Shown here piece by piece: positions 1 to 64,000 of a stretch of 64,000 nucleotides of DNA. The notes under the pieces were generated by a model, which searched no databases, had not been told where the DNA came from, and worked only from the letters and a program-made list of their open reading frames with translations. Positions within the stretch are counted from its first letter, which is position 1, and each line of letters starts with the position of its first letter. A program made the translations under genes and the position numbers. This stretch comes from Dryococelus australis (taxonomy: Eukaryota > Arthropoda > Insecta > Phasmatodea > Phasmatidae). The stretch is taken from the NCBI GenBank assembly GCA_029891345.1, contig CM057002.1:21032295-21096294 (forward strand), read 5' to 3'.

Positions 1-610
1 AGCAGTTGAACACATTGTGGTAAAAATTACGACGACCTGAACAACTGGTTACTACAGAGTTGACATATTATGCAATGTATCACTGTTTGGATAGTTTAGA
101 TTTCTAACTTGCGGCTTCAAAGTGCTCCAAGAAACTGAATATAATTTCATTGCTGATGCTAGAGCTGCTAACAAAAATGAGGAAGTAACTCCCAATCTGA
201 AAATCTTACATTAGAGATTTTTTTTTATAATTTGCCTGAAAAATAAGTTGCTTAATAAATCTAACAGACATATCACCTTTACCACTGCAATATCCCCTAA
301 TCACCTCCTTTGAAATGTTCCACAGATACAATTCCCAGCAGAAACTTGTACTACGGCTGGTTAAATTTTTCCATATCAAAAGGAAATATTTTTCACATTT
401 AAAAAATGAATATTGCCAACCCTGCAAAACATTTGCAAAATAAGTCTTTGTGAAACAAAAATTTACAAATTTTTGTCATCAGTAAATTTAGGCAATTGTA
501 CCCTCGAGCCAGAAAGTTACACATCTGATAACACTGGATAACATTAATTTAAAAAATAAAAGACAAGCTGGCACATAAAGTATGTTGCAGACATTCGGTA
601 GAAAACATGT
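1..610. other. unassigned AT-rich sequence
   Basis: No coding pattern, splice-bounded exon or repeat was recognised. The only open frames are short and AT-rich, with no protein-like composition. Confidence 0.5.
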
Positions 611-611
611 G

Positions 612-985
612 ATACAAAAACCATTGGATATTTTGTAGTGGTGTTTAAGCCTAAACATGAAAAGCATTCAAGAAACGTTTTGTGCACAAAGACCAGTTTC
701 AAGTTCCCAGTTCAACTCAAAGGACTAATTTTTTTGTGTGAAAATGCCTAAAACAGGTGATTTTAGAATTGGTTTTAGGTGCTGAATTTTCTGTACAGAA
801 ACTTCAGAGCTGTCTTTATGCACACATTATAGTTTTGTCTTTATTAGTGTGCCATTAAAATTTAGGGGCCCTGCTTGACATCGCATTCAGGCAAGTCGCA
901 GATGGAAAGGTTGCAAGCCAGTCGAGTGCCTTGCACACAAGAGTCAATGAGACAAGCAGTGAACGAGAGAGTCAGTCTTAAAACT
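612..985 (+). repeat. dispersed repeat pair R-A, copy 1
   Basis: This block is similar, in the same orientation, to about 59150-59500. Shared stretches include CTTCAGAGCTGTCTT near 807 and near 59308, followed in both by TTTATCTTTATTA-like sequence and a CATTAAAAT or CATAAAAAT stretch. The identity of the parent element is unknown and no ORF is conserved between the copies. Confidence 0.6.
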
Positions 986-1004
986 CATATGTTTTGAGGC
1001 TTCT

Positions 1005-1400
1005 TTAGTCTATTCGTTGTTTCTTCACACCTTTTGAATCAAACCTTGGAAAAATCACCCCTTGTATACCGTGTTTGATGTTTGGTTGTTTCCTGTGTAT
1101 GTTATATATCTCAAGCGATTTATACTTCTGTTAATATAAAAGTAAAAATTTATCTTATTTTTGATTCAATTAAACTTTTACTTATATTTCACTTATAAAC
1201 TTTATAATTTAATTTGTAATTAACATGAACAAAAACAGTTAGAAAATAGACGTGTTGGCAATGTCTAGTAAGAAATAATTCTTACACAGAATACTATTAA
1301 ACTGAGTGCACACGAATACAGTGTGTTGTTCCTTTGGTGCAATTTTCTCAACTTGGTTAAGCCTCCTCTGCACGTGACAGAGGAATATTCTGATAGCAGA
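1005..1400 (+). repeat. dispersed repeat R-B, copy without insertion
   Basis: This is similar to 50827-51002 continued at 53047-53220. Both start with TAGTCTATTC, then GTTTCTTCACAC, and end around AGACTTGGTTAAGC or CAACTTGGTTAAGC. This copy runs uninterrupted through the place (about 1195) where the other copy carries a 2 kb transposon, so it acts as a natural empty-site control. No coding potential is visible. Confidence 0.7.
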
Positions 1401-1609
1401 ACTTAAGCATGGCTTTAGAAATATTGGAAGTAGGTAACCATGAATGGACTGTAACGCAAAATAGCTGCAGGTAAGCAAAATTCTTCATAACTGGCATGTC
1501 ATAGCAGTCTATGTGCGGTAAGACAGCGTGGCACACAGTAGATGCTGCAGGCATTTAGAGTTGTCACAGACGTAAACAGATACAATTCTCTTAATCACGC
1601 AGTTTCCTT

Positions 1610-1850
1610 CGCTTTCCATTAGTTATTCCGCCTGCCAGTTACATTGCACAGCTGGAGCAATCTGGCAACTGTGAGAGCCATTCAAACAGTGCTGCAATCT
1701 AAGAGTGGGTCCCTAAAGGGAACGAACATCCCAGATTACACCTGGAATGATTTTGGAAAACTAAGGGAAACCCAAATACTGCGCTGCAAAATGTAACAGA
1801 ATCCATCAGAATACGAGTCCAGTGTTTTACCACTGTGCTACCTTGCTCTG
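1610..1850 (-). mobile_element. tRNA-derived SINE (family B), degenerate
   Basis: Read on the minus strand, the element begins with a tRNA-like head (GGTAGCACAGTGGTAAAACAC, an A-box-like block). The body contains TTTCCCTTAGTTTTCC, CATTCCAGG and GGGATGTTCGTTCCCTTTAG. This matches my memory of a SINE body common in orthopteroid insects. The B box is eroded. It is related to the copy at 38885-39105. Confidence 0.6.
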
Positions 1851-1879
1851 TTTTAATTATATTTTACTTATAAACCCTC

Positions 1880-2060
1880 GGTGGGTCCACTCCTGGATTT
1901 TCGCATGTGGGAATAGTGCTGGACAATTGTAGCTTGCTGGTGAGGTTTCTCGTGGTATTCCAGTTTCCCCCGCCCTTGCATTCTAATGCTCCATCCTAGG
2001 GTCTCAGTTTAAAACCCAGTGTTGCCTTGCCCTGGGTGCACTCCCCACACAAACTTTTTT
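1880..2060 (+). mobile_element. SINE fragment (family A body)
   Basis: The fragment shares an ordered series of blocks with the SINE at 32178-32410: a GGTCCACTCC or GGTCACTCCC stretch, TTTTCGCATGTGGGAAT, GTGCTGGA, CCAGTTTCCCC, GCCCTTGCATTC and GCTCCAT. The tRNA-like head is missing. It abuts the minus-strand SINE at 1610-1850. Confidence 0.6.
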
Positions 2061-3995
2061 TTATTATGCGGAATGTGGCAAAGAGTCAGTTTGATATTTT
2101 GTGTAAATTTAAAACTAACAGTAATTAATACACTGTCCATGGTGTCCTACCTCAACAAGTCAGTCAGTCATAAAGTACGTACGAGTTTATAGCATTTGTG
2201 TAATGGGGTTAATTTGGTGCAATATAGACTGTGGGTACAATAATGTTTGGTTTCAGATTTTTTGTTAAAAATATTTTTTAAGTTTTCTCATACCTCAAAG
2301 CAATTTAGAGCCATAGATTTTTTTATTTCTTAACAGATGATTTCGATGTTAGTGGGCTTTATAGCTCTTCTCAATATAACATTATTCATCTGTGGAAAGG
2401 GAATAAAAATGTGCTTACATGGTTACAATTCAGAAATTTTTGAGTGTAGACCAAACATTTTTTCCAATTTCTTTCAACGGTAAAGTTGTTAATGTACACA
2501 TCTATTTTTTCCACTGCATTTCTGCATTTTATAATTGATATGGGTAGAGCACAGTGTACACTTTCCCTGTGTTCAAATTTGCCGGCCAAGTGCCCTTAGC
2601 TTCCTTAATTCCCTTCAAAAGTACATCAGTCATGACGACAGTGTGTCACTATTCTAATACAAACCCAGGGGACGAATGCACCCTCAAATAGTCTCCTTTG
2701 GTAATTATCTTGACTAGGGGCTCATCTGAAGGAACGGTTTCTTGTAATTGTGCTATATTTTACTTCTACTAGACCTTCCGTATTGCAAATACAGGGTTGT
2801 GGTAAATAAGGTTACATGGTTTACCTAGATAGAATCGTAGTTAGCCACCGTTGTTTACACAAGCTGCCATATCGCTGCCTTTGGCCCTATGGTAATGGAT
2901 AAGCACAGTGAACATCAGGAAAATTATGTTGCATCAGCATTTACTGTTAGTGTTGAAGCATTTCAGATTATTTTACATGTTTATTTAGGTTTTTTTTTTC
3001 ATATGTTATTTGTGTTTATGAGTTATTTACTAAGTTAAGATGTTGTTTATGCGGCGTTACTGTGTGTTTACAGTGTATTTTCTTTATTTTATCTAGTTTT
3101 AAATGTTTCTTGTTGCTCTGGGGAAAAAAAAAAAAAAAAAAAAAAAGGCTGGCAGAAATCCTTATTTATATATTTCTAAATAAGTGTTACATAAGTTATT
3201 TTGTTGGCTAAAACAGTTGAAATTATTCACTTACAGTTCAAACCTGACGTGGTTGTGGCCCAGAAAACTACTTATTCAAACACGGAAATAATGAAAACAA
3301 ATATTGCGTGTGGTCAGTGTGTGCGAGCGCGTGCCAGGTATACAATTTGGGGCTCTTCCTCATTCGTATATACTTCTCACGCACTTGTGATACATGTCCC
3401 GCAATTTTGAGACACAATCTTTAAGTTACAATAATTGATATTCTGCATAATTATTTCATTTAACGATTAATACGGCAACATTATTACCTACTTCGTAGGC
3501 CTACAATTTGAACTGAGTTAGTAATTATTGCAAGATTCATCTTTTAAAAAAAGGTAGAAACAATACATTTGCGCAAGTCATATATTCATAACTTACAAAA
3601 GGTAAGGTAAAACAAGCAATCAAAATTGCAACCTCGCATACAATCAGCAAGATAATATACGTTATGTAAATCCAATTAAAATTATCTTTGATTTACTGTA
3701 CTCGTGTAACTTTCTGCAATAAATTATCAAATTATTTGCCAAATACATATTCATTAAAAGTGATTAGCTGGCTAATTGCCGTTGCCAAAAAAATGCCTGT
3801 CCAAATTCATCAAGTTCAATGGCACAAACAGTTTGAGTGGTCAGAGAGCGCACCAGCGAGTACACAACTTTGTGCTCTCTCTCTTTCACTCTCTCTCCGG
3901 TGAATTGAGACAACCAAAGAGCATTCTCTCCGTCATCATAATGACATGGTCGTGAGAGCACGAGAGAGCTCTCTCTGGACTAATTGAGACACGGC
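2061..3995. other. unassigned AT-rich sequence with A-tract
   Basis: No gene was recognised. A run of A occupies 3124-3146 and could be the tail of an old retroposed copy. From about 3840 to 3990 the sequence is rich in CTCTCT/GAGAGA and carries an AATTGAGACACGGCC end related to the element that begins at about 3998. Confidence 0.5.
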
Positions 3996-3997
3996 CT

Positions 3998-4518
3998 AAG
4001 GCAGTGTCCCAATTCGCTGAGAGAGTACTCTCTCTCACTCTTAATATCACAAGTGTCTCCTCCCTGCTGACCCAGCTCCAAGGAGAGACCAGTAAAGGGA
4101 CAGCGAACGATGATGTACACTCGGTGCTCACTCTCGCACCCTCTCTGGCAACCATGTTGTTTTCAAGTCTAACCTCAATATCCAAGCACGTATTTTATTA
4201 TTTCTAAAGCAGTGTTAGAAATATTTTTTTGACTTAACTTAATTATTGCATTTGTGAATTGGGCAATAACAATATTCCGTTTAATTTGAAACATAACAAA
4301 TTATGATATTATGTTTAAGTTTCATTAAGGTTAATTGTGTGCATATTATTAAATACTGTGATTTGCACATAACAGTTATGTTTTTAACTCATGCAAAAAT
4401 GTAACAAATTTAAATTAAATAAGTTACTACTACATTAAAAACCAACAGAGGGCACAAGTCTCAATTCGCTAGTGTGTGTCAGAGTGAGAGTACACTTTCG
4501 ATTTGAGACACGGCCAAA
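3998..4518. mobile_element. non-autonomous DNA element with GTGTCTCAATT-type inverted ends
   Basis: The left end reads GGCAGTGTCCCAATTCGC followed by GAGAGAGTACTCTCTC. The right end, reverse complemented, reads GGCCGTGTCTCAAATCG followed by AAAGTGTACTCTCACTC. These are imperfect terminal inverted repeats of about 40 bp around an AT-rich centre. The left end abuts another copy of the same end in the opposite direction (3976-3993). No transposase is present. The superfamily is not assigned. Confidence 0.6.
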
Positions 4519-4660
4519 GAGCAGAATGAGGGTGCACGGCAGTGAATTCAAACACTGATCGTGGCGTGTTGCGAGACGTTGCTGTCCCGGCCAGATAAGT
4601 GAACTTCACACTACATAAAAACCAACCGGGAACAAAACCCCATCACTACGTTTTCATTAC

Positions 4661-4803
4661 CAAATTATATACGGCATTTTCTCTTCGTGCCAAGCATCAA
4701 TAAATGCCCGATAAGTACGACCACCAAGAATATCGTATCTTCTTTTGAGGTCGATGACATCTTTCATCAAACCCCATGACACTCCAACTTGTGCTTGCAT
4801 CAT
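4661..4803 (-). CDS. candidate first coding exon, unknown protein
   Basis: On the minus strand an ATGATG at 4798-4803 opens a frame that reads to a donor-like TTG|GTAATG boundary at 4661, giving 47 codons plus two bases. The peptide starts MMQAQVGVSWGLMKDV and ends near AWHEEKMPYII. It has a mixed, soluble-protein composition unlike the AT-driven translations around it. A stop lies upstream in frame, and another follows directly if the donor is not used. I do not recognise the family, and no partner exon was found to the left in the window. It could instead be a transposon-derived fragment. Confidence 0.4.
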
Positions 4804-6390
4804 TATCAATAAAACACTTCCATTAAACACTCCTTATTATAAATATTAACATATACACTGCACATAACCACTAAATCAAAACACGACATTACATAAAAAA
4901 TTTGCCAGAACCATAGAATAAATATGACGTACACGAGTAGACTGATTTCGCTGGCTGCGGACACAACAAATCTCCGCGTTGAAATTAAAATTTTTCTATC
5001 AATACGGCTAACAAAAATTATGTGAACTGTGTTTGAGGTTAAGACCCTTTATAATAAACAAGTGCTTTTGAGGTGTTTTTATACTTCCTCAAGCCAATTT
5101 ATAATCCTTGTTGACTAACTCAAAATATTTAAAGTTTTTTTAATAGTATAATAGTGCTCGTAATTTAAAAAAAAATATATACAAATACATTCTTACTGTT
5201 GACCATTGAACAGGCCGTTATGTTCCTTTGGGATTGGTCAATGTTGTGTGCACAGAAGATGAATAAGCAGTCTACCACATCGTTAGTCCATAGTTGCCAT
5301 CCACATCCATCCTGCCTGTTTCTGAGGCAGGAAAAATCACATCACACGATCTCGCTTGTTAATATGTGTCATACCGGTTCCTATTGTCTGATATTAGTAT
5401 CCAAGACTGAATCCCAATAGTATTTATGAACGAGAATATTATGTAAATTCTTAATTTCGAACTTATTTAACAACAACATTCGCATAGTGCCCATTTTACA
5501 TGTGACATAGCCTGTGCTCTAGCCCGTTTGCCCGCAGTGAATTACTACGCACCAGTCATCAGCACTCTACTGCGCACTAATGTGCATTATGGGTAACAGT
5601 GCGCCACTGTAGTCAATTTCCGATTGAAAGCGACGGATGAAAATCAACCTTTAAAAAACACTCCAAGCATAACACGCCAAACTGTTATTTTTATAACCTG
5701 TATTCCACAAATATATAACACTGTGGTTGACTTTAGATTACTGTATTATTGGATAAATGAAACTTTGCCTTAATATCTTATATAATTTGTTATATTTATT
5801 TCTTTTTAAATAGTAATTAACAACAGTGAGAGCAGTGATGTATTGGCAACCGCCAGAAAATTCTACATGTGGTCCAGGGGAGAAAGCGCACGGAAAAATG
5901 GAAGGCTGCCACCATTGCAGCTACAAGGTAGAATGTGAAGGACAGTGGTCATTTTTGAGTGCCATGACGTCAGCCTCACCATGACACCCAGACACTGCAA
6001 AAGGACAAAGGTAGTATGCATGCACACCTCCCCTCCACCCAAGCTGCGATGTGGAGGAGAAACGAAAAAGCCGCCCTTCCACACTCCCGACCCTGCTACC
6101 AAACAGCTGAGCAGGTCGTTGACCCCTGACTCGCACAGTGCCTTGCAGTGATAGCTTCACTGTGCCACCAGCCATGCTACGCCGAGCATCGCACGCTCCA
6201 GACCCTGCTCCCATGATCCGTGTCTTCTGCGCAATGACCACATTCATTTGTTGACAACAGACAGTGGTTGGCCAGACACTTTACAGCACACTGGCGCTGA
6301 TGTTTCTACAGTGTCTACGCATAATGCCGCGCGACTTAATCGCCAAATGCGAGCTAGGCTCTCAGTACTGCCAATGCCAGCATAAGACCA
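4804..6390. other. unassigned intergenic sequence
   Basis: The segment 4900-5000 would be the 5' flank of the 4661-4803 exon candidate. Inverted CCAAT boxes (GGATTGGTC) occur near 5231. The stretch 5870-6250 is less AT-rich and may belong to the 5' part of the Gypsy element. Overlapping short ORFs there occur on both strands and show no family signature. Confidence 0.4.
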
Positions 6391-6705
6391 GCCTCTCAAA
6401 CATCAACATCATGGACAACCGTGAGAGTGAGTCGAACAGGAACTTTTCGGAACAACCACCAATAATAAATTCAGTGAACATTAATCAATATAGCTGGTGT
6501 CATAACCTCTTGTGCACAAAACCTGGCATATCACTTCTGCGCATCGCACGGTGCAACCCATAGTGCCATGCAGAATGTATAAACACATGAGCGCAAGAAA
6601 CAGTAAACTGACTCATCTTTCAGTGTAAGCAGTGTATTGGACAACTGGAAATGAAAAACACAGTAACGTATAATTGGGATTCATTCTTCAACGAACTGCA
6701 AAGGG

Positions 6706-6915
6706 CGAATACATGCAATCGCAGAGAATGTATGGGAGGAATGAGCAGATAAATTCAAAAATGCCACACGTGCAGAACAACTGCCCATGCACAGTGTCAA
6801 ACAGAAGCGGAACGAGCCACCATGGAGGGAGCACATTTCACATGCACATACTGTACAGCCAATCGCAAGAAGGAACCTGCCACACCACACGTCAGCAGCA
6901 CACATGTGGTAGCAG
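6706..6915 (+). pseudogene. PHD-like zinc finger segment upstream of gag
   Basis: One frame gives CNRREC, a stop codon, then KCHTCRTTAHAQC and, after 15 residues, FTCTYC. The Cys/His order fits a C4HC3 PHD finger, with Cx4C in place of the usual first Cx2C. The frame continues about 30 residues to a stop near 6933. It lies 5' of the gag domain of the Gypsy remnant, so it is probably the N-terminal part of the same gag polyprotein. It could be a captured fragment instead. One stop codon breaks it. Confidence 0.5.
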
Positions 6916-7169
6916 CCTGGACTTCAGCACCTGAAACTCAGTGACTATCAATGTCAACCCTACCTAACTACCACCTCTCCCGCCAATACCACAAACACCG
7001 TTCATTCCACCCATACCCGCATACTAGTCAACTCCTATGTTTAATCCGCACTATCCCACAATTTTACCGAACCTAACACAAATGTTCCTAACTGCCACAC
7101 CAGTAACAAACATGCCACGAAATTCCAGTGAACTAGCACCCACCACCAACCACAGATCGGAAACAGCAA

Positions 7170-7434
7170 GTCGGCCGATGCCCACACATTTCCAGATACT
7201 GTCACATTTTCCGGTGCACTCAATGAAGACCCAACAGTGTTTGTGCAAGACTGCACAACACGTTTACAGCAGTACCGAGTTTCCGAAGATGAGTGGCCTG
7301 GTTGTGTGGGTAAGCAACTTGAAGGCGAGGCTCGACAATGGTGGAAGTCAATATATCACTATGGCTTAACATGGACCGAGTTTCTACACTCATACCAATG
7401 CAGGTTCAGAGGCCAGGTGAAAAAACAGGGATAG
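7170..7434 (+). pseudogene. Gypsy gag domain (retrotransposon gag, PF03732-like)
   Basis: One frame reads through TFSGALNEDPTVFVQDC, then GCVGKQLEGEARQWW and TWTEFLHSYQCRF. This follows the retrotransposon gag pattern: F-x-G-x-x-x-x-D-P-x-x-F, later L-x-G-x-A-x-x-W, then a tW-x-e-F segment and F. It encodes part of the capsid-like structural protein. The frame closes at 7434, and the downstream zinc knuckle is degenerate (CIRYGHPGC near 7551). Confidence 0.75.
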
Positions 7435-7697
7435 TATAGACAGCAATGTGAACACCAATGAGAAGCCGACAACAGTCACTACCGCACAAGGCAGAGTGTT
7501 CAAGCAACAAATATGAGTGGTTTTCAAGGTGGCAATCGGTTTGTCAAGTTGTATAAGATATGGCCACCCAGGATGCCATGCCGTTGCTGCAAAATGGACA
7601 CCTACCACTGGCACAATGCCTACCCAGACAACCCCCATAACAACAGACATCCCGACGCAACCGACAATGACTAGGGAAATAGGAAATAGGGGTAAAG

Positions 7698-8057
7698 GTG
7701 CCAGACGTGTCGTTTACCCCTGTTCCGCAGTACAAGCCAGCGTTGACACCTGAGCAAACCCTGGTACAAAAGATCACTAGTAATGGTGCAAAATCTATAA
7801 GGGTATTTGTTTATGTCAATAATCTTCCATATCACACACTAATAGATACTGCGGCATATCATAATTTCTGTCAACCTCGATTTGTGCATGAAAGTGATGT
7901 AATGCTAACGCAGCATATTCTTCAACTTGAAAATTGTCAACATGTAAATTCAGCATTAGGACAGTTTGCAGTAACCAACAGAATTCGTTATTTGAAGACG
8001 ATATCCACAGTAGTAACAACAGAGATTACCAAGGATGCTATAGTGGGAGTACCATGA
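7698..8057 (+). pseudogene. Gypsy retropepsin region
   Basis: This 119-codon frame contains RVFVYVNNLPYHTLIDTAAYHNF (shown here in part as LIDTAAYHNF). It fits the retroviral-type aspartic protease start with the active-site triad D-T-G changed to D-T-A. The catalytic Asp is kept but the conserved Gly is lost, so activity is unlikely. The C-terminal flap and GxxxIG region are not convincing. Confidence 0.65.
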
Positions 8058-8245
8058 CTCACTGAGAAAAACCTGCTGTAGATAGAACCCGCTGAGATAT
8101 ACATTCATTTCGAAGCAAATTAAAAGAGAACGTTATACAACATTGATAGCCGTGCTGCAGACCAAACAATGAGAGTTATGTTAAGGAAGTTTGAACATGC
8201 TGTCCTAGTAGAGTATCAGCCCACTTTTCAACGTCAGCTCGACAA

Positions 8246-8654
8246 GAGGAAAACTGTTTTTGCTAAGCATGATGCCTTGAACTGAACTACTGTAGCCGAG
8301 CATGCAATCCCGTTAACACAGGAACAGCCGATCTATTAGAGCATGCGAATTTACCTTCCCCACGAAGCTCAAATAATTTATGAACATATAGTGGAAATGT
8401 TAGCAGACATGGTATTTGAACAGACGAGGAGCCTGTTTAAAAATCTGCAACACAGAGAAGCCGAACTGGCAGTAGCTAGAGAGGTGCAGGAGCGTTACAT
8501 CGCCTCGTGGGTACCCGCCACTAACCGGGCCCCACGCAGGCTGACAGCAGGCCAGTTAGTATATGTAAAGGAACATCGACTTTCCAAGAGCGCCAAGCAG
8601 TTCTGTGCAGGGTTTGCACCAAATAGAGTGGGCCACACATCATCCCACCATTAG
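8246..8654 (+). pseudogene. Gypsy reverse transcriptase start fused to integrase C-terminus
   Basis: One frame with two stop codons gives VFAKHDALN, then VAEHAIPL, PIY and RIYLPHEAQ. That is the N-terminal signature of a Gypsy RT: F, the histidine of the EHxI block, PI, and R-x-x-P. Around 8435 the text switches to integrase C-terminal sequence: EVQERYIASWVPATN, LTAGQLVYVKEHRLS and FCAGFAPNRVG. About 2.5 kb of normal pol is missing between them, which indicates an internal deletion. Confidence 0.7.
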
Positions 8655-8835
8655 AGTTCACTATGCACCTATTGAGGTTGAGTGTCCGGCGAATAGTGGT
8701 TGTTCACCGCGATGACCTCTACCTGGCAGCAGAGGCCCCCCAGTGACATGGTACCAGAGTTATTGTTTATTTGGTGCGGCAGCCAAATTGACTTCTGGGA
8801 TGGGTTACGCAGCACATGGCAAACTGTTGCTCCAT

Positions 8836-8975
8836 TCGAGTTCAGAGCTGGACTGAAGATCAAAATTAAAATCATTTCGAACCGCCGAAATTGGTGGTCC
8901 CATATCTCGACCCGAGATCAGCAGCTATCATCAACAAAAGATTGCAAATATGCCTACAGGTCGAACTATGTTCGA
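8836..8975 (+). repeat. dispersed repeat pair R-C, copy 1
   Basis: This copy is directly repeated at 10878-11018. Shared blocks include CTGGACTG(A/G)AGATCA, TTCATTTCGAACC or TCATTTCGAACC, GAAATTG(G/T)TGG, CGAGATCAG and TCGAACTATG/ATAGAACTACG. It lies directly downstream of the Gypsy remnant. The parent element is unknown. Confidence 0.7.
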
Positions 8976-10877
8976 TTGTTTGCTTGGGAAATGAAAACAA
9001 CATTACACACTTGAATATTATTCAGTAAAATTCGTAGACCAATAATTCACTTAGAATAGATAAAACATCCCACATTTCGTTCTATCTATAGTGAAAAATA
9101 AGCCTACTTCCATTATGTCATATATTATGAACCAATAGCAAAATTTGTCTCATACTTAATATGGTTCTCTCAATTTGACGCAAGATGGACGAATCGGTGA
9201 TCCAGGGTCATGAAATTTCGTTGGTGTAACTATTTTAAATTGGAACCAAGTTCAAACTGAATCCCAGCATGGAACAAGGATCTTTTGATCTCAGATCGAG
9301 GAATACATTGGGTAAAACCCCTTCGACCGTTTGCCCACTGCTCAGAACATTTGAGTGAAGAATTCATCTACACTCTACCCACACAGTCAGTGCAGTGTGG
9401 TGTGGTGTGAGAGAAGAGCCATTCAGTGCAGCATCTGGCTACAGGACCCACGAGACACATGGTGCAGAGGAATCTGAACCACAACAATCTATTTTCATTT
9501 TCTTAAGGGAAAGTTTAGGTTTTAAGGCAGACGCTAAACAATATGCATATATTAGACTTGGACAAACTATGGTACTTTAAAGTGTGTCATTAAGGAGGTA
9601 TTATGTATGTCTTTTTGGCATGCAGTAAGCGTGGTAAGTCCAGCATAGTGCTACTTATATTAGAAAGTAGATCCATGTGACTCGCTGGCGCAGCAAGCCG
9701 GCCAACACATCATGTCTACGTAGTAAGAGCTCAGTGTCCAGAGCAGCAGGTTGCGTACATGGTGTGTCTTGCGTTTCACTCTCGAGAGGTACTTCAACTT
9801 TTGTGAACCTATCATTAATCTGCAATAGAATCCATTCTTTTAAAATCGCTATGTCTAAGCTGCTTGGGACACCTTTCCTACACTTCTCCAGTGCTTGATT
9901 CGCCTGGGGAAGCTTTAATTACAATTTAAGCATTACTGGTCATGTTCTGTCTCTCATTGTCGCCTTACCAGCAGGCTTAAACCCGACACCTGTATAATGA
10001 GTTGTCTCTTAGAGGGAATTGAAAGTGTAACCTGAATAAATCTTACATCAAAGAAACAGCATTTATTATTTCAGGTCAGTCGAGACTTTTAAGGGTGCAG
10101 ACCCTACTGCCTGCCAAAGTGTAACCTTTGTCCAATGTATCAATTGTGCTTGCTTTTGTGTATTTTAATTCGCCATACTGTTGTCAAGTGTAACTGGGGT
10201 GTGTGGCTACCTCAAATAGGTCACGGCATAGCTCTCAAACCACTTAATTATAATAAGTAAGTATTATTCAATGAGAAGTACCAACACGCCAGAAGGATAT
10301 TGTCTTGGTCGCCTGCTGAACAATTCCGAGACTACAAGAGAATGCTCTACCAGAGTATGACATCATGCTAGTGATGCCTGGCACGAAGGTAAACATATAC
10401 AAAATTCCCCAGATTTCCCTGAAACCTGATATCAAATTATAAAATTTACTCCTCTACCGACCACCGCACCCCATCTCGTCCCACCCCAACATGCGAATTA
10501 CTTAACTGTTTTTGATATTGATAAAAATTGCTAATTTAATTCTTCGGTTGCTGGACTTGCATGTATACATACGTAATATTCTCAATGCCCTTTTCTACTT
10601 TTGCATGTTAGGCAAACTACAGACATCTTTATTTCATTGCACAAATATAAAAAACATTTAAAAATGTGCACTAGCATTGGCAACATTCTCTTCATTTTAC
10701 CACGTGTCTTTCTCACAGGTATGCTGTGTGATGATTCTTCATGGTGATGTGTTGCTTAAAGATTACAGTTGTGAGAATTTTTAAATATTTATAAATTTAT
10801 CGCACATTTGATTATGTGTTTCTAATGCCTGGTTGCACCATTATGATTCGAAACTCGATTGAGATCGGCTCTAAGAT
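8976..10877. other. unassigned, possibly LTR or leader-like sequence
   Basis: No gene was recognised. GATCTCAGATCGAG near 9287 echoes repeat R-C in reverse. The section 9340-10080 is less AT-rich and contains an AATAAA signal (10036), which would suit an LTR. However, no second LTR copy was found in the window. Confidence 0.35.
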
Positions 10878-11018
10878 CGAGTTCGGAACTGGACTGGAGA
10901 TCAGGATGAAGTTCATTTCGAACCACTGAAATTGTTGGTTCCAAAACTCTATCCGAGATCAGTAGTCAACATCGACAAATGTAGTTTGAAAATACGCCAA
11001 CTGATAGAACTACGGTGA
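10878..11018 (+). repeat. dispersed repeat pair R-C, copy 2
   Basis: This is the second direct copy of the block at 8836-8975. Just before it, GATTCGAAACTCGATTGAG and CTAAGATCGAG give a locally palindromic start, which suggests the end of a DNA element. Confidence 0.65.
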
Positions 11019-11483
11019 AGGCCAGGCACATCAGGGCCTGTTATCTCTATAGGGATTCTGTTGACCTTCAATTTAGTTCAAGACCAACCGCAGTTTCATT
11101 TCCGGTGCTAGTGTTGTTTTTTTACTTCTGACCTCTTCTGCTCTCTTAATTTTATAAATTGTATTTCAGATTAATGGCTGTGTTTAGGGTCTACTGACAA
11201 TGCATATAAGGATAAATAATAAATAAAGTACGCAATGTGATCTGCAGGATGACGAAATACTTTGTTCCAGGTTGCAACGACGAATCGGGAAGTAAACACA
11301 GGTTACCTGATCTTTATTATGCACATCGGTTCGAATTGTGGAAGTGGTTATTAGCATAGCCAAAATTTAAGGAATTAAGTAATGAAGAAATTATTGTTGG
11401 TACAGTACAGTATTTGTCGCTAATTTTATAATCATCCTTTTAGTTAACCTGGACTTATATGATACATGGATAGCATCGTTAAT

Positions 11484-12410
11484 ATATCCAAAGTATTAAT
11501 GGTAGGAATTGTGTATATTTACAGTTTCACTTACTATGTACATGAAGGGCCTAATGAAAATGCGTTAGTATAGTTTTTTGTTTGGTGTCATGCAGGCCTA
11601 ATGAACTTGACCGACTTCTTTTAGTATAATTTAGTCATATATATTTACAAAGATATAATTGTATAGCTTGTTCATGGTAATGTGAGCACTTATGACGCAG
11701 TCTCATCAGACATGTTAACAAATAAATACATTTCATTATGGTCATAGCCTTTTATTTATAGAGTAGGGGAAGTATATACAATGTAGATTAGATACTCACA
11801 TAGCAGTGTTTACATTTACAAGCGAAAGGATGTGAATTTGCTAAAATAAAATTGTTTACTGTACATAAAATAAAAATCACAATTTTTATTAATACACTAC
11901 TTACATTTTGCTTACTTATACAAAAAAATTTGGAATGTTTGGCTTCTCACATTGGTCTTGTATTGTAACAATCAACTCCACCTGTAGTACTGTCAACTCT
12001 ACCTTCAGTCATTTATGAAAAAGTATAACGCACTACAGTAGCATGAATATAAACACTGCCATGTGTATAATTTAAACATTTTATAAATTTTCCCATACAC
12101 TAAAACAAAAGGCCAAGGCCATAATGAAATGTTTTTATGGTTAACATATGCCTGATGAGAGTGCATCTTAAAGTACTCACCTGACCTACAATAGGCTATA
12201 CAAATCTAGCTTTGTACTAAGACTAATTTATACTAAAAGTAATGTGTCAAATTCATTAGGCCTACATTTTACCAAACAAAAAAAAAAAAAAACTAGACTA
12301 ATGCATTTTCACAAGGCCGTTCTCGTACTTAGTAGGTGAAAGTGTGGTGCTGTAAAATACACACAATTCCCACCATTAATACTTTGAATATATTGCCTCT
12401 CTCAGCATTT
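11484..12410. repeat. large imperfect palindrome (foldback)
   Basis: The arms at 11484-11830 and 12035-12410 are inverted copies. Examples are CAAAGTATTAATGG near 11488 versus CCATTAATACTTTG near 12373, and GGCCTAATGAA near 11597 versus TTCATTAGGCCTAC near 12253. The arms extend outside the TA-bounded MITE at 11664-12198, so the flanks are palindromic as well as the element. The centre (11830-12035) is single-copy. No ORF is conserved. Confidence 0.75.
11664..12198. mobile_element. palindromic MITE, TAGCCTATT family
   Basis: The element is bounded by TA at 11662-11663 and 12199-12200. The left end reads TAGCTTGTTCATGGTAATG then TGAGCAC. The right end, reverse complemented, reads TAGCCTATTGTAGGTCAGG then TGAGTAC. 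Deeper inverted blocks include TCTCATCAG(A/G)CAT and ACATTTCATTATGG. A shorter relative lies at 48322-48557. It is non-coding and must have been mobilised in trans. Confidence 0.7.
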
Positions 12411-13157
12411 AAAGTAAGCAGAATTGCTACAAAAAATTAATTTTATAGTATAGTAGGGATATGTACTATTTATTGCGAGTATGTGTCTTAGAAACTTTTA
12501 AAGAATTTGTACTTATATTCTATTTAGGCCTACATATGTATGCTAAATTTGTTACTTGATTGAGTAGACTTGGGTGGTTCGGTTTCTGGGATTTTGAATT
12601 TGGTTCTATTCTTTCCATATATCATATTGCAAGTCTAAAGGATGATAATAAAATTGGTGTCAAATACTGTATACAATGATCCTGCACGTAACACAAGCAA
12701 GCAAGAAAAAAAAAACCTGTACCAATACTAATTCAAGTAATGTTTCGCCCAATTGCAGACGATTATTTTGTGACAATGTGACAGAAATCTCGAACACGAC
12801 AGATTTTATGAATACAAATAACCTCCAATTACATAGTGGGTGCAACAATCGTCAATAATACATGTATTTTTCTTGTTGCAAGAGTGGTGGCAAAGTTATT
12901 TGGTAACATTTGTAATAATATGTGAAGATATTCTTTTGTTGTTTGTAAGAATAATTTAACTGTTGGCCTAAATTATTTTTTCTGCTTTCTTTAAGCATAG
13001 TTGGTTTTAGGTATTGTTGTATTGTGTCGTCTTGAGTGAAAGGTAATATTGACTTGTGTTCACAATTTCTTAAAACTGCTTGTTCCTGCCATTTTCTTAC
13101 TGTAACCACCGTCCACAATGAAGTGACAAACCTAATTTAAATGGTTAAGTTAGTTGG
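12411..13157. other. unassigned AT-rich sequence
   Basis: No gene or recognisable repeat. The overlapping short ORFs at 12660-12860 on opposite strands are mirror artefacts of AT-rich sequence. Confidence 0.5.
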
Positions 13158-13590
13158 TTTCAGGAAACGTGCGCAATGTTGATTTTACGGAATGATTCTG
13201 CAAACAGATAATTTTAAGCTAGTGACGAACAAACGTGACTTTACGGCAGCAAACTTTTAAGGATTTCCATAGAAAAACATGTTTTCAAGGGGGTGCGATT
13301 TATACTGTTTAAGTTTGCGTGCTTTGTATTGAAAGGTATGTGGCATCATATTTAACACTTTTGTAGTTTGTAAATATTTATTTGCCTATATCGTAAATTC
13401 AACGAGCGCAAGGTTAACTTCGACTAAAAAAGTGCGTAATGTGTGTACATTGATGCATCTTTACGAATACGAACAGTGACGTATGTATCACAGTTTGTTT
13501 TTTCATTGAAGTTAAAAATTTTTACTCATAAGACGTAAAACTAAAGACCCCCAAATTACACTGTTTCCTTTTTCCCTCAAAATAAAATAA
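13158..13590 (+). repeat. dispersed repeat pair R-D, copy 1
   Basis: This copy is repeated in the same orientation at 22588-22975 plus 23520-23560. Shared blocks are TCAGGAAAC(G/A)TGCGCA, GCTAGTGACGAACAAAC, AAGGTTAACTTCG, ATGTATCA and CCTCAAAATAAAATAAA. The copy here is contiguous, with the last block at about 13574. Confidence 0.75.
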
Positions 13591-14374
13591 ACAGAACCCA
13601 AACCAACATAACCACGCAAAAATAAAACTGGTTGGAATGCCAATCTAGCTATACTATCCTACATCGATAGTTATGCCCAAACCATTTTTTCCAAAACTGC
13701 AAAACATAACGTTCATGTGGTTTGTGTTGAGTTATTCTTCTATAATCTTTGTTTGGTAAATATACATATGGCCTTCTGTAACATTTTGTATTTTCAGCCA
13801 TGAATGGTGAAATATTGGTTTTGGTATCACATGTGTTTTCGTTACAACCACAATTTACAGTCGCGCCAATGTAATTCCAGTTTAAAAGTACGAGTAACTG
13901 TCATTTAAAATGTGAAACAAATCAAAATTTAAAATGAAAATATGGAAATAAATAAAAACACATGTACCGAAATGAATTGATCGAATAAAAATGATTATTA
14001 ATGGAATCCCTATATGTATTTAAATAACTTTGTATAAATAAATATATGTGTTCAAATTAAGTTTATAATTTTTTTTTGCATATATACATGTGTGTGTACT
14101 CAAAAAAATAAACTTAAATTTCCCGCCATTAACTATATTTGAATTCTCCTCTGCTGGTCTTCTTGATCTTTAGTTTATGATCAGTCGCAAAGCGCTACGA
14201 TCGCAGTACGTCCTCGGTCAACGATATTAACTTCGGAGATACCGATCTATTAACACCTAATGTATCTATCAAAAAAGTTTTTGTTGTGGTTATCTTGGGG
14301 TAAACTGTTTGGAAGTCGTCTCATGTAAAAAGGAAAAATTATATTATTGACTGGAGAAAGTTTCTGCAGCAGTA
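13591..14374 (+). promoter_or_regulatory. upstream region of the mitoregulin-like ORF
   Basis: AT-rich sequence gives way at about 14180-14330 to a more balanced, CpG-containing stretch (TCGCAAAGCGCTACGATCGC and onward). This is the likely promoter and 5' UTR of the ORF that starts at 14375. An ATCGATAG sequence (DRE-like) occurs near 13664. The bases before the ATG read TTCTGCAGCAGTA, so a 3' splice site at CTGCAG is possible and the 5' UTR may be spliced. Confidence 0.4.
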
Positions 14375-14560
14375 ATGACGATACAAATCGAGTCGTATAC
14401 AATTAAGACTATTGTGATTATCACTTTTATTGCGGGAGCTGCTGTTGGGTATAAGTTGAAGGAGTGGAGAATCTGGTGGGCGAAAAGGAGGAGAGACCAT
14501 TTCGCTGATAAACTCGTAGACGCCCAAAAGACCTTAGAGGTTTTGTCAAAGTCGCCATAA
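14375..14560 (+). CDS. Mtln: mitoregulin-like mitochondrial membrane microprotein
   Basis: This complete ORF encodes 61 residues with ATG and TAA present. Residues 10-27 form one hydrophobic segment (TIVIITFIAGAAVGY region) that keeps the F-x2-G-x3-G spacing of vertebrate mitoregulin. After it comes a Trp- and Arg-rich basic stretch (residues 31-40, with KRRR at 37-40), then ADKLVDAQKTLEVL, which aligns without gaps to the D-K-L-x3-Q-K-x-L C-terminus of MTLN (56 residues in human). Mitoregulin sits in mitochondrial membranes and is reported to support respiratory supercomplexes and lipid metabolism. That function is inherited by analogy. Start choice: it is the only ATG that gives this whole protein. 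It is flanked by repeats on both sides and shows no damage. The assignment rests on recall of the vertebrate protein, with no search run. Confidence 0.75.
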   Translation: MTIQIESYTIKTIVIITFIAGAAVGYKLKEWRIWWAKRRRDHFADKLVDAQKTLEVLSKSP

Positions 14561-15387
14561 TAGAGTAAGATAATGTTTCATTTTGATTCGACACTGTGAC
14601 GTCTCAGATCTGCTACTTCCGGGAAGTCTCTCGCAAAAAATGGGCAATTGTTAAGAATCACAGCTTTTCCAAATGAAAATCTTTTAGAATGGTATGTATC
14701 ATCATCACTAATCACACTTAAAAGTCTAATTTAATGGGGGGCACCACGATATTCGTTGTTCCTATGAAACACAATAGTGGAGCCATGAAGATAAGGGAAT
14801 TGTGGGGTAAAACACTTAAGAATTATGTAAACTATAGTGTCAATCGGGAGAGTGATTCACCAGAAATACATAATATTCCAACACTGTTTGATACTTGTGT
14901 TGATTACCTGTATAACCTCACCACCGTGGCATAATTTTACCCTGTAAATTACATTTTATACATTAACGATTTGTTTCCAAAGGTATTCTCACAATTTAAT
15001 ACAAATTTGCGACCCAGTATAACTGTATCCGACGTTAATTATACATGTTTTATTGCATAAACCCAGCCATCTTTATAACCCTCCACTCTTATCTAATTAC
15101 ATTTTTTTTTTACAGTAAACTAAGTGGAGCCCCTCCATAATTCCTATCAATTGTGATTAGTAATAATCATATCTAACATACTCGTGTATTATTTTCCTGA
15201 TTTTCGAAAAAGGCCATGTTCAGGATTACCATGTAAAATAGGATATACACATTGTGTCCGGTACGAGTGATGAGGGATTGGTTTTAACGTAATTATTTCA
15301 ACTTTCGATGTAGTTTTTACATTTATTATAGCATATGAATTGTATGTGTGTGTGTTAATTGCATGGTAAAATGAGTGAAAAATATGT
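14561..15387. other. downstream flank of the mitoregulin-like ORF
   Basis: This probably includes the 3' UTR. A TGACGTC element (14597-14603) and a perfect palindrome ACTTCCGGGAAGT (14615-14627, STAT- and ETS-like) lie 37-67 bp after the stop. A 66-codon frame at 14734-14934 is open but has no recognised similarity. No clear AATAAA was found close to the ORF. From about 15160 the sequence resembles half-units of the palindromic cluster that follows. Confidence 0.4.
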
Positions 15388-15696
15388 ACATAATCGTAAT
15401 ATTTAATGCTGTAAATGCATTAAATTACAAAAAAAAAAGACCTAATTGAACTATACCTAACTTGACAATTTTACCACCACAAGTTACAAATATGGTAGTG
15501 GGTAGGGCATGAACATCAGGGAAGTGAGTGAAAAATGTGCGTTTTCACAAAATTTTACCCCACAAATTGCATCCAGTTGATAGCCCTCCCCAGTATCGAA
15601 TAATGTAACTTGTATTGTTAATATTGTCAATTTAGGTATTGTTCAGTTACATTTTTAAGCAATTAAAGTTTTTGTGATAAAATATTACGATTATAT
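15388..15696. repeat. palindromic element unit A
   Basis: The left arm begins ATAATCGTAATATTT and the right arm ends AATATTACGATTATA, exact inverse ends. Inside, GACCTAATTGAAC and CAATTTAGGTATTG, CCACAAGTTACAAAT and ATGTAACTTGTATTG, and TAGTGGGTAGGGC and GATAGCCCTCC pair across the centre. It is non-coding and MITE-like. Its right end is also the left end of unit C. Confidence 0.75.
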
Positions 15697-16134
15697 CGGG
15701 AATATCACGAAGCAAAACGACCTAACCAAACAATACCTAAAATCATGATATTATCAATACACACACACATCCAAATGTTACTGTGATAACGTACGATGTT
15801 CAAGCATAGTCTCCTTGCAGGGAAAAATATTGTACAAGCGTAGCCAAATATCATGCACAGAGCCAGATTCCCAGCACCAGCAGGGGAGTAAATCCCCAAA
15901 ACAGTGATTCAGCCTCGTCGACTTTCTTCTCTAGGTAGTGACCACCAAAGAGGTCATGCATCAGCGATGCTTGGAGTTTCCCCAGAAATGACTTTCAAGA
16001 TTAGCCCATGAACATTGAAATATTGCGTGAGTCTCTCTTGTGTGTATTGGTAATATTGTGAATTTCTGTATTGTTTGGTTAGGTAGTTTTCCAATTTAAT
16101 TTATTTTCGTGCTATTTGTAATATTATCGTAATA
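15683..16134. repeat. palindromic element unit C
   Basis: The left arm starts ATTACGATTATATCGGG and contains GACCTAACCAAACAATACC, then ATTATCAATACACACAC. The right arm has TGTGTGTATTGGTAATATTG, then GTATTGTTTGGTTAGGTAG, and ends ATTATCGTAAT. It shares its left terminal repeat with unit A and its right terminal repeat with unit B, so the three units interlock. Confidence 0.7.
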
Positions 16135-16433
16135 TTGTATCATGAAAGTATGTTAATTGCAAAAAGATCCTACTGCACATGACCTAAATTGACAATTTTA
16201 CCAATACAAGTTACAAATATGATGGTGGTGAGGGCTATGAAATGTGAAGTAAATTGCAGGGTAAAATTTTATCATGAAAACGTACATATTTATTATTTGT
16301 TTTACCTTGCAATTTACCTGATATTCCCCACTATTGTATTTGTAGCTTGTAGCCTATTTAGGTATTGTTCGGTTAGGTCTTTTTGCAATTTAATATATTT
16401 TCTTGAAAAAATATTATGATTAGCCCATATTTT
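16122..16433. repeat. palindromic element unit B
   Basis: The left arm reads TATTATCGTAATATTG, TTGCAAAAAGATCC, ATACAAGTTACAAATATGA and AGTAAATTGCAGGGTAAAA. The right arm reads TTTTACCTTGCAATTTACC, ATTGTATTTGTAGCTTG, TTCGGTTAGGTCTTTTTGC and AAAATATTATGATTA. Internal sequence matches unit A (GACAATTTTACC, GTTACAAATATG). Another half-unit in reverse seems to follow at 16440-16495. Confidence 0.75.
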
Positions 16434-18135
16434 TTTTACTCCTTTCACCCCACATTTTCTCTGATCTTCATAGCCCTCCTCACAATCGTTTTGTGTTCTG
16501 TGTAATTAGTAGAGTGGAATTATACCACTTTCCGAAATTTTTCTTTAAAAAAAAAAAAACCCCCTAGTTGAGAAGTTTACCAAAAAATAATTTTATTTAA
16601 GCATTGGTTGCCTTTACGAGTCTGTACTTTTTAGAATTTTAGATCACAACGCACATGAAAATCAAAATTACGAACATGAAAAAATATTCATAATTCCAAT
16701 TAATTTATTTGTGCACTAAATTTAGTGCTTTCTGGTACTAGTGTCTGAATCTCTGAAAGCCTTGTTGTAAATATCATCATGCGTCCATAAACGTAGTGGG
16801 TTTGTGGACCATTGGGCCAAGGACAAGCTGTTGTGGACTAGTCTTGGTATTGGTAAATTTTGATGGTCTAGGCAACCAGGATATAAACAGTTCTACCTTG
16901 AAATTAGGTCATGAGTATAAAGAAAAAACTTCGGGTACTGTACTTCATTCATTTTGGTATATACAAAACAAGCTACAGTTAAACACACACACACACACGC
17001 GCACACACACGCACGTGCGCGCATGCGCACACACAATGTCAGTTACCAAGTGCAACAAGAGTTCCATTAAGTATTGATTAGTGTAATCATGCTGAAAAAC
17101 TCGTACGTACAGAGCCTTCAGACTGACTATAGGCTGTTCATGGTTTAAAGCCTTGTTTAAGATCTGTGTGTACAGTAATATTTTGTTATAATTCACATTA
17201 TGGTAACAATTTAAAATTCCTGCCGAAATATTGTACGTAAGCTATTTAGAAATATTTCACTTTAACATACAAAATTTAGGTTAACTTCTAGTACAACAGA
17301 CTATTTTACTTTGTGTCTTCTAATATGAGATTAATTAAATGTCAATTTGTGGGCTTTATGTCAATGCGTGATGCCCTACAGACTAAGTATATGTCAATGG
17401 TAAGTGGGAAAGCAAATTTTTGTTCGGGGTCTAAGTCAGGCACATCCTTAATGTGGAGGTTACGTGTTCAGTTTCTCTCTACGTGGGGCCGGTGCCTTCC
17501 CTGTATAGAGTACTGGCCTGGTAGCTTTCCGGCAGGGCACAACGTCTGGCTCGGCCAGAACAATCTTCCTTTTCAGGCTTTTAGCCATGGGTGGTTTACC
17601 TGGGTGATTGAGATTGTTAAGAGTGAGGGCGTGGTTCTGGCTGGTTGACGGTGTGCAATGAGGTTCCCGAGTATGAAGCTGGCTGTGTGGGATATGTGGT
17701 GCATGTCAGTGGGGACAGCGTAACTGGTGTGAGATCTGTTGGCAGCTGTTCCAGTTGACAGTAGTACTCCTCAAGTCATAGGTGGACTTCGTCGCTCAGA
17801 CATGTGGGTGGCTGGTACAGGTCTCATGGAATCTCTGGTGTGACTGGGATGAGCAGTTGTCGGATGGCTTGAGCTTGGTCTCTGGGCACAAGTTAACCTA
17901 CTGCGGCGACAAGGGCAAGGGGGTGAGCTCTGATAAACGACCTGAAGAAATACGAACCTGCTTTAGCTTCTACTTAAAGACGACTCCTTTTGGAGTAAGG
18001 AATCAAAGTCACACTCTCCTCACGATCGTGAGACGAGACACAGAGACTTGAATGTTCTCTATCATGTAGTGCCATGTGAGTGGCTGCAGATGAGTGGAAT
18101 TCCAACCTCAAATGCTTGGTGCTAAGGCACGGTGA
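16434..18135. other. unassigned sequence with CA microsatellite
   Basis: A (CA)n/(CG) microsatellite occupies 16983-17034. The stretch 17420-18100 is GC-richer than its surroundings, but no frame shows a known domain and no pair of splice sites gives a convincing exon. Confidence 0.4.
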
Positions 18136-18330
18136 ACAGAGAAAGTTAGACCTCGCTGACTAGCTTCAGCACGTGGGTGTGGGTTCCATCCACTTCTTCC
18201 CAGCCTAGGGAAGGCCCCTTTCTGGCACTAAGGTGCAATCTAAAAGGCTGAACACCAGACCGACAGGCAAGTCCAGGAACCGTGTACATGTGTGGGCTCC
18301 CCCCTTTCTACCTACCTAGGAATGCAGAAT
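18136..18330 (+). mobile_element. possible tRNA-derived SINE
   Basis: GACCTCGCTGACTAGCTTC followed about 25 bp later by GTGGGTTCCATCCAC has the spacing of pol III A and B boxes. The segment after it (GGGAAGGCCCCTTTCTGGC) resembles a SINE body and ends in CTACCTACCTAGG. A similar CTTCTGGCAC block recurs at about 18775. The evidence is weak because both boxes are degenerate. Confidence 0.35.
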
Positions 18331-20799
18331 GGTTGGCCAGGCGAGTGCTTGTGTGTGGCAAAGATGTGTACTGGCTTGACTGAGAAACATTCCCTGGGAT
18401 CACCTGTGTATCCCCATACATGTAAGGTCACTGGGAAAAGGGTGCTAAGTCTATGGAAATGTGAAACTTGAGGATCCGTTTCAAACAATGTTTATTCCTT
18501 TTTACGGCAAATAAACATTTGGTGACATACTTGACGGGAAGCTAACTTGCATAGTACGGGTAGAGGCGGCCTGGTTCTGAACTAACAAGAATACGGGCAG
18601 AACCGCGTTGTTATAACAACTTAAACTGAGACTTGACACCCTAATGCATTGTTGCCAAGAAGGGGCCATGGTTTATAGTGTATAGTTTATAGACGATGGA
18701 TAGGCATGTTGCTAGGAAAATTAGCAAGGTGTTGATGGGATAAGTCCAACACTCAAGCTTAGGATAAGTATGGTCCTTCTGGCACAAAGGTGCAGTGAAG
18801 GGAAGGTAGGAATAGCAAGGATAGAAGCTGGTGAGAGCTTTGGCAGCTAGCGAGGAAGACTTTCAGGCAGGCTGGTCAGTCATGGCACAGAGTGCGGTGG
18901 AAAACTGAAAACTGGTCATGAGTCGAATCTTGACTCTGTATTTTTACTCTGTCGGGCGGCTGCTCGGCTGGCATCTTGAGGGAGAGAGGTGGTTGCTGAG
19001 CTGGGGATGGCGAAGAGCATAGCTCTCTGACGTAATGTCACCAGTCAGCTGGAAGAACGAGACAGATGAACAACAAAACACATTTGTGGTGCCATCTAGC
19101 GGTGATGAGTAGTACTCGTTGCCTTGAGGTGCATAGTTTCGCCGAGCCGGGTGAATAATAAAATCTCCGCTGGCTGGAACATCCTTTCTTGCCGGGTAAA
19201 CAGTACAAACTTCTGATGTCACGCAATGATTATTAGTAATACTAACTTTGTAGAAATCAGATACGCTGCAGGCTATACTGATGAGCTGAAGTTGTTGAGA
19301 TTACCATTGTTGAGGGCGCGTCGTGCGTCAATTCGTCCCCTCTCTGCTGCGGCGGAAGCTCATCCTTGAGGGAGAATAGAAACAAATTTCTATTGAAAGT
19401 ACATGGGAGGTGCTCATAACAGCAATAGGTTTCCCTCTCAACTAGCCCTGTCTGAACAGGATGAGATTAGAGGTCATACCTGAGAAGAGATGGAAACAGA
19501 TTCCTCTGTTGCAGGAACAATTTGCCTTTGTCTCGATTAGTCCACTCAGGGGGCTTGGGGTGGAGAAATAATTCCTTTGAGAGAATGTAGTACTGTCCTC
19601 TCAGAAGCAATTTATTTCACTCCTGGTTGTTCCTCTGTAGCGTCGCTACTCTGTGCATATGCTCTGTATGCCAGTTCCCTCATGAATGAACTTGACCTTG
19701 AGTTCGAAGAACCAGTTGGCTTGAAGGTCGATGGCTGGAGTAGGTGCAATGGTGACACACTTTGTCGTTTCTTAGCTTTGGCAATAGCAGACATTCTCTG
19801 TTGCATGGACTCAACGTTCCCTCTCTCTTCATGCTTCAAAGGATTAGTTTATGGGAGTGCTAGGAGGTGGCGGTGTGTCTTTTATTTTTATCTGTGCTCT
19901 TCGTATTGTATTGCTTTTTTTATTTTTTGAGTGTTATATTCGTGGAGTGAACTGAGGGGTGTGCTGCGGAACTCTTTCATTAAAATGCGCAGTCTCACAA
20001 GATGAATGTTAACATTTAGTTTACTGACAATGTCACAGTATAGCTGTGGAAAAAGAAAAACACATTGGGCTGCACACAGAATAGCAAGACACTTGGGGAA
20101 TCATATAATTATGATTATTTAGTAAAAGTCACCATGCAAAAATTGCACTCGTTCGGTTTGTGTCAGCTAACGCCCTGCTGTGGCCGACTGCACAGAGGAT
20201 TAAGCTTGGCTCTGCCTTGAGCCTCCTAGTGTCACACAGCCGGCAAAATTACGTGTGCAACTCTAAGTAACAAGCTAAAGGAAAGTGAACTGAGTGCCTC
20301 TAGACAGCCCACTGTGTACAAATTAGCTAACGAGTGTTTTTGTGGCTTACCCTGACTAATTTAAACATTGTACGTCACCACTACAAGAACAAGATGAAGG
20401 GTGCCAAAGCACAACGTGCAACCCTTTTTAAAAGAAAATGAAATGGTTATTTACAACATTATCAGTTTCTTCTCGCAAACAATTTTTCAGTTGTCTATAG
20501 AGTTCTTGGGTTGCTGGCTTAAAAGGCTTTTACACATTAATTTGCAAGTGATTATTTGAAAAATCATTTGGAAACATATCATTAAGTGCACTAAGGCGCT
20601 AGAGCAAAACAGAAAACAGTATAGTACAGTATTTACGTTAACTCGTTTATTAAGTGCATTGAATCAACACAATTAAAACACTGCAGCAACAAAAGAATAG
20701 GCCCCTATTAACTTTCATGTCAGGTTGAGATCAGAGTCAAACTACAAACTGCTGGATAATATTGACTGGGGAAGTGCGAAGGTAATCAAGATAATATGG
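18331..20799. other. unassigned, moderately GC-rich sequence
   Basis: On the minus strand, 18440-18755 looks LTR-like: it begins TGTTGGACTTATCCC, has an AATAAA near 18505 and ends GTTTCA. No mate was found. The minus-strand open frames at 18944-19226 and 19612-19839 are protein-like in composition but match nothing I know. They may be degraded retroelement gag. Confidence 0.3.
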
Positions 20800-22587
20800 T
20801 TAAGGGCAAGCACACAATAATGGCATACATATTATTTGAAAAATGATAAAGTATATATGTATTTTACTTAACAGACTTCCACCAGTTGTATGTTGACACA
20901 CAAAATCGGTTGAGTGATTTTTGAGTGCTTTGTTCTGGAATTTAAAAAAAATAAATAAATTTCCAAAGGCAATTAACGTCTCTCTAGCAAACTTCATTAA
21001 ATTAGGTTTTTTTTTTAAATTCAAGTATATTGCAAAAGGATTGACAACATTAATTTTTAATAATCTAAGATTCTAAGGATAGTAGGCTATTATATTTATA
21101 CTTATTACAGGAGCACATGTCACAACAAAAATTTCATTTGAATCAAGGTTAATTTGGTGCACAATATGGTATTGTTTATTAAATAAATAAACTGTCTTCA
21201 AAGTAATATAAACTTTGATGGGGGGGGGGGGGCTGTATAAATGCTGTACTGTACCCCACCCACAACAATATTTAGAGGGATGCAATTGTACCCCTGTATT
21301 CATGCTCTTGCCTTGGTGATTTCATACACATATCTTTGTGTGTGTATACATAGTAGAAATGTGAATTTTTACAAACCTTGACATACAAAAATGGCAGTCT
21401 CTGAAAAAACTAGCATGTAGCTTTAATACTACTACAAACTTACAACGTGCATGTCTCTACTCTGCTGTATACATGTGTGTGTGTGTGTGTGTTGAACGTG
21501 TTTCAGATGGCTGCAGTGCCGAGGTGCAGCATCACAGTAGTGTTGTAGTCACATTGTGCTTTCACAGCTGAGTGAGCGTGGTCAGTGCAAACCACTTGTA
21601 GCCTCTATTAAAGACTGCTGTAAGCAAAACATTTGTTATTTAATATTTGCGTGAAGTACTGTTAAACTTGTTGAAATTACAGGTGTGGTTTTATTTCCAG
21701 CAGATCAAATGAAATTCAGATACCACTGTTGAAGAGTTCTCAGATAAGTTGTGGCACCCAGCCTACCACATCTACAGAAACAGAACTCGGGCATAAGTTA
21801 GTGAGCCAGCCCGATAACTCATTTCAACGATTGGTTGTAAAAAAAAAATATTCTTGGCAACATTGCAAAAACCGATCATTAATAACATATATATTTTATG
21901 CCCGTATATATTTTTCTGTTTCTTTTTCATAATTTATATTCAATGAAATAATTTTAACAATTTTTACCAGCACTATTAGTATGAAAGTCTTTGGAATTCG
22001 GGGGCTTGCCTAGCAACCTGAGAGACAAATCCATTGATAAACACAATAAAAATGGTTTTTTTTTTAAAGGAAGTATTATTGTATTGTCCATTTCATATAA
22101 GAGGTCTCAAATTTGACAGAAAATGTGACCAACCTACACACTATGTAAACAGTAAATGCTCTTGCTCCTGCAGTATTGTATCAACTGATTAACTGCTGCA
22201 GGATCCTTGTTGTTAGGTTGGCTATTTTGATGATGCCTTTGGAAGAAAATAGTACTTGGAACTAAAAGTTGTAATTTAAAATCTTAATTATACTTACAAC
22301 ATTTATGGTTTAAATTATGTTTCTAAAGCTATATTAAATTTTCTTGGCTATTAGTTATGAGACTTTAAAAAAATGTCCAACATTTATAACAGAGTATGTC
22401 GACACAAACAGTAAACGTTTCCAACCAATAGCTAGCCATGTTTTTTTTCCAGTTTCCAGCACAGTGAAGGCAATTGTGCGTGCAATTTTTTTCTTATCGT
22501 GTTTATTATATGAATATCTTATTGGCGTCGGAATATTTAATCTGTAGTTAATTATAATTTCCGTATATAAGTTAAAGTTTGTTTGTA
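20800..22587. other. unassigned AT-rich sequence
   Basis: This contains a G-tract (21220-21232) and a GT microsatellite (21474-21492). No coding feature was recognised. Confidence 0.5.
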
Positions 22588-23560
22588 TCAGGAAACATGC
22601 GCAGTGTTGATTTTGCAAATAAATTATTTAATGCTAGTGACGAACAAACATGATTTTAGTGATGTAAACTTGCAAGTATTGCCATAGAAAAAAAAGGTGT
22701 TCGAGAGGTTGCAAATATTACAAACAGTAAGTTTGCATGTTTTTTAAATGTATTTGTAAACTGTTAATATAATTATTAAAATGCATGTGGCCTGAAAAAT
22801 ACAGCACTTTCCACACTTATGTAGTGAGTGAATAATTGTTTGTCTACATAATAAATTCGAGTGTAAGGTTAACTTCGGTCAGAGTGTGTGCATGTATATA
22901 TAGCTGCATCTGTATGAATACAAACAGCGATGTATGTATCATATTTTGTAATTTCATTAAAGTTATAATTTTCGAAGTTAAATAATTAAAATATTTCCAT
23001 ACAAGCAAAAATTTTCCACTGCTCCATCAAAACAATATGCAACTCAAAATGCCACACACTCATGCCAGAATCAATAGCACCGACCAACACAGCACGACAC
23101 GACCAAAACTGCAACCACGACATATTTCAATGTGACTACTTAAATTTACTGCACGGCAAATACCACGCGCTCTGCATTTAACCTAACTATTTAGGAGGCG
23201 CTGATAGGCTAAGTTAGTCGCAAAAGGTGGTGAACAAAAGGGAAATTTGTAATACATAATGGTGACAAATTGGTATTGCTAATGCATACAAAAGTAAGAT
23301 TATTATTTTAAAGAGTTGGATACAGTAGTTATCAATTTATTTTTCTTTTAAACTGCGTATTTACTATTGTAGGCTGGATGACAGAATTGGTGGGGCTTAT
23401 GATGATCTATCTTCTATTTCATTGGCTGTTGGCCACCGTGTCGTGCGTGTTGGGGCTATGTGATCCCGGCATCATAAGAACATCAAAATAATCCCGTCTT
23501 ATGAAAGACGTTTATCTAAAGCTCCCCCGGCTCACTTTTTTCCCCTCAAAATAAAATAAA
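22588..23560 (+). repeat. dispersed repeat pair R-D, copy 2, interrupted
   Basis: The segment 22588-22975 matches 13158-13520, and 23520-23560 (CCTCAAAATAAAATAAA block) matches 13560-13600. The roughly 540 bp between them is unique to this copy and is either an insertion or sequence lost from copy 1. It has no TIRs that I could define. Confidence 0.65.
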
Positions 23561-25494
23561 GATGATACCCTAATTGGACCCACATTTCATTGCTATGAAC
23601 ATTTCTCTGTGTAATTATTAATTGAAACTCTTAACACACTAGTTCTGGAGGGTTTCAAAATGTAAAGCTTACTGGCCATACGAACATGTAAGTTGTATCG
23701 CTTGTATTTTTTTAGAACGTTTATAAAATTTGTCAAGCTTGTTATGCAGGGATAGCAAACTTAAAGGATTTTCCCATTATTAAAAGCTATATTTGAAAGT
23801 AACATAATGGCATGTAGGTTTCAACGTTGGAGTCTTTCATAAATGTTTTGAGCATTTTTGTTTTGCAAATTAAAGTGCTTATAGGTTTTTAACGTACATT
23901 AAGATTATTGTAAGAGTAACAGAAGAATAATTCACAAACAGGATTTACATTGGAAAAACAACTTTTTGATATTAAGTAAATTACAACATGCTTATCAAAC
24001 AAAATTCTTTCTATTTAAGCACCCAACAAAGGTGCTCCAACATCATAAAAAAAGTGTCTCATGCATCAGTAGGAACTGCGACATTCCAACATTTATTGCT
24101 AAGAAAAATGAATTTTATTATGTCTTCAATCTTGGGTAGGTGGAGCATCTTTTTAGTGTGTAAGCAAAATGTTCGTTTGGTATATTGTTGCTGTAGGTCA
24201 CATCTGCTTCTCTAGAGCGCTTTGTGACATCTCTGAACTGAAATACAGTTCTTCATTAGGTACCTGAGAACAAGCCTTGGGCTGTATTCACAATTTTGAG
24301 GAGGGAGGTTGTGTGACTGAACTTCAGAGTAAATATCAACATTGAGTTAGTCAGAAAAAAGTTTTTTTTTTTTTTTTTTTTTTTTTGCAGCATGACAATC
24401 TGAACACGTAGGTATTTGAGAAAAGTTATTAAAGTATTTTGTATGTAGACTTGTAATACTTAAATTTGAGTTACTAAATGAGAGTTATTAAAATTACTGA
24501 ATTAAGTAACATTTGCTTAAATATTATTTTGGTTACCTATGTCCTGTGAATTATAACCACCTTAAAGTATCAGGCTGTACAGAGTTTGTTTTCATATCAT
24601 ATGTACTGTCTTTTTGGGAAAAAAAAAAAAAAAAACGGGGGGGGGGGGGATTAATTTTGGTATTTGTGCATTCCTGGGGGGGGGGGGGGGTGGTGGTATT
24701 TGGTGTTCGTGGAAACCATGCTAAATTTTTATGTTTACAAAAAATTTTCTCAGGTACGTGTGACAACATTAGTTGTCATTAATATATTTCGAGTAGTGTA
24801 TATTAAAAAAAACAGTACAATATCATTTGACAGTCAAAATACAATTTCATTTTCGTGCATCCTGGTTACAAATTTCTTGCAAGGTAAAAAAAAATTTATC
24901 AATTTATAGACTTATTACATGGGCTGTTAGTCATTTACATAAAAAAAAAAAATGGGATTTTTGCCAACCTGTAACTGTTTGAACAGACCTTCACAGCTTC
25001 TACAAGTCATTAGAGGAGGCACATCCAGTTTGTTTACAAAAAAAAACAGGCAGTCATATGTTGTTTGTTTACAAATACTGGCAATTACATGGTGTTTGTT
25101 TGCAGTCACCTTCAATGACAGTTCAGCTGTGGTGGAAGGATACATAGCCACCCAGATGCCATTGGCACTACTTCCCTAGAACTGTCAAATTTGAGACACT
25201 TACATGGAATGGACAATATTAGTATTATTGTAAATAATACATTAAAAAAACTTTCACCTCAACTCGTTTCAATAAAGAATCTCAATATACAGTATATAAC
25301 TGATTGTGTTCCACACCAAATGCAAACTAAAACTTACAAAACAATCTGAAAATGCAAATTATATAACATATGCAAGTAAATTTTTGAATGTCCCACATAC
25401 ACATAATAATCTGAGGTCTTATGGCGAGATTATTGATCATGCTGTATGTTCACGTGTTTGGGGGAAGGGGACAGGAGAAGTGAAAGAATGAAAG
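23561..25494. other. unassigned AT-rich sequence with homopolymers
   Basis: A T-tract occupies 24362-24386. An A-tract followed by G-tracts covers 24619-24690 (A17, then G13 and G15). No gene was recognised. The ORFs here are read through homopolymers. Confidence 0.5.
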
Positions 25495-26215
25495 TACCCC
25501 TCCCCACAACTTTATGTTGGCGACACTTTGCGCGTGTGGTAAATGCCAGTCTTTTAAAGTAATTAATTATGTTTCACTGCAAAAAAAAAATCTATACTTC
25601 TGAGAAATGGATAAATAAGGCAGTTAAAATTTATTTCTTCACAGTCTTCAATAATTAATCATTCATAAATATGTCCTCTGATTTTCCCTGTCGCAAGTCA
25701 CGCATCCTGACTCGGTGATTAGACATTTACAGGACATCAGTTTATTTGAAAGATGTGTGAAATGAAATAAACTAATATATATGTAAATCCTGGAAAAAAT
25801 TTTATATATATATATATTATATAATATATATTTTGCAAGTAATAATTTCTTGTTAAAATGCATTATGTAACATTTTCAGGCAGAACCATTTGCTTTGAAC
25901 TAGTGATGATTAGTGCAACTATTTTGACAGACGGAAAATCTTGTTAACATTTCTATGATTGCCAGGCAGGCACATTTTACTTGCACTGCGGCCAGGCATG
26001 TAAGGAGTAATGGCAGAGGGGGGGCACACTTTTTATTTTGCAATAATAAACTTCCCTCTTAAAAGCATGCAAGGGGAGGAAGGAAGGTGTGCGGCTGAGA
26101 GAAAGAGGAGGGGGAGAGAGGACTCTAGGGTCGCTACGCTGGTTGCTAGGTTATCACTTCCCCTCTCATCGGGCATGTAAGGGGAGGTAGCAAGCTAGAC
26201 TCGCTTATCGCAAGT
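25495..26215 (-). mobile_element. DNA-transposon body family T, reverse copy
   Basis: The reverse complement matches 44275-44640 and parts of 44640-45190. Shared blocks are GAGAGGGGAAGTG, GCACACCTTCCTTCCTCCCC, CAAAATAGTTGCAC, TTTTAACAAGAA and GATTAATTATT. A TA microsatellite (25799-25831) sits inside. It has no intact ORF and is a non-autonomous fragment. Confidence 0.7.
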
Positions 26216-28545
26216 TGAACTACGTAGCAGATGTTTTAGAAAGGCAGACAACGCACCGCAGAACAATGATAAATGGTGGCGCACATGACGTATTTCACAG
26301 CCAGTTACTAGATATTTACATAAACAAACAGCTTGATGCCATCGGGTGAGACACAAGACGAACGATAACAAATTACTTACTGATGATATGGGTGCCAGCG
26401 GTGCTTCCCAATCACCGCACTGTTGAGACTCAGGGTTCTCAGGGATGCTGTGGGTTCTGTGTGTCCATCTCACCAGAGCGTACGTACAATGCACTTTGCA
26501 ATACTAAACATTTAACACTTGAAAAACACATGTGGCTAGGACACTGTCACTACAAATAAAAGAGTGGAATACAGTGCTACTTGCTTTTTATTAGTACCGT
26601 TTGTACACAGAACGTGCCAAGGAATTTAATGATGAAACTCAGTCGTGTCCAGTTAACTCTGTTTGGGTGCTCCCCAGCCCGCAATTACTCTAGTGCACGT
26701 CTATATGAATGATTTCACCATGGTGCTTAAAAATACACTCTTCACAAGGGAAGGTAGTCAACAACCGCTAGGGTGGACTGACAATTTTTCCCTGAAGATA
26801 GGACACAGAGAATTACAAGATGAATCAACAGATGATACATAAACACATGTGATTATTTGGCATCACTAACGCAAACTCGCTGGGGCTCATCCTCCAGCAT
26901 GTGGTTAGTGTGGTGACGGCCTATACACATAGCCGGCTAGGACGGAAATAGTATCACAGTACACAAATTACAAAATTACATAAATATCAATGGAACACGA
27001 TGGGGCACAAGTTGAGTAGTCACAATAAACACACATGTGTGAAAGCAAGTTTAGATGGCACGGATGCCACTAGATAAAGTTTGTAAGGGACCACGTGATG
27101 CAGGTGAAATTGCAATATTTCTTTGTAGAGACGGCAAATTAAATTCAGACAAATTGGTATTTCATTTGGGAAAATTATTCCCCTGACAATTGAAAAATTT
27201 ACAGGCTTATAGCATGCCGGATGGTGGAAAAAGCAAACATGAAAGTGACCGCATGGTCATACATAAAAAAGCATCAATTTACGTGAAAATTACACCCTAA
27301 ATAAAATTATGGTACACATGATTTGACACAAATAAGCCCTTAAAACGCATTGATGGTGCAGATTCGTACTTGGCGATAGCTGATCGCGTGGGTCATATGT
27401 GATGTGGTCGCAAAATGATTAAACATGAAAAATACCCTTAAATACAAATATTAAATTAAAGCCCTTAAAATTGTATGCAGCAATAATACAGAAGTTACAA
27501 TGGAATGCCGTTAGCAGTAGCAGATTGTGCCCAATTCAAGTTTTACGGGTTGCGTGGCCTCTCAGACATCTTTCTTCTCCTTGATTAAGTTTTGAAAAAG
27601 CCGCAAGGGCACACATTATTATTTAAGGGGAAGCATAATGCTGGGGAATGGCTGGCAAAACGTACGCAAAGCAAAGGTTAACCGGTATACCGAAAGTGCT
27701 ATGGAAATCTATATCAGTGCTCAAAAGTTGTAGTGCGTACGTGACAGTGTCTTACCTCGCCAGCTCTCCTAGACAGACTGTCCAGAGGCAAGCATCCTAT
27801 GGACCTACTATGGCTGTGTATGGGGTTCACATAAGCGGAAGTGCGATGCATGCAGAGTAAAAAATTTTTATTGAAAAATAAAAGGCACTTTAGAAATAAA
27901 AAATATGAATTGATATTATACATATTAATTTGTGATTTTTCATCTTCTTTGAATGTCTTTTATTACAACATTCTAGCTGCAGTAGAACTGTTATTAATCT
28001 CCGCGCAGCGCGCGGTTTGAATGTATAACCAATCTTGACACATTTTACACTGCAAATAATATTCCATTAGAGGAATGTTCAAATTGGACCTCCTTGCTCA
28101 CGTGCATGTACACGTGTTACGTACTTGGTAAGCACCGTCATGGGCTTTAGCACCGCTGGCTGTTAGCCAACGTCAAGCTTAAAAACTATAATTCCAGGAA
28201 ATTATAGGTGCCGGGACTGAAATATACTCTGATTGACACAACATCCAATAAACGATACAAGCTGTAAACTTTATCATTAATTATTTATATAGGAGTTTTG
28301 CCGGGACCACTGAAAAGTAACTGTGGCTACAGTTTATCGGAATCCACATTTACGGTACAACGCGAGTCGACTGTACTTGTCGACAGGCATGCACACGTGT
28401 GCACACACACACAACAAATTTTCCATGCGGTTGAGCGATCACAACGTTTTGCTGACTAGGTCAGCTTCATTAGGCGACGAGTTGTAAGACACTGCATTAT
28501 AGTGGAAGGGCGCTGATGGTTGTAAACCTAGCAGCCAGGTGGCGA
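26216..28545. other. unassigned intergenic sequence
   Basis: No gene was recognised. A strong donor-like GTAAGT on the minus strand (26375-26380) follows an open frame from about 26494, which could be a non-coding or unknown exon. The remainder is AT-rich with scattered CpG-containing patches. Confidence 0.4.
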
Positions 28546-28784
28546 ACTAGGGTGGGACAAGAAAATTACAAATTTGCCAGTATAGCTGATGAGTGTGGTT
28601 TGGAGCTGTGATTATTTTATGTCGAGGCCTGGTTGGTGGCTGCCCGATTTTTTTTTTAAATTGGTGAGTTAATTCCCAGCATCTGAGTTCTAAGCTACTG
28701 CTTGAATGTGGTAGGGCTCTCACAACTCTGGTACTGTAGCAAGAAACCAAATCTTTGTTGTGGGATGCTGCATGTGCTGCAACT

Positions 28785-28920
28785 GGTAAGTCTTGTTCAT
28801 TGTAGATGTGACCAGCTATGGTTTGCTATGTGGCTATTCATTCTCTGCCCGAGTGCGTTGGTGGCGAGACCAATGTATTCTGCATTACAGTGTTGACACT
28901 GTAGCTGATAAATCAGATTT
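28785..28920 (-). pseudogene. GIY-YIG endonuclease domain of Penelope-like element
   Basis: One uninterrupted frame reads NLIYQLQCQHCNAEYIGLA followed by LGQRMNSHIANH. This matches the Penelope GIY-YIG layout: a V/I-x-Y start, the CxxC that many members carry, YIG, and the R-M-N-x-H block with the catalytic Arg. A stop follows at SHLQ. The C-terminal extension (LPVAAHAASHN) continues in another frame at about 28750-28785. Confidence 0.75.
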
Positions 28921-29029
28921 GCTATTGCACAGTTGTGGTTGCCTTGATTGGGGCATGTGCGGCCCTGTGAGTCTGCTATTGAGAGAATTTGAAGGGTTGG
29001 TGGATGGCACAGGAGCCACAGCGTGAGTT

Positions 29030-30090
29030 ATTGCAGGAGTGGGATCCTTTGAGGGGTGATAGTTTGGTTGGCATTCGTGGTAGGCTGTAGCTTTGGACAG
29101 ACCAGTTTGTTGTGGAGGTTAGGTGGCAATTTGAAGACCAATATGGGTTTTTTGGAGAGTAGCTCGTGTGTATGGTGGAGAAGTCACAATTTTGTACCCA
29201 GAGTGGAGAATACTTGTGAGTTTACTTAGGCTTTCATGATATGGGACCACCAGGAGTATATCAGGGTAGTTGACCTTGGTTTGTGATCTGGTATTTGAGA
29301 TGGCTTGTTGAATTTCTTTGTGCATGAGGAGTCTGGGGTAACCTTGTTGAGGAATGCTCTGGCTATTTGTTCACCTGTTTGTTGAAATCACTGTTGGTGG
29401 GTTTGGTGTGTACAGTAGTTTGAATTGTATCATTGTAGAGAGTCAGTTCAACATCCAGGAATATGGCATGTGTTTAAGAGTATGACCAGGTGAACTGTGT
29501 ACTTTTTAAGTTGTTCAGAAAGTGAATTAGACAGTCTTCAGTGGAAGTCCATATCATAAAGGTGTCGATGAAATGCATCCAGCAGTGTGGTTTGGTTGGT
29601 TGGTGACTAAGGAAGTTTTCTTCTAACCATCCCATGTTCAGAATGGAATGGGGCCATACGTGTACCCATCGCTGTGCCTTTGGCCTGAAGGTAGTGTGTC
29701 TCTTAATATCTGAAGTTGTTGCAAAGGGTTAACCTGGTGAGTTTAACAAGGCATGATGTAGGTTTGCTATGTAGAGATCTTAGCTGAGGTAATATTCTAT
29801 GGCAGACAATCCAGATGAGTGGGGGATATTTGTATAGAGAGATGTAACAGCTGTGGTGACCATACATCTTGGAGAATGTGGCCCAGGTATCTCAAGCGCT
29901 CAAGAAGTGGCCAGTGTCCTTGACATACGACGAAAGCTGCTGTACACAAGTTTGAAGGTCTGCTTCTACAAAAGCTGAGATTATATCAGTGGGGCTGCCA
30001 ATCCCTGATACAGGGATGTCAGGGGGGGAGGGGGTGACAGTTGTAATTTGTGTATCTTTGGAAGCAGGTATAGAACTGGTGTGGATTTAT
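29030..30090 (-). pseudogene. Penelope-like reverse transcriptase, dead
   Basis: The diagnostic PKIHK and GTAMGTRMAP motifs are intact. The SLYTNIPH block lacks the aspartate that normally precedes it (it reads TAVTSLYTNIPH). The later catalytic Y-x-D-D box appears as FIDTFMIW near 29560, with one Asp replaced. Both metal-binding sites are therefore damaged in addition to several frame breaks. Confidence 0.7.
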
Positions 30091-30316
30091 TAGGGGTGAG
30101 CAGTTTAATTGAAGCTTCAGATAGGTCTTAGAGGGGGCCCTGGGACACAAGGAATTGATTGATACGGTCACAGAATTTGGTGGTTGGGTCATCTAGTAGA
30201 CGTTTGCATTTCTTAGCCTCAGATGCGTTAGAAGCTCCAGGTAAGGACTCCTTAAGAGACTTCTCTAAAAAGTATACATGTAAGAGTCACGAGCTTTGGC
30301 AACCAACATTCATGTA

Positions 30317-31921
30317 TAGTAAACTCCCGATTAAGTAAGTTAATCAGGGTCAGAGAAATCCACGAATAAGCAAATTTGTATTAAAAAACCTGGATAATCA
30401 AATTTACACATTTTTACTATTAATGGAACGGTGATATTGGCTTCGAAAATCATGATGACACAGTACGGTACCTATTATACATTTTAAAGCAAACAAAATC
30501 ACAGTATTTTAAGTACACGGTACTTTAAATACTGATACTTATGTTGCACCGAATATAGTGTAATTCACTGTGCATCGAGTACACACAGCTGGCGCCAGGT
30601 GGCATGGACTGATGCGGTGTGATGTGTGTGTCACTTTAACGCGAGTTACTAAGATCCGTCCTTTAGATGGCAAGAGTTAGTTGAAAGTTTAGAGTGCAAT
30701 GCAATAAAGACTAGAACAGGACTTTAAATAAGGCAACCTGGCATTTAAACAATACAGTACAATCCCTATTTTAAAAATAACCAGTACAGTACAAATGCAG
30801 TACCTAACGATAACTTTTCCTAAAGGAAAACACATTTTAAAAAAGGCTGAATTCATTCATTTCAAAGTCAGTGACAACCATAATGAATTTTACAAGAATG
30901 TAAGTGCACAACTCTCAATAAGTGTAGGCTGCTTTCTCATTATTTCAATAGACTGGGCTGCAACCTTACAGATTTACATACATCTTTAATTACTAGGATA
31001 TGAAAAAAATGTAAGATAAGTTAAACAGTGCCTTTCTTAAAAAAGTCTTCAATTTTCATTTGGCACCGGAATTTATTTTTTTGTTTATAAGACACCATGC
31101 TCAATTTTTTTTATTATTTCTAACTTTTCTGCGATATTTTAAACTGTCCTTGTATGCTTTGTTGATGAAAACACTACAAAGTGAACAATGACCTGGGCCG
31201 ACGATCAATAAACTGGCAAGACGTGGTGACCGAAATGGTAAATTCGTTAATTTGTAATTTTGTAAGTTTCACTCCGGAAGTTGTTGACAGTCATTTGTTT
31301 AGCACTTGCAGCAATGCATTTTTACGTTAACAGTGAAAATATATTTTTATCAAAATTTAATGCTTAAATTGGACGTAATATTTCTACAATCATCACTAGA
31401 ATGCTGTGCATACGTTAATAAATAAGAAAATAAGTAATGCAATAACAACTTCAAAAAAATTTGTTGTGAAATATATATAAACAAAGCTCAACAGTTACTT
31501 GCTTTTTAAAACATGCCTAGTGTACTTTATGAACAATAATTTGTTTTAGAAAACATTTCATTTACCCATTCTCACAAATGTTCCATCTGCTGCTAAATAG
31601 AAAATACGAAATACCAAATATGTCACCATTTTTGTATACAAAATCGAGTCACGTGATCATTTTGTCAACAAAATCTACCATTTCAGACACTGCCTGAGAT
31701 GAGTCAGAGTCAGACGCTCTTGAATGGATGGAAATGGATGTCTCACGCAGGTCTCTGTGCCAGACTGACAGTTTAAAGGGATAAACATCAGCTCATACGG
31801 CACAGCGATAGATGCACAGTACCACTGTTTGTTGAACGACACTCTTTACAGCATCGCCTTACTGCCGCACGGATAAGTCAAAACCCGGTTAAGCGCAGCA
31901 TGAATAAGCGGGAGTGTACTG
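30317..31921. mobile_element. pogo/Tigger-like non-autonomous DNA transposon P1
   Basis: TA target sites lie at 30315-30316 and 31922-31923. The left end is TAGTAAACTCCCGATTAAG. The right end, reverse complemented, is CAGTACACTCCCGCTTATTC. The AGT(A/C)(A/G)ACTCCCG core matches the Tc1/mariner pogo group. The 1.6 kb interior is AT-rich with no transposase ORF. Confidence 0.75.
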
Positions 31922-32177
31922 TACATTTATTTACTCTACGTTCATTGAAAATTATTCTAACCACTAATGTGCATCAGGCCAGAGAGTGAAAACATGACCT
32001 ACACTGATTTGCACTTTGCACTATTTGTCTATGGTACAAAATACAGTATTTACCTGCAGAAGGTTACACCTACATTTGCAGCTTAAACACACAGTATAGT
32101 TTTTTCTTGTAAGCATTGACCTCACATATGGGCCAAACCATTTCTTGACTTTATTAAAACTATATTTCTAACCACAC
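31922..32177. other. unassigned AT-rich sequence
   Basis: This is short spacer sequence between the P1 transposon and a SINE, with no recognised feature. Confidence 0.5.
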
Positions 32178-32410
32178 AAGGGGCTGCGGTAGTGTAGTGA
32201 TCAGTCCGCTTGTCTCCCACCTACGTGAACCAGGTTCAATTCACGTGGGGTCACTCCCAAATTTTTGCATGTAGAAATTGTGCTGGATGCTGCTGTTGGT
32301 TTGCATATTTTCAATGGGATCTCCTGTTTCCCCTGCCCTTGCATTCCGGCTGCTCCATACTCATCTCGCTTCACCCTCATCAGCTCTCAAGACTTTGACG
32401 TTAAGAGTTG
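32178..32410 (+). mobile_element. tRNA-derived SINE (family A), best copy
   Basis: The head GGGGCTGCGGTAGTGTAGTG carries an A-box-like block, and CCAGGTTCAATTC is a good B box about 35 bp on, giving a pol III promoter. The body has GGTCACTCCC, TTTTTGCATGTAGAAAT, GTTTCCCCTGCCCTTGCATTC, GCTCCATACTCATCTC and CCCTCATCAGC. Related copies are at 1880-2060, 43150-43395 (minus) and probably 49500-49720 (minus). Confidence 0.75.
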
Positions 32411-33202
32411 CCAGCATACTCCACTCCAACTACACATAAAACATTTTTCACAGACTAATAAAAGTAATTATCTGGTTTATTTTTGAATCTTTCATCCATC
32501 TAGCTAAATGCCTCGACTGCAGGCAGCAGCTCAAGAAAAGTAACCAGTAACTTGTACAAAATACATAAATTAAATACAGAATTATGGCTTGTGTTTAAAG
32601 GACACAGCAAGTAAGAATATAGGGAGATGTGAGCACATCCTATTTAAGTAAGTATTACAAGAATATTGGCCACATACATTTGTGTATACTGTGTGACTAT
32701 TCACACAAACTGATTTGAAAATGTAAAAAAGTAATTAATGTTTACAGAACACAATACACTCACATTTCATACTAATCTTGGTCCAAGCTTTAAGTAATAT
32801 GGAAATTTAGTTTTACCTGTCAAAATTATTTTTTTTTTTTTTTATATCCACACTATCAATGGGTTAGAAACTAATAACAGAAAAAAATTAGGCTGCAAAT
32901 TTACACTGAACACAAGATAGACATTTAATACAATATAAGCATTAACAAATAATTGCTTTACATTCCACTATTCACCTGTCTAACAAATGTTTCATGTAAT
33001 TAGTTAACATAATTGTGACCTAATACATGGGAACAAGGAATACAATCCCGAAGCATGGACCAACACATGTCCTTTATACGGAATGCCCTAAAATTGATGC
33101 CCACAGCATACACCACATGAATCATTGAATATAGTCTATTGTTCAAAAATTTTACTTTCACACTAATTTAGCATATCCAGTTACGCACTCAACATCTTGC
33201 TT
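32411..33202. other. unassigned AT-rich sequence
   Basis: This contains a T-tract (32828-32844). No gene or defined repeat was recognised. Confidence 0.5.
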
Positions 33203-33412
33203 TGTTTGGGATATTTTGTGCCCAGCAGGTAGCTGGTGACTGCGATTTTATTGTTTTTGTTTGTTTTTCTTTTGTGGTGTTGAGGAATCTGCCCCGTAAT
33301 CGATAGTGGTGTAACAAGATGGCAGATGTGTAATAAAGATTGTGTTTGTGATGATTTTCAATCCGGTGTTTTTTCACGTTTACTCTGTGAAACTAATCAA
33401 ACAATATAAACA
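33203..33412 (+). repeat. BEL/Pao 5' LTR
   Basis: The LTR begins TGTTTGGGATATTTTGTG and ends near AACAATATAAACA. It aligns with the 3' LTR through AGCAGGTAGCTGGTGACTG, GTTTGTTTTTCTTTTGTGG, GATGATTTTCAATC and TTTACTCTGTG. About 65 bp (GAGGAATCTGCC to TAATAAAGATTG), which includes an AATAAA signal, is absent from the 3' LTR. Confidence 0.85.
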
Positions 33413-33525
33413 TTTTTTGGTCCTCTGTTGATGGACTGATATGTTAACAACCAGACTCATGTTTTTACAGTGATACTAAATCAAAGTGTTACATAACCGT
33501 CGGTGCTTGTGCGTATCAAAATTAG

Positions 33526-34700
33526 CCATGATGCAGCAAACTACTGAGCTACAATTAATTGTGTTTGATAACCTTATAGCCAAAATCGAAGCAGCAAATG
33601 AGTTGTTAAATACAGTGGTGCAAGATGCGGAGGAACTTGAACAATTCATGATGGTTTTTGGCGAAGTAGCTGCAAAACAGGATGAGTTATTAGCAAACTA
33701 TTTTGCCATGTGTGCTGTTCCGCCAAAACCTGAATCAAGACCTCTAAATGAGATTAAAGATGCATTATAAAGATGCCTGACAACCTGCCGGGGGGGGGGG
33801 GGGGGCAGTTATCGGTACACGTGCAGTGCTGCCGCCTGTACTGCTTCCAGTGTTTTCGGGTAACCGCTTTGAGTGAGCAGAATTCACAGAGCTCTTCAAA
33901 TCCATGGTGCATCAAGATATATTGCTTTCTGATGATGTTCAGAAACTAATTATCTGACTGGTTTGTAAAGGGTGAACCTAAGGAAACTGTAAGTAATCTA
34001 CCTGTCCCTAATGAGAACTACAGTGTTGTCTGGTGATTGCTGGAGAGGCAGTACAAAAACTTGCGCGTTACTGCTACACTGCATGTTCAAGAGATATTGC
34101 ACCTTCTGAAAAAGTGTACCAATTCTCCTGAATCTCTGTCACACTTTATATAAGTGTAGTGCGTGAAAATTTTTTTGTTGTTGAACTTTCTTCTTGAAAA
34201 TATAGATTCTTCTCTTCGCCAAGAGTCTGAATTATCCGTAGACCAGGATCTGCCAACTTGTGACAATCTGTTGATGTTCCTAGAACGATATGCTGTGGCA
34301 AATAACAATGTTCCATTGGTGACCAACCATAATACCTTGGGTAACCGTAGTACATTTGTAAAGAGTAAGTTTTCAGCACCCAGTATGAAGGGCAATTCAA
34401 AACAAGGTCATAGTAGAAGCACTTTACTTGTTACAGTAGAAAATAATACAGTGTGTACAGTATGTCAGGAGCAACATCCATTGAGTAAATGTGAGCAGTT
34501 CTTAACAAAAGTCTATTTAGGATAGAGTCAAGTTTGTGAAAGAACAATACATGTGTTTCAATTGTTTAAAACACAATCACAGTACACAAAAATGCTTGTC
34601 TTGGTTCACTTGTAGACAATGTCAAAACAGGTACCATTGCTCATCATGTAGTCAGGAGTGTAGACACAGAAAATGCAAAACCTGATGGTTCTTGTCATGA
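33526..34700 (+). pseudogene. BEL/Pao gag with zinc knuckles
   Basis: The N-terminal segment (33486-33770) has the coiled, Glu/Leu-rich start seen in BEL gag: NLIAKIEAANELLNTVV and EELEQFMMVFGE. A DUF1759-like middle part appears around 33880-33960 and again at 34163-34400. At 34553-34650 the frame gives CFNCLKHNHSTQKC, a CX2CX4HX4C knuckle, then CRQCQNRYHC. At least three frame breaks separate these pieces, so no full gag is made. Confidence 0.75.
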
Positions 34701-34728
34701 GAGTTATACCAAGGTCCAAACGTTACAT

Positions 34729-35215
34729 TTGTCTACTGAGACTGACATGCAAACTAAAATTTTGCTCTTGACAGCTCTGGTCCAAGTGAGAGATAGTAGT
34801 GGACATTTTCAGGCATTAACAGCCTTGCTGGATAGTGCATTACAAGTTTCCTTCATAAATAACAGATGTGTCCAATGGTTAGGGCTACATCACCGTGAAC
34901 AAGTAGTCTTAGCTGGGATTGGGCAAATTCCTGTGTCATGGTCGAGAGGAACTCTATTGTTGTGTTAAACCTATTAACTCTCAGGACATATATTTTGACA
35001 TTAGAGCTACAATCTTGAAGATCTTTCATCCAATACCCGTGTCAAAGGTTGCTCACAGTACTGTAAGCCATTTGAAGCTAGCGGATCCAAGCTTCAATGT
35101 TCCTGGAACTATTGACAATTTGTTAGCAGCCGACATTGTAAGTGATGTTATGACTAGCAGTAAAATTGTAGGTGAGCCCAATGTTTTCACACAGTGTTTG
35201 GCTGGATTGTGAGTG
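34729..35215 (+). pseudogene. BEL/Pao protease region
   Basis: The frame contains ALLDSALQVSFINNRCVQWL, where BEL/Pao elements normally have an L-D-S/T-G-S/A-Q box. The catalytic Asp is kept and the following Gly has become Ala. After a break near 34967 the flap-like region and a downstream stretch (NVPGTIDNLLAADI) continue in a second frame, corresponding to the L-I-G-x-D strand of family members. Confidence 0.65.
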
Positions 35216-35392
35216 GCAGAGTTGCATGTTAATCAGCGAGGAGTTCGTCTGTGTCATTCTTGATACGAGATGATAGTCTGGATGTACAACTGCAACAATT
35301 CTGGGAGGTGAAAGAGGTGCCGACAACAAAGGTGTTGTCCAACTGACGAGGAAAATTGTTAAGAGCACTACAACATAACACACACACAGGAC

Positions 35393-36780
35393 ATGGATGG
35401 TAGATATATGCTGCAACTGCCATTCAAACAAAATCGACCTGAGTTAGGAGAGTTGCTACAACAGGCACGTTTAGGGTATGAACATCTGGAGAAGAAATTC
35501 GCTAAATCACCGGAGCTTGCAACTGCATACCACCAGTTTCTCCAGGAATATGAAGAACTGGGCCACATGACACGCATCTCATCTCAGTTGCTTGGCTCTC
35601 TGTTGGCGAGCTGAGTAACAGTTGTTTGGGTGCATCAGAAATCTCAGAGGTAGCATGTGTTATTCCTCACCATGCTATAATTAAAGAGGCTAGTTCAACC
35701 ACTAAGGTGCGTGTTGTTTTTGATGGCTCATCAACGTCAAATGATGTGCTCCACACTGGGCAGAAATTGCAGGAGGACATCTGTGAGATTATTGTGAACT
35801 TCCATACACTACAAATATGGATACATTATGATGAATGAAAATATCAGTGTATTCTCTGGCGACCTTCAGCTGAAGAAGATATGCAGCTATATAGATTCAA
35901 CACAGTTACGTATGGACAGGCATCATCTTATCAAGCACTGAGAACATTAAGGCAAGTTAGCTACTGATGAAGCTCAAAACTTTCCACACGAGACGTTTTT
36001 GTTAATGACGTGGTTACGGGGGCTGACTCGTTGGAAGAAGCAATCAACCTGAAATAGGAACTTGTGTCACTGCTTCAACGAGGAGGATTTGAGCTTCGAA
36101 TATGGTCCTCCAGCAGCAACACTCTACTTGAAGTGCCTACATCACAGCAAGAAGTTTTGAAGAGCCTTTATCAAGAGACCAGTCCAGCTATCAAAGTACT
36201 TGGTGTATACTAGTGTCCAGAGACTGATGATTTTACATATGTCAATGTACCCCAATTGTCAATAACATAATTGGGTATCTTGTCAACTATTGCTCGACTT
36301 TACGACCCATGTGGGTGGGTAGCCCCAGTTGTGTGGGGAAAAACCTTGTTGCAGACACTGTGGATGCTGGGGTTAGAGTGGCCTTAACATGTTCCTATAG
36401 ATACCGTATTGTTGAGCAGTGGTTACATTTCAAGAAGACACTAGGTGCTCTGGCCAAGGTGAGAATCCCACGACACATTGAATGGACTAGTGCCTGCAGT
36501 ATTGAAATTCATGGGTTCTGCGAGCTTTTGAGAAGACGAATGCTGCTGTGATTTATGCTCGCATTGTCAACATCATTGGAATTGTTTCAACTTGCCTGAT
36601 AACAGCAAAATCAAAGGTTGCACCATTGAAGACATTATCAATTCCGAGGCTTGAGTTATCGGGTGCTTTGCTTCTCTCAAGATTGTGGCAATGGGTGAGC
36701 AAAATGTTCAGCGAAAGGGTTCATCCCTTCAATGTGTACATGTGATCAGATTCTTCCACTGTCCTGTCATGGCTCCGGTC
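35393..36780 (+). pseudogene. BEL/Pao reverse transcriptase and RNase H, inactive
   Basis: The segment 35393-35590 gives the BEL RT lead-in (RPELGELLQQARLGYEHLEK and TAYHQFLQEYEELGHM). Positions 35626-35838 give VIPHHAIIKE and TTKVRVVFDGS. A fragment at 35880-35960 retains YRFNTVTYGQASSYQALRT. Near 35998 the catalytic Y-V-D-D box reads FVNDVVTGA, so one Asp is Asn. About 36240-36350 gives ARLYDPCGWVAPV, and 36600-36730 gives APLKTLSIPRLELSGALLL, the A17/RNase H junction typical of the family. Part of RT between 35838 and 35870 is deleted. Confidence 0.8.
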
Positions 36781-37227
36781 ATCACCACACAGGTTCAGGA
36801 CCTTTGTCGCTAATCGAGTCACTGAAATTCAACTAATTGTGCCTAGGTCATGGCACCTGACAAGCTGGTGAACAGTCCTGTGTGGTTCCATGGACCTGAA
36901 TGGTTGATATTGGGCCTGTGAATAAGGTCAAGATGCTTGATCTGAAAGATATGCCTGAATGTAAATCTTAGCGAGCACAAGTTCTAGCAGTCCAAGAAGG
37001 TGATAGAACCCTGTGGACATTGTTAGAAGTCTTCTCCTCACTCTCAAGACTCAAGAGGGTAACAGCGTGGATGCTTAGAGCTGGAACTGCATTTATGAAA
37101 CAACCTCACTGTGAATCGACATGGCAGAGTGCTGAAGAATTAAAGGCAGCATTGATGTTTTAGCTTCAAGTGGTACAACACGACCTCCTTTCAGAGGATT
37201 TAAGGTTGCTCCAGAAAACCAAGGAAA

Positions 37228-38430
37228 TTGCATCCTTTCCTTGATCCTCTGGGTGTCATCAGGACGGGCAGCCGCTTGCAGCACTTAGCGTTGCTGGACA
37301 GGAAAATGTCATCCATCCGTGTTAAAATCTACCATGAGGAGTACCTCCATGCAGGACTCCAAGTAGCACATTCCCTCCAAGTAGCACATTCCCTCATCCA
37401 GAGGCAATTTTGGATATTGAATGCTCTCCAGCAAGCATATCATTCACAATTGTGTACACTGGTGTATTAAGTGTAACCTCCAGCCCTCTTATGGGAGATC
37501 TCCCTGCTATGAAATTCTCACAAGCGAGTCCCTTCTTGAAAGTTGGTGTGGATTTTGCAGGGCCATTCGCAACAAAGCGTACAAAGGCACGGATGGCTTC
37601 AGTGGACAAAAAGTTACCTCTGTATTTTTGCGTGCATGTCAACGAAGGCTGTCCATCTGGAAGCTGTATTATCACTGTGTACTGAAGCATTCTTGGCTGC
37701 CGTTACGCGATTTGTGTCGGTGAGGAGAACCCCTTCAGGCACACTGTCAGACCAAGGCACCAACTTCATTGGGGCAAGTCAACACTTGAAAGAAGTTAAT
37801 AGAGCACTCTTCACTGAACCCATGGCATAGTTTGCAGAACATGATCTCAACATAGTTTGGCATTTCAACGTGCCAGCTGCACATCATTTTGGTGGCCTGT
37901 GGGAGGCAGCTGTGAAATCGGCCAAACTCCACATAAAGTGGGTCATCGGAGAGCAAGTACTTATATTTGAAGAGATGATGACTCTTTTTGCTGAAATATC
38001 TGCGGTGCCAAATTCCAGACCTTTGTGTCCCTTGTCATCAGACCCATCAGAATTTGATGTTCTTACTCCCAAGACATTTTCTAGTGGGTGACTCCTCATC
38101 TGTCTGCCTGAGTAAGACTTGAGCCATGTTGTAGACAACCGTCTGTGTCATTGGCAGCTGGTCACCAAGCTGAAGCAAAGCATTGGAAATGCTGGAGTTT
38201 GGAATATCTCCATACCTTGCATCAGAGAACTAAGTGGAGTAATGCAGTACCCAACTTGAAACTGGACACTTTAGTACTAGTGACAGATCTTAACCTACCC
38301 CCATTGAGGTGGAAGATGGCCAGGATTGCGAAGCTTCATCCGGGTAAAGATGGTGTGGCAAGAGTGTGACGGTGAGAACTCTGAATAGTGAACTTGTAAG
38401 ACCACACCAGTTACAAAATTATCTCCTCTA
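37228..38430 (+). pseudogene. BEL/Pao integrase and C-terminal domain
   Basis: An RTGSRLQHLALLD-like start and a zinc-binding segment precede the catalytic core. The D,D,E residues are each still readable: VGVDFAGPF near 37540, LSDQGTNFIGA near 37744 and HHFGGLWEAAVKSAK near 37884. Each lies in a different frame from part of its neighbours, so the protein cannot be made. The end (VLVTDLNLPPLRWKMARI, then RTLNSELVRPHQ) is the DUF5641-type tail of BEL elements. Confidence 0.8.
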
Positions 38431-38650
38431 CCTACTAACTTGGACTCTCGACTTGCTGGCAAAGATTTCCTGTTTAGTTGATTACCCTTATTGTTGTGTT
38501 TGCAACATGGTTCCTTGTTGTTGTCAAGATTTTTGTTTGTCACCTTTAGTTTTACTATTATAAAGTTATTGTTTTGTCTGATGCCGTAGTGTACTAATTA
38601 TTGTAGTGTGGGTCTCAGTTGGAAAATGTACCATTTTCTGGTGGGCAGTA

Positions 38651-38795
38651 TGTTTGAGATATTTTGTGACTAGCAGGTTGCTGGTGACTGTGATTATATT
38701 GCTCTTGTTTGTTTTTCTTTTGTGGGGTTGGTGGTGATTTTCAATCAGCTGTTTTTTGTGTTTACTCTGTGCAATCCAACAAACAATATAAACAC
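38651..38795 (+). repeat. BEL/Pao 3' LTR, shortened
   Basis: The LTR begins TGTTTGAGATATTTTGTG and ends AACAATATAAACA. It lacks the roughly 65 bp central segment found in the 5' LTR. Point differences between the two LTRs are numerous, so the insertion is old. Confidence 0.85.
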
Positions 38796-38884
38796 ATTCT
38801 GTATTTAGTTGGGGCTTCACTCAGTTCTTTCATCCCACTGAAAAGTTTTAGGGCTGGTCAATGGACCTGCAAGCATCTAGTTTG

Positions 38885-39105
38885 TATCTCATGAACTGAA
38901 CTGGGCAAGCTGGCACAGTGGTAAACCTTCAGACCCGCATTCGGGAGGGCCTAGATTTGAATCCTGGTCTGATGCTGGGATGGCTCCTTACTGTAGGCCA
39001 TGGCTGCTTCCTTTTCTTTGAACCTCTCTGAGAAACTTGTTCTGTCTCCAACGACCTGGCTGCTGATGAGATTTTAAGGCCTATCTATGTACCTACCTAC
39101 CTACC
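38885..39105 (+). mobile_element. tRNA-derived SINE (family B)
   Basis: The head AAGCTGGCACAGTGGTAAAC is A-box-like and TAGATTTGAATCC is B-box-like. The body has CTGGGATGGCTCC, GGCTGCTTCC and CAACGACCTGGCTGCTGATG. The element ends in a CTAC tetranucleotide repeat (39089-39104), a typical SINE 3' tail. It is related to the minus-strand copy at 1610-1850. Confidence 0.75.
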
Positions 39106-42100
39106 ACTTGGTGGAATGATGTGACTGGGTTAACTTGCACAAAGTCTGTGGAGTTGTGGTGTACTTACCTGTTGGAGAATATTGTGTTGTGTCCAGTAAT
39201 GTCAGGCCCTTAATGGTGGTGAGCATGGTCGGCATGACACTATCAGGAATTAGATAGTAAACCTCCAGCAGTTCGGGCATCATGACATTTGTAGAACAGA
39301 AGCAGGTAGGGGAGCAGCAGTGCTACGTGCTGGATCAGCTGTTTGCAATCTCTTGTTGCAATGTGGCTTACAAGGCAAAACAGCTTTTAACTGGGCGTAG
39401 AGGATTCTTTGGGCTTTCCTGAACCCCACCCTGAGTCTGCAGGATGTCTACCTGTCTCGGAAGTCGTGAAAAAGCAACTGAAATTAGGTGGTCTCAAAAA
39501 GTAACAAAAATTAGAATGAGGCCATGGTGGAGTAGATAGATGTACAGAAGAAAGTAGCATTGCAGCATCTCAGAACCAGAACTTTGACTCCTGTTACACA
39601 ACTAGAATGGTGAGGGTCCTACTATAATGCAGAACTGTGATGCTGGGAACTGGCACACCAATATATCACCAAATACAAACACACACCTGGCTTAAAGATA
39701 AACCCTCCAAAACATTTCAAGTTTCCTGCCTCACCCTAGTTCTCCTCCTGGCCACTAGGTTCTCTCCAACCACCAATCAACAGACTGCAGTGTACCATCT
39801 TTTGCCACCTAAAGAAGCTGGCCTGGCCAGCGAAACATCATTACTGTGTATCTGCATGGCAAAAGTGTTCGTCCAACATGTGTGCATGCATTTATCTTGC
39901 TCTCTATCCGTATCACCCTGTCAGTAGTTGTGTTTTCTCTCCTTTTTGTAACATCCAATGAAAAGATGGGGTAGGGGTTTAGCTCACCATTCCTTCATCA
40001 GAATCGCAAGATGATACAAGTAAAATTTCATGGACTGGAATTTTATCTTTGTTATTCTGAAGAATCCATGTGGTACAGAAGACTGCAAGGCAAATTTTGA
40101 GGCAGTCTGTATGTCACACAAAATTAAGTATTGCAGTCATAAAGTCATAAATTATTTAAATATTTTAACATTCTTTGTTTAGCAACTATCGTCAAAACAC
40201 CGTAATTTTTTTTTAAGTAAAGCTTTAATGGGAAAGAAAAAACATAAAAGTTTAATATCTTATACAGAAATTGTACATATATACATAAACATTAAGTTAC
40301 AAATTGCAAATATGGGCATTTATAATTTTAACATTCTACTTGATTTCCACAATATGTAACATTAAAAGTTTGCTACTCCAGTGATGTACCTTCGGTTACA
40401 GTGAATACATAAACCAATGATTTTCTTGTGACACAATATATACCACAAGACCAGATCTATCCTGTTTTCATTGTGATTATAAATCTGTAACATTCAAAGG
40501 AATATGATAATTTAACATCCCTAAACTTTACTTTGGTAAGTACATTATCAGAAAAGGACGGTAAACTCCTGGCAGGTTGGATGACTACAGGTAGTCTGGC
40601 AGTGGGGTCTCAGCATTACTACTGACAATATTTCAAAGTAATAGTTCCTTTCTCTCTTAGCTCTACAGCACAACTCCTATTTTATGAGCATGCATCTAAC
40701 AAGCACAAACGAGTACAGCAATTACAACAAAATTCTCAAGAACCATAAAAAAAAAAGTCAAAATGCATGAAGCAGCAATTAAAGGTTTTTTAAAAATACA
40801 TTCTTCAGGACACAGTAATAACATACTAGAGGTTGTTCCGCTACCATAAATTGGCATGCCACAGCTGTAAAAAAAATTCAGCTGGGAGATGTCTGCAGCA
40901 TGTACCTGGCGAGTTAGACCAGCATGCGAGACACACAAAAATGTGAATGGAAGTGAATACTTATGCTGTCCTCTTTCTTCCTCACACAACGCACCCCATA
41001 ATCTGTGCATAACTTGCTAAATGCTGCGCACATAGCAACCGTGAAATTTGTCTATTTCACATACGAAATCAGTGTTTTGACAGATTGTGTATGGGTGGTA
41101 ACAAGTAAACAGACTACGTACCTTTCCACCACCACGTAATTTCCACCTGACTGTCAAAACATGTTTCGTCTGTAATGATAAACGTTGATGAGATGTTAAG
41201 CCCATCCTATTTATATCTAAATATGTTGCAAATTGTCATCATGATGTAAAATGTTTCTTGTAATGATAAACGTTGATGAATGTTAGCGATGCTATTATTC
41301 TAAATATGTTGCAAATTGCCATATATGAAATTGATTTATGTATTTTACTATGCATGGAATAGTTGATTAAGATCCATAGTTTATTTCTTTGAAAATGTGG
41401 TTTGAAAAGCTGCAGCTTTCTTGTCCAGCAAACAGAAATAGTACACCATAATGCTCATGGAAAATTGATTTGCGATCATTATATGATCATAAAAATACAA
41501 CAATTCTTCTGTCAAATCCATTCATATGGTCACAACTTACTTGAAAGATGATCCATATTGAAATTCAATATATATCACAAACACTTGAAATTGTATTCCA
41601 ATCAAAAGACTAAACTTGCATTTGCAGCATGCCATACATTTAGCTGACTATACCTGCAACTAGAGTCGTATGGCAAGGTGTGTACTTACAAGCAAACATT
41701 GTTTGTTCAATGGAAAATTTAGTTTAATGTATTTAGTTAATGTTAATTGTGGTTCTTATGCAGTAGCAGTTTTGGAAGGTACAGCATGTAGAAGATATTG
41801 CAAGTATTAGGAATTCAGGGAAATTGTTGGCACATTTTCATTCAAAGTAATAAAATATTTTGAGATTAAAAGTGGCCTGAGCTTATGAAAAAGGCAAGAT
41901 AAGAGTAGTTAACAGTTCATACATGCAACAAAACTATTTATAAATTTACCAGGGTACCGAGCATGCCTGGATGACAATACATCACATTAACACAAATATA
42001 AGGTATTTTCTACCAAAGTGATTCCATCGCAAAACGATGCATGATTGTAATAAATAAATTACATTAATTTTTGCCTTGTAGCTGCAGTAGGAGGGGACGT

Positions 42101-43149
42101 ACTAAAAACAAAATGGCTTGGTAATTACACGTAGAATTGAAATTATTAGGAACGAGAATCACAGAACACGGAAATATTTCTATAAAGCTTGCCAAAAATA
42201 TTTAAAATTGGGAATTCGTTATTATATTTGTATTTTACACATGAAAAATGAGTCGTTTCATGGGAGGTGTGACTTCTGAAAAGAGCAGCGCGCACCCAGT
42301 CAACAAATGGCAGTACAGTTGCCTATTCCGCTGCTCCATCACAAAAGTATATTTAATACATTCTTTTAAAAGTAACTTTTTCATCTCATACATGTTCAAA
42401 ATGATTCAGGTTTGAAATATAATGTGCCAAAATAATGTAGCATTTAATTTACATAATATCTAATAATAATAACTCCTCTTGTTTTCACACAGTAAACACT
42501 GGAAATGGATTAGCGCATGCTCAAAATTACAGTATGCTGAGATTGTGAAACTGATTACCACTTAAAAAGTATGTGCCCTTCGAGATTTTTTTTTGATGAG
42601 ACATTGTATTTATACTTCTGCGATATAATTTTATTCTAAAAGTATGCAAATAATGTGTTTTTTTTTCCAGTGACGAGAGTTATTTATACGGTACTTCTGC
42701 GGCGTCATTTCATTCTTAAGATGTTTACATTTTAAATTAAATTCATATATAATTTAATTTAATTTTTATACCACACGTGATTCAATATAGATGTAATCCA
42801 CTCAGTAAAACTTTGTACCACTTAATGTTTTTAACATTTTTGATAACAAAGGAGGGTAAATATACACTTATTGGGTTATCACTTTATTCAGAAGATGTCT
42901 GCCTATTAAATGAAATAAATTTTACATGAAAAAAAAAGTTAGTTTAACACCAGTAACAGTTAAACACGAACATTTAGAAAAAACTGCTCTTTAAACCTAA
43001 TTTTTTAGGGGTCAAAATTAGTATACATGAAGCAGAGAACATGTGAGTTGATAATACTCTACACTGTGCATTGTTAAATGTGCGAGAGCAGAGAGCGTTG
43101 CAGTAAGCAGATGAGGAGTGGAATGGAGAGATTCGAGCGGTTGTAAAAC
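39106..43149. other. unassigned, UTR-like intergenic sequence
   Basis: On the minus strand an open frame ends at a perfect CAACAG|GTAAGT donor (exon end at 39169), a possible unknown exon. An 88 bp tandem duplication lies at 41171-41340. The region 40200-43100 is otherwise AT-rich without recognisable transposons. The minus-strand 104-codon frame at 40696-41010 has no family signature. Confidence 0.35.
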
Positions 43150-43395
43150 ATCAGGGTCTCAAAAGCTGATGAGGGTAAAATGAGGTGAGTATGGAGCAGC
43201 GCTGGAACACAAGAGTAAAGAAACTTAAGATCCCCGAAAAAATCAGCCGACTAGCAGCAGCATCATCCGGCACGATTCCCATGTGCGGAAATCCAGGAGC
43301 GAACCTGCAGGGAATCAAACCCAGTTCGCCTAGGTGAGCACCAAAGCACTCTAGGTGTTGCACCACCACTGCTCCAACACACTGAGAAGTATGTC
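43150..43395 (-). mobile_element. tRNA-derived SINE (family A), reverse copy
   Basis: Read on the minus strand it gives AGCAGTGGTGGTGCAACACC (head), CTGGGTTTGATTCCC (B box), GCTCCTGGATTTCCGCACAT, GTTCCAGCGCTGCTCCATAC and TTTTACCCTCATCAGC. It is co-linear with 32178-32410. It lies about 260 bp from the nested transposon block at 43656-46741. Confidence 0.75.
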
Positions 43396-43655
43396 CAAAG
43401 GCAAAGATGTTGCCACATATTGCAGCTATTCCACATTTCCTTGTAGTTTTGAAAAAATGCACATCACATGTAAACAAAGACTGTGTTTGAATTATTTGTA
43501 TCATGTTTATTACTATAGGCTGCCATTTTTTATGCATTGGTCTTTCAAATCATGCATTTATAAAATTTGCCAACGGAAATACTACTCATAAATACCAAAC
43601 AATTTTACCATCAACTGCATACATGAACTGACAGTGCATTTCAAGAGTGAGATTA

Positions 43656-46600
43656 CCATATTTTCACGATTACAAGCCGCACATTTTTTGCCAACATTTT
43701 GGCTTAGAAACAGGGATGTGGCCTGCATTGAAGGAACATTTATTTTCCGTGTTAATAAGTGTAATAGAACAAAGTACTATGAAACTAAAAACTATAAGGA
43801 AGTCATTTTTTTATAACTCTATGAATTTCTCTCAAATAAGTGCTAAATATACCGTGATATATTGTTTAATGCATATTCCTTAGAGGCACAATTTTGTGGT
43901 AAATCGCGATAAAACAAAATAACACTGGAATAAAATTTAAAATGTGAAATACAGTCGACTCTCGATGTATCGTTATCACATGTATCGATAAAACTCATCA
44001 AACAGCAATTTGTTGTGGTCCCTGCAAAATCCCTATGTAAATTATGTTAACATAAACCACTTGTATCGTTTATCGCATGGTGTATCGATCAAAGTATATT
44101 TTGGGTCCCTTCACCTAATATTTCCCGCAACTATCATTTTTAAGGTGGTTGTTTATGCAAACGCCTAGTAAGTGGATGTGAAATATGTCACGCACGTCAC
44201 CATTTATCACTGCTCAGCGGCGCTTTGTATAGTGTTTTGTCTTCCCAACACATCTGCAGACATTGTGGCATGGTGCGACGGTGCGAGCCTGGCTTGATAC
44301 TTTCCCTTAGATGTCACCAAGAGGGGAAGTGGTTACATATAGCACAGAGCGTGGCGACCTAGCGTCCTCTCTCTTACCCCACTTTCTGTCTCTCTCAGCT
44401 GCGCACCTTCCTTCCTCCCCTCACATGCAAACGAGAGGGGAAGCAGGTGTCTAACAAAAGATATAGCACTTCCTCCCTCTCTCTCTGCCCCACCCATTTC
44501 GCTTGCCTAGCACAAATGTGTGCCTGGGGAATGTAATGTTATCAAGATTCTCTGAAGTATTTGCACCTATCATTACTTGTATTTAAAAGAAATTTGTTTT
44601 GCAGGAAACTGTCATGCAAAAAATTTTAACGAGGAATTATTATTAGCAAAGATGTTTTCTTTTGTGACTAAAGGTCGTTTTTTCCCGTTAAGGTTTGTGT
44701 TTCATTGTATTTGGCCTAAAATTAACATGATTAAAACATAATATTTATTTAACTCAATGAGCAGTATCTTCGCAAATAAAATTATATGCCCAGAACCATA
44801 TACTTGACCCCCCCTTGTCAACCAAAAATTGTTTGAACATTGAGCGACTTGTATTATAAGTGTAAAGTTCATTTTCAGTAACTTCTTGCGGGGAAATAGG
44901 AGGATTTATATTGATTTATTTCAATATACACGCATCTTTTGAATAAACTGATAAAATGTAAGGGCCTATTCATACACCTTTTGCCGTCTAATAATGGGTA
45001 GGTAAGCACCGAGCCGAGTGCAATGTAACTCATGACGGAAAATAAAGAGGGTGTGGTTTTGAATGATTAATTATTAAAGACAGTGGAAAATATAATTATA
45101 ATCACCTTATTTATTCATTTCTGTCTCACTCAAAATTGCTAGTTTTCTTTGCAGTAAAATATAATTAATTACTTTAAAAGACACATTTGCCAATGGACGC
45201 AAGGTGTCGGCACACTGCAACAAGTAGCAGTGTGAAGAGGTAATTCTCCCGCTGCCACCCCTCAACCCACTCGCCGCGGTGAGCACACTGCCTGATCAAT
45301 AACTTCACTGCGTCCTCTTAGCTAAATGAGTGCATGCGGGGCATTCAAAATTTGACTTTCATTCGGTGTCATATTATTTTCATTTTCAGAGGGTTTGAAA
45401 TTTTTAGGTCAACTTGCATTTGGTGTCCGATTACAATTAATTATATACTGTATTTTGAGACATAATTTTCTTTATTTAAATGAGTTTAGGAGAAATGTTT
45501 TTTACTGTATTATTTACAATGACATTTTTCTTAAATTCCCATTTTCATTGTGTTTACTAGCTAAACTTCATTTACAGATAATGTACAGCTATTACTACAC
45601 TCAACATAAAGTTTTATAAGGTCAGAAGTTGTATTTAAGTGTCAGAAACCGCATTTATTGAAATCCCGCATGTATGGACATTTTTTGGCAGTCCCCTGAA
45701 TAACGATAGCTCGAGAGTCAACTGTAATACGAAATTCAGACAAATGCACAATATCTGAACTCTTCTTCTATGTTACATACACAAAATTACAAAATACGTT
45801 AAGCATTTTTTTCTTGCGTAAAGCCTATCACACTGTCAAATTTTTCCGTCAAACTGCTTCCAATAAGTTTGGTCAAATAAAGCTGACAGTAATGGTGTCA
45901 TTGAAGCATCATAAATGCCACTATATTTGTCTGAGAAAGTTGTATGACTTCAATTTTCATTAAACATTTGAAGATTGGACAGGTTCTAAAATTTTATTGA
46001 TGTTTGACGGTCTCAGTCAATCAGAATCGTGCACAACAAAAATGGATGTCTTTTGTTATTCTATGCCGTCTATTACACGGCATGGAATAACAAAAGCCGT
46101 CTTACTATGAAAATATTTTTAAAATAATAATACATATTAGATTCTCCTAGGGAAAAAAAATTGACGGTGTGACACTTTTTCAAACACATTCAAAATAATT
46201 TGATAAAATTAGTTGGAAGGAAAATTTGATGGTAGTATTTTGTTTTCAAATTTTATTGTCAAATATAGTTGAAGGCGAAAATTTGAGTGTGACAGGAGAT
46301 TAACAAGATGTAAACAAACACATTCTAAAGATTACACAAGCAGTAAAACATGCACTTTGAAGTAAGTTACAGTAGTTTGACAACAAACCATCTCAGCGCT
46401 AGTGCACTTGGTGCAAAGTGAACACACACAACTAGAAAGTGTGCAGTAATCTATGACCACATGTTTGTTTATATTGATAGTTGTGCATGAAATGAAATTG
46501 TGATATCTAAATAAACTGACTGTTTTCATAAAATATCTAGTCTCATAAATTATGGAAGATGCTGCAGCCGATGTAAAAGACTGTAAATCTCTAACATTGA

Positions 46601-46741
46601 CTAACTTTTATTTTAAAGGATTTTATAACACAAATTGCCAAAAAAATTAAAATGTGGGATAACATTTCCCCCCGAAATTTGGTATTCTGAAATAAGGGTG
46701 CGGCCTGTAATAGGGGGCAGCTTATAATCGTGGAAATATGG
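43656..46741. mobile_element. TA-inserting DNA transposon M, carrying a nested element
   Basis: TA pairs lie at 43654-43655 and 46742-46743. The left end is CCATATTTTCACGATTACAA then GCCGCAC. The right end, reverse complemented, is CCATATTTCCACGATTATAA then GCTGCCCC. Removing the nested P2 element leaves about 1.3 kb. No transposase was recognised. Confidence 0.75.
43952..45724. mobile_element. pogo/Tigger-like element P2, nested in M
   Basis: TA pairs lie at 43950-43951 and 45725-45726. The left end is CAGTCGACTCTCGATGTATC. The right end, reverse complemented, is CAGTTGACTCTCGAGCTATC. The interior (44275-45560) is the family T body shared with 25495-26215 and 57345-58310, so those two copies are probably P2 relatives that lost their ends. 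It is non-autonomous. Confidence 0.8.
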
Positions 46742-47738
46742 TATACTAAAATACTGAAATTATTTAAAGAAACAAGAGACAGAAAGTTAAACCTAGCTAG
46801 TACCTCAAAATCAAAAAGATTAAGAAACAACCAATGGCAAACCCTGTGGATCAGGTGTTCCTGCAGGTGATACCTATCATATTGATAAGTTCGAAATTGT
46901 GTTGTCTAAATGTGCATACTTATAAGTTTCTCTCTGAAACAGCACAAGTTCGCAAATGAAGGTACCAACCACTGTAAGAAGATATTTCCAAAAACCTATA
47001 AAAACATGTTTCACAAATTAGATTTTTCTCACCAGAACTGGAAAAATATGCACGTAAATTTTGCTGCTTGCTATACATGTTGGCATCCTTGCTATCACCA
47101 TATCTTATTTACACAAACTCTTTGGGTTAAAGGTGAATACATACTTTAATATTAATTTTATCTGACAAAAGTCAATGTTTTCTAACTTGTTATAAATTTA
47201 ATATTTTTTGTTTACTACTGAAAGAGCTAACATTAAACTGTACTGCGCATAAATTGTGAATATATTCTGTATAATGTATTATAAAAATTCAGGTTGAATG
47301 ACCACCTTTTCTTTTAATTCTAGGCCAACATTGAGACTTATTTTTGTGGCAAAAACTCGGCCTCTATTTAGATAAATACAGTATTCCACAGACACACATG
47401 CAGTTTTGCACAGACACTACACCAAACTCCCAACTATTAAATGTCCCAGAAACCAAGATATCTTTAGGGGGTATCACGGTTTAAATTGTAAATACGACCA
47501 TTGACACAAGTAACCTTTTACTTGTCTAAAACTGTGCTCACTGCACCCAAAAAACAGTTCAGTTTGGCACAATGATTGATCTACATAGAAGTATACTTAC
47601 CACCATTTTTACAAACGACACAATTGAAGCACAAGTGTGTCCAACGTTGATACACACAACACTAAATCACGACATGCTAAAATTGGGAGACATGTGACAT
47701 GTTCCCCAGTGAAGTATGGCTCAAGTAAGTGCCTGGGA
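46742..47738. other. 3' flank of the R3H/G-patch gene
   Basis: This is the expected 3' UTR side of the minus-strand gene. No canonical AATAAA was found close to the stop. The variant ATTAAA (plus-strand TTTAAT) occurs near 47146 and 47200. A transposon-end-like sequence (reverse complement ACTGTATTTATCTAAATAG) lies near 47367-47385. Confidence 0.35.
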
Positions 47739-47911
47739 CTAACTGGACTTGGGGTCGCAGTGGTGGCCCAGGCCCTGGAACTTTGGGCGCACAACGGCAG
47801 ACACCGGCTCCTGGATGCCATTACCACTAGCACCCAAGCATGTGCCTGGCTCCCAGCCCATGTTTCGCAGCATCTGGTTCCCGATGTTCGTCTCCGGGAT
47901 GGGGCCCGCCT
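47739..47911 (-). CDS. R3H/G-patch protein, last exon (G-patch domain)
   Basis: The exon runs from an acceptor CCCCAAACAG|AG at 47911 to a TAG at 47739-47741. It contributes two bases, 56 codons and the stop. The peptide includes AGPIPETNIGNQMLRNMGWE, then GNGIQEPVSAVVRPK and FQGLG, a full G-patch of about 45 residues. G-patch domains bind and activate DEAH-box RNA helicases. One hallmark glycine is changed: PGTCLG where G-x-G-L-G is expected. The exon joins the 53419-53558 exon in phase (G|AG gives Glu). The wording around the domain is closest to GPATCH2-like proteins, while the R3H partner domain recalls Sqs1/NKRF, so I leave the symbol open. Confidence 0.85.
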
Positions 47912-48321
47912 CTGTTTGGGGCAAACAACTGGCTGTCACTGAGGGGTCACATTTGCCGAGGCCACAGTATTGTAATGTGTTATGGGGTAACAGTAAAAAG
48001 TACCTGACTGTAGCAAACTTTTCTGCACTAAAATGGTCTCGAATTCTAAGTTGGTCATATAGTTTATAATGGTGCATACACATTAGTAACCATAACATGT
48101 ATCAGGTTACAGTGTTACAGCCCAGCGTTCACAACCTGATGCTTCCTGTAATGTATCAACAAAAACGTAACATGGCCAAGACGAGTGGCCCGTCTCAATG
48201 CAGACCAATATCCCAGTTTATTTTAACGTAAAATTGTTATTACAATACTCCACGTCTAAGGAAATATATTCTAGCAGCCTCCTGCCTCGAACACTTATTC
48301 TACATAACATGACTGTTTCTA

Positions 48322-48557
48322 TAGGCTATTCACGGTAAAGTGAGCACTACTGAAAGCCATCTCATGTGTAATAATAGTCAATAAATATATTATATTTTAG
48401 ATTTAGATGTAAACTTCTGAGTGTGGTGGAATATATACATGGTTTTTATTACTTGCGTGGCAATATTTATTTTAAAATGTTTTTAAAGTATAAGAAATGG
48501 CTGAAAGAAAAAAGTAACTAGGACTTCAAAAGTGCTCACTTTACCGTAAATGGCCTA
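48322..48557. mobile_element. palindromic MITE, TAGGCTATT family, short copy
   Basis: TA pairs lie at 48320-48321 and 48558-48559. The left end is TAGGCTATTCACGGTAAAGTG then AGCAC. The right end, reverse complemented, is TAGGCCATTTACGGTAAAG then TGAGCAC. The internal CATCTCATG and AATAAATAT blocks resemble the 535 bp relative at 11664-12198. Confidence 0.8.
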
Positions 48558-49499
48558 TACTTATGGCCATGCAGCAGCTGTGTGACGTATGTGCTGAAAT
48601 CTTTGCCCCTCATTTGGCACAGACAGTTCTGAATCATTATGGTAGGGGAAAAGTATGTGTATAAGATGATGTACGTCTACATTCTATATGGACAAGGCTT
48701 CTGAACTTCGAGGATGAAGGACATTATAAGAAAAGCACAGGAATATGTAAAGGCCCTTTAGGTTCAGTTGCAGACTTACGGGCAGTGTTCACCCTTTGGT
48801 AGTTAGTTTATATAACTGCACTTTTTATTTGGGTCATTTAGAGAAAAACCATAAAAAGGTAGTTTAAGAGAGAAATAAAGAGTAAAGGCTGGTGTATCAA
48901 TACTTTTGCCTTCTGAAAAGGTCACCAGTTTGCAAGGCAGACAGGCGAAAAAGAGAGAAATATTAAAATAAGTAATTTTGATTGGGCGGTCTGGTGAGAT
49001 ACCTTAATGCAGTTTACCAAGCTAATTGTATCATGATCTTTGAGAAGGTTGTATACCATCCACAATTTGTAACAAACTTTAAGCAGATAAATGTACGTAA
49101 TTTTGTTAAGATGATACTGATGATGCCTGCTATCTTACTGAGAAATTGTGTAAAATTTTGTCAAACAAATTTATCACTGTACCTTTTATAACTATGTCAA
49201 TTCATGCTATAAATTTTTAGCCATATTGGCTGCATACATATAAAAAAAAATACACGCGCATGCGCACACACTCCCAGATATATATACAGTTATTTCTCTT
49301 AGGCGCAGTACAAAATACTGACAGCCAGAACTGACCTGCATCAAACAACATAACCACTTTTTGATGCAGTATGTGGTTATGGATCCTGTACACACTGTTA
49401 TGGTTCGGTGCTACATTACATGTTACTGTTAATAATGTGCATGCACCTTAATATTCACTTATGATGCTGCCACCAAACAGCATCAGTGACCCTACCCAA

Positions 49500-49720
49500 G
49501 ACACACATCCTGCCACTCTCAACAAGCCTGAAGACTGGATGAAGTGAGATGAAGATAGGAGAACGGGGTGGGGAGCTGAAACACTATGTTGAAAAGAATG
49601 GATTTACCCATAGGAAATCTTCCGGCAACATTTGTCACATGCAAAACAATCATACTTGTGACTTGGTGGGAAATCAAACTTAAACTGCTATTTTGGAAAG
49701 TTGGCATTCAAATTAGTACA
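49500..49720 (-). mobile_element. probable SINE (family A), strongly degenerate
   Basis: On the minus strand an AGTTTGATTTCCCACC (B-box-like) is followed by TTGCATGTGACAAATGTTGCC, then CAGCTCCCCACCCC and CATCTCACTTCATCC. The block order matches the copy at 43150-43395, but identity is low. Confidence 0.45.
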
Positions 49721-51833
49721 TGGCTACCAAGTTGATCTTGTGATTTAAATTGTTCAGGCATACTGTCTTTACTCTGGCATAATGTGTGCTGCTGAATAAC
49801 TCCCTTCCCCTTTTTTCACTTTAATTTACAGGAAAATAATTTGGGATATCTTTCTACTAGTAAGAAATAACCCCTTGCCTGGTTAGTAAAAGTTCTCACA
49901 ATGCTTCATTTTCTCTCTCACCAAAGAGTGCATGGCTACAGCAAGGATACTGACGTCAGCCATCCAACGATAAAAATAAGGCAGATGACAGCAAAGTGGG
50001 TTGGAGTGAGAGTATTTGGACATGTATATGTAAATCTTTCCCATCAAAGTTTTTGTGATGTATCCTCTTGCCATGTGGACACAATGTGTAATTTGAATCT
50101 TCCGCACTGGTGCCATTTTGTGCTGCTGGTGGTGCAAACTATGCAGTGCATGAGTTGGTGGCCCTGGACCTACAACGCAGCAGGCAGCCGCTCGTAAAGC
50201 ATTATAGCAGTGAGCTGTACTATCGGCTATCGGGTAGGCTCACTGCGAATTGGTGTTTCTTTTTCCGCATCTTCCCTTAATTATCTATTGTATACAGTCT
50301 ATTTCCTAGCTTGTAATAACAGGGAGTGAGGCTTTCGGACTGATCCGCTAGCGTGTGGCCGAGCAAGCAGAAAAGCAGTACCCGTTTACAGATTTTGTTG
50401 AAGTTGTTCTTGTTTTTCGTAACCAGGTTAACTTTATAAAAATAATGACATCAGAAATAGTGGTTTACCCCATTTACACATAAGCTAGGTGCAACTTGCC
50501 ATGACAGTAACCTTTGGCAGACAGCAACAAACTTCGTTGCAAGGCAAACTAACTTAAGTTACTAATATGATGCCCACTAAATTTTGGAGAGCAAAGTTCT
50601 TTTTTTTTTTTTAATTATTAATTTAAGGGCATTTATTTTGGATATGGTATAGCTTGTGGTGTATTTGGTTCTATAATGTATGTATTGCTGAGCAACACAG
50701 CTGTGCACTACAACACACATTTTTACAGCTAATTAGTACATACATAAAAAAAAAATATTTTTTTTAAATGTGGGGTGCAGGTCATTTGTAGGAGTGGGTG
50801 GTACATGGATAAATAATATGGTATAGTCTATTCTTTGTTTCTTCACACTTTATGAATCAAACCTTTGAAAAATCACCCCATGTACTACGTGCTTGGTTGT
50901 TTACTAAATATGTTGTGTACCACAAGCATTTTACACTTGGGGTAGCAAAAGCACCTTAATTTTGGTTAAATAAAACTTTTAATATACTGTATATAAATAA
51001 ACTACAGTAGACTCCCATTGTAGCGAGTATGGTAACTACGAGAACACAGGTATAACAAATCTTTTTGAGGAACAATCAAAAAATCTCAAAAATATCCCAT
51101 AAAAAATTGTAATTTTACAAGTTGAACTGTGCGACGAGATTGTGTGAAGCAGGCTTGCGCCGGCACTTGTAACCTTGTGAAGCGTACTTTTGTTATCTGT
51201 ATTCCGTAAATCCACTCCCTCATCCCACAAATATATTCCATGAAAAATTATAAATTTACGAGTTGAATCATGTACAGCGAGATAGTGTGAGGCAGGCTAG
51301 CGGCGGGTATCATGACCGTGTGAAGCGCGCTTTTGTGTTCTGTATGCCGTAATCTACTCCCTCGCCCGACACCTCGTTTCCGTAAATACTTTGTGCCACT
51401 CTCGCCAAGCGCATTGTTCTATAAATAGAATCCCGCCCTTTCTACCTTGACACCATTTTCATGAATCAGTTCTGCTTTTCAGTAGTCATTCAAGGTCATT
51501 GTGCTGTCAACTGTGTTTGGTTTCAATCATCTTGGCGTATGTGCGTCGAACGTTATTGTTAAATTAAAACAAATTTCATTTAAACATAACATTCCAAGCT
51601 ATAGCTGGAATCGAATACAGCTACATATTAACAGATTTTTGCCAGTTTTTTTCTATACTGTGGCTTACCAATTAAAGATAGGAACACAACTACTACTACA
51701 TTTTATCACTGTGCTGTAATAAACTTAACTTTAATTCATTTTTATAAAGTTTTCTTGAATTTTTGCTGGTTTTTAATAAGTCTCGCACCATGCAGGTTTT
51801 GTTAGTTGAAAAGGTATAATTTTCCAGTGACTA

Positions 51834-52768
51834 CCGTATTTACTGGTATAGTTCTCGTACTGGCACAATTTACACCCCCGTTTTTATGGTGCCGAATTAA
51901 GGGGGAAAAACTTTTCCTTTCATATTTCACGCAGCATATTTCTCTCAACGAGGCATTTAATGCTAACGGACCCGTGGTGCGCGTTTTGTTCGACCATGCC
52001 AGGTTGCTGATACTTTAAGGTCGCTGGTCCCCTTATCAATTTCTGGCTGCTGCGCCCGCACTGCAAACATGTAAACAAAACCAGTCGCAGAGTTTATTTG
52101 TATGCGGGTGTTTTCTTTTAATGCGAAGGGAATAATTTACATTTATATTAATTTTTGTTTAGTACGAATACATAATGGGTAAATATGACAGTCAAACTGC
52201 TGCATTTAAACTTAAGGTTATTATGCATGCAGAGGAACACTGCAATAGAGAAACGGGCTGAAAATTCAGTGTTTCTGAGTTTAACACGCATGTCATTTTT
52301 CCCCTTACCGGGCCGCTGTTACAAAGTGAACCAGACCTGTAACAAAGGCAGTGGCGGGCGGCCGCTGCCCGGCCAGAATAATCGTGTAGCTACAGATCGA
52401 CCGACAGCTGTCCTGCCCGAGGATCTAGGACCGAGCGACAGTGGCAAGCAACCAAGCTCGGCCACGATGCAAAGGATCTAGGCGCTTGCCCAGTTAGGTA
52501 CACACTGCAATGTTTTGCTGCTAGCCCCAGCACACAAGTGATTTAATTTTGAATAGGTATCTTCTTATCTATTATCAGTAAATTAAGTGCTGTGTTTTAA
52601 AAAAAACGTGCCCCCCCCCCCCAGGGGGGCGAGGGATTACTTACAGTAGACACCATTTTAATGTTTACATGCATGTGTCTTGGCAATTCCTTGCGTAATT
52701 CATGCACCCTAATTTTTTGCATTAAAATCCTGTAAAATAGGTGCGAGAATTATGCCAGTAAATACGGG
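51834..52768. mobile_element. pogo-like element Q1 (CCGTATTTACT ends), nested in P3
   Basis: TA pairs lie at 51832-51833 and 52769-52770. The left end is CCGTATTTACTGGTATAG then TTCTCG. The right end, reverse complemented, is CCCGTATTTACTGGCATAA then TTCTCG. A short transposase N-terminus remnant lies at 52174-52287. A GC-rich segment (about 52305-52480) and a C-tract (52611-52622) sit inside. It is related to Q2 at 56808-57339. Confidence 0.8.
52174..52287 (+). pseudogene. transposase DNA-binding domain remnant (Brinker/Psq-like HTH)
   Basis: From an ATG the frame reads MGKYDSQTAAFKLKVIMHAE, then CNRETG, a stop, and KFSVSEF. The pattern A-x-F-K-L-x-V-x-x-x-A-E-x-x-x-N-R, then R/K-F-x-V-S-E, is the first helix-turn-helix of pogo-group transposases of the BrkDBD type. 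Homology is lost after about 38 codons, and no DDE domain is present. This identifies the CCGTATTTACT-ended elements as pogo-related, assuming the ORF is native to the element. Confidence 0.65.
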
Positions 52769-53418
52769 TATTTGGTTTGAGGCAGTCGTGTGGAGCTGTG
52801 GCGGGCAAATTAACGCTTGCAGTGCTTTGGCGGCCGAGTAAGTGATAGCGGGAAATGCTGCGTAAGCCAGGCAACTGATTGGAGGAAGAGCGGCTATACT
52901 TACATGGCGCAGTCAGATTTTCTGCTCATTTTCATGCAGTAGGCCCTACTGGGGATCAAAATTGGTCTAATTCGAGGACAGCGAGGACACATAGCAAGGA
53001 TCGAACCTGGAACTGTGACATCTCGCTATAACGTGACTCGGCTGTATATCATTAAATTTACAATTATGAATTTAAAAAAATGAGAAAAAAGGTGTGTTGG
53101 TAAAGCCTAGTAAGAAATAGTTATGCAAAATATTATTACACTGATAGTGCATGAGCACAGTGTAATTTTCTAGACTTGGTTAAGCTGTGTTTGCATAGGG
53201 GGAGAAATATTCTGAAAATATGACAATCAGGGCTACAGAAAATTTTGAAGTAAAAGTGAATAGACTTATACACTGGTTCTTCCATAAGGTTGCTGCAAGA
53301 TATTGAGATCAAATTCTCCTGACTTTTCAGGTTTTACTAAACCTGTCTAAACACTGTTCCAGCAGTTCAGGGGCCAAGGAATGTAAGAGAGTGTACTCTG
53401 AGCATGTTGAAAACTGAC

Positions 53419-53558
53419 CTGCAGCCTGCACAGGGTGAATGGCTGTGGTGGGTGGCATTCTGCGCCGCCTCTTGAACTCGTTCAGGCTGTGGTGTATCCG
53501 CGAAGCATGCACCTTGCTGAGTGCCCTCTGCTCCACACGCACTGCCTGCATCGTGTTC
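53419..53558 (-). CDS. R3H/G-patch protein, internal exon
   Basis: The exon has acceptor GCATGTCGCAG|GAACACG at 53558 and donor GCTGCAG|GTCAGT at 53419. Its 140 bp hold one base, 46 codons and one base. The peptide includes NTMQAVRVEQRALSKVHASR, then SLNEFKRRRRMPP and HPVQAA. The first part completes the R3H-like region begun in the previous exon (ILTKTR|NTMQ). A basic KRRRR stretch could be a nuclear localisation signal, and a Pro-rich linker leads to the G-patch. Both junctions keep the frame with neighbouring exons, and composition is clearly coding-like. The alternative frames open here are shadows. Confidence 0.85.
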
Positions 53559-53989
53559 CTGCGACATGCAACACCACAGACTACTCTGCTACAGCTGTTT
53601 CAGTGTAAAGTGATCAATCTTGAAATCCTTGCCCTTTAGTAGGGATGGAACAGGTCCATACTTATTCTGCTTATGATTTCGTTTCAGTTCTCAAAACTCG
53701 GTTCTTGGTTAATATCTATGACAAGAGAGCAAGGAACCATGCCACCATTTTTTATATCTTAACATAACTCATAAAAATATTGCTAAGCAACTAAAAACTA
53801 ACAAATAAAAATAATTTTTAAAATAAAAATAAACAATTACTTTTATCTAGTAGCTATGGTACAGAGAGTTGGCGTAACATGACCATATTTTCCACACCAA
53901 TGCGTAAGTTTATTTTTATAGTATTAAAACTTAACATCAGAATGCTAAACCATGCATGTATTATCAACATACTTGGGAAAGTGAACCAA

Positions 53990-54125
53990 AAAAACCAACT
54001 TATTGAAGTTAAAGTTAATGCCTGAAAAAATTAGCTGATTAAAGTAAAAAGTTAACTTCTGAAAAAAATAACTGGTTAAAGTTAAAGGCAAAGTAACTGA
54101 TTAAAGTTAAAATTTAAATAATCCC
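53990..54125 (+). repeat. TTAAAGTTAA-rich tandem-like tract
   Basis: Imperfect copies of GATTAAAGTTAAA occur at about 54004, 54040, 54075 and 54100, separated by ACTTCTGAAAAAAATAAC-like spacers. The tract resembles the subterminal regions I associate with hAT-type elements. TAGTAGGGATGG at 53637 could be a left end, but no right end was found. Confidence 0.4.
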
Positions 54126-56807
54126 AAAATTTTAGCATGAAAGAAAAGTTAAAGAATTTTTTTCACTGATAAATTTATAACAAAGAAATACCTACCATAT
54201 ATTACTACTCTGAAAAACATTTTTAAAATTGAAATTTTGTTTCAGTTTCTGAAAATTACATTATTCAAATAGTTTCTTTTCATCAGTCAAAATCATGAAA
54301 TCTGAAACTACTTACTGAAAAAATGGTTGAATTTCAGAAGCAGTTGCATTTCAAAGTTTCTATCAGCCATCCTGCCTCGCCTGTCAGAAAACGTATATCC
54401 AATACATCAATTGTATCTTCACAAATTACCTTCATGTGTGTTCTTAAATTGGATGCAGAAGTAACAGACGCCTTGATATATTTACATTTTGGCGCTCATA
54501 AAACACACTTAAAAGTCAAATTGGTACTGCTTCCATCACTTTCGGTTTGTTGAAAAAAAGATGCACTCCCTGGCCACTGTAACGACATACAGTAATAAAA
54601 GTTTTAAATAAATACAATTCAAATAAAACTTTTAAAATACTGTAACATCAATACATCCAGCAGGATGTTCAAGACCGGAGAACAAAATATAGAAGTAGAA
54701 TGGTGATTCACACAAGAACAATGCCGCTCTGTGCGACTGCAAAGTATCAATAGGCTGGTCGAGACACTGGTGCCACTCGTCTCACTTCATACAGATTGCG
54801 CTAGTGCCAATATTTGTGTAGTGGTTGGTGTATCACGCAAAAATACTGTTTGCTATTTTAAACATTTTTCGCAACATTAGGCTTACAAGTAGTTATCTTC
54901 AACATCAATCATCGGCCACCAAGGCATTGAGAAACTAAGTATCGTTAATTTTAAATCCAAAAATATTAATGACTGAAAGTTGAAAGTCAATTAGTTTCAA
55001 ACGTAACTACAAGTAAAAAAGTTACCTGAATTTTTAACGATTAATTTTAATCATTAGTTTTCTTAATAGTTGATTACAATTATGTAGTATGATTATCAAC
55101 ACTAGCACATGAATCACAAACAATGACTTACACACAAAAATATTTGTTGCTGATCATGACCTCATGCTAATAAGTAACTATCACTGATAAGTTACCACTG
55201 CGTATCAACCAAAATTTGGCGCAATGGGTTATTCCAGTTCAACAGGTACAAGCATTGCTATTTGCCAGCATGACTGACTGTGAATTACTGATTGATAATA
55301 GGAATAGTACCACAATGCCAAAAAAGATGTGATTGTGTAGAAATAGGTGTGTTCAAAAATATTGTGAATTTTCTAAATAGATAGATGCACAAGTATTAAT
55401 AGGACATACTTAAATACACCCCCAAATATCTGTTGCATTTTAAAAATTTTAATTCAATATAACTTAAGGCATAGGCCTACAATAGTCTTTTTTTTAAAAA
55501 CTGGAATGAAAGTTCTTATTTTTCACAATAACGAATATTCTCAGAACCATGAGAACATTAGAAAGCTCTCCTGTACCGTCTTTCCGCTCACCAGGGACTA
55601 TTTCTTACTTGTAACAATCATACCTACTACCAATAACATTACTAGTACCCATTAACTTATCATGAGATGCAATAAAGTTGTTAGAAGCACAGATACAGTA
55701 CTATTATACTATTTCATACTTCAGTGGACACTAAACAAAGAGAAACTGAAATTTCAAGGGCTAAGGGTTTAATAAGATTCTACAACATGAAGCTACTTTT
55801 CATGATTTGCTGACAACTTAACCGCAAATAATCCAGTTTTTAAGTTAGAATACACAGAGTTAGTGAGAAAGGAATATTTACAAAGGCTGGTAAAATTTGT
55901 ATACTGAATAAGATAAAAGAAAAATATGTGGTAAGAGATGACGAAGATAAGGTATACATAAATCACAATGAGAATGATCAAGAGAGAAACAATAAGAAAT
56001 GAGTTAATGGGAAAAAGTGTCAAGGTATTGAGATTGATGGAGAATGAAGGGTAAAAAAAATGAGGTCGTACAGACACGTTGTTGTGTCGAACATCGTGAT
56101 GGACTGTATTACACGAAAGTTTGTTGATACGAGAACTGGCGGGCAATACCAAACACCATTTCTCCCAAACGAATTGTGAACAACCGACTGTTTAAATATA
56201 CGAATTCCTAGAAGCACTACGAGCGTGCCACTGATGGCAATGGCGGGAAGTTCAAATCTATACACAGTAATATTTACAAAGACATCTATACACACAGTAC
56301 CAAACACACATCATGAGAATAGGAAGAGAGAAGTTGCTACGAAGGCAGGTAGGCACACAGGCCTTAAATTTCCGTTGACATCAAAGTCATTAGAAATGGA
56401 GCAAGTTGCTCAGAGAAGCAAGAACAGGTAAATAAGCATCCTAGTGTTCATGCAAATGAAATGATTTAGGGAAACCATTATGAGGATGGTCAGACTGTGG
56501 TTCAAACCCAGGTGCTTGTGATTGTGAGTGAAAAAGTTTGCCACTGCACAATCTCGCCCTATGGGTTACCAGGAATAATACTGGACTGAAACATAGTGGC
56601 ACAAAGCCTCAAAGCAGACTATAAAAGAAAAGGGAAAAAGACAGTAGAGTTGTTCTGATACTTTGCCTTTTCCAGATGCATCTGTATCTGGTATGATATC
56701 GGGTCGATACTTTAGTGTCTGTTGTAGACAAAGTCAGGTTATTACTTTCTTTAGGCACAAATATTACCGTATTTCGGTTTGTATACACCACACATTAAAA
56801 GAAAATA

Positions 56808-57339
56808 CTGTATTTACTTGTGTACAGTGCACACTTTTTTTCCCCAAAATAACGGGGGGAAAAAAGAGGAAGGGGGGAGTGTTAGCCAAAAATTGTCCAG
56901 GGGATGTTGAGGGAAGTGGCCAAACTGTGTTCTCTCATAAGGATAGTGTGACATTCTAGCACAGCAAAAAAAGGAGAGCCAAAGGTAGTGTGACATTCTA
57001 GCATGGCAAAAAAAGGAGAGCAGGTCACTGCTAAAAGGAGAAAGGAGAAAAAAGAAAAACGAAGCTGGAAATGTTCAGTAGTAGAAGCATGAGGTTATAG
57101 AATTTTTTTTTTTTTTTTTTTTTATACAAGTTATTTAATTGAAGTATTTTTCAAACATATCACAATCACCACACATTAATGCAAAAAAGAATAATTTGTT
57201 CCATATTTACTAACATGGCACCACAAATTTTTGGCGCAATTTTATATATATATATATAAAAAAAGAAATTTTTCCCTCTTGTTGCAAAAATCATGATGCT
57301 CACTATACATGAGTGTGTGTTATACACGAGTAAATACGG
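56808..57339. mobile_element. pogo-like element Q2 (CCGTATTTACT ends)
   Basis: TA pairs lie at 56806-56807 and 57340-57341. The left end is CTGTATTTACTTGTGTACAG. The right end, reverse complemented, is CCGTATTTACTCGTGTATAA. The 532 bp interior has two direct copies of a 43 bp piece (TAGTGTGACATTCTAGCA at 56944 and 56987), a T-tract (57103-57123) and a TA microsatellite. It has no ORF. Confidence 0.75.
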
Positions 57340-57344
57340 TATGT

Positions 57345-58310
57345 GTTGCTCAAAATAGTTGCACCTAACATTACTTGTATTTCAAAGCAAATGGTTTCAC
57401 CTGAAAATGTTATGCAAAGCATTTTAACAAGAAGTTATTATTTGTAAAGATGTTTTCTTTTGTGTTTATAGGTTGTTTTATCTGGTAAGGCTGGTGTTTC
57501 ATTGTATCTGGCGTAAAAAAACATGACTTTAAAACTTAATATTTATTTAACTCAAAAGGCAGCATCTTCGCGAATAAAATTATATGCCCAAAAGCATATA
57601 CTCTACCACTTGTCAGCAAAAAATTGTTTGAACATTGAGCAACTTGAATTACAAGTGTTCATCTTCAGTAACTTCTTGCGGGGAAATCAGAGGATTTATA
57701 TTAATTTATTTCAGTAGACACATGTTTTTGAATAAACTGATAATATGTAAGTGCCTATTCGTCTCCTTATGCCATCTAATATTAGGTAGGTTAAGCACAG
57801 AGCCAAGTGCAGTGTAACTCATGACAGGGAAAATCAGAGGACGTGGTTTTGAATGATTAATTATTAAAGACAGTGAATAAATCAATTATAATTGCCTCAT
57901 TTGTCTCAAAATTACAAGTTTTCTTTAAAGTAAAATATGATTAATTACTTTAAAAGACAGACATTTACCATGCATGCAAGGTGTCACCAACAGGTAGAAG
58001 CGTGGAGAGGTCAACCTCCCCCCCCCCCCCCCCCATCCGCCCGCAGACATGACACTGCCCCATTGATAATTTTTCCACGCGCTCTTAGCTGAAAGTGTGC
58101 GCGTGACATTTAAAATTTGACTTGCACTTGGTGTCATATTATTTGCATTTTCAGAGGGTTTGAAAGTTTTAGGTGAGCTTGCATTTTATGTTGGATTAAA
58201 AATAAATTATACACAGTATTTTAAGACATTATTTTCTTCAGTTAAATGAGTTTAGGAGAAATGTTTTAATGTATTATTCACAGTAATACTTTTTCAAAAA
58301 TTCAGTGCGA
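57345..58310 (+). mobile_element. DNA-transposon body family T, forward copy
   Basis: This copy is co-linear with 44555-45560 inside P2 for about 1 kb. Shared blocks are GTTGCACCTAACATTACTTG, AGATGTTTTCTTTTGTG, AAAATTATATGCCCA, AACTTCTTGCGGGGAAAT, TTTTGAATGATTAATTATT and AAATGAGTTTAGGAGAAATG. A C-tract (58018-58034) replaces a CCGCTGCC stretch. Terminal repeats were not found. Confidence 0.8.
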
Positions 58311-58537
58311 AGCGTATTGGTATCGGGATTACGGTAGTGGTATAGGAAAACATGGTATCGGAACAACTCCAAAGGACAGTAAAGGATATAGGGGAAGATG
58401 CAGAGCTGAGAGGAAGAAATGAAATGTGTTCAGAAAGGGGGGTTAACAGAATGACAAGAATAAGATGGTAGCAATTCACAAAGATGAATTGGCCACATGG
58501 AAGAGAGTGGGAGTGGGGGTGGCAATGGTGAAAGTAG

Positions 58538-58861
58538 TGGTTGTGGTGGCGAGGTGGTTGTGGAGAGGTGGTGGTGGTGGTGGTGGTGGTGGTGATGTGG
58601 TGGTTGTGGAGAGGTGGTGGTTGTGGAGAGGTGGTGGTAGTGGTGGTGAGGTGGTGGTTGTGGTGAGGTGGTGGTTGTGGTGAAGTGGTGGTTGTGGTGG
58701 TGAGCTGATGGTTGTGGTGTTGAGCTGGTGGTTGTGGTGGTGAGCTGATGGTTGTGGTATTGAGCTGGTGGTTGTGGTGATGAGCTGGTGGTTGTGGTGG
58801 TGAAGTGGTGGTTGTGGTGATGGTGGTGAGGTGGTTGTGGCAGGGGGGTGGTTGTGGTGGC
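58538..58861. repeat. GGT/GTT-rich minisatellite with 20 bp period
   Basis: The segment 58681-58820 is a 20 bp tandem array (TGAGCTGRTGGTTGTGGTGN, seven copies). The flanks are irregular GGT/GTTGTGG repeats. It lies in an intron about 45 bp downstream of the donor of the 58906-59028 exon, so the transcript carries CCACAACCA repeats there. The long His/Thr/Pro-rich minus-strand frames are products of the repeat. Confidence 0.85.
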
Positions 58862-58905
58862 TGTCGCAAAACTGTGTTCAAGGACTGCAGAGCAGAGCTG
58901 CTGAC

Positions 58906-59028
58906 CTTGTCTTGGTGAGTATGGGGCAGGTGAGCCCGCGCCTGGAACAGTCACTGCTCATGTGCAGGGAGTAGAGGTTGGCCAGCTGGATCAATTGCTC
59001 TCGCTCCTGCCGCTGCATTGGGTGGAGC
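58906..59028 (-). CDS. R3H/G-patch protein, internal exon (R3H domain)
   Basis: The exon has acceptor TTTGTGTGTGCAG|GCTCC at 59028 and donor ACCAAGACAAG|GTCAGC at 58906. Its 123 bp hold one base, 40 codons and two bases. The peptide starts LHPMQRQEREQLIQLANLYS, then LHMSSDCSRRG and CPILTKT. The E-R-x-x-L-I-x-L-A-x-x-Y-x-L helix and the later strand with P-I-L-x-K-T fit an R3H single-strand nucleic-acid-binding domain. The R-x3-H core itself is not strictly present, so the call is R3H-like. Both splice junctions keep the frame (AG|G gives Arg on each side). Confidence 0.85.
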
Positions 59029-61962
59029 CTGCACACACAAAATCACACACTTACAATGGTATGGTACATACATTAACACTGGCCATGTTAAGCACTCTAT
59101 CTGGCTGGTGCAAGAAGAGCATTGAAGAGGTTTGGTATAAAACAGGTGATTAAAAAACAGTTGGATATCTTATATTCATGTCTGAACACACAAGCATTTA
59201 AGAAAATCTTTCAAGTTCTTTAAACTCCAAGGATTACAGTATTTTAATAGGAGTGACAATAGTTAAAACTAATGTTTTCAGAAGCTGCGAAATTTTCTAC
59301 GTAGAAGCTTCAGAGCTGTCTTGGGAAACGCATCATAATTTTATCTTTATTAACATATGCCATAAAAATATAGGATCACCACTTAAAGTCAAGTTCATGT
59401 TAGTCACAGATGAAAAGTATGTGCACCAGTTGGGCACTTTGCACTTAGAGGCAAGTGGCAAGTGAGCATGTGTTAGCCATTGAGCTAACACATTTCAAAG
59501 TTTCATACACGCAAAACAGCTGCAGGCAGGTGGAACTCTTCATTGAAGTTTGCACATTTTTAGAATACTCAAGAAAGAGCATTCCTAAAAACAGTTTCTA
59601 TCCACTTTGTGAGCAAGTATTTTGAAGGAATGATACATTCGTTTAGTGTGACATCTTAACGCTGCATTACAATGTGCAAATTTACAGCGTTAAGAAATAG
59701 CTGGGCAGTGATGCAAAATGCTAGCATACAAATGAATTTGGCAAAAAATATTATCTGAAATTGAAATTCTTTAGTTATCCTATATGAATTTCCAAAACCT
59801 TAAGAATTTTAATCAATATGTTTCATTTTTATTTCTGTACCACATCCTCTTACAACACAGCATCCTGCATGTCAGCAAGACCCACACTCTTGCATATCCA
59901 AGGAAATGTCAACATGGCTGACAATGGAACTAGACAGAATCAACTGCCCTACACGCTCCTCACTATTTCAAGATTGGGTACATGTCATCTGGGGCATTAG
60001 CACTATAGATGGCTCAAGTCAATCGCCAATCCAATATACTTCCACAATGAAAGGTGACAACGTGTATCACTTTTCCCACATGCAGAAAATCCAGGTGATA
60101 TTCACTAAGTTTGAGCCCAGATCATGGTGGTTACAAAGTGACATGGTAATTATACAACCAATGAGGCCCCATATCTTACAAAATCTACAAAAATGTAAAT
60201 GGTGGACATTACTCCATGGGTGTACACGAGGCAGGTCTATCCCCCCCCCCCCCCCCCCCCCCCAATAACATAGAAAAGGCCACCAAAGTATCTATTTTTT
60301 GTTTTGATCCTTGTAAACTAATATTCTCTCCACTCAAAATATTTTGAAACCAACAACTTAAGAGAGAAAAAAATAATATATCAGTAACAAAGTTGTCTCC
60401 TCTTTTGTTCAACTTAGGTGTTTTCAAATGTATCTCCCAATGAAATGTCTTAGAGGAAAAATCTTAAGGCTGAAGTACAACCGTAGTCAACATATCAGAC
60501 AAAATAAATGAATTTGGCAAATATCTTAAATTTTATGTACAAAATAATGTCAAATTACAGGTTAGAAATTCAGTGTTAACTGTTCAATTTATGATTATAA
60601 ACAGAAACTGACAAATATTCTTAGTTATTTTATGCAGACAGAATGAAACAGCCAATAATGTCTCCATATGGGCTCAAAATCAGAGTGGTCATGCAAATAT
60701 ACAAGCTTAATGCAAAGGAAATTGATTGGATTTCACTGATGATTAAAGGTAAATCAAATTCGCAATTGCGATCAATGTGAAAAAATCTGTTTTTAGCTAA
60801 ATATTTGCGAGCTTTATGAAAGTTCGTGAACTGGAAAAAAATATCTAAAATAACTATCTTTTCGAGTAACTACCTCTGTTTACGTTCACTTGCAGTTTTA
60901 TCACTACCCATACTGTTTTTCAAATAAAATATAAGAAATTAAGTAAACTGTCTGTTTTAGCGGCAAAATACAGATCCGTGTACGTATTTTGCTTGTGCAT
61001 TTGTTAATAAACTCGGCAGGACACAGCAGTTGCCACCAGGATGGACAAAAACACACACCCCTCTTCGGCCATCCAATATCCACACTTGTAACCACACCCT
61101 TCTTCTCCTTCTTGGGCTAATCTTCCGCCTAGCCATGCCCACACTACTCAGCTCCCATCCTCTCCCTCTCTCTCTTTCATCACTCTTTCTTTCTTCCTCC
61201 CCTGCCAATGTCTTCATTCTCACCCTCTTGCTCCTAACACCCCACACCCTGTGGCCTCATCCATCACAACAAGCAGCCCCTTTTTCTTTGTCCTACTCTC
61301 TTTCCTTCTCTCTCCCCCCCCCCCCTCCCCCCGCCCATGCTAGCAGGCGGTGTGGCACTAGCTAACTCATCTTTTCACTACTTCTTCCTCTTTCCTCCCA
61401 TTTCAAATCCCTAACACAGAAAAGTCTGTTAACTACTTGGTGCACATTCAAGACAACTTGTTACATTATTACATGAGTAAAAAGTTATTCATTTGTTATT
61501 ATATTTTACTTCCTTACAAACTAAGTTAAAACATTAAAATATACTGTATTTTGACAAATTTCTAAGCGTGTTTTGGTGGTAATATATTTTTTTAATGCCA
61601 ATATCTCGTAAATAAGCTGTACAAGTACTCTAATTTTTGTAGTTATTTTTTTTGTAAAAATGTGCAGCTTGTACATGCCGAAATCTATTTAAAATGTCGA
61701 TGTAGCAATAAAAATAATTTTAGTGAAAATGCACTAATAAAATGTTGACACTTAACAAAGATAACACAAAACAAAGTTTTTAAATGCTATTTTCCCATTT
61801 TTTACATATGCTATAAAAATGCTAAAAACCACAAAATAAATGCTATAAAATGTGTTTATAAATGCTCTTTTAACGTACCTCTACTGATGATTCCACCCAG
61901 TAGTATCACAGGTGAAGCCATGTTTCCCATCACACCTGCCCAAGAAACACAGTGAAAATCAC
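59029..61962 (-). other. intron of the R3H/G-patch gene (2.9 kb)
   Basis: This lies between donor GAGCTCAG|GTGATT at 61963/61962 and acceptor at 59029. It contains repeat R-A copy 2 (59150-59500), a C-tract (60241-60263) and a pyrimidine-rich tract (61070-61400) with CTCTCTC repeats. Open frames in the pyrimidine tract are compositional artefacts. Confidence 0.8.
59150..59500 (+). repeat. dispersed repeat pair R-A, copy 2
   Basis: This is co-linear with 612-985 through CAGTTGGATATCTTATATTC or CATTGGATATTTTGTAG, GCATTTAAGAAA or GCATTCAAGAAA, GAAATTTTCTACGTAGAAGC and GTCACAGATG or GTCGCAGATG. It lies in an intron of the minus-strand gene. Confidence 0.6.
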
Positions 61963-62087
61963 CTGAGCTCAGACTGTCCAGGATCCTGGAGAAACCTCGA
62001 CAGCTTCTCATTCGCAGAGGTCAGGATGCTGAATCCAGGCCGTTCACCTCGAATCCTGCGTCTGCCAGCTCGAATCTCCCGGCCACT
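61963..62087 (-). CDS. R3H/G-patch protein, upstream exon
   Basis: The exon has acceptor GTGATGATCAG|AGTGG at 62087 (weak pyrimidine tract) and donor GCTCAG|GTGATT at 61963. Its 125 bp hold 41 codons and two bases. The peptide reads SGREIRAGRRRIRGERPGFS then ILTSANEKLSRFLQDPG. It joins the R3H exon in phase (SEL|R|LHPM). The basic RAGRRRIRGER stretch suggests RNA binding or nuclear import. The downstream NEKLSRFLQD helix leads directly into the R3H-like helix, so this is the N-terminal edge of the domain. The gene continues 5' (to higher coordinates). Confidence 0.75.
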
Positions 62088-62930
62088 CTGATCATCACAT
62101 AACATAATATTTTCAATAACGTACCTTGGATTGTAGATGTGATTTGGAGAAGATGACAGCAGATATACAGCATGTCTCATAAATGTAGCTAGCATCCATG
62201 TGCCAAAAATGTACAAAGGAGCATGCAAAATGAAGATAATGAAGGTGGTAAAAATGATCATGTTACATATCTGCAGGGTTGTATGAATACATATTCTGTA
62301 TACTAAAATGAAAATGAAATTTGACAACTTTCATTTTCATTTCAGTAAGAAATTTTGAAAGTTGTAACAAAATGAAAATTATGTTTAACGTGAAGCACTA
62401 TGGAGAGCGCCAAGGGATGTAGTTCGAGCGAGAACTCTCAACCGCCTGGTACAGGATTTGGAACCACCCAGTAACTAGATTGTTGGTGTGGCACCATACC
62501 AACGATGGTTGGTGGGCTGAGGGTTCAAACCTTGGATACCAAAATAAACGGATGTACACTAAATCAATCACTCAACTGCAGAGTCACCTTAAAGAGAAAT
62601 GCACACAAGACCTAGGCTAGCATGAGAATGGGGTCTGCCCATGTCAGAGTGCGAGACAATGAAAGGGGTTAACTTGTGGCGTGTGAGACGTTGGTGACTT
62701 GGGGACAGTGACCCCGATGAATACCTTGAATTTCAGTGTGCCCTCATACACTGTGCGTGTGTGAGTGATTTGGGTGGCCTTCAATCTCTTAAATGCAAGT
62801 TTCGCATAGAACATGCCTGGGGAAATTTAAGCCTTTTAGGCAAGATGCCAGCGTAAATTGTGGGTTGAGTCAGTTTACGTAATGGTACAAAATTTTCAAC
62901 AGTGGGAAGGACACCATGCCGACGGGTTAC
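62088..62930. other. probable intron with possible SINE
   Basis: GTTGGTGTGGCACCATACC (62482) and CTGAGGGTTCAAACCTTGG (62517) have A/B-box character and spacing, suggesting a degenerate tRNA-derived SINE at about 62460-62750. No other exon was recognised. Confidence 0.4.
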
Positions 62931-63039
62931 GTTAGTATCTGCAGGCTTTGCAGCTCCCCTCTGCTCCATAGGTGCTGCTGCACCAGCCAGCTGTCGAACA
63001 GTGGCCAACTTTGGTTGCGGCTTGGTGGTTCTCTGGCTG
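62931..63039 (-). CDS. possible earlier exon of the R3H/G-patch gene
   Basis: The minus strand has a plausible acceptor (CACATCACTTTCAG| at 63040) and an open frame rich in Gln, Ala, Thr and Lys: KLATVRQLAGAAAPMEQRGA then KPADTN. A weak donor TAAC|GTAACC at 62931 would end it in phase 0, which fits the start of the 61963-62087 exon. The frame stays open to 62781, so the true boundary may differ. Composition is coding-like and disordered, and no domain is seen. Confidence 0.35.
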
Positions 63040-64000
63040 CTGAAAGTGATGTGTGAAGGTTGAGGAGGGATAGCATTGTATTAAGGGGAGAGTACTAACG
63101 GCTCTATGCCCAATATCACTGTACTGCTAAGTAAAATCATAAGATACTCAAAAGGAATATGCCCCAGCGTCCGGTTTGGTAATTCAAACAGGGCTGTGCC
63201 TTCTTGAGGTTCAGTAACAGCACTACTTTGTTAATTTAGTTCAGACTCTAACTGATGCAGTTCCCGTTTAAGACGGTTTTTAATCCCCGTCTTGAAATTC
63301 TTCGGCATGAGGCCGATTTAATCAAAATTACTTCTGCATCAAATTTAATAAGCCACACAAAAATGTATGTGACTTAAAGCCGGGTATCAGAAGCGGTCCT
63401 ACAGTGTACGTCCCCTGGCACACGACTAGTCCCGATGTGTCTTGTCATTTAACCCCTTCTGGCCAATTCTCAAGCCCGAAGGCTTATACAAGAGAACACG
63501 TGAGCAGCGGCAGTACCAAGGTGTATTGAGTTACTAGTGAAGGGCTCCCCCAAAGATTAGCCACTGCAATACCTGAGTATTACCTTGGCCAAACTCGGAA
63601 TACTGCTTGGTGTTACTTGGATTTGTTGTATGGCTTGTATGCTTTGCTGGCGTTACTTCAGGTACAGAATTAAAGAAATAAAATATTCAAAATTAAAATT
63701 CTAAATGAGAAGTTAATTGTGGCTTTACTTGACTGGTATACACAAGGAGTACAAAGCGTTACTAAGGCTAACAAGTAAAAGTTCCAAAGTTTCAATGGGT
63801 GTGTGGTTTTAATAATCCACACAAGAAATTACAGTAAAGCAAAATAGTAACAAATATAATAATGGCAATAGCAATGGTTTCTACCATACGTTACTTTACT
63901 GCAGAATAAAATATATGATACAAATTAACTGCGGAAGTTAAAAAGATTATATTCAATGCAGTGATGGGACAATTTACGGTTTTTGTCAATTCCGAATCTT
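63040..64000. other. unassigned sequence at window edge
   Basis: No gene was recognised. The segment 63100-63600 is GC-richer and has a small inverted repeat (AAGACGG and CCGTCTT at 63271-63293), which may mark an old retroelement LTR or leader. The 5' part of the R3H/G-patch gene probably lies here or beyond the window. Confidence 0.35.

What the first reader, a model, noticed from the sequence alone, without database searches (positions are those of the whole stretch)
14375..14560. Invertebrate mitoregulin-like microprotein gene
A 61-codon ORF aligns ungapped with the C-terminal 46 residues of vertebrate mitoregulin as I remember it. F-x2-G-x3-G in the membrane helix, the Arg-rich linker and the D-K-L-x3-Q-K-x-L tail all match. 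Mitoregulin was described as vertebrate-conserved and was long annotated as non-coding RNA, so an intact copy in a transposon-rich invertebrate genome would deepen its age and would be missed by most gene finders.
Basis: partly seen in the sequence, partly recalled or inferred. Interest (0 to 1): 0.85.

Follow-up and report, generated by a model that had tools for sequence, protein, structure and literature searches.

The report
Possible insect relative of mitoregulin
A large, repeat-rich insect genome contains one intact 61-residue reading frame that looks like a distant relative of mitoregulin, a tiny mitochondrial membrane protein so far credited to vertebrates, but the match is borderline and has not been seen in a second invertebrate.

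Summary
The ORF is real and intact: 14375-14560 (+), 61 aa. Pfam's only match above its cut-off is Mitoregulin, PF22002: E 3.6e-6, 27.2 bits against a cut-off of 27, profile positions 6-55 of 56 without gap. In a six-frame scan of the whole 3.4-Gb genome this ORF is the best PF22002 match, but weakly so (E 0.028, 26.1 bits, under the cut-off; next 21.6 bits with an internal stop). It is the genome's only match by protein search. Profile comparison with 16 vertebrate sequences gives P 2.5e-7.

The match is uneven. F-x2-G-x3-G and D-K-L-x3-Q-K-x-L are present, but in the block that vertebrates keep almost unchanged (W25-Q43) it is identical at 1 of 12 invariant columns. Three protein searches returned no named invertebrate. 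No second species, transcript or synteny test was possible. The host is an insect by its cox1 copies, probably Dryococelus australis (inferred). [quoted passage not shown]

Verdict: a credible, unproven mitoregulin-like microprotein gene, homology about 0.6, not filed as a proven orthologue.

The parts
14375..14560 (+). Candidate mitoregulin-like microprotein ORF, 61 aa plus TAA stop, no internal stop
14402..14452 (+). Probable membrane-spanning stretch (residues 10-26, bounds chosen by eye) with F-x2-G-x3-G
   Evidence: Kyte-Doolittle maximum over 15 residues 2.23, starting at residue 10, against 2.17 for human mitoregulin typed from recall; F18 and G21 align with columns that are F and G in 81 of 81 rows (G24 was part of the filter that chose the rows), and F17, G20, G24 are invariant in the 16 rows
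14453..14506 (+). Basic, aromatic juxtamembrane stretch (residues 27-44); alike in composition, but not in residues, to the vertebrate WQANRxRRRyLDWRKkRLQ block
14507..14539 (+). C-terminal helix motif D-K-L-V-D-A-Q-K-T-L-E (residues 45-55), the best-matching part of the tail
14371..14372 (+). Possible splice acceptor AG just before the ATG (unproven)
   Evidence: 26 of 210 ATG ORFs of 40 aa or more have an acceptor and a donor at least as good, so this is no evidence by itself
14565..14570 (+). Possible splice donor GTAAGA just after the stop (unproven)
   Evidence: same caveat

Best explanation
The ORF is a single-copy nuclear gene for a divergent insect homologue of mitoregulin. The protein would be a 61-residue, single-pass mitochondrial membrane protein. 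A short N-terminus lies in the intermembrane space. A membrane helix with a Gly-x3-Gly face allows packing or self-association. A basic, aromatic juxtamembrane stretch anchors it to anionic lipid and sets its orientation. An amphipathic C-terminal helix with the D-K-L-x3-Q-K-x-L motif docks to partner proteins, and so tunes respiration and fatty-acid use. Shown here: the intact frame, the ungapped profile similarity over about 50 residues, a predicted continuous helix (residues 2-59) and a single match in the genome. Inferred: homology, mitochondrial location, orientation, partners and function, all carried over from the vertebrate literature.
For: PF22002 E 3.6e-6, 27.2 bits, cut-off 27. Best PF22002 match in 3.415 Gb, the only one of the 9 listed that covers nearly the whole profile (6-55 of 56). 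hhalign probability 93.4, P 2.5e-7, 49 columns without gap. Block-preserving shuffles reach the score 1 of 5000 times. Mitoregulin profiles hit no PDB chain above 17.2 bits or over more than about 30 of 56 positions, in 177,635 sequences. As a yardstick, STMP1/DUF4535, which I recall as broadly conserved in animals, is found in this genome at E 4.6e-4, though only by one exon. Charge resembles human MTLN (+11/-6 against +12/-5). AlphaFold2 predicts one helix, mean pLDDT 85.4.
Against: In the genome-wide scan the score is 26.1, under the cut-off, and E is 0.028; the same family also rang, under the cut-off, in 1 of 14 control genomes (Escherichia coli). Only 1 of 12 vertebrate-invariant residues in W25-Q43 is kept, although a shark sequence is 70-77% identical to 15 other vertebrates. 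None of three searches of 5.8 billion proteins returned a named invertebrate (1 candidate, none scored; 93 hits, all PF22002, 75 named and all of these vertebrate, 18 unnamed; 42 candidates, none scored). The finding was picked by a reader looking for resemblances, a selection effect that a per-protein E-value does not cover. No transcript or second species was available.
Confidence: 0.58

Rival explanations
1. A real, expressed small membrane protein that is not a mitoregulin homologue: a membrane helix with small residues followed by a basic amphipathic helix, which resembles mitoregulin by convergence or common architecture.
For: The matching parts (G-x3-G helix; K/Q/L coil) are common in small membrane proteins (general knowledge); vertebrate MTLN itself matches LapA_dom weakly; the vertebrate-specific block is missing; with the TM kept and the tail shuffled, 21 of 5000 reach the score.
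Against: No other Pfam family fits (next DUF6105, E 0.077); the two motifs lie at the vertebrate spacing with no gap; block-preserving shuffles reach the score only 1 of 5000 times.
Confidence: 0.22
2. A chance ORF in intergenic, repeat-rich DNA that is not a gene.
For: 71 ATG ORFs of 61 aa or more lie in this window alone. Whole-genome E is 0.028, and the finding was selected by a reader. The ORF alone matches no protein in the database. The flanking splice-like sites are not unusual (26 of 210).
Against: It is the top of a 3.4-Gb search, with the start and the stop both within a few residues of the family's ends. It is the only protein match in the genome. The one repeat found nearby starts about 210 bp beyond the stop; that comparison covered only the window and the loci held, not the genome.
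Confidence: 0.18
3. A copy of another known mitochondrial microprotein, such as STMP1.
For: Similar layout: G-x3-G helix and a C-terminal K-L-x3-(Q/K)-K-x-L stretch (from a recalled human STMP1 sequence).
Against: The ORF does not list DUF4535 at E 10, and human STMP1 does not list MTLN at E 10; HMMER's filters drop most matches above about 0.1. The genome's STMP1-type matches are on C14 (over the cut-off) and C3 (E 0.19, under it).
Confidence: 0.02

Closest known systems
Mitoregulin (MTLN, LINC00116, MOXI, MPM, LEMP; Pfam PF22002)
   Same: Size (61 against 56 aa), one N-terminal membrane helix with F-x2-G-x3-G, basic stretch after it, D-K-L-x3-Q-K-x-L-(D/E) tail, ungapped profile alignment, charge and hydropathy.
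   Different: Insect host; 21-30% identity to 16 vertebrate members; keeps 1 of 12 invariant residues of the W25-Q43 block; a few residues longer at the C-terminus.
STMP1 (DUF4535, PF15054)
   Same: Short single-pass mitochondrial protein with Gly-rich helix and basic coiled tail (recalled).
   Different: Different spacing and no profile match listed in either direction at E 10; its matches in this genome are elsewhere.
LapA_dom (PF06305) and DUF6105 (PF19600)
   Same: Generic membrane helix plus coil; they show the background of weak cross-family matches.
   Different: All matches below their cut-offs; no reason to think they are homologous.

Membership tests
Mitoregulin (PF22002) | Reaches Pfam's curated cut-off of 27 bits | tested here: inconclusive
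   27.2 bits as a protein, 26.1 in the whole-genome scan
Mitoregulin (PF22002) | About 56 aa with one N-terminal membrane helix and a basic C-terminal half | tested here: met
   61 aa, hydropathy and charge, predicted helix
Mitoregulin (PF22002) | F-x2-G-x3-G in the membrane helix | tested here: met
   F18, G21, G25 align with F17, G20, G24, invariant in 16 of 16 rows of A2. In one search F17 and G20 are invariant in 81 of 81 rows, but those rows were chosen for having G24-W25; 12 of 93 rows failed that filter (C-terminal extensions, truncations or substitutions)
Mitoregulin (PF22002) | C-terminal D-K-L-x3-Q-K-x-L-(D/E) | tested here: met
   in vertebrates themselves D is kept in 70 of 81 and K in 63 of 81 rows
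Mitoregulin (PF22002) | W-Q-A-N-R-x-R-R-R-(Y/F)-L-D-W-R-K-x-R-L-Q block conserved from shark to mammal | tested here: not met
   1 of 12 invariant columns identical. Whether it defines the family outside vertebrates is unknown, because all 75 named members found are vertebrate
Mitoregulin (PF22002) | Mitochondrial membrane location | not testable with these tools
   needs an experiment
Mitoregulin (PF22002) | Conserved gene neighbourhood (near NPHP1 and BUB1 in mammals, recalled) | not tested
   The genome search for PF08311 and PF18122 did not complete
Mitoregulin (PF22002) | Frame under purifying selection in related species | not testable with these tools
STMP1 (PF15054) | Match to the DUF4535 profile | tested here: not met
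   no match listed at E 10; the family's matches are elsewhere in the genome

The most novel reading that the evidence does not exclude
Mitoregulin is not a vertebrate invention. It dates at least to the ancestor of insects and vertebrates, survives as an unannotated 61-aa gene in a stick insect, and was missed because only the membrane helix and the terminal D-K-L-x3-Q-K-x-L helix are ancient. The W-Q / R-R-R / D-W-R block would be a vertebrate addition, probably tied to a vertebrate-specific partner.
Probability: 0.5. Interest if true: 0.65.

Novelty: new variant of a known kind. Interest (0 to 1): 0.45.

Why it matters
[quoted passage not shown] passages, and the first of six parts), and a 2023 survey places its origin within vertebrate evolution (PMC10032668; passages). 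An insect homologue would push the gene back to early bilaterians and open insect genetics for a protein whose partners and even membrane are disputed. It would also separate the ancient core (Gly-rich helix, terminal helix) from a vertebrate addition, which says where to look for the conserved function. If wrong, it is a useful example of how easily small membrane proteins look alike.

Tried and rejected
Protein searches: ORF alone, ORF plus human mitoregulin, ORF plus hypothetical tail intermediates. The tool needs shared exact 5-residue words, so relatives at moderate identity can be missed; absence is weak evidence. Viral-contig scan: 20 stretches matched a pattern, none a relative. NCBIfam: nothing for the ORF or two vertebrate members. 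PDB with the ORF: one match, E 2.6.

A first vertebrate HMM from all 93 hits was badly aligned (98 positions for a 56-residue protein; ORF 17.7 bits; shuffles reaching it 0, 1, 0 and 37 of 5000). It was rebuilt from 81 of 93 rows, kept if the last 56 residues have G-W at positions 24-25, and scored on the same shuffles. Pairwise BLOSUM62 against human mitoregulin: score 63 with two cancelling gaps, best of 2177 six-frame segments of 20 aa or more in the window; 1 of 5000 full shuffles and 5 of 5000 block shuffles reach it.

A splice-framed exon was considered. The sites exist but are as good for 26 of 210 ORFs, so they are not used as evidence. The AlphaFold model is one helix, so a fold search would say little and was not run. 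Of the 42 stop-to-stop ORFs of 100 aa or more, 19 were scanned with Pfam, so neighbouring genes may have been missed. Synteny and DNA copy-number searches of the whole genome were asked repeatedly and never answered. Papers not held. Literature searches that could have shown an invertebrate mitoregulin listed none that I recognised by title or abstract, but each shows only the top of its list (for, 30 of 111 papers), and one search was uninformative.

Full report
WHAT IS THERE. An ORF of 61 residues plus stop runs from 14375 to 14560 on the + strand. The surrounding DNA is A+T-rich (35% GC at 14001-16000) and the window holds weak retroelement-like matches, all under their cut-offs. The window is G000:C10:21032295-21096294 of a 3,415,067,245-base assembly in 646 contigs.

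HOST. A search for COX1 gave 102 matches on contigs numbered between C1 and C17, the full-length ones carrying ten or more TGA codons, as expected of nuclear copies of mitochondrial DNA. The best one, read with the invertebrate mitochondrial code, is a long insect-type COX1 stretch of 447 residues without a stop ("insect-type" is my own judgement, no database named it). The published scaffold count is 1,879 and the length 3,421,391,311, so the assembly version differs and the species is inferred. In that paper the predicted proteins miss 40.1% of conserved insect genes, so a missing annotation would not be surprising.

SIMILARITY TO MITOREGULIN. Pfam gives PF22002 (Mitoregulin) at E 3.6e-6 and 27.2 bits (cut-off 27), residues 7-56 on profile 6-55 of 56; the only other family listed is DUF6105 at E 0.077. 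A search of the whole genome with PF22002 puts this ORF first among 73 scored candidates: E 0.028, 26.1 bits, under the cut-off. The next eight run from 21.6 down to 18.1 bits, five of them with a stop inside and all of them shorter. Their E-values (0.72, 1.08, 1.62, 2.7 and so on) rise about as expected by chance, so the E of 0.028 looks well calibrated. In the same call the family rang in 1 of 14 control genomes (Escherichia coli), under the cut-off. Profile comparison with 16 vertebrate sequences gives probability 93.4 and P 2.5e-7 over 49 ungapped columns. A plain pairwise alignment to the human protein scores 63 and uses two 3-residue gaps that cancel out.

CONTROLS. With an HMM from 81 of 93 database sequences, the ORF scores 19.9 bits. 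Of 5000 shuffles each, 0 (all residues), 1 (within four blocks), 1 (membrane half only) and 21 (tail only) reach it. Mitoregulin profiles match PDB sequences only over about 30 of 56 positions or fewer, at most 17.2 bits, among 177,635 sequences. STMP1, a microprotein family that I recall as widely conserved, reaches E 4.6e-4 in this genome by a single exon (31.9 bits, cut-off 28.3), so short families give modest E-values here even when real. Against this, three vertebrate mitoregulin sequences match LapA_dom at E 4.6e-5 to 1.8e-3, under its cut-off, which warns that such proteins attract false matches.

WHERE IT MATCHES AND WHERE NOT. Of 24 columns invariant in 16 vertebrates, 9 are identical here: the start Met, F18, G21, G25, R32, L47, Q51, K52 and L54. 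In the W25-Q43 block, the best-conserved part of vertebrate mitoregulin, 1 of 12 is kept; outside it, 8 of 12. In 21 of 52 columns the ORF's residue occurs in at least one of the 81 rows. So the two ends of the helix agree and the middle agrees in character only (basic, aromatic).

NO RELATIVES FOUND. The ORF alone drew one candidate and no hit in 5.8 billion proteins. With human mitoregulin added, 93 hits of 95 candidates appeared, all PF22002; 75 are named, all of these vertebrate, and 18 are unnamed. With hypothetical tail intermediates, 42 candidates and no hit. The method needs shared exact words, so this is weak evidence of absence. The ORF is the only match in its genome by protein search. 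A DNA repeat shared with one other held locus starts about 210 bp downstream of the stop, outside the ORF; a genome-wide DNA search did not complete.

HOW IT WOULD WORK. AlphaFold2 predicts a continuous helix, residues 2-59, mean pLDDT 85.4, pTM 0.42. Hydropathy and charge resemble human mitoregulin. [quoted passage not shown] the review describes an N-terminus facing the intermembrane space, disputes between inner and outer membrane, self-oligomerisation, and partners such as CYB5R3, HADHA/B and cardiolipin (PMC11920140, first of six parts read). The kept G-x3-G face would serve packing or self-association, and the kept terminal helix would serve docking. All of this is inference.

LITERATURE. 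[quoted passage not shown] PMC10032668 places it in vertebrate evolution (passages); PMC7214441 reports 71% identity from mammals to zebrafish, strongest in the C-terminus (passages); PMC11899852 says fish to humans (passages). Searches listed no invertebrate member in the titles and abstracts shown, which are only the top of each list; two of the original papers that I asked for are not held.

CONCLUSION. A credible but unproven mitoregulin-like gene in an insect. Probability of homology about 0.58, of an unrelated small membrane protein 0.22, of a chance ORF 0.18. A second species or a transcript would settle it.

Noticed in passing
window 47742-48101 (-): G-patch domain exon (PF01585, E 6.6e-14), by recalled resemblance the last exon of a GPATCH2-like gene; one unusual residue (C in the recalled G-x-G-L-G motif).
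   Followed up: partly
G000, contigs numbered C1 to C17: Heavy load of nuclear cox1 copies: 102 matches to PF00115, several full length with TGA where the mitochondrial code reads Trp (a lower bound, 96 of 381 candidates scored).
   Followed up: partly
window 7132-8057 and 36231-36551 (+): Weak retroelement-like matches: Arc_capsid_dom E 0.0012, RVP_2 E 0.057, Pao peptidase E 0.011, all below their cut-offs.
   Followed up: no
window 14772-14812 and 14850-14923; L014 633-748: An interspersed repeat (80-83% identity) shared by this locus and the STMP1 locus; the 66-aa ORF 14734-14934 overlaps it and may be repeat-derived.
   Followed up: partly
L014 (G000:C14:2463208-2463279) and L015 (G000:C3:173673698-173673796): STMP1-type (DUF4535) exon in the same genome on C14, E 4.6e-4, apparently split by an intron after the membrane helix; a second match on C3 is under the cut-off.
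   Followed up: partly
window 58537-58860: GGT-rich tandem repeat giving long His/Thr/Pro-rich open frames on the - strand.
   Followed up: no
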